64,000 nt of DNA from Hygrocybe punicea. Its lineage: Eukaryota > Basidiomycota > Agaricomycetes > Agaricales > Hygrophoraceae. Where the stretch lies: contig OY744461.1 of assembly GCA_963556145.1 (NCBI GenBank), positions 2,666,001-2,730,000 on the forward strand, read 5' to 3'. Position 1 is the stretch's first letter. Every line of letters begins with the position of its first letter. Positions 1 through 64,000 of this stretch are shown one piece after another. The position numbers and the translations under genes are program-made. The notes below the pieces were generated by a model. That model was not told the DNA's origin and ran no database searches. It was given only the letters and a program-made list of their open reading frames with translations.

Positions 1-310
1 CAGACCGTCATGTAGGAAGTGTTTAACCAGGAGGATGTTTCTGATGCACATTTCCACAGGAAAAACTCCAAATACGCCGCAATTCATGCTCAAGACACAG
101 AAAACAGGGATCTCGATGACGTTGATTTCGCGCAGCTGGAACAATCAGCATTGGTATAGAAGTGCAGTGGCTGCTCAGAAGAGTTCTCCCTCCTTTGCTC
201 TTTATTTAGAAGTCTCTTTCCACCAAAGTTGCGTTTACTATATTCAAATTTAGATGACTTATATCTGGGTGAATCAGAGTAAATCAGAGTAAATAAAAGC
301 AGAAAAACCA
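1..310. other. No recognisable gene
   Basis: The left edge holds only short unconvincing open frames. I see no recognised motif, tandem repeat or inverted pair here. The stretch ends where a motif-rich tract begins near 315. Confidence 0.5.
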
Positions 311-314
311 GGCT

Positions 315-500
315 TTCAGAGCACTCTGTACAGCTCAAACGCAGCTCTAATGCAGCTCTAAAGTGCTCTAAAGTGCTCTCAGAGCAGAGAGCCTCAAGCA
401 GGTTGCGCTCAGAGCCACTCAGAGTGCTCTGGCAGCTTTGGTGCTTTCCTCACTCTGAGCGGCTCTGAGACTCTCTCAGAGTGCCTCAGAGCATTAGTGT
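315..500. repeat. Reiterated AGAGCACTC / GAGTGCTCT motif tract
   Basis: The short motifs AGAGCACTC, GAGCNNCTC and their reverse complement GTGCTCT recur in both orientations across about 180 bp. Other elements in this window (8453, 13838, 40089) carry dense family-specific motifs next to hAT-type ends, so this may be a subterminal region of a hAT-like element. No TIR or TSD could be assigned, so that identity is inference. Confidence 0.5.
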
Positions 501-582
501 TTTTCCTGATGCTGTCCTCACCGTCCCCGTCATCATCCTCATCCTCGTCCCCATCCCCGTCCCTGTCCCCGTCGCCCTCGTC

Positions 583-667
583 CCCATCGTTTTTGTCACT
601 GTCCCCATCGTTTTTGTCACCGTCCCCATCGTTTTTGTCACCGTCCCCATCGTTTTTGTCACCGTCC
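583..667 (+). repeat. 21-bp minisatellite, four copies
   Basis: The unit GTCCCCATCGTTTTTGTCAC plus one base is repeated four times with one or two substitutions. It lies in the outer left arm of palindromic element copy 1. On the minus strand it reads as a Gly-Asp-Lys-Asn-Asp-Gly-Asp repeat. Confidence 0.85.
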
Positions 668-1290
668 CTGTCCCCGTCCCGGCCATCCTCGCCGTCCCCG
701 TTGTCCCCATCCTCGTCATCCCCGTTGCCGTCGTTGCCGTTGTCGTGGTCCCAGTCCCCGTCCCCGTCGTTGTCATTGTCGTTGTCGTTGTCGTCCCCGT
801 CCCCGTTGTTGTCGTTGTTGTTGTTACTGCGTGGCCCTGATCCGTTCGTGTTGTCCTGGCCATCCTGTTTGCCATCCTGTCCTCGCCGTTTCCGTCCTCC
901 TCGTCCCTGTTGCCGTCGTCCTTGGCTCCGTGGTCCTCGTCGTCCCGTTCCCCAGTCCCGGTCGTCCTTGTTTCCGTTGTCCGTCGTTCCCATCCTCATG
1001 CCCGTGCCCGCTGTCCTCATCTTCATTGGCCCTGCTCGTCATCATCTTCCCGTTGTCATGGTTCCCGTTCCCATTGTCATTGTCTTCCCCTTTCGCACCG
1101 TCGTCGTGTTTGTTCATTTACCATTCCCGTCGTCCCTGTTCTTGTTGCTGCGGCCACGTTCGTTCGTTTACCCCGTCATCGTCATTCCCATCGTCCTGGG
1201 TTGTCCCCGTTGTCTCCTTGTCGCGCGTGTGCGTGTCTGCTTGCTGTTTCCGCATTCGCGTTCATTTGGCCCAAGGGTGCGGCAAAAAAC

Positions 1291-1346
1291 CTAAACGTGT
1301 TTAAGTAGTTAGTAGAATAAATGAAAAAGATGAATCAAATACTTAC
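1291..1346 (-). other. Candidate intron in the left arm of palindromic element 1
   Basis: On the minus strand the sequence reads CAG then GTAAGTATTTG and ends TTTAG before a T-rich coding-like tract. The same signals occur at the mirror position in the right arm (2496-2560). The two arms differ inside the intron, but both keep the splice sites. Confidence 0.5.
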
Positions 1347-1834
1347 CTGGGGTGCTCTGGCATCCGCACCTGTTGTCGCGTCGTTGTTGAAAATGACAAG
1401 TCTTGTTGAACTCGTGCATGAGACTTTCAACCGGAATTTGCCGATGGCCCAAACGGGGTCGAGTTGCCATATAGGGAAGGGTGGCTGAATTTTCTTATTA
1501 TTATTACATGTACTACAACACCTCAATGGCCAGGGCAAGACCCTGAAGAGATGTAGGTATGATACACCTACCCTGAGAGGAGTTTGTGTATTTTATTTCA
1601 TTTTATATGTGGATATATTCACAATGCATTTTATGCCTCTGCCAAAATTGGACCCTTAAACAGCTAACTTTGCGACTACACGTCTGAAAAATCTAAAATT
1701 AATTCTAGGAGTGCTAAGGAAGGTGTACATTGTGTTCCAGACAAGTGCCTGGTAGTTGGTGGTGCAGGGAATGTGTTGTAGCCAAAATGGAGTTGGATCT
1801 TTGCATTGTGGCTAATCAAAAGTCCGTATAAGCA

Positions 1835-2092
1835 CACACAATCATGAATGGAATGTGAGTGACAAGTTCATCATATTTTGGCTACAACACATTCCCTGCA
1901 CCACCAACTACCANNNNNNNNNNNNNNNNNNNNNNNNNNNNNNNNNNNNNNNNNNNNNNNNNNNNNNNNNNNNNNNNNNNNNNNNNNNNNNNNNNNNNNN
2001 NNNNNNNNNNNNNCACACAATCATGAATGGAATGTGAGTGACAAGTTCATCATATTTTGGCTACAACACATTCCCTGCACCACCAACTACCA
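1835..2092. other. 100-N gap flanked by identical 79-bp sequence (probable assembly artefact)
   Basis: Bases 1835-1913 and 2014-2092 are identical, starting CACACAATCATGAATGG and ending CACCAACTACCA. They sit directly on each side of 100 Ns. This is the signature of two contig ends that overlap but were scaffolded with a default gap. The real sequence probably has one copy and no gap, giving a loop of about 100 bp between the palindrome arms. Confidence 0.85.
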
Positions 2093-2495
2093 GGCACTTG
2101 TCTGGAACACAATGTACACCTTCCTTAGCACTCCTAGAATTAATTTTAGATTTTTCAGACGTGTAGTCGCAAAGTTAGCTGTTTAAGGGTCCAATTTTGG
2201 CAGAGGCATAAAATGCATTGTGAATATATCCACATATAAAATGAAATAAAATACACAAACTCCTCTCAGGGTAGGTGTATCATACCTACATCTCTTCAGG
2301 GTCTTGCCCTGGCCATTGAGGTGTTGTAGTACATGTAATAATAATAAGAAAATTCAGCCACCCTGCCCTATATGCCAACTCGACCCCGTTTGGGCCATCG
2401 GCAAATTCCGGTTGAAAGTCTCGTGCACGAGTTCAACAAGACTTGTCGTTTTCAACAACGACGCGACAACAGGTGCGGATGCCAGAGCACCCCAG

Positions 2496-2560
2496 GTAAG
2501 TGGTCCATTTATCTTTTTCATGTATTCTACTAACTAATTATTAATAGTAAACAGTTTTAG
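2496..2560 (+). other. Candidate intron in the right arm of palindromic element 1
   Basis: The sequence reads CCCAG then GTAAGTGG, contains CTACTAACTAAT (a good branch-point-like match), and ends CAGTTTTAG before GTTTTTTTGCC. It mirrors the candidate intron at 1291-1346. Confidence 0.5.
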
Positions 2561-3062
2561 GTTTTTTTGCCGCACCCTTGCGCCAAACGAACGCGAACAA
2601 GACCAACAGGCGGATGCGGATGCGGTCGACAAGGAGAGAGGACACAGCCCAGAACGGGGACAACCCAGGCCGACCACGACAGCAAGAACGGGGACGACGA
2701 GAATGAGGATGACGGGGTAAACGAATGAACGCGACCACGATGCAAAAGGGGAAGACGATGACGGGAACCGGGAACCACGACAACGGGAAGATGACAACGG
2801 GCAGGGGCAACGAAGACGAGGATGACGAGTAGGGCAGTGGGCATGGGGACCGGGATGACGACCGGGAGGGGGAAGGGGACGACCAGGACCACGGAGCCTG
2901 CGACAACAAGGACGACGGGGACGACGACCAGGATGACGACCAGGACAGTGAGCACGGGAACAGGGACGGGGACAACGGACAACGGAAATGAGGATGACCG
3001 GGACGAGGGAACGGGATGACGAGGACAACGAGACCGGGACAGCGAGGACGACAGCAACAGGT

Positions 3063-3300
3063 GTCGGGAATAGTGGCCGAATAGTCGCGGAAAGGATTAG
3101 TAATCCATATCACGTGACCCCGGAACTCAAACACACCCGTCCGATGAATAATGCTGAAGCGCAGCATGTATTCTACTCACCACAGGAAACTTCTAGTAGA
3201 TTTAGCTAGTAGTATAAAAACCCTCTCAGAGAGAGGCAAATATAATTCATTTCCACACAAAATATCTTAGCAGTCAACAACCACTGCAAACTATATATTC
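3063..3300 (+). promoter_or_regulatory. AT-rich stretch with TATA-like box and short palindrome
   Basis: TATAAAAA occurs at about 3213-3220, followed by the palindrome CCTCTCAGAGAGAGG. It lies directly upstream of an acidic, GAC-rich low-complexity tract that begins near 3301. Promoter function is inference from the TATA-like box only. Confidence 0.25.
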
Positions 3301-3740
3301 CAATAACAGGGACAACGAGGACGGAAACGGCGAGGACGGGATGGCAAACGGGACGGCAACGACAACATGAACAACACGGGGCCAATGGCCGTGGGCCACC
3401 ACACGGGGACGGGGACAAGGACAAGGACAAGGACGAGGATGGGGACGACAAGGACAAGGACGAGGACGAGGACGATGACAAGGACAGCAAGGATGGGAAC
3501 GGGGACTGGGACAACAGGCAACGGAACCAAGGATGGCCGGGACGAGGGAACAGGATGATGACAGCGGAGACCGTGACAATGAGGACGACGACAATGGGGA
3601 TGGCGAGGACGGAAATGGCGAGGACGGGATGGCCAACGGGACGGCTATGGCAACACAAATGGGAATGGGGCCACACGGGAACGACGACGACGACGGGGGC
3701 GACAGGGGCGATGCAGAGGGGGGTGGACATGTGGGTAACC
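3301..3740. repeat. GAC/GGG-rich low-complexity tract
   Basis: The tract is composed of degenerate GGGAC, GACAAGGAC and GAGGAC units, like the outer arms of the palindromic elements. All long open frames over it are compositional shadows, so I do not call a gene. It may be a related, rearranged arm. Confidence 0.6.
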
Positions 3741-3744
3741 CCGG

Positions 3745-3962
3745 TATGTAACTTTGTAGGTCCCCCCCATTTCCCTCCCATTTCCTCCCATTTCCCTCTC
3801 CTCCTGCCTCTTCTCCTCCTGCCTATCTCCTGCCCCCTGCCAGCCCCACCTCCCATCCACCTCCTGCCCTTCTCCCCTTGCCCACCCCCTCCATTCCCCC
3901 TGGTCATTTCCACCTCTCCTCTTCTCTCCACCACCACCACCACCACCTCCCACCCTCATCTC
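3745..3962. repeat. Polypyrimidine tract
   Basis: The plus strand is almost entirely C and T (CCCATTTCCCTCC, CTCCTGCC and similar), ending with repeated CCACCACCACC. No gene is supported. Confidence 0.75.
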
Positions 3963-3969
3963 CTGATAA

Positions 3970-5490
3970 TGTAGATATGTATATAATTAAGCAAAATAAT
4001 TATTTGATTTGCAATGTCTATTTTAAGTAAGTTGCTAAATGTAAATTATTTAAATTATGTTATAACATATGATCTAATCACGCTAACTCAGTTGTCTTTC
4101 GAGTAGAGTAAGGTGTCCACGGCCCAGCTCTGAAATCAGAAGCTGGGCCCTGAAAAGAAAGATGTATATCAAGGAGAAATACAAATGTGAGGCTGCAGGA
4201 ATTTTATGCCTATTCTGAACATTGCCTCAGTGACCAATATATAATGTGCCCAGACTGTCTGAACAAAAACCTGTCTGTGAATGCAATGGCAGGTAACCTG
4301 ATGATGCAGGTCCGTGGATTCATGCAGATTTTGGCCACAGCTATGGATGGTGACTTTACCTGGTTCCCAAGACCAAATTCAAGGCTATCTGGCAATGGCT
4401 TGATGACATGATGAGAAAGGTACGTAGCATTGTGTTTTATCCATGGATATCTGAACTGAATTACTTTGAATGGCAGTGCTATGTCGACAAGAGCGTGCAA
4501 CTCAAGACTCAAGAGTTCAATCAAGGAGACAAAGGCAAAGGTGGTAGTGGCGGCAAAGGCAGTGGTTGGGATGACCTAGGTGTGGACATCCGGCATAGAT
4601 AGCAGGGATAGCGGGGCAGGGGGCAGGGCAAGTGGCAGGGCAGGGGACAGGGCACTGGAACAAGCAGCGGAATGGGCAGGGGAACAAAATGGCACAGAAC
4701 AACTGGACTGTATATTACTGAATCAAAATGTTTTTTATTTGCAATGGCAATGTTTTTTAAATGATTGTACTGGAGAAACTTTGAGCAAGAGTCCAGTTTT
4801 CCATTAAAATATTTAAGTTGTATTTTAAAAAAATTTACACATTCTAAAATTTTCTAAATGAACAGGATTCTCACTGGGACTCAACCATGATTCTAATTTA
4901 GCTTGAAATCCTTAGCCTTTGCAGGCAAAGTTGTAGCAGGATATGTGGAGAACCTCTTACAATTTTATAGGAATTTATGCCATGGACAGGGCACAAAGTC
5001 TGAACCCCAGGTAAAAGCAATTATTTTTTTAATTATTTTTTTTCTGCAACACACACCAGTATCAGGCCAATTTCTAGACTGATTTCTATGGCTTTAATTG
5101 TGAGGGCAGAATTTTAGACTATTTGATCTCCAGATAATCAGGCCTGAATTATCTCATATCTTGAAGATCTGCCTGACAATAACAGTCACAGATATCCAGC
5201 CAGAAATCCTAAATATTTGGAACCATAAAAAATAAGTAAACGGCTTACTTGAGGTGAGACTGAGAGAGGTCCTAGGGATAGGAGTCCACCTCGAGATGTG
5301 TTTATAAAGGTAAAAAGGGGTGAAGTGAGACAATGGTCAAAAGGTCCCCGAAGGGGAAAGGATGAAGCGAAAACAAAGGGGGCGCACGGGCCCCAAGTCA
5401 AGCAGTGGTTGACTGAACGTGGGAGGACGATAGTGAACCCGAAGCTAATTCGAGCATGATTAGACTACAGTAAATATTTTATTTAAAAAC
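3970..5490. other. Intergenic DNA with no recognised gene
   Basis: Open frames at 4187-4411 and 4408-4602 are short and match nothing I recognise. A perfect-stem hairpin, GGCCCAGCT paired with AGCTGGGCC, lies at about 4121-4149. A tract near 5107-5150 (GCAGAATTTTAGACTATTTG) resembles the arm of the MITE at 62152-62526, which suggests a decayed relative. Confidence 0.4.
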
Positions 5491-5534
5491 CAAATAATGG
5501 TTTATTGGTATGATTACTTAGCAGATGCTGAGCA

Positions 5535-5772
5535 AGCAGTCAGTCCAACCAGCCTGTGGGACATCCCAAAAGCTGAAAGGGATGTCCCAGACAAGGCTGT
5601 GGGACGTCCCACAAGCTTGCAGGGATGTCCCAGACAAGGCTGTGGGATGTCCCAAAGCCTTGGTGGGATGTCCCACAAGATGACAGGGATGTCTGAAAGC
5701 CTCAGCTGCAAGCTGACAGGGACATCCCAGACAAGCCTGTGGGATGTCCCAATAAAGCCTCTGTGAGATGTC
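5535..5772. repeat. Array of GGGATGTCCC near-palindromes
   Basis: GGGATGTCCC, GGGACGTCCC and GGGACATCCC occur about nine times, often within a 42-bp unit that also carries CAGACAAGGCTGT. The motif is self-complementary, so each copy is a potential dimeric binding site. A second looser cluster (GGGACGTCCC, GGACATCCC, TCGTCCCA) lies at 6326-6460. The two clusters could be subterminal regions of one element. No TIR or TSD was found. Confidence 0.8.
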
Positions 5773-6325
5773 TCCTTACCCAAGTCCACTGTCCTCAAGA
5801 CACACTCTAATTTCAGATCTCTCCTCTGCATCTGCTTCCCAGTCAGCCATTGTATGCACAGCCAATAATGTAATAACCACTGATATCCTGATCAAATGCT
5901 CTTGATAATACACGTGTTTAATTTTCAGCTCAGCCTCCTCTGCATATGTAGCCCTACTTTTCTTTGTATATCATGCATGCTCTGCTCACTTACTCCCCTA
6001 CAAGCTTCAGCTTGCCACATGCACTAGGGATTGGTTTACTAGAAGCACACCCTCAATCCTCCCCCTCAATCCCATCTCATTACCCAACATCTCCAGCACT
6101 TTTCCTGTCCCACTCCTTCTGTCTTTATATGTGGAAACAACTGCTGTATCTTCACACCCTGCCACTGACCTTGAAGGACAATCAGCTCTGTGACTCAAAG
6201 AATAAGTATGTACAATCTTATACTATGCCATAGCACCCATGGTACCCATAGTGGCCATGACAAGGCCTGGAAATTTATAATTAGATGCTGTCATCACTCT
6301 GAGTTTTCTATTGAATAGCTAGGGA

Positions 6326-6460
6326 AGGGACGTCCCAAATGCCCCCAGACACCCCCACAACACCAAATGTCGTCCCATGGGCCATCCCATACACCGGACC
6401 AGGGACAATGGGACATCCCAACGTATCATCCCAAGGATGATGGTTTCGTCCCAGGGCTGC
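6326..6460. repeat. Second cluster of GGGACGTCCC-type motifs
   Basis: The same ten-base palindromic core as at 5535-5772 recurs (GGGACGTCCC, GGACATCCCA, TCGTCCCA). About 550 bp without a recognisable gene separates the clusters. Together they could mark both ends of a roughly 0.9 kb non-autonomous element. Confidence 0.5.
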
Positions 6461-6822
6461 CCAGTACTTTTACCAACATGTAGATGGTTCAGTACTAGAG
6501 GTGAGTTGTCACTAGTTGTTCAGGTTTGGGGGTAGCCTGAAGTGGTGGTGGATGTCAATACCTCTTATCAGAATGCAGGTGGCCAATACGTCGCATCTGT
6601 GAATGGGGTGGATGGAGTACTGATTTCACTCACTTGACAATTGTCAAGTACCTCATCTCATCAAATGATGATCCCACAGAGAGGTGAGAGGACGTTTTTG
6701 ATCCAAACCGTGCACCAACTGTCAAGTGCCCTACTTGTGGTAGAACCTGTGGTTGTGCCTGATCAGACAAAAGCCTAAATCAACAATTGAATGATCCAGT
6801 TATGTAAATTTGTACATGTAAA

Positions 6823-8328
6823 CTAGCTAGCCATATGTAAACTACGGTAACGTTTGGCAATGGATGTGGGGTCACTCATAACAAGCATCTGACTTCCCCG
6901 ACGATAAGTAAATTGTTTAGAGAAACTCGCACCATACTCAGTTTTGGCCAGCTCTGCAACATTCTTGTCCTCTATCAAACGCTGCTGTCGAAGGCGATTA
7001 GTGATGGCAGTGAAGGTCATTCGGGTACCATTGTCATTGCTAAATGTCCTCCAGAACTCCTCAGGGGTACCTTCATGATAGCGCTTGACAACAACCTGAA
7101 AGAGTAAGGTGGGAACAAGAAATGATAGAGAGAGAAAATAAAGAAAGGTTACCTTCCATTCAAACCATCTTGCTTTCATCCCCTTCCACTGGTCTTTTCT
7201 CCCATACTTGTAGAGCTCAGGCCAATGCACAACAGGTACAGGATGGCCATTGACAACCAATGAGGATGTCCCAGACCAGTGTGGCAATTTGTAATCCCAC
7301 ATACCATTGAGGCGTGGAAGGTCATTGGCAAATGAGACCACTGGGGGATCAGGAACTTGGTCCAGGGTGAACTGGAGCATGGTCCCATTTCCAAGCATGA
7401 GTGAACGCTCAGGGAGCACAGCTAGTGCTGTCTGGGGCTGAATTGGAAGTGTCTCTACTGTGTTGTGGACTTGGGGTAGGACCGGGGCACATGGTGATTG
7501 TACATCGTTGGGTGGCTGCAATGCTGTGCTAACCAACAAAGACTGCGGCAGTATTTGATGAGCACATCACTCACAAAATTAGAATAGTACTTACTGGATT
7601 TGGGAGCCTCTCGTGAGGTTTTTCACGCGGTGCTGGGACTATTTCTGGCTCAGGATACACAGTGGGCTCGTACGGAAACATAGCGCAAACATTGTCAGCC
7701 TGATTAAGATGCTGTGAGTGAGGAATATCCACGAAAGCCTGCAACATACCCATGGGAGGAGCTGCTCAACTTGTTGAGCAGTTCGGGTGTCCTTTGATTG
7801 TTCTGTTGGGAGGGCATGGAGAACGGTGCCCTTCCCATCGGAAACGCTATGGCCTAAGAGTAGCTCTCGGCGCCGAGCAGACTGCTTGGGCTTCGTCTTG
7901 TGGATGCCTCACCTCGGCCCTTGTGCAGCCGTTTCGTGCCAGCTATGAGACTGAAAATGAAAAGAAATGAATGGGCGCGAGGTGAATTAGACAGCGGATG
8001 GGTTAGTGCTCACCCTTTCCACGCGTCTCGGTCCCCGCTGTAACCTCTCAGCTGCTCGCGTAGCGTTTCGGTGTTCCCTGAGATGGGGAGCCGAAACTCC
8101 CGGCACCACTCTTTGAGGGTGGATTTCGTCTGCCCATTTCTGGGGGAGCAACCATACAAATCAACAAGAAACAAAAGAAATAAGGTAAAGAGAAACTCAC
8201 AGATTGAGAAAAGATACTTCGTGCTGCCCATCCGCACCCACCCGACCTGGGAACGGCAGGAGTGCATCCCCGTTGCTCCCGGGGCTCCGCGTTGGCGTCT
8301 TGGTGGATAACTCCACCTCTGCCAGCAT
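6823..8328 (-). CDS. Uncharacterised SAP-like domain protein, probably transposon-associated
   Basis: The first exon starts at the ATG near 8328 (MLAEVELSTKTPTRS). It is followed by an intron with GTGAGTTTC and CCCCCAG signals. The second exon gives a short helix-loop-helix segment, STLKEWCREFRLPISGN, that resembles a SAP-type nucleic-acid-binding motif. The C-terminal part (7539-6823) is a well-conserved-looking domain with MKARWFEWK, an intron at about 7092-7151, then KRYHEGTPEEFWRTFSN and a basic tail. The reading frame between 7960 and 7560 could not be joined cleanly: a frame change near HKGRGEAS suggests a 1-bp indel or an unrecognised intron, so this copy may be damaged. I recall similar mushroom proteins near transposons, but the function is unknown. 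Confidence 0.5.
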
Positions 8329-8452
8329 TTGTGCTGCGTGGTGGGGAGCCCAAAGGAAGAGCACGAGAAGGCTGAGCAACCTGGAGTTGAAGTCAATGTC
8401 GAGGAATGTTAGTACCACTAGAAAGAGAAGCCCGCTAGAGAGATATTGCCAG

Positions 8453-10374
8453 TAGTGATGGACAGGTCCGGTTCGGTCCGGTTCTCAGCCAAATTTGGTG
8501 AACCCCGGACTGAACCCTAGGTCCGGTTCTACTTAAGTACAGAACCTCGGACCGAACCATCGGTTCTGGTTCTTTCAGGTCTGGTTCCAGTTCAGCAATC
8601 CTAGAACCAAGAACCGGACCTATTTTTTGGCTTACATTTGCACGGTATTGAGAGGGCGTCGCGGGTAGCACGAAAACCCCCATGTATTTATATATAGTAC
8701 TAATGTAATTTTACATGTAAACGAATATTAAACAGAGGGCAGGGCAGAGTCCCCACCCACGCCTGCCATTCGCGCTGCTTGCTGTTGGAACCCCACCAAC
8801 CCCGCCTGCCGCCGTTCACTGTCTGTTCATGCCATTGGGCGTGGGCACTGGCCGCCGGCACCTGAGTGAGTTAGGCCATGGCTGTTGTGGCTCGTGTGTT
8901 GGGTCTGTGGGCTGTAGCTGGCTGGCGTGTTGACATTGGCACGGACTTCTCGTTGCCTTGGCCGTCGTCATCACCATCAGCCCAGTTCCATTGTCGTCGT
9001 CGCCCTACTGCCGCCAGTTGGCGGTGGAGGTCGTCGCCATCATTGTCATTGTCCCGTTGCCGTTGCCGTTAGCATCGGAGACGTTGGCGTTGGCATTGGC
9101 ATTGTGGGGCTATGGTGGTGGGGGGGTGGTTTTTTAAGAAAAAGATTAAGTAGCACTCTGGCCCGCCCTGGCCTCACCCCTTCCTTCGCAGTTGCCTCCT
9201 GCTGTTTGTGCTGCCCGCTGTTGCAACCCCCATCCCCCACCTGCCGCCATTCGTCGTCCGTTCATGTCATTGGGCATGGGTGCTGGCCACCGGCGCTTGA
9301 GCGAGGGGGCTGGTTGCTGCTGTGGTGGTGGTTGCCGCTGCTGTCGCTGCCGTGATTGCTGCTGCTGGATGCCGATTCCGTTCCCATTGGCATCCGTTGG
9401 CGTTGGAGTTGGCGTTCTTGGTTCGCTGCTGGCGCTGTGGTAGCGGCGGCGGCGGCGGGATGTGTTGTTGTTGTCGTACCTTGGCCGGCTCCACTCCGGC
9501 TTGGTGGTGTTGCCGTCATTGTCACTGTGGTCGTTGTGGTCAGGGTCGAAAGAGTGTAGCAGGCCCCAGACCCGAGCCACGGCTCATGGCTTAGGTCCTC
9601 GTCAACATCGGCCCAGTTCCACCATCGTCGTTGTACTGTAGCTGGCTGGCGTGTTGACATTGGCACGGACTTCTCGTTGCCTTGGCCGTCGTTGTCACCA
9701 TCGGCCCAGTTCCACCGTCGTCTTCATCGTACTGCTGCCGGATGGCGGTGGAGGTCATCGCCATCGCCATTGTTGTGTGACGGTAGTGGTGGTAGTGGTG
9801 CCGTCGTCGTCATCGCTGTCGCCATCGCCCTGTTGCCAGTAGGTGGTGGATGTCGTTGCCGTCATTGTTAATTCTCCGCTAGCGAAGTATTAGGAATGAA
9901 CTAAAAGTTTGAATTAGTAGAAGTACCTGAAATAACCAAGGACTTACCTTGAGCAGAACAGTTCACCATGAACTGTGCTGCTCATCTTCAAGTTTGACGA
10001 TGTCGTCATTCAACTTGAAGTGTTGTTGTGCATGTGATATCCGCCCTCGTCGTCGAAGTGTCATTGTCGCTCGTTACACCGTGGTCATGGACGACGGCAG
10101 TGCGCGACACCACCCCTGGTTCAGTTTTGCAAGCGAGGGAGATGGTAGGGCGAGGGAGGAGGTGGAGGTGGGTTGCGTGTAGGGACAACAGTGGTTAGGG
10201 ACACTTACCGGTTCGAACCGGTCTGAACGGGTTCTGGACCGCGAAAAAACACATGAAAGCGGAACTGGACTTTAGGTCCGGTTCACGCCTGCCCGAACTT
10301 GGACCCAAACCATGGTTCGGTTCCCATCGGTTCAGGTTCGAACCATGGTTCTGAACCTGACCCATCCATCACTA
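8453..10374. mobile_element. Non-autonomous hAT element (1.92 kb)
   Basis: The TIRs are TAGTGATGGA and TCCATCACTA. The flanking 8-bp target-site duplication ATTGCCAG is perfect at 8445-8452 and 10375-10382. An 8-bp TSD with TAG-type ends is characteristic of the hAT superfamily. Both subterminal regions (8460-8640 and 10200-10360) are packed with GGTTCGGTCCGG-like motifs. The interior is GTTGCCGTTG-rich low-complexity sequence with a direct duplication (8920-9000 and 9635-9715, sharing GCTGGCGTGTTGACATTGGC). It encodes no transposase. Two small hairpins lie at about 9954-10021. Confidence 0.92.
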
Positions 10375-10382
10375 ATTGCCAG

Positions 10383-11190
10383 AATCGAGATTGCTGTTGT
10401 CAGGCGTGGGCTGGATGAGGTGGCGGAACGGTGGGATGGGGCAATGGCAGATGGGGTCTGTGCATCCTCGCCATCGATCGGTTGGGTCACGGCTGGCCTG
10501 CTTAACGTGCATTAATAAAGAAATACGCTGCGAGCGGGGGACACGAAGCTGTTTGGCGTCGTGTAGCCTTCACGATTCGTTTCGATCCCGATCAGGTTCA
10601 GGCCCCGGCCAACGCCGGGTGACGAAATCGTTTCGGGGCAAGGACATTTGAGGGGAGTTGTTGGACAAAACCGTTTTACTTGAAATCTTGTGAAAGAAAT
10701 TCGTACACCTGCCAAAAAAGGAAGGTGTGCGAAATTTATGATACGTAGTGCCATTTTCGAATCAAGTGTGCTAAATCCAAGCAAAGATTTTAATTCCTCT
10801 CAAATTATTCAAATTATCTTTTCAACGGAGCCCTTGAAATAATGTCAATGAACTTGGCACCTGCAACAACTATTTTAACACCAGTTTCAATTTCTTTTGT
10901 ACTATTTTCATTGAACTTGGCACAAGTTTCAATTAGCTTCTCACCTGCGACAACTATTTTAACACCAATTTCAATTTCTTTTGTACTACTCTCATTGTAT
11001 TTCCTTCCGTAAGAGCAACTTGAATAAAAGATCTCATTATTAATGAGGTAAATTACTATAATAAATACTGTATGAAAAGGACGACAGGTGGGTGGCGGCA
11101 ATGGCAGGGGCGGGGGAGATGGGAGGGAGGGAGGTTGTCTCGGTGTTGTTATGGTGCATTTGCCGCTGGAAAGGGCAGGTAATAGAGAAT
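10383..11190. other. No gene; imperfect 90-bp tandem duplication
   Basis: A segment containing AACTATTTTAACACCA and TTTCAATTTCTTTTGTACT occurs twice in tandem between about 10850 and 11000. On the minus strand both copies stay open and give the repeated peptide STKEIE.GVKIVVAG, so it could be a fragment of a repeat protein. Nothing else was recognised. Confidence 0.4.
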
Positions 11191-11191
11191 G

Positions 11192-11246
11192 ACCTCGCGA
11201 ATGTCGTGCACGCGTCAATTGACGCAGCCATACGTGTTCGCGAGGT
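11192..11246. repeat. 55-bp palindromic motif, locus A
   Basis: The motif has outer arms ACCTCGCGAA and TTCGCGAGGT and the central palindrome GCGTCAATTGACGC. Total length is exactly 55 bp. Four further copies of the same length lie at 25898, 26092, 26272 and 50829. The reverse complement of this copy differs from the one at 50829 mostly by transitions. Confidence 0.8.
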
Positions 11247-11249
11247 CTG

Positions 11250-12397
11250 GCTTGGGGATGGAGGGCAGGGGCTGGGCATCAGGGAGGGGCAGGGACTCGT
11301 CGTCCTCGTTCCCCTTTCTGATGGCGCCGTCTACCCCAGGTCTCATCCTCACCCGTCGCTGCCGTCACCGCCATCGCGGGCTTATCTGTGGTTGCAGAAG
11401 GTTAGTGGAGAGCGAGGGGTTAGGGAACTTACTTGTGCAGGTGGGTGCACCACCTTCCCAGCCTCGCGCTACACCGTCCCCGACCTCATACACATCCCCA
11501 TCCCCGTCATTGTCGTCGTTGTCATTGTCATTGTCGTATGCGTCGTATGCCTAGTGGATGGAGCGGTCAGCGTGCAAGGAGAAGATGAGCTCACCGCGGA
11601 GGTAGTGGTGAGCAGGATGGGCTGTTTGGGTGGGGCCCGTGGGGGAATTAGGGGTTGAAGCCGGAGCCGGGTGGAGGTTGGAGGTTGTGTGCTTGTTGCA
11701 GATATGCTGGTGGGCGTGGTTGGGTCATGGTGGGGGGTCTTTGCGCCACGGGCGGCCGGGGGAAGAAGGCGAACAGCTAATGGACGATGTGACACAGCGG
11801 GACATGTTGGCTGGGGCCGCGGATGACTCGATAACGATATGGGTTGGACGTGATAAATTCCCAACTTGAGCAAGCTCGGCATCTGAGGGGGAGTTAATTG
11901 ACAAGAAGCATGTACAATCCCTCGGAGCTGAACGCACAAAACGCACAAGTTCTTGCTTTGCCTTGCACCAAACAGAAGAATGCCTTCTGCAGGTATATAA
12001 CATCCTCTGGTGCTTGATTTCTGATTGCAAACCCCATGGCAGCGCGTTCAAGTGAGGGTAATAATGTTTCCCTACCTGGCTTCGTTTTCTCTCGCTTACT
12101 TGAAATATTTGAGCCAAACCACAGACTCCGTGCAGTAGTGACTTTGGGGGCAGGCAAGTGTTCGAACCTATCTCTGCACAAAGGTACGTATTTTGGATTT
12201 TGGACATAATCAACTCACTCATAACCATCAGCTCAACTACGCTAATCTTCGGTTCATTCCACAATCATCATATCGAGTCAATTTGGGCTGAAACTATGGA
12301 AAACATCGCTAAGAGTTTACAAGAAAGTGATGCTGATGGGAACGGCATGGGAGACAGAGAAGAGATCAAGAAATAGTACCAGAGTTTACTGTCAGTG
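11250..12397. other. Low-coding stretch; possible integrase relic near 12260-12330
   Basis: GC-rich simple sequence fills 11250-11760. On the plus strand, 12262-12300 translates as FHNHHIESIW, which resembles the third catalytic block of the integrase-core genes here (VHNTRIERLW). It could be a very decayed relative. A minus-strand open frame at 11894-12181 is unassigned. Confidence 0.25.
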
Positions 12398-12403
12398 GTT
12401 TGC

Positions 12404-13049
12404 TATGACGTTCCACGTGCACTTTTATTATTTGCGCGATAGAGGCTGCGCGATCGCGCGAATTGGAACCGCGCGGTTTCACAAGGTACACAGACTTTGT
12501 TTTTTTGGCATTGCTGTGCGTCTGTGGGGCCATTTGGGGAGAATAATACATTTAATTTATTTCTACCTGTATACTTAGAGTGTTTTAGTCAACTATTAGC
12601 TATATTCCAGCAAGCTTTGTGCAATATGAAGCAGACTCTAACTCCGAGCAAGAAATCAACAAGCTGCCTGTTTTGGTTGCAACAATCATGTGATATCAAA
12701 TTTGATATGAGTTGTCATCGTGATGGCCTGGCCAATGATCGGATCGTGCAATCAAATCTCTACATCACGAAGCTTGCCCAAAATAGGAAATCCAAAATTA
12801 GCGGTCATGCTCACCGAGGCTGCTTTGTGCCCACAAAGCTTGCTGAAATATAGCTAATAGTTGACTAAAACACTCTAAGTATACAGGTAGAAATAAATTA
12901 AATGTACTATTCACCCCAAATGGCCCCACAGACACACAGCAATGCCAAGAAAACAAAGTCCGTGTACTTTGTGAAACCGCGCAGTTCCAATTCGCGCGAT
13001 CGCGCAGCCTCTATCGCGCAAATAATAAAAGTGCACGTGGAGCGTCATA
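12404..13049. mobile_element. Palindromic MITE (646 bp) with 6-bp TSD
   Basis: Arms of about 230 bp (12404-12630 and 12830-13049) are near-perfect reverse complements, including CGCGCGATCGCGCG-like and TGCACTTTTATTATTTG-like segments. The ends read TATGACG and CGTCATA. The flanking sequence GTTTGC is repeated at 12398-12403 and 13050-13055, giving a 6-bp TSD. The central 200 bp is unique. The TSD length does not fit hAT; the superfamily is not assigned. Confidence 0.85.
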
Positions 13050-13837
13050 GTTTGCCAATCGGATCGCTTGTAAGGGTCAAAAGTCGGATGGTCTGTAAAG
13101 CGCTGGCAAGCGGTGAATCGCCTGGGGAAAACACGCTGGTGTTAGCAGGAATACCAGCTTCAAGTTGAGGCTACACATACAATTCTACACGGTATCTGCG
13201 CAGTTCGTGCCAGTAATACTCCCGTTGTTTTTGGACAGCCAATTTCATTGGCCAAACATTTCTTGACACATTTGCAGTCCAGTAATCCACCGAAGACGAT
13301 AGCCCTCCATTGTACGCAAGCGAAGTGTTGAGTTGAGAATCAAGACGGTCTAACTGATCAGGTGACAACAGGCAGTTGGGTTCGAGCACCTCGACATTGG
13401 ACAGGCGTTCAGGTTTGTGTGTGATGAATGGATTGTCAGCAAAGTGTTCATTGGGATTTGCTATATCATGGTGGATGCGGACCTGTTCATCGTCTAATGC
13501 CTCCCAATCAATGCCATATCCCGCCACTTCAGCTTCGACAATGTCCTCTAGCTCAGGTTCCTGGATTCCAGCTAGTCCCCTAGGTCCATTCTGGATCATG
13601 CCGAATAGGAACATGTCCCAGGGGCTTCGTTGCCTCTCTCCACGAATACTGAGACTGTGGGTGTTCCATGCTTCCGCCCATTCCAGTGCATCTTGATTAA
13701 TTGCTGACAGGAAGCAGTGATGAAGCAGCCAGATATGTGCATTGGAGTCAGTGTTTAGTCCGTCGTAGAGCTCGAGATCTTGAAAGAACGATTTCCATTT
13801 CTTCCCAAATCCAGATGTCACATCAACCCAAAGACGC

Positions 13838-16800
13838 TAGGGTATAACACGGGTAACCCCCGGGTCACTTTTTAGAACACCGGACCCGAACCCTTTGAAA
13901 CCGCACCCGGAACGGGTCTCAACCCGAACCTTACCCGTTTAGCATGGGTTCTCAAGGTAACCGGTTCCAATTCGGTAACCGCATCAAACTCGGTAACTGC
14001 AGACATTACCGCGGGTTTTCATTGCAAGACGGGGGGCGGGACAATATATCTATGCTACGGGGGGGGGTTCTTCGGTCTCTTCAACATCAGACTCAGCCCG
14101 TTTCCTCTTCTTCTCCCTGACTGCTGCCAGTAGATCCGCCATCTCCACAAGGCCTTTGCGGCACCAGTCGCCGAGGCAGAGGTTAGCACGAATGGATGCA
14201 GGGGTGAGTCGGTTTCGCGTGAAATTGAGAAGACCACGACCCTGTGAAAAAACTCGCTCAACCGCCGTTGATGTGGCAGGGGCGCTGAGATAGTCGAGAG
14301 CCATCCTAGATAAGTTAGGGTAAATGAAACGATTGTCATACCACCATGCAAGTGGGTCTTTGACATTCTCAACCGGATGACGCAAGTATTCCTCATACTC
14401 ATCCCGAGCCCTTGCGACATTCTTAACAGAGATATTGCTGAAATCGTTATCACCGCCAGAGCCCTGACATCGTCACACATTAGCCTTGACCGATAAAATG
14501 GTGACAAACATACATCACCGGTCTCGGATGCCGAGTTGGGATCACCAACGTTCTTCAAATAATTGCGGTTGAACTCGTCTCGAACTAAGTTTTTGGCAGT
14601 CTCGATCCACTCCTCCTCCCACTCTTGCTGACGGAAATACTCGAGCTTTAGACCAGGATGAAGCACTGAGAAGGAAATTGTAGTCAGCAGTAAAGAAACA
14701 GGCCAAACACTCACCCATAGAGATCCTGTAGACGCTGGAAAGATCTGTGAGAGAGTAGTACCGATTGATCTTCTTGCGAGCCAACTTCATGGCAGTGAGG
14801 ATTGCCGGATGGTATGTTTTCCCCGTGTGTGCATTGAGATTACTTTCGAGCTTGTCTATGGCCGGAATCACAGCAGCAACGCTAGCTACATCACTTGAGA
14901 AGAATATTGTCGCCTTTTTGTAAAGCTGTATACCATTAGAGTACATCGCTACATAGATAAGATAAATGCCTCACCTCGAGGACGGCCACGAGATCCTGAA
15001 TGATTGCCCAATCATCATCCACAAGCTCATATTTGCGCAGCTTAAGTGCCTTGTCGGCAGTGATAGCGTCAATGGCAATGCAATACCTCAGGGCAAAGCA
15101 CATCATATCATATGTCGAGTTCCAGTGTGTGACGACATCACGTGGAATGAGATTGGGTTTGAGCCCTTTGGCGGTGCAGATGGATCGCCAGGCCGGAAGA
15201 GCGATGGTAGTTGAATGAATGATAGCGAAGGACAGGTTCCGGATCTGCTGGGCGTTAGTGATGTCCTTGTTGGAAATGCAGGTAACATACCTTGGTAACG
15301 GTTTCACGGACTGCAGCCGTGTCCTCCAACAACTGTTCACGCTCGCGCTCAGTCAATTCCTGCAACTCATCCACCCCATCATCGTCTTCGTCTTCGCGGA
15401 TTTCATCAGATTCTCCTTCCTCGTCCTCATTCACGGCTGCATAGACATCAAGAACATCAACATCTTCACCCTCCTCATCAGAAGCCAGAGGCGATGCGGC
15501 ACCCAGGCCCGCATTGAAAGGTTTGATGAGTGTTTTGGCCGAAAGTTGCACTGTATGGTTAAAACAGCGAACTCGATTGTACTCCTCGAAAGAGTTGGCT
15601 TTGGCAGCAAGACAGGTGGTCTGCTTGTTGTTGCAGGAGGCATTGTCCCGTTGAATGTCAGGATCTAGCAATGATAAATCAGCGGGTTAGCAGAAAGTTC
15701 ATCTATTGCTCGTACTTTGTTCTCCAACCCAAAACGAACCAACATATTGTGGAATTCCCGTGCCAATGTCGCTCCAGTGTGAGACTCAGGCACCTCGACG
15801 GTGTCCAACAGAAATCCGAGCATGTGGCCTTGATGCTCAAGGTGGACGGTCCACGCAACGAAAGCACGGTGATTCGGTGACGTCCAGGCATCGGTGGCAA
15901 AATGCAAGCGTCCAGGGTGGTCCTGTTTGAGAAATTCGTGAGCTGCAATATGTCTGAACGGATGTTTTACCTGTAGTAATTTGGCAACGCGATCTTTGCA
16001 CCTCTCGAAAGCAGCCTTGACATCGCGTGCGACAGTGATCGGTGAGGGAAGCTCGAGCTTGGGTCGACCAGCCGTAAGGAGTTCCTGGAGTTCAGGGTCG
16101 TTCACAATGTTTGCAGGACGCCTGCTCTCCGTGACCCACTTGACGAGATGAGCACTAAAGAGGAAATTGTTAGATACCCATATGCCACAAATATAACGTA
16201 CCGTGCTTCAGCATTCGTGTGAGAGCGATGAGAGACGTTCACAGGCTTCTGGCCTTGTCTGGCAAACGAGGCGAAGATGGAACCGTTCGAGGACGTTTCC
16301 TTTGCACCCAGAGTGGAAACATTCTGGACAGCCTCTAGACCCCAGCACCTTTCGGCGTGATGTCTGAGGTTTCCGGTGGAGGACTTGTCCTTCTTGTCCT
16401 GATAACGCCATACGCCTCCACCACCTTTACAGACCCGGGCTGCGCAGCGGAACCAATGGTAGAGACGTTTCTGGTCGTCATATTTGATGGTGACATCGGT
16501 TTTGAAGAATTGATAGATTGGCGAGCGCCATGTTAGTTTTGCTTTAGCTGAATCCGAAGCTCGTAAGACTCTAATCAGCAGAAGGTGAGCACTTACCGAG
16601 TTCTTCTTCCGGGCTATCGGGCTTCTCACTGTCAGACTTCTCAGTATCGGAATCGACCTTGATCGGATCATCGGGAGGCTGGGATGTGGTAGACAAGATC
16701 GAGTGAGTTGAGGGAGTCCTGTGAAGCGAAGTAGTAGTAACGCTCTTTTGAGCGCGTTTAGCAGACGTGGATTCGGAAGGGGTCTTTTTGGCGGTGGGCA

Positions 16801-17196
16801 TGGTGGGTAAGAGATATGGGAGAGAGAAAAAGGAGGAGACTTTATACGCACAGAGATTGGACTGATCCGCAGATCAAAAAAAATACTGCCCGATGGATCC
16901 ATGAGTGTGTTGCAATGACTAACAACATCGAAGCGAATACTGAATGGGATTTGCAGACGGGATTTCGAGATGTGGGAGGGCAGCATGGTCGACGATGCTG
17001 AATGAATTGGACCCATCAACGGAGAGCAATGAAACACGGGGAATTGTCGAAGTCAGGCGTGGGAACCCGTGAAACCCAGAGAACCGCGATTTCGGGTACG
17101 GTATTGCCTGGGGTGCTGAATCGGCAACCCATACCCGGAACCGCGGCACCCATTATAGGGAACCCTCGGGTAAACCCGAACCCATGTTATACCCTA
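13838..17196 (-). mobile_element. Autonomous-looking hAT transposon (3.36 kb)
   Basis: The TIRs are TAGGGTATAAC and GTTATACCCTA. The 8-bp TSD AAAGACGC is perfect at 13830-13837 and 17197-17204. Subterminal regions carry repeated GGGTAACCC- and ACCCGAACCC-like motifs. The interior encodes a hAT transposase on the minus strand. The element interrupts the integrase-core gene at its third catalytic motif. Confidence 0.95.
14050..16801 (-). CDS. hAT family transposase with BED-type zinc finger
   Basis: The start is taken as the ATG at 16801 (MPTAKKTPSES), giving a Ser/Thr-rich N-terminal segment. A BED-like zinc finger follows (WFRCAARVCKGGGGVWRY, then GNLRHHAERCW). The core keeps hAT hallmarks: DNASCNNKQ, RVRCFNHTVQLSAKTL, an Asp/Glu-rich insertion, THWNSTYDMMCFALRYC, and the C-terminal dimerisation block YPNLSRMALDYLSAPATSTAVERVFSQ (here in two pieces of one exon). 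Several introns of 50-60 bp break the frame (for example near 16590, 15660 and 15290). I found no clear stop or frameshift that splicing could not explain, so it may be functional. It would cut and reinsert DNA between the 11-bp TIRs. Confidence 0.88.
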
Positions 17197-18396
17197 AAAG
17201 ACGCTCTATGCGTATGTTGTGGACACTCCTAGATTGGATAGCGATTACTATTAATCCAGAGATGCATTATATATGCCCACCTTCCCCAGATATATGACCC
17301 CCTTGCAACACCTCGAGTACTCTCCATGAACGCTGCAACGAGCAGGTTTTCTGTCCCATGGTCACCACGGACTCGACTTGGTAGGCCATGCTCTTCAACA
17401 ACCTCCATGAACAGATCTAAAACTGTCCGAGCACGATTATTGTCGCTAGCACGAATCCCAGTCACAAGCCTGGAGAATCCATCTATAAAAGCATGTATGA
17501 CGATCTTCCATCGTATTAAACCTTACATACAAGTCAGCTCAAATCGGAATTGAATAAAAATAAAACCTGCCATGCTGTCCATCATGGTGAGCCAGGGAAT
17601 TAGGTCCAGCAACTGAGTATACTCTCCATTCAATTCGACGTGACCCAAAAGTAGCAACAGGAGGGCCATGGACACGAATGTATGAAGCACGCAGGTGGTC
17701 TCGTGGAATTCGATGTCCCATGTGTTGAAGATGTCCATTGATCATCCTCCGACCAAAGGAAGGGAAAGTTTCGAGGATATGGCGCATGATGGTATCAAGG
17801 TCATTATCAGAGAGATCAGACATTGGTGCTGTTGATGAAGAATAGACACGAAAGGTGGAACCATCTTCTGCTTCATAATCTATGTACACAGGAGGACCAG
17901 GATCTACAATGCCATACTCCAGGGCACGACGGCGTATGGTACGAGCTGAAATATTGAAGACAGGTGCAAGATGGGTGGTACCACGCAGTTCCAGTGCTGC
18001 CGCAAGAAGATCACGATTAATCTCCACCCGAGGGCGACCAGGTTGGCCAGAATGGATCAGACGAGTTGTTTCGATCCTGCCAGGATCAGGTGGATCGGCC
18101 AAAATATAACTAGCTGCATCGAGATGAGCTATCATAGATTGGAGATTTCCTTCAATTGTAATGATTTCCTCCAGCGAAATTATGCAAGCATGCTTTACAA
18201 TGTTGAAATCCATAAGTTTTCCATCAAAATCACTGCAAGAACGTACCTGTTGCACCACTACCATCAACCGAAGGCATTCATTGCGGTGAGCCTGTAGCCG
18301 AGTGATGTCGCCAACCTGGGTCTTTAGTGCCTGACTCACTCGGTGACCTATCTCTGTAACAGCAGTACGGATTGTGTATAGAGGCAGTAAGTCCAT

Positions 18397-18478
18397 GAGG
18401 ATAGGTAGGTGGCACAACAGTGACGCTTCCTGTCTAGTCACTGTGACTGTCACGCATTGTCATTTTCCATCGGCACCC
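18397..18478. promoter_or_regulatory. 82-bp divergent promoter between integrase-core and HECT-like genes
   Basis: Only 82 bp separate the two proposed start codons. The stretch contains the imperfect palindrome GTCACTGTGACTGTCAC. A shared promoter is inferred from the spacing alone. Confidence 0.4.
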
Positions 18479-21400
18479 ATGGCCCTTCCTCCACGTCGAA
18501 ACTGCCTACAATGCTCAGGGATTTGTGCTGAATTTGTGCCCGTCGATGCAACTGTATGCTTTTGATATCATTTTCAATCATTGCGCTTACCATGTCAACC
18601 AGGATGTTCGTCAAGAAAGTGAATGTTATTGCGGGCATTATTACAATTTACACACCCACCCTGTGGAGCCTGAGTTGCCTGCCAAGGGAGGATGTCGGCA
18701 AACATCCTGTTCTGCTTTTCACGCGGTGAGATTCCTCACACTCGTTTCTGATGCATCCGCTGAAAAATTATACAGACTAGTCAACCAACCCTTCCTCGTA
18801 CTCCACGTGTATGTGGTCAGCTGTGGTTGACACATGAAACATAACTACCTTCAGGTCATTCACAACTCATGCACTCATGACTGATCTCGTGTGATAATCA
18901 GGTTGACATCAAATTTGCTGCCGGCCAGCTCACACCCAAGCAACTTTGCACCAATTCCTCCACCGCCTCCATTTGCAACAATGTCTACTCCTGTAGCTCA
19001 GTGGACACCTTCACAGCCTCCACTCTCTGGTTCTGTCAATGACCGGAGAGTTGCAGCTTACCAGTCGCATCGCCAGCAAGTTCCAACTCGAGCTCTACCA
19101 GATTTCAGTTCTCGCCCCTCAAATTCAACACGTATTACTCAGCGCCGACCTCGTCATGCATTTCCTGCTACTGTTGCATCAAATTCCACAGCCTCAAGTT
19201 CGTCTGTTCAAATAGTTTATTTCGATGTTTTATTGTATCCGTATCCTGTGAGTCAGCCGTATACCAACTATATTAGATTCAGAACATATAACATTAGCAT
19301 GTTCAGCTTGCTAATGGCGTAGCATTCCATCCCGAAGACTGTCCACCAACGTCCCATATTTTCAATGCAACAACGAAGTTAACTCTGCAAATCCAGCACT
19401 TTCAAGCATGTAATCTCTTTTTTAATATTCAGTATAGCGGTTCACCTGACGATAACATCACTGCTCACCTGAATCGTGAAATTATTTCCCATTGTTCCGA
19501 CAATCACATTGCGCTTCCTCCGTATCCTGCTGTCCTTGCTGCAACAAATGGTTTGGTAGACAACCTGGTAGATCAAGAGAACTTCCAGAGGCTGACCTGG
19601 AGTCTGGCTTCGGTTGGATACAGCATCAACCCGCGAGGGTTGGGACCATATCAGAAACTCAGTCCAGCCAGTTTGCATTACAACGAAATGACGCTCGGTT
19701 ATCTTTCTTCAAATTCATTTCAGAAAGTCAAGAACCCACTGCAGGATAGGCCACTGCTTATAATTTGTGTGCCAGTTTCATCGGATTGTCATTTCCTTAT
19801 AAACATTGCATTTGCATAGATCCGGCCTTTGGGATAGTTCAAGGTCCCATTGAACCGTTGCTCACACAACCACATCCTTGCTTTGCCTCACGAGCAGTAC
19901 ATGGATTCCTGACAAATTCCATTAATGAATTAACTGAAAGCGAACCACCCTCCTGCTTCGAGTCCTGTCCTAGCGCTTCATCCAACACAAATGGCTCGAT
20001 GGGTGAACCTGTGCATCCTCCTCTCCTGGGGTCATCGTTTGTGCTGCATACCAATGCTTCTACTACCCCAATATTTTCCACTGCTGTTTCTGCTGACGCA
20101 CCATTGTTGGCTTCTGTTTTGTCGTCTGCTGTACGGATATCTCCTGCTTCCTCTGCCAGTACTCTCGCTTCCGGTTCCACATCAGCATCGTCATCCAGTT
20201 TAAATACGCCAGCTTCATTTGTTGGTACTCTGGCTTCTGATTCTGAACAGAACTCACCAGGATTTCACATTTCTCCCCGCTTCCTAAACCAAGAAGTTCT
20301 GTTCTTCCCTGACACGCCTTCTCCACCACCGGATGTGCCTTTATCTCCTGTGTCAGGCCACCTTGATCTGCAGTCCCTTCCAGATGCCTGGCACCCCTCG
20401 TTTTCATCCTGGCAGACTGATCTCGAATGCCGTATTGATCTGTTGGATGAAATGGACCATCAGTTTTTCTTGAAGGCTCATGATATTGACTCGGCAGCAC
20501 AGGGCCTTCTCGAATTAGTTGTTGCACTGTATTCTGGTCATCAGAACCTGACCCGTGAGCGTCGGGTTGAATTGGGGGTCAAGACTATGAACAATTCTTC
20601 CATCACTTCTATGTTTTTCAAAAGCAATGTCACCTTCCACGTGTGAGTTTTTTGATCCTGAGTTTGCAATTCTGCGCATTCTCACTGTTTTCAGGGGTGA
20701 AGGAACTGGTGATGGAGTAGTTCGATCTGTGCTCGAGGCAGCAATTCAGAAGATGACCATGGACGCCAGGTTTTGGCGCTGTACACTGGATGAGGGGTAC
20801 TACACGTTGGCACCAAGATTGGACTCTACCCCACAGCGCCGAATCCAGATCAAGTCTTTCGCAACCCTCATTATGATAGCTATTTTCCATGGCATAAGCC
20901 CCGATCCAATTTCGCCATTTCTTCTTTCCAGCATCCTTCAGGGTAATCACGTACTACAAGATCAGCAATTCATCGCAGCCGTGGCTCCTTTAACTGCAAG
21001 AATGTTTTCAGATTGGCCCACCGACAACTCACCTGTACCGGCCACAAGCACAAACCTGTCTTTGTTGGCAAACCTGAACATTGAGGTATTTGTTGAGAAC
21101 GATGTGCTTTGTTTGAAACTTCTGACACCAGTATTGCTAGTACCAGGATGTCTCCGACTTTGAGGCCTCTCAGTTGCAGGCTCTCCGGTCACTTGTTTTC
21201 CATGATACTCTTGTTGGGAAACTGGAGGCTACTGAAGTTGCGGCATTCAATGAAGGACTGTTCATCAAGATATCTGACAGTATTCCTGATGCATCCGCAG
21301 TACGTTCTATATCTTAACATTTTGATAATCGTCTGACGTGCATCATTCAGGCATTTAGAATGTCATCCGGAAGATTTCTGATGAAACAACTGTATTGTCG

Positions 21401-22104
21401 TCGTATCACGGAACCCAATCAAGTCCTGGAGCGGGTCATTTTCCCTCATATAGCTGACAATGCGTTTCTTCCCATTTTACATGCCGGCACACCAGAACTT
21501 GAAGAAAATGTACCTTATGATGGTCTTCGTCTACGCCTTTTGGCCGAGCGGTTCAAGAAACATTTCCAGCGCTATCTACATGGTTGTGGCCATCTTGACC
21601 TACCAGTCTATAACAGTCTGATCAACCAAGAACTACGAGGAGAGGCTAAGAAGGATCCTGGATTCCAGGCTCGTCAGTTTGCATCGCTCATGAGTGGATC
21701 CATTTTTCTGGCTTTACCTGCACGCGATATGGAGGTGTGTTGGTTATGGTGAATCATTGATGATTTCTATGACTCTTTATCTTCAGATCCGGTTTGTCAG
21801 GCGGTTTGCAAACAACCACACGAGGCCTGCTGATGCTCCAGCAGACTGGAAGGCAAGCAAGCCTTGTTACGTTTGTGACAACGCTGACAGCCAGTGATAA
21901 CAGATCCCAGCGCAACCATTATGGTTCCATAGCTGCTTCTATTATGCGGATCTCCCAGTCACGCTTGGTCTGGTGGACATCCTCAATGCTCCTGTGCCTG
22001 ACGAACCAACTGCCGTTTCTGATTTCGACAGTTGGATTCATCAAGGCATATTCCCCATTGCACAGATCCTCGAGAGCGGTTCAGAGACTTTCAACAAAGT
22101 GTAG
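18479..22104 (+). CDS. HECT-like E3 ubiquitin ligase with cysteine-rich N-terminus
   Basis: The start is the ATG at 18479 (MALPPRRNCLQCSG). After an intron the second exon gives DVRQESECYCGHYYNLH and GGCRQTSC, forming a Cys/His cluster that may bind metal. A Ser/Pro-rich middle follows (19990-20350). From about 20690 the protein resembles a HECT domain: FRGEGTGDGVVRSVLEAAI matches the N-lobe pattern of an acidic Gly-rich turn followed by a helix. Near the C-terminus LWFHSCFYYADLPV matches the HECT catalytic block, with the Cys of SCF as the candidate thioester residue. Known HECT enzymes take ubiquitin from an E2 onto this Cys. At least six introns are needed. The gene starts 82 bp from the integrase-core gene on the other strand, which suggests a shared bidirectional promoter. 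The HECT assignment is by eye and moderately secure. Confidence 0.6.
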
Positions 22105-23430
22105 ATGCCAATATTGTATTTCGTCAGTTAACTCTGATTTTACTAGATTTCTTTTACTGACTGGTTCTATGGTGCTAGTAAACCTGCCGAGCACATTCAC
22201 ACACCCGTAATGCATCATGTACCAATCATCAGCAAACCCTACAGAACTGTGTAGCGCTGCATCCACATCCGAGTCCTACACCCTTCAAAACACTGTATCC
22301 GACATTCTCTGACTGCGTTCGACCACCATACCCCCACCAATCACATACCATGTCCTTCACACTCACTGCATCACAACTACTGTTTCTATAGCGTTCACTC
22401 GTACATGCACCTCCTTCACAGAACCCGTATCACTGATCATTGACCTGTATGTATGTACAACAACCTAGACTTGTAAACATGCGGGCGGCAAGTAAGTTTT
22501 CACTATGAAACGCCAACGAGGTGCTTCAAAAACGAGTGAAAGGGTCTTAATATCCTTGTTCACTTCCCGCTCAATTTGCGTTGGCTCCAATTTGATGGAT
22601 GATTTCACAATAGTCATTGTAAACGGCCAGCGTCTGGTACACAACGGTTGTATTGGGTCCCACCTATTCTACTCACTCCTCCTTGTTGTCTTGCACCTCC
22701 AGGTCCTCCACTTGCTCTCATTCCCACACAGGTAAGCACCTGCTCGTGTCACCATAGATGAATCAATGAACTCAACGAGCCACTCGCCGAGCTGGTTGTG
22801 GTTGTAGTCTAAAATGACATCAGAAATGAAAGATTCAGCGGCACGAAATTGTTTTTAGACAGGAAAATTGAATCGTACCGTTGTTGTCGACACAGGAGAA
22901 CCAGATTTCAGAGGGTAGGTGATCCCACTCGACGGACAGGTTGAAGAAGTCAGTGAATCTTCAAATGACCGCTGTTAGATTGGGATTTATAGGCAAGTGA
23001 AAACATACCGATCGGAATAAAACTACCTCAACTCTCAGCTTGATAATAGTCTTCCTTGCACAGTGGAGGCTCATCGTCTTCGGTGGATTACTGCATTACA
23101 TGTATGTCAACAGATGTTTGGGCAACAGTGACATGTACCATATATTTCCCATATGGATCGCCTTCGTCGTGAGCGACTCTCCACATCGCCCTCGTCGTCT
23201 TCGTTGCTGTGCGCTCAGTCCACCACCGTTAGTTCCACTGATTGAGGCCGTTGGTCGAAAATCTCGGGGGCGCTCCTGCTCGGTTTTGAGGGCGTGCAGG
23301 GGGGCGTGCTTGGTGCGAATCGTCGCCGTCGTTGTAGTAGTCCTCGTTCCCGTCGTTGTTGAATGTGAGTGTGGCGGAGGCGAGTTGGGGGGCGCGTTGG
23401 TGGTAGCAAAGGCAAGTGTCAATAACAATA
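22105..23430. other. No recognised gene
   Basis: Short frames at 22505-22735 and 23040-23480 match nothing I know. GT-rich simple sequence occurs near 23310-23360. Confidence 0.4.
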
Positions 23431-23474
23431 TATTCAGAGTATTAATAATAATTAAATATTTATTTGTCTCTGGA

Positions 23475-23660
23475 GTGTGAAATCACGGCTTGGAGTGTAC
23501 GAAGTGGAAAGGGCAAGTGTTCAAAGTGAAAGTGGAGTGTGCAAAGTGAAAGCACAAGCGTACGAAGTAAAGAAGGAAGAGTGCGAAGCAAAACAGAAGT
23601 GTAAGAAGTTAAGGTGAAGTCGTGTGAATTGAATCTGTTGGAGTGCAAATGGAGTTGGTG
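23475..23660 (+). repeat. Degenerate minisatellite, AGTGTGCGAAGT-type unit
   Basis: A unit of about 16-20 bp, approximately AGTGTNCRAAGTNRAAR, repeats at least nine times with variable spacers. It has no flanking gene and no obvious coding frame. Confidence 0.7.
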
Positions 23661-23834
23661 TCGTGCAAAGATAATTGATGGTGTTTAAAGTTTATTCAGC
23701 AATTTCAAGGATAATCATTTTGTCCAACAAGGACCCTCATAAGGACAGGGCCGAATGTTGTACAAACAGTCACGGTTTTCCACTTAAGGTCATCCACGTC
23801 CTGTCACTAAATTCCATGCACAACCTGTTGTACA

Positions 23835-24050
23835 GTTAACAGTTAAGCAATATGGTATCCTAGTACCATATACCATATACCAAGGTAGGTACATGGTATC
23901 CTGATACCATATGCCAAGGTATGGATATGGTATTCTAGTACATATCTCAAGGCAGGAGTAAGGTTTCCTGGTACCATATGTCCAGGTAGGGATATAGTAT
24001 TCTAGTACCAAATTCCGAGGTTGGGTATGGTATCCTGCCATTTTGATGTA
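23835..24050 (+). repeat. Tandem repeat of about 53 bp with internal palindrome
   Basis: Four units each contain TGGTATCCTGATACCATA or a close variant, followed by CCAAGGTAGGTA-like sequence. The core GGTATC...GATACC is self-complementary, so each unit could form a small hairpin. Confidence 0.8.
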
Positions 24051-24253
24051 AGCGTGACAGAAGGCAGTCATGTGATTCAGTCATACTTGAATGATGCCAT
24101 GGTATATCTTATATGAGGCCTATGTTATATATTTAGAAAATGACACCGAGTTTACATAGTAGATGACCAGTAGAATTCACAATATATCGCTGCTGTCCTC
24201 ATCTGAAACTGTTATCCACAATCACTTCACAGACACAACAGAGTATTGCTTGG

Positions 24254-25630
24254 TTACACACCGGCTTCTGGCCTCTCTAGTTCTTCATCATCGGCCAGGT
24301 TCAAGGTATTCAGCCGCTTGGACAGGCGTTTGATTTGCCCCCTTAGTCGGATCTTCTTGGCAATGTTCCCCAGCTTCCCTTGAGTATAAAGATTGTCCAC
24401 GGTCAACATTGCATCCCTCATGTAGCTCTCGGCAAAGAAAAGTCTGAGGCGAGGCTCAATCCGCTGGTTCTTGAGACCCTCCTCCACATTCCCCTTCTTC
24501 ACCTTCCATGTCTTCCAAAAGTAAAAATCCAAGAGCGCAACATCTTCTGAGCAACCGCAATTCAAGTGGCCTCCCCTTCGCAATACTCCGTCCTTTTTTT
24601 GGTCAACACCCAGGCCAATGGCACCCCTGTGATTTCAAATTTGGCGTCCTTGGAACCATCAAAGATTTTTCCTGATTTCATGATATGGTGGTAGATGCAC
24701 CATCGATTTCCCCGGTTCGTCCCCAGGCAATGCAATGCAAGTTCACAAGTTGTAGTGGCAGCCCTTGGTAAGAAGTCTTGATGGTTCCAAATGGCCTTTG
24801 TAATCGTGTCACTGATCCTTGTATTATGATTTCCCAAGAAGTCATTGATTTCTTCATTGCCGATCCCTTGCCATTGCCTGTGAGCCAATTACTGTGCTAA
24901 ATGTCTGAAAATGCTTACGAGCCAGTTTTTCAAAGTCGATCGGTTCCTTGTTGTCTTCTTCGCTTTCTTCATCTTCATCATCCCGCCCATCCTCGCTCTG
25001 AGCTGGCATTTTCTCTTCTCGATTACCCTTCTTGCGCTTTTTAGGCGGTGCATTTTCTGATCCTTTGCTTGACACATTTTCAGCACCATTATTGACAATC
25101 CCTTCTCCATCCGTAGTCGTGGGGGGTTTAGGTGCTATGGCCTTCAGCAACTCCATGTGTGTGATCTCCAAGGCTCTCAAGCGATCTTGTGCCTCATTAA
25201 CCTGTTTTTTGGCTGCTTCCAGTGCTCCTGTTGGGCGCAATCGGTAATTCACCCCCAATGAAGACTTACAGCTCACCTTTCCCCCCACCTCTCATTTTGG
25301 CAGCAGCCTTCATTTCGACAGCAGAAAGCTCTTCTGATGCATTTTTGATGGTTTGTTTTTCTTCCTGTATCTGCTGTTCAAGTGCAGCTAACAGTTTGTC
25401 AGGTGAAATGGCTGAAATGACTGCATCCATATTCCTCACCAAGTTTGCCGTTCTCGTCCATCGTGTGAACCCTTCAAGGTAACCTCCTCCCCTTGTGCAT
25501 CCGGCAATGTCAAATACTGCAACCCCTGTGTTCCAGGTACGGTAATCAAATCATAATCCATCCAATCAGAACACCATTTCTGGCCAGCCACTCCAACGCC
25601 ATGACCATGACGATCATAATCACAAGCCAC
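24254..25630 (-). CDS. Uncharacterised coiled-coil, acidic protein
   Basis: Several exons on the minus strand can be joined. The first (25630-25440) begins MACDYDRHGHG. The next carries SPDKLLAALEQQIQEEKQ and, after an intron, ALEAAKKQVNEAQDRLRALE, a likely coiled coil. A basic KKRKKGNREEK stretch is followed by a run of Asp/Glu (EDGRDDEDEESEEDN). A conserved-looking block with CLGTNRGNRWCIYHHIM and ITGVPLAWVL follows. The C-terminus (24583-24254) is helical and basic. I do not recognise the family. In this setting it could be a transposon accessory protein. Confidence 0.45.
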
Positions 25631-25889
25631 CAGGACAAGAATGGAAAATGCGAGATCGTCAAAGATGTGGATGACAAGGGCTCAGTGAACATGACAGCGC
25701 ATGAGGACCAAAATGCATATTATGACGAAGACGGCCACAGGTGATATGAACGGTGAGGATGGTAATGACAACAAGGCCATGGACGACAAGGAAATCGAGG
25801 ATGGTGACTGCGATGACCAATGAGGGCACCTGGACATGACGATAAGGATGTGCTAACATGACAAAAAGGATGCCTGGAAAATCTCAGGA

Positions 25890-26330
25890 TAGCCAGTACC
25901 TTGCGACAGTGGACAGCTGCATCAATTGACACTGGCCTGGCCTTTGCGAGGTATAATGGAATCATATGGAGCCTACTCTTGATGAAGATGAGAACAGGAA
26001 CTTGAACCAAAAAACGAGAAGAACAGAGGCATGCCTTGTTCTCCGTCGTTTGGCTCCAGTTCTCATCTTGTTTACTCTAGCTCGTTGGGATACCTCGCGA
26101 CAGTGGACAGCTGTGTCAATTGATGCTGGCCTGGCCTTCGCAAGGTCTACTCTCAATGACGACGAGAACAGGAACTTGAACCAAAAAACAAGGGGCTTGC
26201 CTTGTTCTCCGTCAGCTCCAGTTCTCATTTTGGCTCCAGTTCTCATCTCGTTTACTCCAGCTCACTTGGATACCTCGTGACAGTGGACAGCTGCATCAAT
26301 TGACACAGGCCCGGCCTTCACGAGGTATAG
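25890..26330. repeat. Tandem duplication of a 190-bp unit with three copies of the 55-bp motif
   Basis: Two and a half copies of a unit with GAGAACAGGAACTTGAACC and GGCTCCAGTTCTCAT are present. Each unit boundary carries the 55-bp palindromic motif at 25898-25952, 26092-26146 and 26272-26326. Within these, CAGTGGACAGCTG and CTGGCCTGGCCTT are also conserved. Confidence 0.8.
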
Positions 26331-26662
26331 ACAGAGCTATGAGAAAAACAAAGCAATGTTGAGCTAAGTCTAAAACACAAGAAAGCCTTGATATTTTGAA
26401 GGCAACTCACAGTTTCTTGAAAGAAAAACCTGAATTACCTTACTCGAGAATGCCCCAAGTTATTCACATTAAAAAATAAGGACGTGGTGTAATATGTCCT
26501 GTATGGACACCCAAATGCGTGAGAGTGGAGTTACAATTGTAACACCTGATCGACACTTGATCAGGTATAAATGTCTGAATGTCGACTACAATAGAGGTCC
26601 ATAGTTTCATTCCAAACCACTCATGAGAGAAAGTAGATTCAATTTCAAGACTACTTGTATTT

Positions 26663-27744
26663 CTATTCGTTCTCTGCTGGTACCAAGCCAAAGACAGACT
26701 TGTAGCAGGCAATCAAAGCATCCCTCTCTTCCAGCTCCCTCATCCGCAACCCAAATGCTTGAGATGATGCTTCGGCCTCAGCTTGAGTATCTTTGATAGT
26801 TTGGTTAGCTTGTGCCAGTGCCTTCCCTAATTCCAAGGCATCTTTACGACGTGCATTGATCAGCCCATTGATGACAACATGGAACTGATTGATGAGCTGT
26901 TGAGTATCTGACTTAGCTTCGCGTCGCAAGCGGGGGGATGCATAGTGAACAAATTGTCCATTGGCATTGGGGTGTTGTGCCGCCACAAAGAGCCAACAGT
27001 TGGTTTCCATAGCTGCACGTTCAGACTGCAAAGGGGGTATGAAAGCTGGCCAAGAGAGAAATCCAACGTTTCACTCACTCGCACCACAATATCTTCCATG
27101 CAACGGGCAAATCGCTTGCTAGCTTGGCTTGCATCCGTTATCAAAGGCCAGATAGATTTGGTTCTAGTAACATCTGAATGCTCACAGTTGTTACAATAGA
27201 ATGGACGTCACAAAGTTGTACTTACTCCATTAATCATTCCCTCGCTTTGAGCCTTCTACCAGTCCATATAACTGGTTACTAGCCGTGACTCGCCGGTTAG
27301 TCTTCTCCGGAGAGGTGCTCGCAGAGCACGGTTCAGTAGTGGGATTTACAGATGATTGGTGTGAAACATCGAGCATTGCCAGGCGAGGGTCAATTGCTGG
27401 GTTCTGCTGAAGAAGCGGTTGGGGGTTACAGGAACACGGTGAATATGAACAATGACCCACATGAGAGACCACTATGGGCGGAAGCTGCTGAGACTCTGAA
27501 CGAGAGTCTGAATGATTATTGGCGGCATTGGTATCATATTGAGGAGGTTGTTGAGAATCCTGCACACTGGTACGAGCACACTACATGAATGTATTAGTCC
27601 AATATTGATGGCTAGGCCAGTGGGATGAACACTTACTGATAACAGATATTCCTGGCCTGCCTTAGTGTGCTCGCACTGAGAACGCAATGGTTTTCCTGGG
27701 CATCTTAGGCAGTGACGAGCTCCGCGTGAGCGTACTGGGCCCAT
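26663..27744 (-). CDS. Uncharacterised zinc-motif plus coiled-coil protein
   Basis: The start is the ATG at 27744 (MGPVRSRGARHCLRCPG). The first exon has CLRCPGKPLRSQCEHTKAG, a Cys-x2-Cys...Cys-x-His arrangement typical of a small zinc-binding site. A Gln/Ser-rich exon (27565-27230) follows, then exons with ASKRFARCMEDIVVRVSE and a long helical C-terminus (RRKDALELGKALAQANQTIK) likely to form a coiled coil. Introns fall at about 27655-27595 and 27080-27020. The gene is divergent from the KDZ-type gene at 27874, with starts 130 bp apart. The function is unknown. Position suggests a companion of the KDZ-type gene. Confidence 0.55.
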
Positions 27745-27873
27745 TTCAACTATTAATATATGGAGGTTAGAGACTTGGTTATTGCGTGCTGAATGGTTCC
27801 AGTGAACCATTCGCCATCAGCGTGTATATTTATCAAATCTTTCCACTTGGAAGAGATTGACTCACTCCAAGCT

Positions 27874-30800
27874 ATGTCTTCATCACCTTGCCTTTCCCCA
27901 TCCCAATTAATTCTAATTGACTCTCCACCACCATCTCCTACCATGTTGGCACTGGTCGATGTGGGTGACTCGCCTTGGCCTCTTGGCAACACTTCCGATT
28001 TGACTCCTGTGAAACGTGCCAAAGAGAAACGTCAAACTTCTCGAAAACGCCGACGGCAGAAGTGCACACCTGATGATGACTTGGAAAACACCATGATCAT
28101 GATGGAGCCTTTTGAATGAGCCAAATACACCCCAGATTTGGCGGATGACAGAAGATCAGATTCAAGTCTAGATGCAAGAATGAACGTCACAGTCAACCCC
28201 AATGATCAAGATTACCAACGATACGTCGACTTGGTGCATGCCGACTGTCAAGCTTTCTATCAGATTTCGAGGACTGTTTACATTGTTCAAGGATGGGACA
28301 AACAGAGAGACACAACGGTGAGTACGAAATATCATGTTCATTTATTGTGGTGCTGAACCGGTAATTACTTACAGTCCAGTTGGTATCATCTGCAGCATAA
28401 ACGAATGGGTCACCAATGGGTCATGGTCTGTTTTTGTCCTTCTGCAAACAAGTGTGTTCACGCCTGATTTGCGGAAGATTATGGTGATGCGCAATTTCCA
28501 GAAAGCCATATACCTTTCCACCGTGAGTTACCTGTGCTGCCTATTGCACAACCTATTGATGACATTAATCCAGAGGATGATGATGAAGTCATACTATTCT
28601 CACGACAATCCATCGATGACGAGAAGTTTACGAATATATTCTCTGTCGTATTCGCTGCTCAAAGCTCTGTGAAGAATCGTGTGGTTGTTTCCTACTCTGG
28701 CGATGACAGTGGATCAGGAGAATGGTTCTGTCAGAAGGATCGCACTCAAGCTTCCGTTTGTGGCCACATAACCAAGGCACGCCACGGACTTCAGCAGCTA
28801 ATCCAAGTCAACCCCACAGCAAGAGATGCAGCAGCAGGGGCTGGGAGTGAGGAACCCGCTAACCCAGGTTCGTCTCCATGATTTGTACAATCTGTTGTTA
28901 CATCAGTGAAACCAGTTTTTAAGATCCACAGGTTCGCAGGGCGTCTCTGCATAGGGACCAGGTAATTTCCTACCTACCAGTCCTCCCGCCACTCTGGTCA
29001 ACCCTACCTAGTGATCACAACATTTATCAACGCCCGCCGCCTTTACGATCTATTCCCTGCCTTCTCGAACTGGATGCTAACGCATCCTGCTACTGTTCCA
29101 ACCCACGCACTACCTACTCCCCTGCCCACATAACAGAAGTTCATCCCTGCACCATTTACACAATCACTGGTACACATACAACATCTATCCAACTCCAACG
29201 TTGCCCCATCTGTCCTCCTCGATTCCATCGCTTCATTGGCCCTGAAACTCGGGATCTAGGAGTATTTAATTTCAACAATAAGGTTCTCTTTACACATGAC
29301 CTATTAGATGAATATACAAGCGCCTTTGCATCCTCCGAGATGCCCTTTGTTGCCTGGGTTGCCACGATGTCACGACGTTACAAAGTTCACGGCTCAAATG
29401 AACCATTTGTCAGTGAAAGGATGTTTCGAAGCATCTGGTTTGCTTTCATCCAGTTGCAGGTTCTCGACACCGACACACAGTGCCCTCATTGTGGGCCTGA
29501 ACCACAAGACACGATCTGGGACGGGGTCACCTTGGCTTTCAGCCGAAGGCATCTTCTTCCCTCACTCAAACCCCCCACTGTAACCAATGATCGATCCCTC
29601 CAAAGAACAGAAGTCCGTTATCGTGGTGCACTGCAGGTCATTACTGAGCAAAAGCTTCGAAAGGCTGTCCGGAACGTTATTCATGGCCAATCGCTGGTGA
29701 TGCATTCCGATGATGAAGGATCGGATGGCCAGCACCAGAATATGATGGAGAAAGCAAAACTTGAGTTCTTGGCTCATATACAGTCCATTCCAGATGTGTG
29801 CGCACAGTTGAAGAAGGTGAATGACTCGTTGGGCAATGTTTTCTCACTCAATTTTGGTATCAACGCAATGGCTGCTGGCCGCGAGCCGGCCCGTGTTTAC
29901 AAGCAGCTGTATCATCAAGTAAGTCTTAATAAACATTTGCAACTGAGCAAATCATCTCATAGGCTGCATCCTAGCTCAGCGCTGAGGAATCTGTACTGCA
30001 AATGGCAAATCGCCAAGCTTTGAACCACCTTTCACATTTTATTGAAGAGCCTGTATCTCAGAACTCCTCGCTGCTGGTTGGTATTCCCTGCGTCTACCAA
30101 GTTTTACAGTACCATGAATCCCGACAAGAAGTGTACCCGGATTGTGTCCTATCATTATGCCAGTGGATTTGTCAGCGGGGAAAGGAAGTTCTTGCTGGGT
30201 TGATCGTTTACCCTTCTCCACCGGTGGACCTAAGTGCACACCAAGCTAACATTGAATGGAAAAAGGTCAGTACCATTTGGATGATTCTTACCTTCAATTT
30301 GAAGCAGTCTTTTTACACACTGGTTGCTTTTATCCAAGGCCACAAGTTCGGCACAGACCCATTTACCCTTACCTGAAACATGATGTGCGAAATGAACCAG
30401 GCGGCCGACGAGGAGCAAAATGTTCCAAATACTATTCGAAATATGGAGAACAACGCCTGACGGGTGGCATAATGTGTGTATGGTGCACGCATTCCATTTG
30501 TTACGGATTCCACTGCATCCCGCAAGGTGAAGGTAGAAATGATGTCTTCTCTGCAATGCGTCAGAAAGCCCCTCATACTGTGGTGTACGATTTTGCTTGT
30601 GCTTTGGGTCCATACTGCATGACAAGGGAGCCCGACTTTTTTGCTGATACACTGTTTGTGGTAGACGCATTTCATGCAAAAGGTCATACAAAATGTGCAC
30701 CTGCGGCCTTTCTTTCCACATACGCCAACGTTGACCCTCGCCTTGCCCACATCAACTCCAGTGCCGCCGAATGTGGAAATGGAGGTTTGGATCGCATATG

Positions 30801-30909
30801 GAAGTCCGTTAGCTACATGTCTCAGGATAGAGCTATCCTATACATGAAAACCTTCCTCACAATCTGGAACCGACTTCGTATTCGCAAGCTTCTTCATCTG
30901 GATGAATAG
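27874..30909 (+). CDS. KDZ-type transposase-like protein with cysteine clusters (CxC5/CxC6-like)
   Basis: A Ser/Pro-rich start (MSSSPCLSPSQLILID) leads into a basic stretch. Successive exons carry CFCPSANKCVH and FCQKDRTQASVCGHITKARH, then the blocks QRCPICPPRFHRFIG and TQCPHCGPEP. Later come GIMCVWCTHSICYGFHC and a conserved C-terminal domain with VVYDFACALGPYC, FVVDAFHAKGHTKCAP and SSAAECGNGG. The D of YDFAC, the D of VVDAF and the E of AAECG are candidate catalytic residues of an RNase H-like fold; this is inference. The architecture matches what I know of the CxC clusters associated with Kyakuja-Dileera-Zisupton transposons in mushrooms. There are at least six introns. The reading frame has a TGA near 28117 that needs splicing, so integrity is uncertain. 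Confidence 0.65.
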
Positions 30910-31067
30910 CAATGGATTCTAATTTTTTGCAAAACACACAGTACATAGAATCAAACTATGTATGTGTCAACAGGGCGTGTAATTAGAATCTGTACAATTG
31001 TTTGAACATGGTTTTATTTACTCTACTATATATCAGGAATGAGTTACATGAATAGGAACTCGATCAC

Positions 31068-31707
31068 TCACGCACGCCCATACATAATTAGAGCTCCATC
31101 CTCGACTGCTGAACTCCACGCTACTCGGCCCTGGTTACGCAAGTCTAACTCCTGGTGATAAAAGGCGACGATGCACCGATGAAGGTGTATAATTGATGGT
31201 TCTTCGTGGTTGGCGACAGCTACGTGCGCAGCAGTAACCTCTTCAGCTAGACATTTTTGTATATACTTGAGATATGGCGGCATGCATGAGTCCCAGTTGT
31301 CTTCGCCGTGCTGCCTCCATAGGTTGATCAACATGATGGCGGCTGCTGACCAGAGCTCACGCTCAGTGGAGCGCATGGAATCGGTCTGCTCATGGTCTTG
31401 GTCCGTGCAGCGTTGGGCAATACCGTTCGAGTAAATGCTATTATCATGTCATATGTAGATGTCAATGGTATACCAGCAGACTGTCTTACCAGCGAGTGCC
31501 ATTAAGCTCGCACCGGCGCTTATCTTTGAGCTCCTCTTTTGCTAGACGACTCAGCTTGCGTCTATTGGGCCGATTCACTGCCACATAGTCGTGCTGGTAT
31601 TGTTGAAGGCGTGCTCTATTTCTGTGGGAATTACTTTCAGTGTCAGTTATAGTCTGAGAGAGGAAAGGTTACCGAGCATAATAAGATTTGGGTAGCGTGG
31701 AAGGCAT
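31068..31707 (-). CDS. Uncharacterised small protein next to the KDZ-type gene
   Basis: The first exon starts MPSTLPKSYYAR at 31707 and ends at a GTAACC donor. The second reads RARLQQYQHDYVAVNRPNR and is basic. The third (31440-31068) gives RSTERELWSAAAIMLINLW, then HGEDNWDSCMPPYLKYIQK. Splice signals near 31670-31630 and 31495-31440 are plausible. The family is not recognised. It converges on the KDZ-type gene, whose stop lies 160 bp away. Confidence 0.45.
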
Positions 31708-31794
31708 GGATGGTGGACGGGGTGAATACGGTACGAGAAAACCATTAGTTGTGATATAACGAATGTCGTGAATGAATGTAGTGTATGTCGTGAA

Positions 31795-31843
31795 TGACTT
31801 AAGGCGTGGGTACGTGAATAACTTAAGGCGTGGGTACGTGTGG
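31795..31843. repeat. Short tandem duplication, AACTTAAGGCGTGGGTACGTG
   Basis: A unit of about 25 bp containing CTTAAGGCGTGGGTACGTG occurs twice in tandem, upstream of the gene at 31707. Confidence 0.7.
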
Positions 31844-31859
31844 GTTAGTACGGTATAGG

Positions 31860-33680
31860 GTATGGGACTTATCTGATCGTTTCCGAACCGTCTATTCTCA
31901 GCAAGAAGTGTCAGCTTTTATATTATAGATGTACATCTGCCTCAGGAAATTAAATAAAATTAAATAAATTAAATACCTAAAATTAAATAAATTAAATATA
32001 TGAACAATGACTCATTTGATTGACTAATGTTGGCAGAAGACCTCATGTTATTTTACATGGTTGACACACTCAAATAATTTGGTGATTTTATCAAATTTAT
32101 TGAGAAGAATATAATCACTTTTCCCAAAGTAACAGCATATGCTAAGATCCAAAGTTCCCTTCCCTAGTTCCCTTCCCTATACAGTTCCTGCCACCTCCCT
32201 ACAGTCTCTCCTGCTCAGAGAAGAACACACTATGGCACCCACTCCTCTCACCATCATATGAACAGTGTTTTCAACTAAGATTACAAATGGCCTTTGCTAC
32301 CACTACTGTGACTGTGTTGAAATAATGTAAGTGCCATGCCTGAGCATTCCATATCTGTTGTCGTTGATTCATTTCACTTCTGGTTATTTATTGTTTCTTT
32401 TATAATTATATTTCCCTTTTGGAGTTCATCTACTTTCAATAGAACAAGCCTATACTTTCTCATAGTATACTATATACCTTAGTGATTCTCCTCCAGTGTA
32501 TCACTGAGTCTACAACACAGTCTACACTGCTTGTGTAGCTCAGTCTAATACACTGCTTCAGCCTCACTGTCACCATCACCTTCACCAAGGGTAAGGGAGA
32601 GTGAGGCCTGACAGATATTTTTCAAGAAATGGCTATATCATTCCTAATGAAATGGCTGAAATTACAAGAATAGTTGAGCCAGCCAACATTAGTTGATTGG
32701 ATGAGCCTTTGCTCACTTATTTGACCAGCTTTGAATCAGCTACAATTTAAAGCTGATGTCAAATAAGTGAGCAAAGGCTGATCCAATTGACTAATGTTGG
32801 CAGAGGACCCTTTAGCTTGTCATGTCCTCTACATGCTCTAATATTCTTGTAATTCTAGTCATTTTATTAGGAATGATATAGCCATTTCTTGAAAAACATC
32901 GGTAATAGCTGTGGAAACACAAGGGGCACTTACATATTAGCTCCAGGTACACTCCCAGAACTCTCACCTTCCAACTTTTCCCCCTGCAACTACCATTATG
33001 GCCCAGCCCTGGACAACAAGTGTGATGAGGACTGACCACCTCAACTGCTGTTGGAGATGGCACCTTTACACCTAAAGTATGAGTGTTTTTCATCGTAAAG
33101 CTTGAATTCTGAAGGCATTTTCTAACAGCTAAATCTCAGAAAAATTATAATGTACTCCCAAACAGCTATTATACAATAGTCTCTGCAAGACCCAAGCAAT
33201 AGAAATTGTATTTGACCTAAAAGAAAGCAAAAACTTCATGATTTTGCTGAATTTGGTCATTTTCACTTTATTTTGCATCTAATACTGCTTATATCACTTA
33301 TTTCTTGCAGGAAGAATTGTAGAATAGCATACCAGGATATCATAATTTTTCCAATATTTATTTATCAGAAAACACAATCACTAGAGGCTCACTAGTGCAG
33401 ATACCTGTGAATGTTTGGTTGTGTTACATTTGTTTGTCCTTAATTATATTTTCAAACTCAGTTATATCATGGCCGGTGTCCAGCTATAGTATGACTGCCG
33501 AAGTGTCTGTGCCTTCAGCCACCCGGATTATTTATTTTAATTTTTTTTTCACGCGCGACGATTTCCGAAAACGCTGTAACCGTTAGCCGACGGTCCGGCT
33601 TCCAACGGCCAACAATTTCGTGGCAACACTACCTCTCACCCTCGGAAATTTGAGCCTTTGCAAGACCCTGTAATCCGCAA
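31860..33680. other. AT-rich noncoding stretch with a palindromic MITE-like block
   Basis: Homopolymeric AAATTAAATAAATT runs lie at about 31945-32005. Bases 32614-32900 form an imperfect palindrome: TTTTCAAGAAATGGCTATAT on the left is matched by its complement on the right, and GCCTTTGCTCACTTATTTGA lies near the centre. Its right end (AACATCGGTAATAGCTGTGG) resembles the TIR of the MITE at 46417, so they are probably relatives. A hAT-like end (GTGGCAACACTA) also occurs at about 33621-33632. No gene was seen. Confidence 0.55.
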
Positions 33681-33684
33681 AACG

Positions 33685-35463
33685 ATGTCCAATATTCTCG
33701 ACAATTTTCGTTTCGCTCATCACAATCTAGTCGAGCGTGTGCGCATCGGCATCAGGACTCGAATTGGCAATATCATTGCCCTCGAAGAACTCCGAGAGCA
33801 ATGTTTCAGGTTGTTGGTCGCTGGCCAGAGGGTACATTGGTTTTTCCTCTTTGTGTCCATGTCCTAACAATTTCTATTCAGAGTTCTAACTTTTTTGAAC
33901 CCGACGAATTTCGGATACTTTGTGAGAGCGTCGACGCCATGGTAGCAGCTCTGGATAGGGCTTGCCAGGAGTTATCGGACCAACCCGACAATGAACCATT
34001 TTCCGTTTCATACTGCCGCCAATCAGGACAACCGGGACGTCCCCGCCTCGAATTCGATCCTCAATTTTTATCATTCGCTCTAGAAGTTCGTGGGCCTACC
34101 GCTCTCGCTAGATTCTTTGGTTGCAGCCCTCGAACGATCAGGCGTAGAGCACTAGATTATGAACTCCTTCCACATGGGCAGGCCCCGATCTTCGAAAATA
34201 TTGTAGACAATGATGGGAATGTGACCCGCATACGACACGGGTTGCCCAAACACACTCGCCTCTCAAATATTCCCGACCAGCAGTTAGATGATGCAATAGA
34301 GAGAATCCTCCAATATTTTCCCTATTTCGGACGGCGAATGATCGATGGGAAGCTTCGCGCCAATGGTATCCGCGTTTCCGGCAAACGAATCAGGGAGTCA
34401 TATCTTCGAGTTCACGGATCGCCTCCTTCTTTCAATTCAAGACAAATCACACGCAGGGAATATTGGGTAGCAGGCGTGAACTCGCTCTGGCACCACGACG
34501 GTCATCACGGTGCGTGCTGCTCTGCAAGCGATACCCTGACAGGGTTTACTGACATCTCGACCCAAGGCCTTATCCGGTATAAACTGGTTACTCATGGATT
34601 TATTGATGGCAAAACACGGTTCATCACTGGGATAAGGGTGCATAACAATAACCGTGGCTCAAGTGTGCTAGCGCTGTTTCTCGAAGCCCGAATGGAGCAT
34701 GGAACCCCCAGGCATCTTAGAGGGGATCACGGGGTGGAAAATATTGAAGTGGCTCGCTGGGTTGATGGACGCTATGGGGTAGGGACTTATGTTTGGGGAC
34801 GGTATGTCATTCGTTGTCACCCGCACCCTCCTCATATTGTGTACCAGGAGTGTCCATAATACCCGAATAGAACGGCTCTGGTATGACTACAAAATGGGTG
34901 TTGTCGCAAAGTGGAAGTCCTTCTTCATGGATCTCGAGCTAAATCATGGACTCCTACGGGATCTGCCTGCACACATCTGGTTGCTACATTGGCTTTTCCT
35001 GGATGCAATCAACCAGGATGTGCAGGAATGGAGGGATACCTGGAACCATCATCAAATTTCACTTGCAGGGGGGGTTGACCGAAGCCCCAGAGACCTTTTT
35101 CTCTTCAGTGTTGTGCAGGATGGCCCACGGGGGATGCATGGATCGACTTCACGTGATGGTGATGTAGATGAGCCAGTCATGGCTGGAACCCAAATGCGGC
35201 ATGAAGATGGTGCTGAAGAAACAAATCCTTTCGTGGCTGGCAGTGAACCAACTAATATGTCGGAGGTAGTCTGTGAGGTTTCCGAGTGTCCGCTTTCAAA
35301 TGATTTGGTCAATGACCTAAAAATCAAGCTGCGCAATAATGTGGATGTGCTTTCTAGAAATATGACTACTCGTCGTCAGGTATGGCAGGAAGCCTTGCAG
35401 CTCTGTGGAGGTATATGGGATGAGGGGTATGGCTCATCTTCATGTCTGTACGTCCAATACTGA
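33685..35463 (+). CDS. Integrase-core DDE transposase-like protein, copy 2 (uninterrupted)
   Basis: The start ATG at 33685 gives MSNILDNFRFAHHNLVERV. Introns are at about 33832-33881, 34510-34566 and 34802-34847, all with GT-AG signals. A linker GQPGRPRLEFD precedes a helix-turn-helix (LARFFGCSPRTIRRRALDYE). The catalytic candidates are the D of WHHDGHHG, the D of LRGDHGVENI and the E of HNTRIERLWYD, the last spanning the third intron. The C-terminal part (KWKSFFMDLEL, PAHIWLLHWLFLDAINQD) is shared with copy 1. No stop or frameshift remains after splicing, so this copy could be functional. No TIR or TSD was identified around it, so it might also be a domesticated gene. Confidence 0.8.
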
Positions 35464-35619
35464 GAATATTTTAGGCACAATACATTTTAGTCACTGCTTG
35501 ACCAGGCCAGTGTTGGGTTCTTGGCATTGTTGCGGGTGATTCATGATTTGTTTACTACCACAATATTTTGGGTGACTTTTCATGAAAAAAATTACAGTGT
35601 ATTTCAAGAACCTTGTCAG

Positions 35620-35862
35620 TAGTGTTGCCACAGTTCAGTCTTTTTCAGGACTGCTGCCAAGACCATTATGCATTGCTGTAAATTAGTAATCCAATAAATT
35701 CTCAGATGTCCTGAAATTATTTATGTAGAGATGCACCAATGGCAGGGCAGTTGCCCAAATATTTTTGAGATTTTAGTTTTGAGATTTTAGTAATTTTATT
35801 TGGCCCTGGTCCTGCAACAGTCTTGCAATGATCCTGAGAAAGACTGGACCTTGGCAACACTA
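35620..35862. mobile_element. Small hAT-like MITE (243 bp)
   Basis: The left end TAGTGTTGCCACAGTTCAGT is matched in inverted orientation by the right end (TAGTGTTGCCAAGGTCCAGT when complemented). Inverted similarity extends about 30 bp through CTTTNTCAGGA. The flanking 8 bp do not match, so the TSD has been lost or the ends are rearranged. It shares TAGTGTTGCCA with the MITE at 46417. Confidence 0.65.
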
Positions 35863-35869
35863 GTTGGTA

Positions 35870-36555
35870 AGCAAAAAAAACATCCTGAGGCTCTTAAGTG
35901 ACAAAAACTAAAGTCCTCTAGCAAGAACAAGATTTGAGGGCATCATCCCCAGTTGGATGAAGATTTCCTACCATTGTAAAAAAAAATTTGTATCAACAAG
36001 TGCAAGTTGGTGTTATCAGATGATTGAGTCATACTATCACAACCCATTTTTGAACAATTAATAATCTGGTACAGGCTCAGTTCACCTACAATTTCCTGAA
36101 GTTCAGTTATTAGATTTTTAAATTAGCTTATACCGTGTACATCCTTTGCAATGAGATTCCCCACATAACTATTCCCTTTGTTGATGGCATCATAGTCAAG
36201 AGCCCCCATTTGAGATATGAATTGCCTGAGGATACAAGATGATACCTGAGAATCCCAGAATCCGATGCTTCATTTGGGAGTACTTCCAAAGACTCAACCA
36301 CATTCTACAGTGCTTCACAACATTGTCAGGCTCATGCTGATGCTGATGGTTATTCTGATGCCTAAACATTTGTTACTAGTACAACAAGTTGTACTTCAAA
36401 TTGATGCTACCAGTTTGATAAAATGCACTCTTCCTGTGTGGGTTCAGAACAGAAAGCTGAGACCAATGCTGACGCCAATGCTGCTGCCAATGCTAATGCC
36501 AATGCCTGCTGATGCCCCCTCATATACTACTATACAGATGTTCGATTGAGACATG
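35870..36555. repeat. No gene; GCCAATGCTGATGCC-type simple repeat near 36450-36520
   Basis: The tract at 36450-36520 (GCTGACGCCAATGCTGCTGC and on) repeats a GCCAATGCTGAT unit. Related tracts occur at 39430-39490, 41495-41570 and 41835-41890. Three of these are preceded by GTGGGTTCAGAACA-like or GAGCACAT-like sequence, so a larger dispersed repeat is involved. Confidence 0.5.
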
Positions 36556-36739
36556 CAGTAACTTATTGCTATTTGCAGCCAAGTTTGCAGCGCCATGTTT
36601 TCTGTCTAAATTTGGTCAATTTCAACCATCATCATCGGAGAGCCATATCTCCTCGAAAAACACTCAGAATGCTGTGATTGTATAGTGAAATCTGTTCCTC
36701 TCTGGGAGCTCCAGGTGCCCCTACACTCAGAATACAGGT

Positions 36740-37993
36740 TTGATGATATTTTATCACTGTTCTTTTTGTAGCATGCTGAATACACCCAAAGAATTTATGA
36801 GGGGCCGTTTCATTTCAGAGGACCTCCGATGGGTTATGATCAACATGGCAAAGCATCTAAGTATAGATTCCATTGTTAATCTCACTGGTGGTACCATCAG
36901 CAAGTGTATGATTGAGGGGATCTTCTCAAAATATTGCAAGACAGGAATGGTTGCTGTTCATGCTACATCTCATCCACTTCAAAGAAACAGAGTCCTTACA
37001 ATGGATGGCACATTGGTAAGACTTAAATGTGTCTATTTTCATGCTGAAGGACTGATCAACTATGGGCAAAGTTTCTCCAAGGTCAAGTCCGATGTTGCCC
37101 AGATGTTTACCTCAATGAACTCAAGGAACTGCTAATGGAGTGGAGTGGGACAAATATTCATGAATCTACAATATGGAGGGCTCTTATGAGAAGCAGTTTC
37201 ACAATGAAAAAGGTATGAAAACATAACATCCGGTCAGATTCTTCACATGGTACATTTTCTGTGACAGCTCACTCATGAGGCACTTGAATGGAATGAACAA
37301 CGATGCACTACCTACTGTTATGACTATGGTGTTTCCTATGTTCCAGATGAGACTGTTTTTGTTGATGAAAGCTCATTTGATTGTCACACGTCCATCCGAG
37401 GCAAGGCTTGGGCTCTGAAGGGATGGTGTGCATATTACCAATGTTTTTTCATTCGTTGACAGTGGTGAGTCTGTATTTTATTCATTTCATCACTGTCTGA
37501 CATTCTGGCATAGCTACTCACTCCTTCCAGCACTATCCATGCAGGGCATGTTGTATGCCAAAATCATTGAAGGATCCTTTACACAGCCACTCTTCCAAGA
37601 ATTCCTTGAAGGTCTCATGGATCAGATGGATTGAAGAATGCCTCCTGGCTCAGTCATAGTGATGGATAATGCACGTATTCATAAACACCCAGATGTTGCA
37701 GCTCAGATTAGAGAATGGTACGTTGAAATAACCTGACTATAAATATGGTGGCTAAACTAATATTCGGAGGCTATCAAATCATGTATCTCCTGCCATACTC
37801 TCCAGATTATAACCCTATAGAGCTTGCTCTCTTGGCCATCAAAGCTCATGTTCGCCGTGACAGAACCCTTGGATGTGAAGATGTACATCAAACTGAGGAT
37901 GATAGCTATGTATATCAGGCACTTTTGGATGTGGCATTCTCTGTAACCGCTGATGATGCTTTTGGTTGGTTCCATCATTGTGGCTACATCTAG
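36740..37993 (+). pseudogene. Tc1/mariner (DDE_3) transposase, degenerate
   Basis: An N-terminal helix-turn-helix region (LRWVMINMAKHLSIDSIVNL, GGTISKCMIEGIF) is followed by the catalytic domain. Motifs are VFVDESSFD (first Asp), VIVMDNARIHKHP (second Asp) and LLPYSPDYNPIELAL (third acidic residue). Small introns occur near 37211-37265 and 37720-37760. The copy is damaged: a frame change near 37420-37430 separates KAWALKG from HITNVF, and an in-frame TGA follows GLMDQMD at about 37634. Family members cut at TA dinucleotides. This one is probably inactive. Confidence 0.8.
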
Positions 37994-38118
37994 GATTGCA
38001 TATGTACTTTTTGAAATATGTATTGTTGTATTCATAACATGGATTCTGTCATTGTTGTAAGACTACAGTTTGTTGAAAAATGAAACAAGAGTGAAAAATT
38101 CAAGCATGCATAATTCTG

Positions 38119-39020
38119 CTATGTAGTGTCCATCTTTTCACCAACCAAAAACCCTTCATCCCGGTCCTGTTCTGCAAATCTGATCAAACGGTTAGCAGTA
38201 CCCCAATTCATTCCTGCCAAATCCTGCAACTTCTCAGGGGTGCGAATGGCGATGAGGTCATCAAGGTATATGATGCCATTGGCCTTTAGTGGGGAAGCAT
38301 ACTGTGCATAGTTCAGACCATCTTGGCCATGCTCAGTGTGCTTGTCAAGGGACTCCAGCCAATTAGAAATGGGAGGATACTTGATAGAAGTTGCTGCCGC
38401 CTTGTTGCAGGATGAATGGCCTGACTCAGAAACCTTCGATGACATAGATCCTCCCGTTGATCACTGCTGTCCCATCGTGGACCAGTTTACTGGTGGGTAT
38501 GTTGGGGGATATGACCAGGGTGGCATCATCATCATTTTTGCAATGACAGCTATGAGGAAATTAGAAAACAATGTCGATGATGGCAAATTTAGATTGCGGC
38601 TAGCGTTTTTGAAAGGGATTTCATATTTTATATTAAAGGCAGTGGTGGCTACCTCTGATGTGCCTGTAAAGCTGTCAGCTATTGCAAAACAGCAATTGAA
38701 TGTCACTTACTATCACTGTATTGGCTGTTTTCATCAAGATCTATGAATTCCAGCTCCTTGTTCCCATCAGCTGCTGGCACTTGCTCAACATCACTGTCAT
38801 TGATATCAATTGCCTCATGAATAATGTCATCCATCATAGGCCCTTCTACATCCCCGATGTCAGCAATTTGCATCTTCTTGGCAATTTTTGGTGTTGGTTT
38901 GGGCCTAGCTTTAGCCGGTGGAGGTGGATCTATCTTGGATTTGGCTGTTTTTCGAGAACCAGTTACAGTGGTTTCTGAGCCAGCTGGGAGTTGCTTCTCA
39001 GCAGTTCTCTGGTTTCTCAT
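38119..39020 (-). CDS. SAM-like domain protein, transposon-associated
   Basis: The start at 39020 gives MRNQRTAEKQLPAGSE, with Pro/Lys-rich and then acidic low-complexity sequence (DIHEAIDINDSDVEQ region). After an intron near 38710-38680 a conserved-looking segment reads AFNIKYEIPFKNASRNLNLP and SNFLIAVIAKM. The C-terminal block (38445-38119) reads ISNWLESLDKH, DGLNYAQYAS, GIIYLDDLIAIRTPEKLQDL and MNWGTANRLIRFA, which has the spacing of a SAM (sterile alpha motif) fold. Such proteins occur repeatedly in mushroom genomes near transposons. A stop before the SAM exon (TGA near 38457) must be spliced out or the gene is broken. Confidence 0.5.
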
Positions 39021-39502
39021 TGAGGCCTAAGAGAGTGTTGTGTAGTGATAGATAAATAAAAGAGATTGAAATGAGCAAGAAATGTGTGGAGGAATAAACC
39101 ACAGGGGAAACACCAAAATTTTCAGCACATTTCCTGCTCCACTCTGGGGGGTTGGCTAATGCTCTGGGCATCTTCTGCCAAGCTATAATTACAATGTATT
39201 ATACTCCACCTATGACAGGATGTGTCTTATCTGGTATAATTACCCTCTGATCGCAATGCACAGGTTATAAAATACAATTTTGGAGATGCCTTGAAAACAA
39301 ACTACATTTTTATTTTGACCAAAGGGGCACCTGGAGCTCACAGAGAGGATCATTTTTCACGATACAATCACCCGCAAACTTGGCTGCAAATGGCAATAAT
39401 GAGATGGTATAATGCACATTCAAAGCATATTCAGTCCCATCCTCATGCTGACCCAAATGCTGAGGCCAATGCCGATATCAATGCCTGCTGATGCCCCATG
39501 AT

Positions 39503-39945
39503 TAGTAAAATGCAGGGGGTTTTCTCCTAATGTATAATGCATTTAATTTGGGATTTTTATTACAAGATGAATTCTTGGAAAAGCGCTGATGTTTTTACAT
39601 AGCAAGGTAAATATAATACATACCAACAAATTTGATTATCCAGGGGTACAAAAATTCTCAATGCAATCATATCTAATTCTGCTTTTAAAGCCCAGGGGTA
39701 CAAAATACCCCTCAAACTCGAAATGGTCCAAGTTTGAGGGGGATTTTGTACCCCTGGGCTTTAAAAGCAGAATTAGATATGATTGCATTGAGAATTTTTG
39801 TACCCCTGGAGAATCAAATTTGTTGGTATGTATTATGTTTAACTTGCTATGTAAAAACATCAGCACTTTTCCAAGAATTCATCTTGTCATAAAAATCCCA
39901 AATTAAATGCATTATACATTGGGAGAAAACCCCTGCATTTTACTA
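39503..39945. mobile_element. hAT MITE (443 bp), near-perfect palindrome, perfect 8-bp TSD
   Basis: The ends are TAGTAAAATGCAGGGG and CCCCTGCATTTTACTA. The TSD CCCATGAT is perfect at 39495-39502 and 39946-39953. The two arms of about 200 bp are almost exact complements around a centre near 39725, with only scattered substitutions. This suggests a recent origin or continuing homogenisation. Confidence 0.95.
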
Positions 39946-40088
39946 CCCATGATACACTATGCACATATTCAGGTTTTAATTAACATCTACAATACACTCA
40001 AGAGATGGTGAAGAGGATAGTAAGTCTGATGCCAATGCCAATGAAGCTGGACCTCAGCCCAATGGTCTTACATGGTAACTCTCACATT

Positions 40089-40388
40089 TAGTGTATTGCA
40101 CGGGTAACCCCCGGGTATTTTTGGCTGTACCCGCACCCAAACCCATTGCACCTGTGGGTACAATACCCATGGGTTTTACCCATCATTTTAAGCCCTGGAT
40201 CATCCGAAACGGTCAAGTATTAAGCTAGATATGCTCAAAATATGCCAATAAGGTATTTTGAGCATATCTAGCTCAATACTTGACCATTTTGGATGATCCA
40301 GGACTTAAAAAAAGCTGGCGGGTCCAGGAACCGGAGGCTATACCCTTTGCAAAACCTGCGGGTTTACCCATACCCGTGCAATACACTA
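40089..40388. mobile_element. hAT MITE (300 bp) with nested inner palindrome, perfect 8-bp TSD
   Basis: The ends are TAGTGTATTGCACGGG and CCCGTGCAATACACTA. The TSD CTCACATT is perfect at 40081-40088 and 40389-40396. The subterminal motif GGGTAACCCCCGGGT is shared with the autonomous hAT at 13838, so that element might mobilise it. Inside, 40188-40308 is a second palindrome with its own arms (TGGATCATCCGAAACGGTCA and complement), separated from the ends by non-palindromic sequence. It may be an older MITE. Confidence 0.95.
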
Positions 40389-40399
40389 CTCACATTCCT

Positions 40400-43190
40400 T
40401 AGTTGTAAGTATCTCACAATAACATTTTATGGGCCCAGATCGGCTGGCCTGTCTCAAACCTAACATTGTCAACCTCAGCTCACCCGTCTAGCACAGGATA
40501 AGTCATGTCATGGGCTGTCACAAGTTTGTGACCCACAGCTGTACCTGTACCCACACATGATTACCCCTGACTTTAGGTCACACAAGTGATGCATTGAATG
40601 ACAAGGCAGAGACCAGTACAAAGCTGGTCTCTGCTAAAAATAAGTTTTACTTCTTTTTTACGTCATTACTCAAAACATTTACAGGTACACCTACAACTTG
40701 ATGTGGGCAACTCAAATGCAAATGCAAATGCAAAGGCAGACACAAATCACCATGACGAAAATGACAATGACTAGGACAGTGATGGTGAGGGCACAGGCCA
40801 CAATGGCAATGCCAAGCAAAAAGCAAGACTGGGGGAGTGGTGCACCCGCCCCTCTGGTCACCAGGTAAGTCTCTTATTATATGATAACTTGTTTTGTTTG
40901 GCAATTCCCCCAGCCCAGGACCACCATCAACAAGCATAGCCCATGCGTCCAATGATGCAGCCTCTGCCTGCCTATCAATGTGTCCAAAACAACATGTTCC
41001 ACCACACCATGCCAAGCCAAGGATGCCAGCATGTTCCACCTGGCAAACACACAGTAACAGCCCATTACATGACCAGACTGGCCAACCAAGGTTGACAATG
41101 TTATGTTTGAGATGGGACAGCCGATCTGGGCCGAGAAAAGCTTATTGTTAGGTACTTGACAGGGCAACTCAGGAATGTCAGAGTTAATGTCTCAGACCAT
41201 TGGGCCAATGTTCTGCCAGGGTATTGTTACCCATCTCAGACCATTGGGCCGAAGTTCTGTGTGGTTGGGCCAAGGTTGTGCTGGGGCATTGTTACCTGTC
41301 TCAGACTGTTGGGCTGAGGTTCTGCTGGGGTATTGTTACCTGTCTCAGACCATTGGGCCGAAGCTTTGACGGGTACTGGTTACTTGTTGGACTGGTTACT
41401 CATGTAAATAATATCCATTGGCTGACAAATGGATGAACACCCATCCAAATTGTGCAGTGTCTCGGCAACAGCATAAACATCAACATCAGCAATGAAATTG
41501 GTGTTGGTATTGGCATTGGCATTGGCATTGGCATTGGTATTGGCGTTGGCATCAGCATTGGCATCAGTGTCTGCGTACTAGTCTGAATATCTTTTGCATT
41601 AATATAAAAACAAACCTGCATATGGAACGACAAAGTTTGGAAGCTACAGAGAAATTTTCATAGCTGTTGCACCAAACTGGTTATTGGTATATGAATTGGG
41701 ATCAGCATCAGCCTCGATTTTGGTCTGAATATGTGCTCAATCCACTCAGGAGTTGGATCTTTATTGAAGACATGGTACAAATCAGACTTTGAACTTGTGT
41801 ATAAAGTGGCAACATGGGCATTGCAGACCAGTTTTGGCGACAGCATCGGCATGGGTGTTGGTGTCAGTGTTGGCATCAGCGTCAGCCTCAACTTTTGTTT
41901 GAGCATGTTCTGAACCCACTCAGCCCACATTTCATGTACATAAAACTCATTGTAGCAGTAGCCAATTTTGGATGCATCAGAATATGCATCATTATTGGCA
42001 TCAGCATAACACTGTTCTGGAATGGATAACTTGATGTCAAGAATACTTTGTACAATACTATATTTTGATCTAGTATACACTGTCTAAATCAGTGATTGAC
42101 TTGTGAAGGCTCAACATTGTGTTCAAGTTCTGCCAGTTTTTTGGCTTTGGCTCCTCGTATGATGGTGAAGCTGTATTTAATGCCAAATAAACATGGATAA
42201 GGATCACTGAGGGTCCACTTACCGATTGAGCTCCTGACATCATGCATGGTGTCATCTTGCATATTATTGTCTTTACTTTTGGCAGGGTTGTCAAGTTGAA
42301 AGACAAAATGTTTTGATGTTGTTTCAGTTGTAACTCAGTATCATGATGGTTGTAAACAAATAAAACATACCCCATGACAACATTGGTAATGACATCTCAT
42401 TCAACCCCTTTCATCAACATTGGCATCAGATTGGTCAATGGGAATGAAACCAAATCCAGAATGTTCTACCCCTTTCAGTGGTTCCACAATTATTACTGAT
42501 TATGAATCAGAACCTGTTGATCGCATAATGAATCCATTTGAATTTCAATAGTTATGCCCAGTGAGACCTACTACTACTGGGCCTGGCAATGTGCAATGCC
42601 ACCCCAAGATTGGAGGGCCCCGCAATGGGCCAGCTTGGTGATTCAGTTGGAGAGGGAAGCGGCTCTGCAAATATCGGTGGTGTGGGTGTTGATGCCGAGA
42701 TATTGTCAGTGTTTGTGATCAGGACTGCCAGGACTTCAGTGGCTAGTTGTGGTGTCATAAACATAAACAACGATGCTGTTTGACAGTTCAAGCTAGTATT
42801 TTCAGTGAAGAATGAACTCCTACCAGGTAAGAGGGGCAGTTCCCGAAGTGATTTCATTGCCGGTTTGCTCTAAGGACAAATGTCAATGATACCTCCTAAA
42901 TTGACATTTTAGGATACCTACTCTTCAGGATCACTAAATTTCACAATTACTCTGTCAATAAATGTGTTTTGGGGCATAAGAAGCTGCTTACCTTTGGACT
43001 GGGCCATTTTTCAGACATTGCCTTTGAATTTTGGTGGGCTAAATTGTCCTTAAGACTGATGAGTCATTGTTTGTTTGTTTGTTTGCTTGCTTGAATAAAT
43101 ACCATAATAGGATTATAAATTTGGGTGGCAACACTGATTGTTTTTCAAAACAACAAACAGTATCCTGAACTCGATCACTGTCTCTGCAAT
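40400..43190. repeat. Repeat-rich noncoding stretch
   Basis: At 41175-41375 a unit of about 50 bp (TCTCAGACCATTGGGCCGAA, then GGGTATTGTTACC) repeats four times. GGCATT/GGCATC simple repeats lie at 41495-41570 and 41835-41890. A short minus-strand frame at 42552-42857 is unassigned. Nothing else was recognised. Confidence 0.5.
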
Positions 43191-43194
43191 CACA

Positions 43195-44091
43195 ATGTCC
43201 GGCAACACCTACACACCGAAACCATCTGCTGAAGACTTCCAGAATCAGCTTTATGCAATCAATGCTCGACTTGCTATCGCTTTACCATTGATGCCAGGTG
43301 AAAATGATCCCATTTGGTGGGACCACTTTATGTACAATATCACTCAGGATGTGGTAAGTTAATTAACTCATGAATTTCTTGCCTTATAATGATGTTTTGT
43401 AAAGTGTTCAGTGGTGGAGATTTATCAAGCATCGCAGCGTGCCAGTTTCTGTGTCCACATACCTAGGCTGTTAATAAGTGCAGCCAAGGAGTATCAGGAA
43501 CACTATGCCCCACCGACTGAATTACCTAGGTTCAAAAAACTTTGGAGGAATGAGCCGAGCAATGTCAAGGATCCAGCCTATGAACCCGGATGGAGCACAC
43601 CAGAATTTACAGGGCACAGGCTCCACCATTCATGGTGGAAATACCGGTTTGGTGAGTGTTCTTCAACTCCTCTTTGACCATGCAAACTGGTCTGTGTGAC
43701 TTACTGATTGGTGGTTCCACATAGTTAAACGTGAACCGAAAGACGTGCGCATCCTGATGATAACACATCCAAAGTTGCTGGCAAACACAGAGAAGGGGAA
43801 GGGGAAGGGGAGAGCCAGGGAAGAGTCTGAGATGGAGGAGGATGAGAATGAAGATGATGGAGACCAGGATGTCAATGTGAAGGAGGAGTCTGAGGATGAT
43901 GAAGAGTGGCCCGTGTCAGGGACATTGAAATGCCGAGCTCAAGCCTTACTGAAGGGTCAGCAGGTGAGGAGGACAACATGGGTGGTTGAAAAGGGTCCCC
44001 TTGCACAAGACCAAGTGTGTAGTTGACTTTTTTGATGGCAAGTCCATTCAACTAATGTAACTTTCAGTGTTGCAAAAGATGCCACGACTGA
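43195..44091 (+). CDS. Uncharacterised protein with acidic region, possibly truncated
   Basis: The start at 43195 gives MSGNTYTPKPSAEDFQNQLY. Introns at about 43352-43408, 43653-43724 and 44017-44067 join exons carrying MPGENDPIWWDHFMYNI, then PRFKKLWRNEP, then HPKLLANTEKGKGKGRAREE with a long Asp/Glu run. The last exon begins CCKRCHD, a Cys-x2-Cys pair, and stops at once. I recall similar mushroom proteins that continue with more cysteines, so this copy may be cut short. The function is unknown. Confidence 0.4.
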
Positions 44092-44547
44092 TGGCCGACT
44101 TATTTTTATTTTTATTTTTATGTCCATAGTATAGTCACTTAGGGTGTGCCCTATGTTGGACTTTACATGCAAGGCAGTAAGAGCTAACTAAAAAGAAGGA
44201 CCCTGTCCTTGCCATGTCCCTCTAGCTGCAAATGCTCCCCTGACAGTTGTACACCCCCCAGAGGTCCATTACTTCCTGTGATGTTTTAGTTGCCAGCATG
44301 TGACTAGTGAGATGGTGGCCTCGTAGCTTGTGTGTACTTTGTTATGTGGTTGAAAGCTAGCAAGTGCTCAGCCAAGGACCGGCTTGCACGAGAGGGGCGC
44401 AAGACAAGGGAGAAAAGAAGAGAAAAGGAGAAGAAGAGACACCGGGACTCCCGATTTGGAGTGGGGGTGTGGGGGGAGGGGGAGGGAAGGGGAGGGGAGG
44501 GAGTGGGTGGGGGATTCTACATCACAATTAAAATCATCCGGTGCTCT
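44092..44547. other. No gene; LINE 3' flank
   Basis: A T-rich ATTTTTATTTTT tract lies at about 44100-44120 and G-rich low-complexity sequence at 44460-44515. It lies downstream of the LINE in the LINE's own orientation and may include its 3' untranslated region. Confidence 0.4.
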
Positions 44548-47500
44548 TCACGTACTCCATAATTTTTTGACTCCCGGCACAGTGGCCAGAAGGAATCGAA
44601 TTGACGTCGCGTCTCATCCTAGTGTCGCCCTGAGTCTCCTACATTCTTCATCGTGTGCCCTACATTCAAAGATAAAATGGTGTATAGACTTGATGCCTTC
44701 GCCGCACTCCATGCACACGTTGGTCTCTGCCTTGTGGATTCTGTGCAGGTAGCGGTTGAGCAGGACATGCCCTGTGCGGAATTGCATTAGTAGACAGAAC
44801 TGTGACCTGCTAATCTTAGCTTGTAATTTTCGGTAATCCTTCATGCCCAGACTCGGATCTATTTTGCTTAGCTTGGGGTATCTCGGGGATTTCTTCCAGG
44901 TTTCTTCCCATTTGTTGGATAGTAGCTTGAGGTAATGACCTTTGATTGCGGATGCATTGGCTGGAAGCGAGTGTGTCTGCAAGTATTTGGGTAGGCTCGA
45001 ATTCCTGCTACTATTTCCCCTCGCGGCCTTCTTCGCCTCCCTGTCAGCTTTTTCGTTACCTTGTACTTCGCTGTGTGCCGAGATCCAATTGATCACGAGT
45101 TGTAAACGCCATCCCCCTGGCCTTTTCTTGAGTGACCGTATAAGCTTGCATAGTTCCAGTATAAGGTGTTGATTAGGTTTCTGCCTGGGGGTAGCCGTCG
45201 TCAGTAGCGTGGCTTGGCTGTCTACATGGATGGAGATGGAGGTGGGGGACTTCTCTCTTTTAATCAGCCTTAGAGCCAACATTGTCCCAACTATCTCAGC
45301 CTCCGGCGTCGTATGCTTCTGGTTTGAGCCTAGATAGTATCGCAGAATTTTGGGCACTGCGTGTCCTGACCTATAGAGTACCGCCGTGGCTCCTACTCCT
45401 CCATCTATGTTTGACCCGTCCGTGTACACCTTAATGTTGGAGTGATCGTTGTCGCATCGTCTGATAGAGTCCTCTCTAGTAGTGTCGACATTGACCTCGA
45501 AAGGTGTGAGTTCGTCATCACATGCTGCTTTCGCGGCAATTGGTTCTATGTCGTCGGGCTTGATCCTGTATATGTGGGTAAGGACATGAAGAGGGGATCT
45601 GTGCTGCAACACATGATGCCTTGCACATGTTCTAAGTGGCCTGTAAAGGGGGTGTGTGATCAGAAGCATTGCCATTCTCACGGCCACGCGATGACAGATT
45701 TTGTGTAGGGTTAGTTCCATAGGTAATAATCCTGTGTGCAAAAGCACTAGGTCATCAGGCATGGTCCTCAAGGCTCCCAAGATGGGCACCGCTGCCATCC
45801 TCTGGATCCTTTCCAGCCTCCTAGTCAGCCCTGCTGACCCTCTCCTCTTGTTTGATCCTTCGACTGTGTGTAACGGGGTGTACCACACATCGGCTGTGTA
45901 GGACATCTTAGGGATTGCTACGGCAACATAGAGCCATTTCAGGAGCTTTGCTGAGAGTACGCCTCGGGTTCTAGAGATCCTATGGAGCATCAGTGTCCAT
46001 TTAGTAGCATTGGCGATCACCTTTTTGTGGTGTTCTTTCCATCTTAACTCTTGATCAAAGAGCACTCCTAGGAAACGGTGGAATGACGACAGCTTTATCA
46101 CAGTGCCTTGCAGTTCCATGCTAGGCTGAGTTATGTTCTTTTTCTGCGAGAAGTTAATTAGCGCGAATTTGCTGAGCTCGAACCTGGAGTTGTGATCCTT
46201 GGACCAGTCTTGCACCCCTCCTTCCCTCATCATCATGTCTTTGATTAGTTTGTGCGCATCTTCGAAATTACCCGCTTCCGCATAAAGAGCCGTGTTGTCC
46301 ACGTAGGCGAGTGCGAGTTCTGATTTGTACCTGGGCACCTCTAAAAGGTCAGCGTTGTAGAAGAGATAAATTATCATGGAAGCCAGGTCTCCCTGTCCGA
46401 TCCTGTTGGTCAGCTCTAGTGTTGCCACGACTATAGCCGATGTTTTTTGAAAAATTGCCTTTTTAGGCCAGTAAAATTAGCTAAAATTATGAAAATATTT
46501 GAGGAGATGGGCAAAGCCAAAAGCTGAGGGGTCACTTAAGGGTGCTAAGAATTTGGTGTACAATCTTCAGAGTTATTCAACCATAGCTGTTGAGTCTAGT
46601 CAGCTACAGTCCAACAGCTATCCTTGAATAACTCTGAAAATTGAGCCCCAAATTCTTAGCACCCTTAAGTGACCCCTCAGCTTTTGGCTTTGCCCATCTC
46701 CTCAAATATTTTCATAATTTTAGCTAATTTTATTAGCCTAAAAAGGCAATTTAAAAAAAAAACATCGGCTATAGTTGTGGCAACACTAGTCAACTCGAAA
46801 GGCTCTGATAAGTCATCAAATCTTAGCCGTGTCATTCTCCCTGTTATCGTCCTCTCTGTGAGCAGTACCAGGGCCTCCAGGATCCTTCTCATCCTCATGT
46901 TGTGCAGTAGCCTTGCCAAGACCGCATTCGGGAAGGCTCCCTCTATGTCTAGAAAAAGTACGGTTGCAACTCTCTTATTTTGCCATGCGTGTTTTATTCT
47001 GTTCACGAGGAGCTGCATGGAGTCTGTAGTCGTTCGTCCTGGTCTTCCTCCAAAATGGTGGGTGGGCAGGAGTTGGTATTTCTCTGTGAGCTGCGATATT
47101 TTTTCCGCTAGTAATGCAGTCAGTATCTTCAGTATTGTGTTTAAAAGTGTGACTGGTCTCCATGCCTTTGGAATGTCGTATCTTGGCCGGTCCGGCTTTG
47201 GGAGTACAACTGTGATAGATTCGCGCCATGGAGGGTGGTATGTTTCTAGTTTGAGCGTGGCATTGAATATCCTGTGGAGATGATTCAAGAGTAAATCAGT
47301 GCATTCTTTGAGGACCATGTTAGGAATGCCATCGGGCCCTGGGGCCTTGTACAGCTTGAGCTTTCCTATACACTGTCGGATCTGCTCTTTCGTGACTTCG
47401 TTGTCCGAGGGCACCGGCTCAGGATAGATAAAGTCATCCAGGATAGAGGTTTCTTGAGGCAGGGGTGGGAAGAACATTTCTGAGAGCATTTTGCTCTTAA

Positions 47501-48431
47501 GTTGGTTAGTGTCCACAACCCGGGCTTCTCTTCCGACTCCTTTAACGAGTGTTGGGATTCTCGCTCTACTGCCATCTCCCCCCGGGTTTGAGATGTATCT
47601 GTTAATGGTCCAGAGATCTCGTCCGCTCGCTTCCTCCGAAAAATCCCTCCAGTGATCCTCTTTGGCCTTGAGGATTTCCTGGCTTAAGCGGTTCCTGGCA
47701 TCTCGCATGGCAGCATGTGAGGGATGGTGGGGTAGCGCACGGTACTTATACGATTCAGCACTCAGCACTTTTTTGGTTCGGCGTAGTGCGTCCAGGTCAG
47801 GGTTCCACCATCTCTTGGAATGTGGACATGGTCTGGAGAGGGAGACTACCTCCTCTATTGTTTTCTGTAACACTTTTGTGAGGTTTGACGCAGCCTGCTG
47901 AAAAGATGCATCGTCAGTAATTAGCGGTGGAATGGGTAGAGTGAGCAGGTTAGCCGCGAGTCATTCTCTAAGGGCATCTTTGCTAGCTTCTTGAAAATTC
48001 CTTGAAGGCTCCGGCGTCTTCTTTACTGTTTCGATCCTGAAGATGGTTTTGATGGGTACATGGTCCATTCCTGTTGGTCGTTCATCCGGGGCCATGTCGC
48101 ATAGCATTAGATGATCCCGAAGAGTCGTCGAGCAGACGACATTGTCTGTGCGTGTCCAGTTCTTGTTGTTCATGGCTTCTAATGTCAGGATGTCCTTTGG
48201 CAGTACCATTACCATGTCGAGGTCGGCTATTGTTTCTAGGAGTCTTTCCGCTTCGTCCATAGCCCTGTTTGTAAAAAGATGCATATTGCGTTCTTCGTCC
48301 CACATGGGGTGATGCCTGTTGAAGTCCCCTCCCCATATCAGATGAGCCCTTTCAGCGTATCTTTCCCATGATACATGGGTCAGCCAAGATGGACAATTCC
48401 CACTCCAAGTGGGCTGGCTTATCTCGGCCAA
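44548..48431 (-). pseudogene. Non-LTR retrotransposon (Tad1-like LINE), 5'-truncated and interrupted
   Basis: Reading leftwards: the C-terminal half of an endonuclease (GGDFNRHHPMWDEE, TRTDNVV, TGMDHVPIK); a reverse transcriptase with APGPDGIPNMVLKE, KAWRPVTLLNTILKI, HHFGGRPGRTTTD and FLDIEGAFPNAV; the active-site box as YVDN instead of YVDD; then RNase H with VYTDGSN, TPEAEIVG, HVDSQAT and SAHSEVQGNEKAD; and a terminal zinc finger (CMECGEGIKSIHHFIFEC). The RNase H supports a Tad1-type assignment. In-frame TGA codons occur at about 47960 and 44614; translation remains open on both sides of each. A 372-bp MITE splits the gene at 46417. The 5' boundary, near 48365, abuts a minisatellite. Confidence 0.9.
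46417..46788. mobile_element. hAT MITE (372 bp) inside the LINE, 8-bp TSD with one mismatch
   Basis: The ends are TAGTGTTGCCAC and GTGGCAACACTA. The TSD is GTCAGCTC at 46409-46416 and GTCAACTC at 46789-46796, which differ at one base. The arms of about 180 bp are near-complements. Removing the MITE and one TSD joins the LINE coding sequence as PFELTNRIGQGD, in frame. Confidence 0.95.
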
Positions 48432-48960
48432 CCAATATCTTTCTCCAGGGCAGATGGCTTGGCCGAGGGTTCCATGTTCGGAGAAGCATGGGTGGGCCGA
48501 AGCAGAAGGATATATTGGCTGGCCATGGGAGATGGATTGGCCGACCGGTCTGGGTATCTTGGCTGGTCATGGAACATGGATTGGCCGACCAGGCTAGGTA
48601 TCTTGGCTGGCCATGGAACATGGATTGGCCGACTTGTCTGGGTGTTTCGGCTGGCCATGGAATGTGGATTGGCCGACCAGTCTGGGTATTTCGGTTGGCC
48701 ATGGAACATGGGTTGGCCAAAGCTTTGGTTATATGACATGGCCATAGCACCTGGATTGGCCAAAGCTCCAGCTCCATTGGGATGGCCACAGCTCTAATTA
48801 CATCAGCTGTCAACATGATATGCATTGGCCAACACTCAGAATACATTGGCTGGTCATGGCACATTGGTTGGCTGTTCCTAATGGGTCTTTGGCTAGTTGT
48901 GGGTCATGGATTGACCAGTGCCAGAGATATAATGGCCAGCCATGATACGGCTGACCTTGT
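48365..48960 (+). repeat. 44-bp minisatellite
   Basis: Units such as GGCTGGCCATGGAACATGGA followed by TTGGCCGACCAGTCTGGGTA and TTTC repeat about six times at 48500-48710, with degenerate copies on each side. All long frames here are repeat artefacts. It abuts the truncated 5' end of the LINE. Confidence 0.9.
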
Positions 48961-49034
48961 GACATAGGGTTAGGGTTTACACCGATAAAATGCAATAAAT
49001 TCCTTCTAAGACATTGTCAGCTTAACATTACAAC

Positions 49035-49955
49035 AAGTACTGCTACTGTGTCACAAATGCCTCTGAAAGGATAATAAGCAAGACACCAACGCCATTCAGT
49101 CTTGATCTCAAAGGAGGAGCTCTTCTCCTTCTTGATCAAGACTAACTGACAAAGAAAATACTAACAAATATTTTGCAAACAAATATCCAAAAATGGATAC
49201 TGAAATCAACTAAACTAACAATATTACCTGGTCTCAATGTCACTAAAGGGAGGCTTAAAAGTAATAATGAGACTTACCTGGTCAACTTTCAATGATGCCA
49301 CCAGGCCCACTACAAGTAGGTTGCCCAGCAAGGAAATCAGGGGGATTCACCCGCCCTTTCATTCCTGAAGACCTGTACAGTGACAAGCACTCATTTCTGA
49401 GGACCAGACACCAACAGTTGGCATGCAGAGATGCCACAATGTTCATTCAAGTTGAACAGATAACTTCAACAAAAGATACTGTCAGTAATGGGGTAATACA
49501 AATTAATCACTCATCTGGATGCAAACATACCAAAGAAGATACCTGACGGTGAAAAAGAAGAAAATACCACAATAATCAAGTAGTCCTGTGAAGTGAACAG
49601 ACGTGAGCAACAAAGCCTGAGGAAATCACCTACCAGTTAAGACTATGACACTCCAGAATCTCTGGTTGTTGCCTGGTACAATAACCAAGGATCCTGCAGT
49701 GTCATCAAAAGTGGTAGTGGTGGTTGTGAGGTAAGGAGAAAATCTCAACCGTGTTTGATGGGCTTGTACTTATTTGTTCATGTGACTTAACGTGTTTGTT
49801 GATCACATGTCACAAAGTGTGATGTCACATTGGGCCGTCCAAACGTTACGTCACATTTGTCACATGTCGCATCTCAATAATCATGTGACACGCGAGTCAT
49901 ATTCCTGACCTCATCTCACTATATATAGGATTAATCTATTTGGCTCCCCGGGGAG
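49035..49955 (+). repeat. MULE left terminal inverted repeat
   Basis: This arm of about 0.92 kb pairs with the right arm. Its inner end is TATATATAGG, then TATTTGGCTCCCCGGGGAGC (a perfect inner palindrome CTCCCCGGGGAG). The short open frame at 49292-49546 inside it is not supported as a gene. Confidence 0.8.
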
Positions 49956-50530
49956 CTGCTTACAAATCTCCTTTTTTGGGAGGGGAGCTAGGGTCCACGT
50001 AGCTCCCCCCATTATTGAATCAGGCATGTATGTTGCAATACTTACATCTCGATCCGACGATTGGACTAATGCCAAATATATAGGTGGCCACAAGCAAAGT
50101 TCAGGGACCCGCACATAACGCACCGCCCCCGATATACTACCAAGCTATTGGGAAGGGTGGTCCGAACACTCTAGGTGAGTCCCTACATACGCTCTCAGTA
50201 TCAATCTCATCAATATTATTCCTGTGGCTGAGTCCCACTCAACAACGTGGGGCCTAGCAAACGGCGACAACAACAATCACCAACACCAGGGATGAGGAGG
50301 CGCTGACATCAATATCACCTTTATCACCGCTACCACCACATTATCACCACTTCGCGCCACATCGTCGCCACCCCACGGCAATGACGACGACGAGGGAGAA
50401 CAAGGGTGGGAGGCGGCGCGCCCACATATGGCCCAGGTACGTTCTCAACACTCTTTCCAACTTGTACTAACTGCTTGTGACTGCGACCACGACCACAACC
50501 TGGACTGGGACAACGAAACCAATCCTGGGA
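49956..50530. other. MULE interior without a recognised gene
   Basis: The sequence between the left TIR and the WD40 fragment contains ACCACCAC/ATCACC-rich simple sequence near 50330-50400. No coding motif was recognised. Confidence 0.4.
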
Positions 50531-50534
50531 CGAT

Positions 50535-50715
50535 ATGCGCGTATGGGATATCGAGACTGGCCAGATTGCAGCTGGCCCCTTTGAAGACCATGAAGTTCTG
50601 TCTTGTCAGTTACATACTCGTCGGACGGTTCCTCGGTGCGCGATTGGGATGTCGAGACTGGCCAGATCATAGCCGGTCCCTTCGAAGGCCACACCAGTTC
50701 TGTATATTGCGGGGA
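50535..50715 (+). pseudogene. WD40-repeat gene fragment
   Basis: Two copies of a coding block lie about 102 bp apart: one encodes VWDIETGQIAAGPFEDH and the next DWDVETGQIIAGPFEGHTSS. The WDxETG...GPFxGH pattern is typical of WD40 blades in fungal NLR-type proteins. The spacing (34 codons rather than about 42) and frame changes between the blocks show the fragment is decayed. It lies inside the MULE, so it may be captured host sequence. Confidence 0.65.
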
Positions 50716-50828
50716 TGGGCGATGACAAGTGAGGACAGGTGGGCAGCAACAGCAAGGGGAACGAGGACGAGAAGTCCCCACCCTCTTCATGCTGCACAGC
50801 TCCCCTGGCCTCCCCAAGTCAAACCACT

Positions 50829-50883
50829 ACCTCGCGAACACATACGGCCACGTCAATTGACGTGTGCGCGGCGTTCACGAGGT
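50829..50883. repeat. 55-bp palindromic motif, locus B
   Basis: ACCTCGCGAA, centre ACGTCAATTGACGT and TTCACGAGGT, again exactly 55 bp. It aligns without gaps to the reverse complement of locus A at 11192-11246. Confidence 0.8.
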
Positions 50884-51202
50884 GTCCAGGATGCCCACCC
50901 GGAACCCAATACAAACAGGTCTGGAACCCGAACCTGCGCCCACGAACCTGACCCTACAGGTTCGCGGCAAATGGCTGCACTGAACCGAACCGTGGATAGC
51001 ATATGTACTTGTTTTTGCTAGAATTCAAGGGCAAGCTGGACCTGTTGCGGCCATCATTGCAAGGAAATCTCATGTACTTATATTTCGAGTCATATTCATG
51101 ATGCATGCACTTATTATTGACGTGAAGGGACTGATTCGAAGAGTTACATACACTACGTCAATACTGGCAGTTCAATTCATTGTACATAAGCAGGCTCATG
51201 GG

Positions 51203-54077
51203 TTACGCTTTCTTGCTACAAGTTGTTGCATAATGACCACGTTGCCCACACTTTGAGCACTTGCGGCGCCCAGGGCCATCACCTTCCGTGAACTTAACCT
51301 TCTTGCCACCCCTCTCTCCTTCAATGGCCGAGGCGAGTCGCTTCTTTCGGGGGCGACCTTTGGTTTGAATTGGACGAGGAGGTAAGATTGCTGGACCTGC
51401 CGCAGTATTCTGTTGCTCACTGCTCATCACAGCTTAGTCTCAAATAAGTAATTGTCAAGACAACATACATCATGGCTTCGAGATCAGCATTTAAACTCTG
51501 CAGATCAGCCTCCGTATTGACATGTTGCAAAACACCCTGGAATTTCGAGATGGCTTGATGGTGGATGACCTTCAGAGGTAAAGTTCGAGTGGTGGGTAGG
51601 GGCAAAGAATGTCTGTGAAATGGAGGTAAGTACTCGGGGATAAGAGGTACCATCGCCGAGTCGTCTTGACCACCATGACCAATTGTCACAGCCTTAGTCG
51701 TCGTGATATCAAAATTCTGGTTCGCGAGCCACCTGTGAATGCGGTTAGACATGGTCAGTGCTTCATGGAATCACTGACCTCCTGTTGAACAAGCCTAGGT
51801 GGAATTTGGCGGGTGACTTTGAGATTCGGAGTATGGCATAAAAGTGGCGACACGGAATGCCAAGGCCCGTTCCCATCATGCAGTCACACACGAAGTGGCC
51901 ATTTGCAAGTACAGCGAGATAATGAGAGGCCAACGTTGCATAGTGATCAACCCGGAACAGTGCCATGCAATCCCAGCCACGTTCCAGTATCAACTCCAGG
52001 AGATATTTCGCCGAGATATGAATAGCATCCTCAGTAAAATTGTTGAGGAGATCCTGATGCAACAATTGGATCTCAGCATCTCTGAAAGCATGTGCAATCA
52101 AAACATACCTCCGATGTAGTGATTACCCGTTCTGCCTCATCTGCCGGAACATTGATGGAAGGTGATTCTTGAGCATTGGTCACAGCACACTGCAAATCAA
52201 TTAGCTCTAACGAATGCAAAAAAAAGGTGTACAAACCCAATTTTCTTCGCCAGGAGGCCAAGTAATGGCATTTGCATTGTAGTACAAAGACTGTGACATT
52301 TGGTTGTACGATTTCTGAACGGCGTAAGGGACACAATGGTTTTGGAGAAGCTCCAAAGGTTGCGTGAAAAGGAGATCAGTCTGAGATGGATGACGAAGCC
52401 GGGCAGTCTGAGTGACAGCATTAGGTGACTTTTGACAACAATTCATAAAACGCTTACCTGACGAACACGCAACGCTTCAAGGTCACACTGAGTATCAGCT
52501 CGCTCCATCAAGTGCGTCGACAATTCATACACAGTCGTCTTGGAATCACCCAGTAACTTGTTGACCGCATTTTCACCCTCTACGCGACCAGATGTGCGAA
52601 CGCCACATGTGAAACGCATGGCGACATAGGTCCATGCCCAAGTTTCGTGAGTTGGCCAGAGCTCATTTTGAAGGTAGGGTTCCGCGGTTGGGAACTTCGC
52701 AATGAGGTCCTCCCATGCTCTTTCAAAAGCAGTCGGTGAAACCGAATAATACACACTCCAAAAGGCCTCACGGAATGATTGCAATAACGGTCCGAGAGTG
52801 GAAGCCAATGTCTTGACAACATTGCCATCGAGGTGGTTGAGACAACGTCCATGAAAGGATATTGCCGAGGCCGGACGCCTAGAAACGGCCAGCTCTAGTC
52901 CCGTGTCTGCATCCGAAAAGAAGACACGCTCCGGACAGGGTGGAAGCACCTCAAAAAGGCAATCAAGGGCCCATTGATGCTCGTCTGCGGTCTCGCCCGT
53001 GTGGAGCGAGTAAGCGATATTGCGAGTGACAAAAAATTGATAGATGACAACAAAGACATTGAGCAGTAAACCATACTTGTTTCGCAACATGGTGATGTCA
53101 TTAATGATGACATCACTGAATTGTTGAGCAAGGGACACCTGGCGAGGCGACATCCAAAAGATCCTCTGAAATTGGCGCGTCTCCTCGTTAACTTGAACAT
53201 GAAAGACCCAACGGTGGTTCGCATTTTTCAGCTGCGTGAGCTTCTCCACTATTGCTACCAAATCTCCACCAAGCAGTTCCACTGCATTTTGAGCACTTCT
53301 CCTTGCACCATCAAGAATGTTTGCCACTTGGCGCACAGTGAGGGGATGGTCAGGGAATGGACTTGACAACAGCAAGTGAATGTCGGACCTTGACAACGAT
53401 TTGACGGCTACAAGGTCACGAACGAAGTCCTTCTGTGCTTGGGATGGCGGGTTGTATATCGGGAGGTGATCATTGTGGGGGGCTGGGTGGTTATGAACAA
53501 GATTCACAGATGTGAGATGCTAAAGTCTTGCAGCCGAAAGCCGGATGTTGACACGAGCCATGCATGAGCGCCGCTTGGTTTTGCCGTGTCGATAGTCTGC
53601 AGGATTGAGAGTCTTGCCAGACTTAGGTTGACGCTGAGAGGCGGAAGAACACCTAAGGCGAAGTCATTTGACCTTCCCTGAAGAGTCGTAAGGTGAGAAA
53701 TGAATGCTTCGGAGCAAGAGAACGCTCATAAATAGCTTACCATCTCTGCTGCGTTCACTTTCACCCTTTTTCCACTCATATCCGCGATGACGCTCATAGA
53801 CGTACACAAAGTGTACAATGTCCCCCACCGCCTTGAAGAACATTCCAATTTGTGGTCGCTGTGGATCCAGAGGAGCGTCCGGGGACTTGTGCGGGGAACC
53901 GCTCAGAGATCGCGGTACTGTGGGACCAAACTTTGCTGATTGATGGTCAGGCGTATGGTAGCTGTCATCTGGATCAGACATGGATCCTGAATGCGTTTCT
54001 TGAGCATCCAAATCAACCGAAGGTGCTCGGAGGCGAGGAACACCTTGAGCTCGTTCCAGCAAGGGAGTGGACTGCAA
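51203..54077 (-). CDS. MULE transposase (FAR1-like DBD, DDE core, SWIM, CCHC knuckle)
   Basis: The first exon (54077-53735) carries VGDIVHFVYVYERHRGYEWK, and the next exons RHGKTKRRSCMARVNIRL and NLVHNHPAP, together resembling a FAR1/WRKY-GCM1-type zinc domain ending in His-x-His. The DDE core follows: VIINDITMLRNKYGLL (first Asp), VFFSDADTGLELAV (second Asp) and SGRVEGENAVNKLLG (Glu). A SWIM zinc finger reads FVCDCMMGTGLGIPCRHFYA. After further introns the C-terminus has GRPRKKR and a CCHC knuckle, CSKCGQRGHYATTC. Five or more introns are required. There is no clear disabling mutation. The protein would act on the ~1 kb TIRs at 49 and 62 kb. The exact start is uncertain; MSDPDDS at about 53979 is an alternative. 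Confidence 0.85.
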
Positions 54078-55464
54078 TCAGGTCAGAACTTTCCAGTGAC
54101 AGATCTCAATAAGAAACTGACTGACCGCGGTCTCTTCTTGTGAGCGAGCTGCTGCCAAGTTATGGCGCAAGAGCTGCTGCAGCCAATCTAGACGAAATTG
54201 CAACGCCGTCTCTTGGGACCAAATGACTACATCCGGGTCAAGGAATGAATGGATGGCGCTGATAGAAACAATCCCGCAAGACCCGCTACCCAGACCCTGG
54301 TTAGGTACAGGAAGAGCGCTCTTGGACCAGCTCCCTTGCACCTCTGTCACGTCACCTAGAAACCATTCCAACATCGCAAGAAGAGCCTCATTGGCAGCCC
54401 GGTCCATAGAATCACCTTGAAGGACGAGGCATTGTTCCAACGATACAATGCACGGTGCCCAATGATCGCCATCTTTGTTGAAATCGAAGGAAATGAATCG
54501 GGGAAGGTCGGTAAGAAGCGATTCGCGGAGGTCTGTTAAGGACTTTGAAAAACGTCTCGCTCGATAGGCGTTTGTGAGCATTGTGTGAAAGATGGCGGGA
54601 AGAAAGAGCACAAAGTGTGCGTTATATCGCAAATTGACATTGCACATAATCTGATAAGCCCGAGCGTCAAGAATGTGCTCACCGAGCCAGTTTTCGCCAA
54701 GAAGTTCGTGCAAGGTGCAAAGATCAGGAACACTTAAGTCCTTAGAAAATCCACACAGTTCTGTGTTAACCCGTGAACGAAGAAGGTAGCCTAAGTCAGC
54801 AGGACTCAGCAAGGTGTGAGAACGGACAACATCAACAATGGATAATAATCTGGTCACGCGCTGGCGGAACAACATCGCGTTTGACCAACGTCGCGCATCA
54901 CGAAAGTGCACAGAGAACACAATTCCTGCAATCTTTGCGGTAAGCAGGTGCAACATACTCCCAATGTGGTGATTCACCTTGAGTTTCAATAACCACGGAC
55001 CGTTTACCCCTTGCATATTGCTCAGATTGGTCGCCTAGAAAGACACGGATGTCTCTCAGAGACAGAATCAAACCATCACCAAGCAGAAATGTGGTGGTCA
55101 TGGGCATGGTTTCCGACCATCCAATAAATCGCACCGAATTGTCAGAAAGGGAGGCTGGAATCATCAAGGTGGTACATTGGTCGATTGTGAGCGCCGCAAG
55201 ATGGCCAAGTGAGAAAGGAACATTGGGAGGCGAAGCTTCGTAAGCTGAGTACCCTTCAAGATACTTAATTGGAATAACCATCTCTAACCCCAGGAGAGAC
55301 TCGGTGTCAGAGATGTCGCTGGAATTACCACCACCACAGACATAGCCTAATGGAGAGTAAGTTGGATGGATCCCCCCGCCGCTGAAATGAACTCTAAACT
55401 CACGTCGATGTCCATAGTCAGGTGGAATGTACGACTGAAGAGATAAATTCAAGGTATTGAACAT
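54078..55464 (-). CDS. Ulp1-like (C48) cysteine protease, MULE-borne
   Basis: The start at 55464 gives MFNTLNLSLQSYIPPDYG. The C-terminal half has a plausible C48 catalytic set in order: His in DGDHWAPCIVSLE, Asp in LVLQGDSMDRA, Gln in VPNQGLGS and Cys in GSGSCGIVSISA. Ulp1 proteases remove SUMO-like modifiers. Some plant and fungal MULEs are known to carry such a domain as a second gene, although its role in transposition is not settled. The two reading frames that make up the gene overlap at 54898-55016. The switch (near VLCALS and VHFRDARRW) needs either a short intron or a frameshift, so this copy may be damaged. The transposase gene follows in the same orientation. Confidence 0.7.
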
Positions 55465-55922
55465 GTTGAAGGAAGTGTCTTAGAGAAATCCGGGTAGAAA
55501 TACATGGTGCACTCGCGGTACATATACCGTTCGTGAATATGAGCCCTGGACAAAAAATGGCAGAGGTTGATCAAGAAAAAAATGACGGGGGTATCCTCCC
55601 GAGCACTAATCCGCATTCCTTGAAATTAGACCGACGGAAGGGTCGTGAAATTTTTTGACCGCGCAGTCAGGCCATTATCATGATGCAATTAGCCCCTACT
55701 CTGTCACGGTGCTAACAGAAGCTAGTACATATTGCTACGACGAATTTTGGTAATACATGTGCCTATTTTGACCAGTTCCGATGTTCATCCCGCTTCTCCT
55801 GAGATTCGATTCTCCACGGGCAGAACTAAGGGCACAGAAAGAGTACATCTGTACATAAATGTGATAAGAACGTCCACATTGACAATCCAATAGACTGACC
55901 TGAATCAGGCCATGTTCGGATG

Positions 55923-56350
55923 TCATTCCGAACCGCTAGAAGGCTCGCCATCCTTGTTCACATCATTGCCGGAAGAGCCTGAAATTTTCAAATGGTCATC
56001 TGGACCGGAAGGAACCCTGCTATGAGTGAGGGGTAAGGAAGTATATGGATATGAGTTCTCCGGTCTCAGGAACAGCGCTGACTCCAGATATTTTCCAGGG
56101 GTTGTTGCACAACCTGTCGGCACCCAAGCTTCTTTGCGATGCAATGCTGTGTCCCGCCACTATGTCAATGTATTTCAGTGAGCCAGAGCGTAAGAGAATC
56201 AAGTACATACCAATTCCCCATCAACTAGAGTTAGAACGTGAGCATTCTGTGCATCCCAGAGTTGATTGCCAGAGGCAAACTGGTGCCATCCAAAAGCCCT
56301 GTCGATTGTGCAATAACGGGGAACATTTGCCCTGCAGACAATTCGGAACC
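55923..56350 (-). pseudogene. Unidentified coding-like fragment
   Basis: Minus-strand frames give LKYIDIVAGHSIASQRSL and WKISGVSAVPETGELISIYF, which read like real protein but shift frame. I do not recognise the family. It lies between the protease gene and the HSP90 fragment and may be another captured host segment. Confidence 0.3.
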
Positions 56351-56399
56351 TAATTAGCAAGGCGTAGAACTGACAAGCTACTCATGAGAAATGTATACA

Positions 56400-56555
56400 A
56401 TACATGATGCAACACAAATCCGGAAACGTGCCCGGGCAGAGTCAACGCCCAAATAATGTGGACTTCTTGTGGTTGTTGTGCAGCAGTGCAAGCGTGAAAC
56501 GATATTCAGTTAGATCGAAAGTGATCATACGTGGACTGCAATGCTATTGCGAGGG
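56400..56555. other. No recognised feature
   Basis: A short spacer upstream of the HSP90 fragment. Nothing was identified. Confidence 0.3.
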
Positions 56556-56559
56556 CAAA

Positions 56560-56935
56560 CGATTTCACTCGTCGCCATGACTGTCACCAAAGTCTGGACT
56601 TGTCAAATCCGAGTCACACCCACTGGCAGCCCGCACATTCGCTATCTGTGCCCTACGATTGTCGGTAATCTTGACTTGTCTCTCTTACCAGTCCTATATT
56701 CGAGGAAGGAGCTCAAAATCCTCATCATTCCTGGGTTCCATTGCTGAGTTGGGCACCAAGGTAACGTCTTCTTTTATTATTCCTTACGTTTGGCCGTTCT
56801 AACATTTGTTTCTTGGAGGCACTGAGCGCTGAGCTCCAGTGTGGATATCTCCATGATTGGTCAATTTGTTGTCGGTTTCTACTCTGCCTACCTCGTCGTG
56901 GAACGTGGGCAAGTCATACTCGCGCACGACGTAAA
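56560..56935 (+). pseudogene. HSP90 gene fragment (N-terminal ATPase domain), frameshifted
   Basis: The clearest part is DISMIGQFVVGFYSAYLV at 56841-56895, the signature block of HSP90 N-terminal domains. Upstream, in another frame, GSIAELGTK followed by a possible intron (GTAACG at about 56760) and LEALSAE matches the preceding HSP90 segment, which normally reads through to the signature without a break. The Gly expected after IGQF is Val here. Frame changes and a damaged intron acceptor show it is a relic. HSP90 is an essential chaperone, so a fragment next to a transposase is best explained as captured or translocated sequence. Confidence 0.8.
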
Positions 56936-57054
56936 TCTGGCTCGTTCTAAGAGGGCTGTCATCACACAGCGCAGTTCTTTGGTGTTCATATCCTTTCAGG
57001 TGGGTGGGCACGTCATTGTGCTCTTGACATTGTTGCCGTTAAGATACGTTCATT

Positions 57055-58035
57055 CCACAGACTCTGACTCTCGAGTCCAATCACTTTATTTGCATACGAG
57101 AAAAAGCTGGCGAGCAGAATCAGGTGGTGATCATTGACCTTGCCGACACCAACAATGTGTTACGTAGGCCCATAACTGCGGACAGTGCAATTGTCAATCC
57201 CCGCTCAAAAATTCTCGCACTTAAAGGCATGTTTATCATCCTTTCGTGAGCGAATTTACTGAATAAACCAACAATGTCTTGTAGCTGGCTGGACGCTACA
57301 AATTTTCAATATCGACACGAAACAGAAAGTGAAGTCTCATGTTAATAGCGAGGACATAGTTTTTTGGAAGTGGGTATCGGATACGGTCATTGGAATGGTC
57401 ACCGAATCGTCTGTGTACCATTGGACAATCGCAGACCCGACATCACCTCCCCAAAAGATATTCAACAGACATCCAACACTCGCCGGTGCCCAGATTATCA
57501 ACTACCGTGTTACTGCGGACGAGAAATGGCTTGTCCTCATTGGTATTTCGGGAAATTCCACGAATCCTTCAGCTTTCAAGGGCAAGGGTGCGATGCAGCT
57601 TTACAGCAAAGAGCGAGGTGTCAGCCAACCTATCGAAGGACACGCTGCCGCATCCCCAGCATTGAAATTGGATGGCCATCAGAACCTCACCAAACTGTTC
57701 ACTTTTGCCGTACGCACAGCGACTGGCGCCAAGGTAAGCATGTTGCTGTGCTCCCGCAGTCACCGACTGATTGCTGCCTCAGTTACATGTTGTAGAGATT
57801 GATCATACAGCACGGGATCCACCATTCGTGAAGAAAGCGATCGACGTCTACTTTCCACTGGAGGCTACCAATGACTTTCCGGTAGCAATGCAAGTCTCCA
57901 AAAACACACGGCATTATCTACCTCGTCACGAAGTACGGCTTCATCCACCTTTATGATATTGAATCCGGTGCATGTGTATACATGAATCGCATCTCCGGTG
58001 AGACAATTGTGTGTATCACGACGTCCATTATATTC
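57055..58035 (+). pseudogene. Clathrin heavy-chain N-terminal domain fragment with introns
   Basis: Successive exons read [18 protein letters not shown] and [18 protein letters not shown]; then, after an intron at 57228-57282, AGWTLQIFNIDTKQK, SEDIVFWKWVS, VYHWTIAD and AGAQIINYRV. Next come GAMQLYSKERGVSQPIEGHA and, after an intron at about 57734-57781, [35 protein letters not shown], and in a shifted frame [17 protein letters not shown] and [11 protein letters not shown]. This order and these motifs are those of the clathrin heavy-chain beta-propeller. The fragment lacks the true N-terminus and the long leg, and has a 1-bp frameshift near 57905. The retained introns indicate DNA-level rather than mRNA-mediated capture. 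The first intron seems to use a GC donor. Confidence 0.9.
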
Positions 58036-58319
58036 TTCTGGTATAGGTTGTAGACTTTTGCTTTTGCATCTACATACACAATATTATTTGCGTTGTCCGG
58101 ATGATCGTGAAGATATGAAAATTTGAGGCACAAGACATCATCAGTTGCAAAAGTGAGATTGGTGATTGGTGAGATTGGAGATTTGAAATCGGGAGGGGCG
58201 CCATGACATAGAAAGCGCCTCCGATCTCCGATTGTACCTGGCTTAGTAAGCGGCGTCCCGGGGAGCCAAATAGATACTCCCCTATATATAATAGGTACAA
58301 AATAAAAAAAATAATGATA

Positions 58320-58430
58320 CGACAAGGGCAGGGAATCACCTTGCCCTCGTCTCACTATGTATAATACAAAAGAAAAATAATAATAACGATATGACGAGGG
58401 CAGGGTGATTCCCTGCCCTCGTCTCATCGC
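58320..58430. repeat. Tandem GAGGGCAGGG...CCCTGCCCTC hairpins (left)
   Basis: Two hairpins occur: near 58323-58355 and 58395-58427. The second has a 13-bp perfect stem, GACGAGGGCAGGG, with a 5-base loop. Each is followed by CTCACTATGTATAATA-like sequence or its equivalent. Confidence 0.85.
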
Positions 58431-59157
58431 TGATCCACCCCGACGGTTGGGTTCATGACCACCGTTGCCGTCGCTGCTGCTGCCATTCCCGCTGCTGCTG
58501 CTGCTGCCATTGCCATCACTGCTGCTGCTGCTGATGTTGCCGTTGCCGTTGCGGCTGCTGCTGCCGCTCCAGCTGTTCCCACTGCTGCTGCCGTTGCCAT
58601 CGCTGCCGCTGCTGCTGGTGCTGTTCGGGCTGCTGCTGCCGTTGCCGTTGCCGTTGCGGCTGCAGGCTTCGTCTTGGTGCAGTAACAACTGCAAGGTAGT
58701 AGTAGTACATAAAATAAGCAAAAAAACACTGATGACTTACCATACATGTCATCCTTTTCTTCGTCGCCGTCGTCCGCGTCTGCTGCTGCCCATTGCTGCT
58801 GCTGCTGCCGTTCCCGCTGCTGCTGCGGCTGCCGTGGCCAGTGCGGCTGCTGTTGCCGTTCCTGGTCCTGGTCCCACTGCTGCTGCCATTCCCGGACCTG
58901 GTTACGTTGCTGCTGCCGTTCACGGTCATGGTCCCGCTGCCGCTGCCATTCCTGGTCCTGGTCCTGGTCCTGCTGCTGCTGCCGTTCCCGGACCCGGTTA
59001 CACTGCTGCTCCTGTTCATGGTCCCGGTCCCGCTGCTGCTTCGGCTGCCGTTGCCGTTGCTGCCATTGCTGCTGCCACTGCTGTGGGTGCTGTTGCTGCT
59101 GTGCTGCCAGTCCTGTTGCTGCTGCTGGCGCAGTAACAACTGAAAAGCATAATTTGA

Positions 59158-59547
59158 CTAGTACATAAAATAAGAAAAAAATACAGACGACTTACTGTTG
59201 TCATCCATTTCTTCGTCGTCGTCGTCCGCGTCTGGGTCTTCGTCGTCGTCGACCACGTCCGCATCTGGGTCGTCCCCGTCTGTGTCTCCACCGACCCGGG
59301 CTCCATCGTCTGCACCGTCCCCATACCAATGTGGTTCCCGTCTCTCATCGTCGTCCTCGTTCTCGTCATTCCGGTCCCCGTGTCCATCATTGCCATCCCT
59401 GTTCTCGTTGTTCCGGTCTCCGCTGTCATCGCCATCCCCGTTGCCGTGTTTCCAGTCCCCATTGTCGACGTTCTGGACCCTGTTCTTGTCGCTCCGGTCT
59501 CCGTTCTCGTCATTCTGGTCCCCTGCATAGTTTGCCGCCCCCGTCAT
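59158..59547 (-). other. Outward-reading acidic frame in the left arm of palindromic element 2
   Basis: The frame is Gly/Asp/Asn-rich and ends in YGDGADDGARVGGDTDG, then an Asp run and MDDN at a GTAAGT donor. The mirror frame in the right arm (60955-61210) keeps the same block and the same splice position. Whether it is translated is unknown. Confidence 0.4.
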
Positions 59548-60954
59548 CGTTCTGGGCCTCGTTCAACCCCGCCACGTAGCCTTTCCCGGACCCATCGCGT
59601 TCACGGTCATCGTCCGTGTCCTTCTGTTATGGGCATCGCGTCGTTGGCTTCCGTCCTGGCGTTGCTGTTGGTGTGACAGTTGTCATGGTCGTCTGACGCG
59701 ACGTTGGTGGAAAAGACCTAAAAACTATGTGGAATGAGTTAGTAGAGTAAACAAAACAAACATAAAATGAAAACTTAAGCTACGTGCTCATCAAAGTCGA
59801 GATGAAGAGTGACGTGGCTTGAACTCGCACGAGAATTTCAACCGGCGTTTGCCGATTTCCTAAACGGGGCCGAATTGCCATATTGGTACAGGTTGCTGGA
59901 TTTTCTTATTGCTATTACATGCTGTATAACACCTCAATGGCCAGGGCAAGACCCTGAAGGGATGTAGGTATCCCATACCCACAAGTATGATAAATTTTGT
60001 ATTTTATTTGAGCCTACAGAGAGAGCTATTCACAATGTATTTGAGCCCTCTGCCAAAATTGGACCCTTAAACACCGAACTTTGCGAGTATACATCTAGAA
60101 AATCTAAAATTAATTCTAGCAGTACTAGGTGAAGTGTGCTTCATTGTTACAATAAGTGCCTGGCAGTTAGTAGTCCAGGAAATGTGTTGTAGGACAAATG
60201 TGTGTGGAACTTCACATTAATAAATTATTGGCTGTTCAATCAAAGTCCCGTTATTTGGATTCAAGTCATGCAACTCACAGCTTTACCATTTGTTGGCTAC
60301 AGCACATTTCCTGGACTACTAACTGCCAGGCACTTATTGTAACAATGAAGCACACTTCACCTAGTACTGCTAGAATTAATTTTAGATTTTCTAGATGTAT
60401 ACTCGCAAAGTTCGGTGTTTAAGGGTCCAATTTTGGCAGAGGGCTCAAATACATTGTGAATAGCTCTCTCTGTAGGCTCAAATAAAATACAAAATTTATC
60501 ATACTTGTGGGTATGGGATACCTACATCCCTTCAGGGTCTTGCCCTGGCCATTGAGGTGTTATACAGCATGTAATAGAAATAAGAAAATCCAGCAACCTG
60601 TACCAATATGGCAATTCGGCCCCGTTTAGGAAATCGGCAAACGCCGGTTGAAATTCTCGTGTGAGTTCAAGCCACGTCACTCTTCATCTTGACTTTGATG
60701 AGCACGTAGCTTAAGTTTTCATTTTATGTTTGTTTGATTTATTTTTATTAACTAATTCCACGTACTTTTTAGGTCTTTTCCGGCAACGTCACGTCAGATG
60801 ACCACCAACATTACCACATCAACATCGACAGCCAATGACACGAGGCCCATAAGAGGGCAACAACCATGGTTCCCGGAACGGCGACAACGAGGACCGGAAC
60901 GACGACAACAAGGACGGGAACGAAGGGAGGGGGGACGGCAACGATGAGAACGGA

Positions 60955-61587
60955 ATGGGGACCGGAATGACAGACCAGAGCGACAAGAACAGGGATGGCA
61001 ATGACGGACACGGGGACTGGAACGACGAGAACGAGGACGACAATGGGAGACGGGATCCACAACGGTATGGGGATGGCGCGGACGATGGAGAGCGGGTTGG
61101 CGGAGACAAAGACGGGGTTGACGCAGATGCGGACGCAGTCGACGATGACGAAGACCCAGACGACGAAGACCCAGACCCAGACGACGGTGAGGAAGAAAAG
61201 GATGACAACGGTAAGTCATCAGTGATTTTTTGCTTATTTTATGTACTACTAATGCCTTGCAGTCGTTACTGTGCCGAGGCGAAGCCTGCAACGGCAACGG
61301 CAATGGCAAGAGCAGCAGCAGCAGGGGACCGGAACGACAACCACGGGGACGGCAACAACGACAGCGGGGACCGGAACGACAACCACGGGGACAGCAACGA
61401 TGACAGCAAGCACAGGAACGACGACAGTGTGGACAGCAACGACAACAATGAGGACAGCAACAAAGACGGCAAGGCAGCGGCAGGACCAGGACCAGGACCA
61501 GGAGCGGGAACGGCAGCAGCAGCGGGACCGGGACCGGGAACGGCAACAGCAGCTGCACTGGCCACGGCAGCAGCACCAGCAGCGTGA
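60955..61587 (+). other. Outward-reading acidic frame in the right arm of palindromic element 2
   Basis: This frame carries GDGNDENGMGTGMTDQSD (from just upstream) and YGDGADDGERVGGDKDG, followed by an Asp/Glu run and KDDNG at the donor GTAAGTCATC (61211). The intron ends TTGCAG at 61262. Low complexity makes coding potential hard to judge. Conservation of the block and the intron between arms is the evidence in favour. Confidence 0.4.
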
Positions 61588-61671
61588 ACCGCAGCAGCAG
61601 CAGCAGACACGACAACGGCAATGGCAGCAGCAGCGGTGGTAATGAACCCGACCGTCGGGGTGGCTCAGCAA

Positions 61672-61778
61672 TGAGACGAGGACAGGGTGATTCCCTGCCC
61701 TCGTTATATCATTATTATTGTATTTTGTACCTATTATACATAGTGAGATGAGGGCAGGATTCCTGCCCTTGGAATATG
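61672..61778. repeat. Tandem GAGGGCAGGG...CCCTGCCCTC hairpins (right)
   Basis: Two hairpins near 61674-61705 and 61750-61775 mirror the pair at 58320-58430 at the outer edge of palindromic element 2. Confidence 0.8.
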
Positions 61779-63028
61779 ATGATTATTACCACTCACGTGT
61801 CACATGATTAATGCGACGCGACAGGTCACATGATTGATGAGACGTGACATGTCACAAGTGTGATGTAACGTTTGGACGGCCCAACGTGACATCACACTTT
61901 GTGACATGTGATCAACAAACACGTTAAGTCACATGAACAAATAAGTACAAGACCATCAAACATGGTTATTTTCTTCTTACCTCACAACTACTACTACCAC
62001 CTTTGGTGACACTACAGGATCCTTGGTTATTGTACCAGGCAATAACCAGAGATTCTGGAGTGTTATTGTCTTAACTGGTATGTGATTTCCTCCCTCATAT
62101 TCATCACTTCACCGACTACTTTATTATTGTGATATGTTCGTTGTTATGTTTCACAGGAGACAGATGAGGATTTTTGCCATCAAAGAATATTGCGATATCC
62201 ACTTAAATATTGAAATTATTTGTGTTGTTATCATAAGTCTGAAAAGGTTGTAAACAATAAGGTTATCTAAAAGTGGTATTCACACTGAAGACAGTGCAGG
62301 CAAAATTTTAAACTATTTGGTCTCCAGACATTCAAGCATGTGGCTTTGTGCCTGAACATCTGGAGAGTAAATAATCTAAAATTTTGCTGCACTATCTTTG
62401 GTGTGAATACTAACCTTACTTTTTACAATATTTTTCAGACTTATAATAACAACAAAAATAATTTCAATATTTGAGTGGAGATCGCAATATTCTTTGATGG
62501 CAAAAAATCCTCATCTGTCTCCTGTGTTTGCATGCAGATGAGAGATTAATGTGTATTATCCCATTACTGACAGTGTCTTTTTTTGAACTGAGCTATTCAA
62601 CTTGAATGAATATTGTGGCATCTTTGCGTGCCAACTGTTGGTGTCTGGCCCCCAGAAAGTACTGCTTGCCACTGTACAGGCCTCCAAGAATGAAAGAGCA
62701 GGTGAACCCCCCTGATTCCCTTGCCAGGCAAGCTACTGGTAGTGGGCCTGGTGGCATCATTGAAATTTGACCAGGTAAACCTCATCATTATTTGTAAGCC
62801 TCCCATTAGTGACATTGAGACCAGGTAATGTTCTTAGTGTGGTTGATATGAGTGTTTATGTCAACATATTTTTGGTTATGTGTTTGCAAAGATTTTGGTA
62901 GTGTTTTCTTTGTCAGTCAGTCTTGATCAAGAAGGAGAAGAGCCTTCTTTGAGATCAAGACTGAATGGCTTTGGGGTCTTGCTTTTGGTCCTTTCAGATG
63001 TGTTTGTGAATTCACAGTAGCAGTAGTC
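61741..63028 (-). repeat. MULE right terminal inverted repeat (with MITE insertion)
   Basis: This is the reverse complement of the left TIR at 49035-49955. The additional 375 bp at 62152-62526 are a MITE absent from the left arm. Identity is high but not perfect, with many transitions. Confidence 0.8.
62152..62526. mobile_element. Palindromic MITE (375 bp) with CACAGG termini and 3-bp TSD
   Basis: The ends are CACAGGAGACAGATGAGG and its complement CCTCATCTGTCTCCTGTG. Flanking TTT (62149-62151 and 62527-62529) is a 3-bp TSD. The left MULE TIR has the uninterrupted site ATGTTTGCAT in the corresponding place. CACAG-type ends with a 3-bp TSD are consistent with the CMC/EnSpm (CACTA) superfamily. 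The arms are about 170 bp. Confidence 0.9.
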
Positions 63029-63150
63029 TTGCCACGGCTCGGTCCGAAACCGTTAGCCGATTGAGCCGAGCCGATGATTAGGCGAGCTGAGCCGTTGCTA
63101 CGGCTAATGGTTAAACCTCAGCTTAGCCGTGGCTAGCCGTTTTGAGCTGT
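63029..63150. repeat. AGCCG / CGGCT motif cluster
   Basis: CGGCTCGG, GAGCCGAGCC and GGCTAGCCG recur in both orientations directly after the MULE end, starting TAGTCTTGCCACGGCTCGG. This resembles the subterminal region of a hAT end, but no opposite TIR or TSD was found before 64000. Confidence 0.55.
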
Positions 63151-63650
63151 TACAAAATTTCCAAATTAGGAAATATAATGATTTTGAGGTTTCTGGAGTG
63201 TTTGCTGGCTCGCAACTGGTTTTCTGGCATTGCCCAAGGCTCAAAACATCACCAGACGACTGCTGTGCTAATAAAGGATAGATTTTGGTGTAAAATATAA
63301 TAATACTGAATAATTATTGCATCTACATAGTCTCAATTACCTTGATGAACAACCATGTCGTATCATAACTTGTAACAGTCACCATTTGATACTGAAGAGA
63401 TGAAACATTGAGCCATTAAATCTGACCTATAGAAAGAAGCTCACGTTGTCAATGCTTCGGGCGTTACTGAGATGCGAGAGGGTTTGTAAGGGAAGCCATT
63501 TGAAGACACTCTTGGCTTGCATTCGTTCTGTTGACCGAAACGTCCGGTTTCACTGGATCCAGACACTCAATGTGGTTCGTTGTAGCAAATAAGAGGCAGC
63601 AAAATTATGTCTCCTAATTTTTACTTTTATTTTATTTTATTTTATTTGGA
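63151..63650. other. No recognised gene
   Basis: AT-rich sequence with a TTTTATTTTATTTTATTTT tract at about 63625-63645. Nothing was identified. Confidence 0.4.
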
Positions 63651-63654
63651 GGGT

Positions 63655-64000
63655 CGACATAACTGACTTCAGCAGCAGTGACACCATCGAGGCTGTTTAA
63701 GAGTCCACACAGACGTAGCCTTGAAGTGTGAGTAGTTTCAGTTGCGTTCATAGGTGGACATAATGTCACAACTGACGGAGCACGTAAATGTATAGCCATG
63801 CGAGAAAGCGACTTGCCTGATTGAAACATATCCCATTAACGTCGTCAAAGTATTATCACTTATGCAGTACTTATGCTAGGATTCAGCTTCAAGAAAGGCT
63901 GACGACATAGATATCAAGACCAAGTTCGCCAGCTAAGGAATCGATGAGTGATAGTTTACCGCTATCTTTAAACCCTCCAACCATCAAAGAGTTCCAAAGG
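63655..64000 (-). pseudogene. BCS1-like AAA+ ATPase fragment (runs off the window)
   Basis: From the right edge, the minus strand reads FKDSGKLSLIDSLAGELG, in which DSGK is a Walker A remnant, then LDIYVVSLS. After a gap with stops, it reads LCGLLNSLDGVTAAE, the segment that lies near Walker B/sensor regions in BCS1-type mitochondrial AAA ATPases. The intervening Walker B region is missing or too decayed to see. The fragment ends at about 63655 against a T-rich tract. BCS1 assists respiratory complex III assembly; mushroom genomes contain many BCS1-like paralogues. Confidence 0.65.

Follow-up and report, generated by a model that had tools for sequence, protein, structure and literature searches.

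What brings pieces of several host genes to lie beside a transposase gene in the genome of the basidiomycete Hygrocybe punicea? Gene capture by DNA transposons is already known in plants, and the uptake of host genes by such elements is still debated. In a 64,000-nt stretch of contig OY744461.1 (hereafter the window, to which coordinates without a contig label refer; C1, C2, C35, etc. are contig labels), an earlier note had proposed a single MULE between inverted repeats of about 1 kb, with a transposase, a Ulp1-like protease and captured fragments of WD40, HSP90 and clathrin heavy-chain genes. We consider it highly probable that a fungal MULE equipped with transposase and Ulp1-like genes does carry DNA-copied pieces of host genes, which would have entered via template-switching repair and then been transposed, with limits and gene roles that differ from those first proposed.

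The MULE spans 49928–58281 (8354 bp; no strand assigned) and is bounded by short, imperfect terminal inverted repeats (TIRs) of ~36 bp, at 49928–49963 (forward) and 58246–58281 (reverse), which agree at 29 of 36 positions as counted by eye; related right ends were found in the genome. A perfect 9-bp target duplication, CTATATATA, lies on either side (49919–49927 and 58282–58290, both forward), and perfect duplications, distinct for each copy, were noted in 5/5 copies (the window plus four further places), here called family A. The earlier note had advised a search for a 9–11 bp duplication, and one is indeed present, at this inner unit. MULEs are marked by an RNaseH-like/MULE domain, a FAR1 or related DNA-binding domain, a 9–11 bp target-site duplication, and TIRs; the element at 49928–58281 carries a MULE-type transposase, a 9-bp target duplication, and TIRs. 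Its outer 22 bases (with up to 3 mismatches) gave 121 matches in the genome, versus 0 for the reversed control, and a 453-bp MITE shares the ends of family A and is flanked by a perfect 9-bp duplication. Family A differences are rich in transitions (74/86).

The 56.0–58.2 kb segment holding the HSP90 and clathrin pieces lies inside this one mobile unit in 5/5 two-ended copies. The note's own alternative, that unrelated fragments came together by chance through nested insertion and decay, draws on the abundance of nested repeats around the MULE. Given that the same ordered block recurs at five places with matching ends, a separate perfect 9-bp duplication flanking each, and that the terminus gave 121 matches versus 0, chance assembly is very improbable.

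The inverted repeats of about 1 kb are present as described (49051–49889 against 61825–63009, 85–93% complementary), but they form the arms of a separate foldback-like repeat at 48342–63025 (no strand assigned), delimited by its inverted pairs, its other copies, and a left boundary at 48335–48344 in 5/7 left-arm loci. The left arm comprises about 48342–49927 plus 58282–60192, followed by the centre (60193–60296) and the right arm (60297–63025), of which the distal part, homologous to 48342–49035 in other copies, is missing from the window copy. Together with further inverted pairs at 58.3–61.8 kb (from a listing of 25 out of 61 pairs), they make up a nested collinear hairpin centred on 60193–60296. 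As in foldback elements, long inverted arms fill nearly the whole element around a short centre, and the term foldback-like refers to arm layout alone. The surroundings of the MULE are rich in nested repeats. While the window repeats do flank the genes, as expected if they were the TIRs of one gene-capturing MULE of 14 kb, we give this reading almost no weight: the repeats are paired at 16 other places in the genome, all without the MULE genes, the uninterrupted site was seen in 7/7 copies read at the insertion point, and the inner unit, delimited by ends and 9-bp duplications of its own, sits outside such repeats at its four other places. The MULE copy in the window is thus an insertion in the left arm of the foldback-like repeat. 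Two results had been named as speaking against the original proposal, namely that the outer repeats elsewhere bound only the 51–55 kb genes, or that the HSP90 and clathrin fragments extend as intact syntenic genes outside any element. Neither was found, although the first holds in spirit, as elsewhere the outer repeats bound none of these genes.

The MULE transposase reported earlier is borne out by domain and relative matches. It occupies 51200–54077 on the reverse strand, with FAR1-like, RNaseH-like/MULE, weak SWIM, and zinc-knuckle parts, and is broken in the window by stops between the frames at 53664–54077 and 52443–53519. At the corresponding stretch, the copy at C1:2584481-2592834 has a 544-a.a open frame, which matched the Pfam ZSWIM1-3 RNaseH-like model at 36.6 bits (cut-off 27.2), with FAR1 (24.2 bits, cut-off 28.1) and MULE (20.6 bits, cut-off 27.6) under their curated cut-offs; the SWIM match (E 0.013, 15.4 bits) is likewise under its cut-off of 19.6. 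Among relatives, precomputed PF10551 or PF21056 matches were present in 24/27 and FAR1 in 4/27. By these domain matches, the predicted enzyme is of MULE type.

The neighbouring Ulp1-like (C48) protease gene (54078–55479, reverse strand) was recognized from its reading frame, its recurrence in the family, and a weak Peptidase_C48 match (E 0.005–0.006, under the curated cut-off). The earlier note had counted it among the cargo, and that part of its claim does not stand. The gene keeps open frames in 5/5 related elements of 8–18 kb bounded by paired related termini (drawn from the listed part of the 121 terminus matches), so that capture is ruled out and the putative protease gene is a core gene of this MULE family.

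The cargo of family A lies between the core genes and the element ends. Its clearest part is a clathrin heavy-chain piece (terminal domain) at 57059–58007 (forward), which is 96.5% identical to C35:3165677-3166624, introns counted in. The C35 locus, on a contig other than that of the window, reads on into the remainder of the gene. Since the introns are retained, DNA was copied and not spliced RNA, as the earlier note had held. With CpG-type transitions left out, the copies are 98.0–98.6% identical to the donor versus 98.8–99.9% to each other. Leftward of 57059, donor identity is about 60–65%, versus 98–99% rightward; the older-looking stretch at 56985–57058 (forward; left limit approximate, from the alignment) is possibly a remnant of clathrin exon 1 and intron 1; the shuffle control for it permuted two-base chunks, a weaker control than strict dinucleotide shuffling. 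Elsewhere, clathrin pieces that are older and scrambled (72–84%, in pieces of at least 59 bases) occur in the multi-copy repeat L025-L028, along with an inverted clathrin piece of 42–44 bases (93–100%).

Two older pieces accompany it. The HSP90 fragment is present, though not from 56560 as first placed: similarity covers only 56668–56932 (forward), a relic with an intron remnant at about 70% identity to the host gene, which we located at C2:5303k. The proposed search for donors thus found the clathrin donor and the HSP90 host gene, their apparent intactness being judged from reading frames by eye. The stretch at 50372–50891 (forward) is probably a WD40-repeat fragment, in keeping with the earlier placement of WD40 at 50535; the reading frame and 72–83% DNA matches to many places, some closely spaced, make this plausible, but neither of the two peptides submitted to Pfam matched a WD40 model. 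More distant relatives also contain this stretch (77–80%). On C39 (from 4999.5 kb), the similarity of a more remote relative to family A reaches 54131, breaks off at nested insertions, and resumes up to 55724; neither an HSP90 or clathrin match nor a right end was found there, so that this locus does not prove a past absence of the cargo. A sixth pair of opposed termini, at C35:3189450-3192366 (2.9 kb), considered as a small non-autonomous carrier, was rejected because its duplications did not match, and it resembles a set of distinct short elements.

Could the cargo serve the element or the host, for example by yielding a chimeric protein, or antisense or small RNA directed at clathrin or HSP90? 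All five copies retain it, and many plant Pack-MULEs are transcribed, according to the available text of PMC8277862. The exon 3 substitutions in the clathrin piece nevertheless show no sign of coding constraint (7–15 non-synonymous versus 4–7 synonymous differences from the donor), and of the HSP90 piece only a relic is left. We therefore regard a function as unlikely and the cargo of family A as most likely passenger DNA.

How the pieces entered is best approached through a sister family (family B), which has related right ends (left ends were sought and not found) and whose HSP90 piece is younger, 1.5 kb long, and intron-bearing. Its copy on C34 is a hybrid, in which element-type HSP90 sequence switches sharply, within a narrow interval, to host-type sequence over gene positions 1886 to 2189, and which exceeds the end common to four other family B copies by 162 bp. 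This suggests re-copying guided by homology. We propose that, where the element is broken or gapped, repair would copy from a host gene through template switching, and that the enlarged element would then transpose and spread the cargo; the copying step rests on the one hybrid HSP90 copy and the one clathrin boundary. With confidence just under even, we further suggest that captured pieces serve as seeds: through their homology, later repair would revisit the host gene of origin and so renew and extend the cargo, with the C34 switch and the clathrin boundary at 57059 as two snapshots of one ratchet-like process. A real possibility, somewhat short of an even chance, is that a single ordinary capture took place without re-copying, and that both features arose when finished copies and the host gene later underwent gene conversion, or are older sequence states passed on by descent. 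In favour of this, abrupt switches would be expected from conversion as well, the hybrid's second HSP90 unit is patchily mixed, and C2 and C33 are closely related, which could make some host-type sites ancestral. However, the additional 162 bp imply that new sequence was added, and the distant copies on C36 and C1 are mostly in the element state at the visible switch sites.

Whichever way the pieces were copied, this one long-contig fungal genome holds donors, captured copies of different ages, and a hybrid with a narrow switch, which makes capture models comparable base by base. Family A also provides a fungal example of a MULE that bears a transposase, a core gene of Ulp1-like type, and cargo with introns.

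Among known systems, plant Pack-MULEs resemble family A in enclosing gene pieces within MULE ends, in having copied them at the DNA level from loci elsewhere in the genome, in combining several donors per element, and in spreading them by transposition. Pack-MULEs and other Pack-TYPE elements are non-autonomous, as described in the consulted part of PMC8903248, whereas family A, in a fungal host, keeps its transposase and Ulp1-like genes; it works like a Pack-MULE without being one in the strict sense. The proposal of Pack-MULE-style capture by an element with its own transposase thus survives as to the MULE and its DNA-copied host pieces, and fails as to the TIRs and the Ulp1-like cargo. Among the best matches in open-licence papers, no title or abstract opening pointed to MULE capture in a basidiomycete, and none of the titles listed there for Ulp1-bearing MULEs in fungi was relevant. 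Capture by a transposase-bearing DNA transposon is already on record in fungi, from ascomycetes: the accessible sections of PMC3538342 and PMC6710886 describe histone H3 in hAT elements of Pyrenophora tritici-repentis (where a transposase-bearing form of ~5.6 kb is also present) and Pseudocercospora fijiensis, respectively. These likewise join a fungal DNA transposon with a housekeeping gene, but are hAT elements and not MULEs, and family A has several donors; the P. fijiensis authors infer an intron-free transcript or retrocopy, in contrast to the introns kept here. The C48-type gene recalls the Kaonashi (KIU) genes of plant MULEs, which, going by the excerpted text of PMC13317346, encode a Ulp1-like C48-type protease; those MULEs are non-TIR, whereas family A, with its weak C48 match, has TIRs. 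Finally, the gap-filling and FoSTeST models of animal Pack-TIR elements, as outlined in the available portion of PMC8277862, share with our proposal capture via template switching in repair or replication, followed by spread through transposition; unlike in those models as outlined there, the resident captured piece here seems to guide the return to the same host gene.

Searches of the Hygrocybe punicea genome (92.2 Mb, 42 contigs, the window being placed at C1:2666001-2730000) with inner left and inner right queries recovered the interior of the MULE at C1:2584k, C1:4132k, C33:449-466k, and C39:3537k. The matches of these four copies, which together with that of the window we refer to as family A, begin at 49922-49928 and end at 58281-58293, and all five copies are flanked by a perfect 9-bp target duplication: CTATATATA/CTATATATA in the window, ttctacaaa/ttctacaaa at C1:2584k, ttttatata/ttttatata on C33, atgtatata/atgtatata at C1:4132k, and ttaatactt/ttaatactt on C39. 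The insertion site is uninterrupted in all seven left-arm loci read of the repeat surrounding the MULE (L002-L008; a 1-base variant once). The MULE is thus 49928-58281 (8354 bp), and the 9-11 bp duplication that the earlier note had proposed to look for exists at these boundaries.

Insertions have lengthened two of the five copies, to ~9.6 kb on C39 and ~17.6 kb on C33. The copy at C1:2584481-2592834 and that of the window are the two closest; they are equal in length and align without gaps, with 86 substitutions, 74 of them transitions. Inter-copy identity in family A rises once CpG-type transitions are left out, and the transition-rich differences suggest methylation-linked decay. A more distant relative (L041, C39:4999500-5009400) is interrupted by what we take, from its reading frames, to be LTR retrotransposon-like sequence.

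The inverted repeats at 49.0 and 63.0 kb, previously proposed as the MULE termini, do exist among the inverted pairs of the window; they are, however, the arms of a separate element. With 40 candidates scored per arm query, so that counts are lower bounds, we found at least 21 long-type left arms and at least 24 right arms that are almost complete, both counts including the arm in the window, and at least 16 pairs besides the window's in matching orientation, spanning 4.5-13.4 kb; the repeats therefore constitute a multi-copy element of their own. With the MULE set aside, the inverted pairs are nested and collinear about 60193-60296, and the outer repeat is a single long foldback-like hairpin. 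It extends over 48342-63025, with inner arms of 445 bases (99% complementary), a centre of 104 bases, and minisatellite-like stretches in the arms. Its left boundary falls at 48335-48344 in five of seven left-arm loci, and to the right of 63025 the window's repeat lacks the distal right arm that other copies have. Left of it, minus-strand reading frames at 46677-48566 resemble, in their motifs, a LINE-type endonuclease and reverse transcriptase.

The core genes of the MULE lie on the minus strand. The transposase (54077 to about 51200) is interrupted in the window copy and open (544 aa) in the C1:2584481-2592834 copy; a protein search scoring 7994 candidates yielded 27 relatives. The Ulp1-like gene (55479-54078) gave a weak Pfam match to Peptidase_C48, under the cut-off (E about 0.005), and by eye contains what we take to be His-Trp, Asp-Ser, and Gln...Cys-Gly motifs. 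Its frame is uninterrupted in four of the five family A copies, and 59 matching stretches occur genome-wide. The outer 22 bases of the MULE, allowing up to 3 mismatches, have 121 matches (63 + 58; reversed control, 0), and a 453-bp MITE (L067, C1:6235560-6236012) carries the ends of the family and a 9-bp duplication, tatttacaa. Pairing plus and minus termini within 20 kb, among the listed part of the 121 matches, gave six cases. One, at C35:3189k (2.9 kb), was rejected as not being one element; each of the other five (C1:6983k, C2:6568k, C34:77k, C34:5110k, and C35:4266k) contains a stop-free Ulp1-like frame. The role the earlier note gave this gene was accordingly mistaken: it belongs to the core of the family and is not cargo.

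The clathrin piece (57059-58007) matches C35:3165677-3166624 with 96.5% identity over 949 bp, and a PDB comparison of the frame at 57263-57802 identified clathrin heavy-chain chains (E 1e-44). By eye, the C35 locus continues on both sides, upstream into exon 1 and downstream into more exons of the clathrin gene, as befits a donor. Piece and donor have their introns in common, at a similarity equal to that of the exons, confirming acquisition at the DNA level. With CpG-type transitions left out, the donor is 98.0-98.6% identical to the five family A copies, which are 98.8-99.9% identical to one another; an older, interrupted copy at C1:4926k shows 98.2% to the donor across 57066-57640. Compared with the donor, exon 3 carries 7-15 non-synonymous changes against 4-7 synonymous ones, a pattern unlike that of a constrained gene. 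Left of 57059, similarity with donor exon 1 and intron 1 drops to 59-65%, with a 19-base core matching at 18 of 19 positions; the score of this core, 33, was not equalled when the C39-copy stretch was chunk-shuffled 2000 times (maximum, 29). The evidence that this position already contained an older piece of clathrin is thus moderate. Clathrin pieces also occur in a different multi-copy repeat (L025, L026, L027, and L028), where they are older and scrambled (a 5′ part, a 3′ part, a short inverted piece, and a middle part); this gene may have been captured there independently.

The two remaining fragments noted earlier held up in part. The stretch at 50372-50891 has a WD40-repeat-like reading and 72-83% matches at many places, some closely spaced, but no WD40 model from Pfam was found for it, making it a probable WD40 fragment only. 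It is also present in relatives at C39:4999k and C33:4970k (77-80%) and is therefore older. The HSP90 fragment is a relic at 56668-56932 that keeps an intron remnant and is ~70% identical to the host gene, which we took to be C2:5302.6-5304.8k (more HSP90-family stretches occur at C6:4773k and elsewhere).

A sister family, B, whose right ends are related to those of family A, carries a longer HSP90 5′ piece comprising upstream sequence, exons, and introns (L045, 544-2027), found at C34:3209k, C2:4809k, C33:5946k, C36:5875k, and C1:40k. Non-CpG identities to the host gene (C2, 97.5%; C33, 97.3%; C36, 96.5%; C1, 95.7%) fit one capture followed by divergence. On C34 (L043, L057, and L058; C34:3200800-3213800) the piece is doubled. 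Unit 1 has the element state at every listed diagnostic column up to gene position 1853 and the gene state at all eight columns from 1886 to 1983, placing the switch between 1853 and 1886, and it reaches position 2189, 162 bp past the end of the four other copies. Unit 2 begins near 1414, the junction overlapping by 2 bases (GG, by eye), and is a patchy mixture of element and gene states without a simple explanation; as the C2 and C33 copies are close relatives, the gene state at part of these sites could be ancestral. The distant C36 and C1 copies mostly have the element state at visible switch sites. A resident HSP90 piece was thus lengthened with host sequence in this one copy. This would fit homology-guided re-copying from the host gene, for which the main rival is conversion of completed copies by that gene or the reverse.

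The MULE pieces were copied as DNA from donor loci elsewhere and spread via transposition, so that, with its boundaries corrected, gene capture by a fungal MULE bearing its own transposase stands. Two studies describe transduplication by DNA transposons in fungi (PMC3538342, PMC6710886), and in the second the inferred source was a transcript or retrocopy without introns. Passages of a third name rice Pack-MULEs and fungal Starships and do not mention MULE capture in fungi (PMC10799480). MULEs with Ulp1-like genes are described in plants (PMC13317346).
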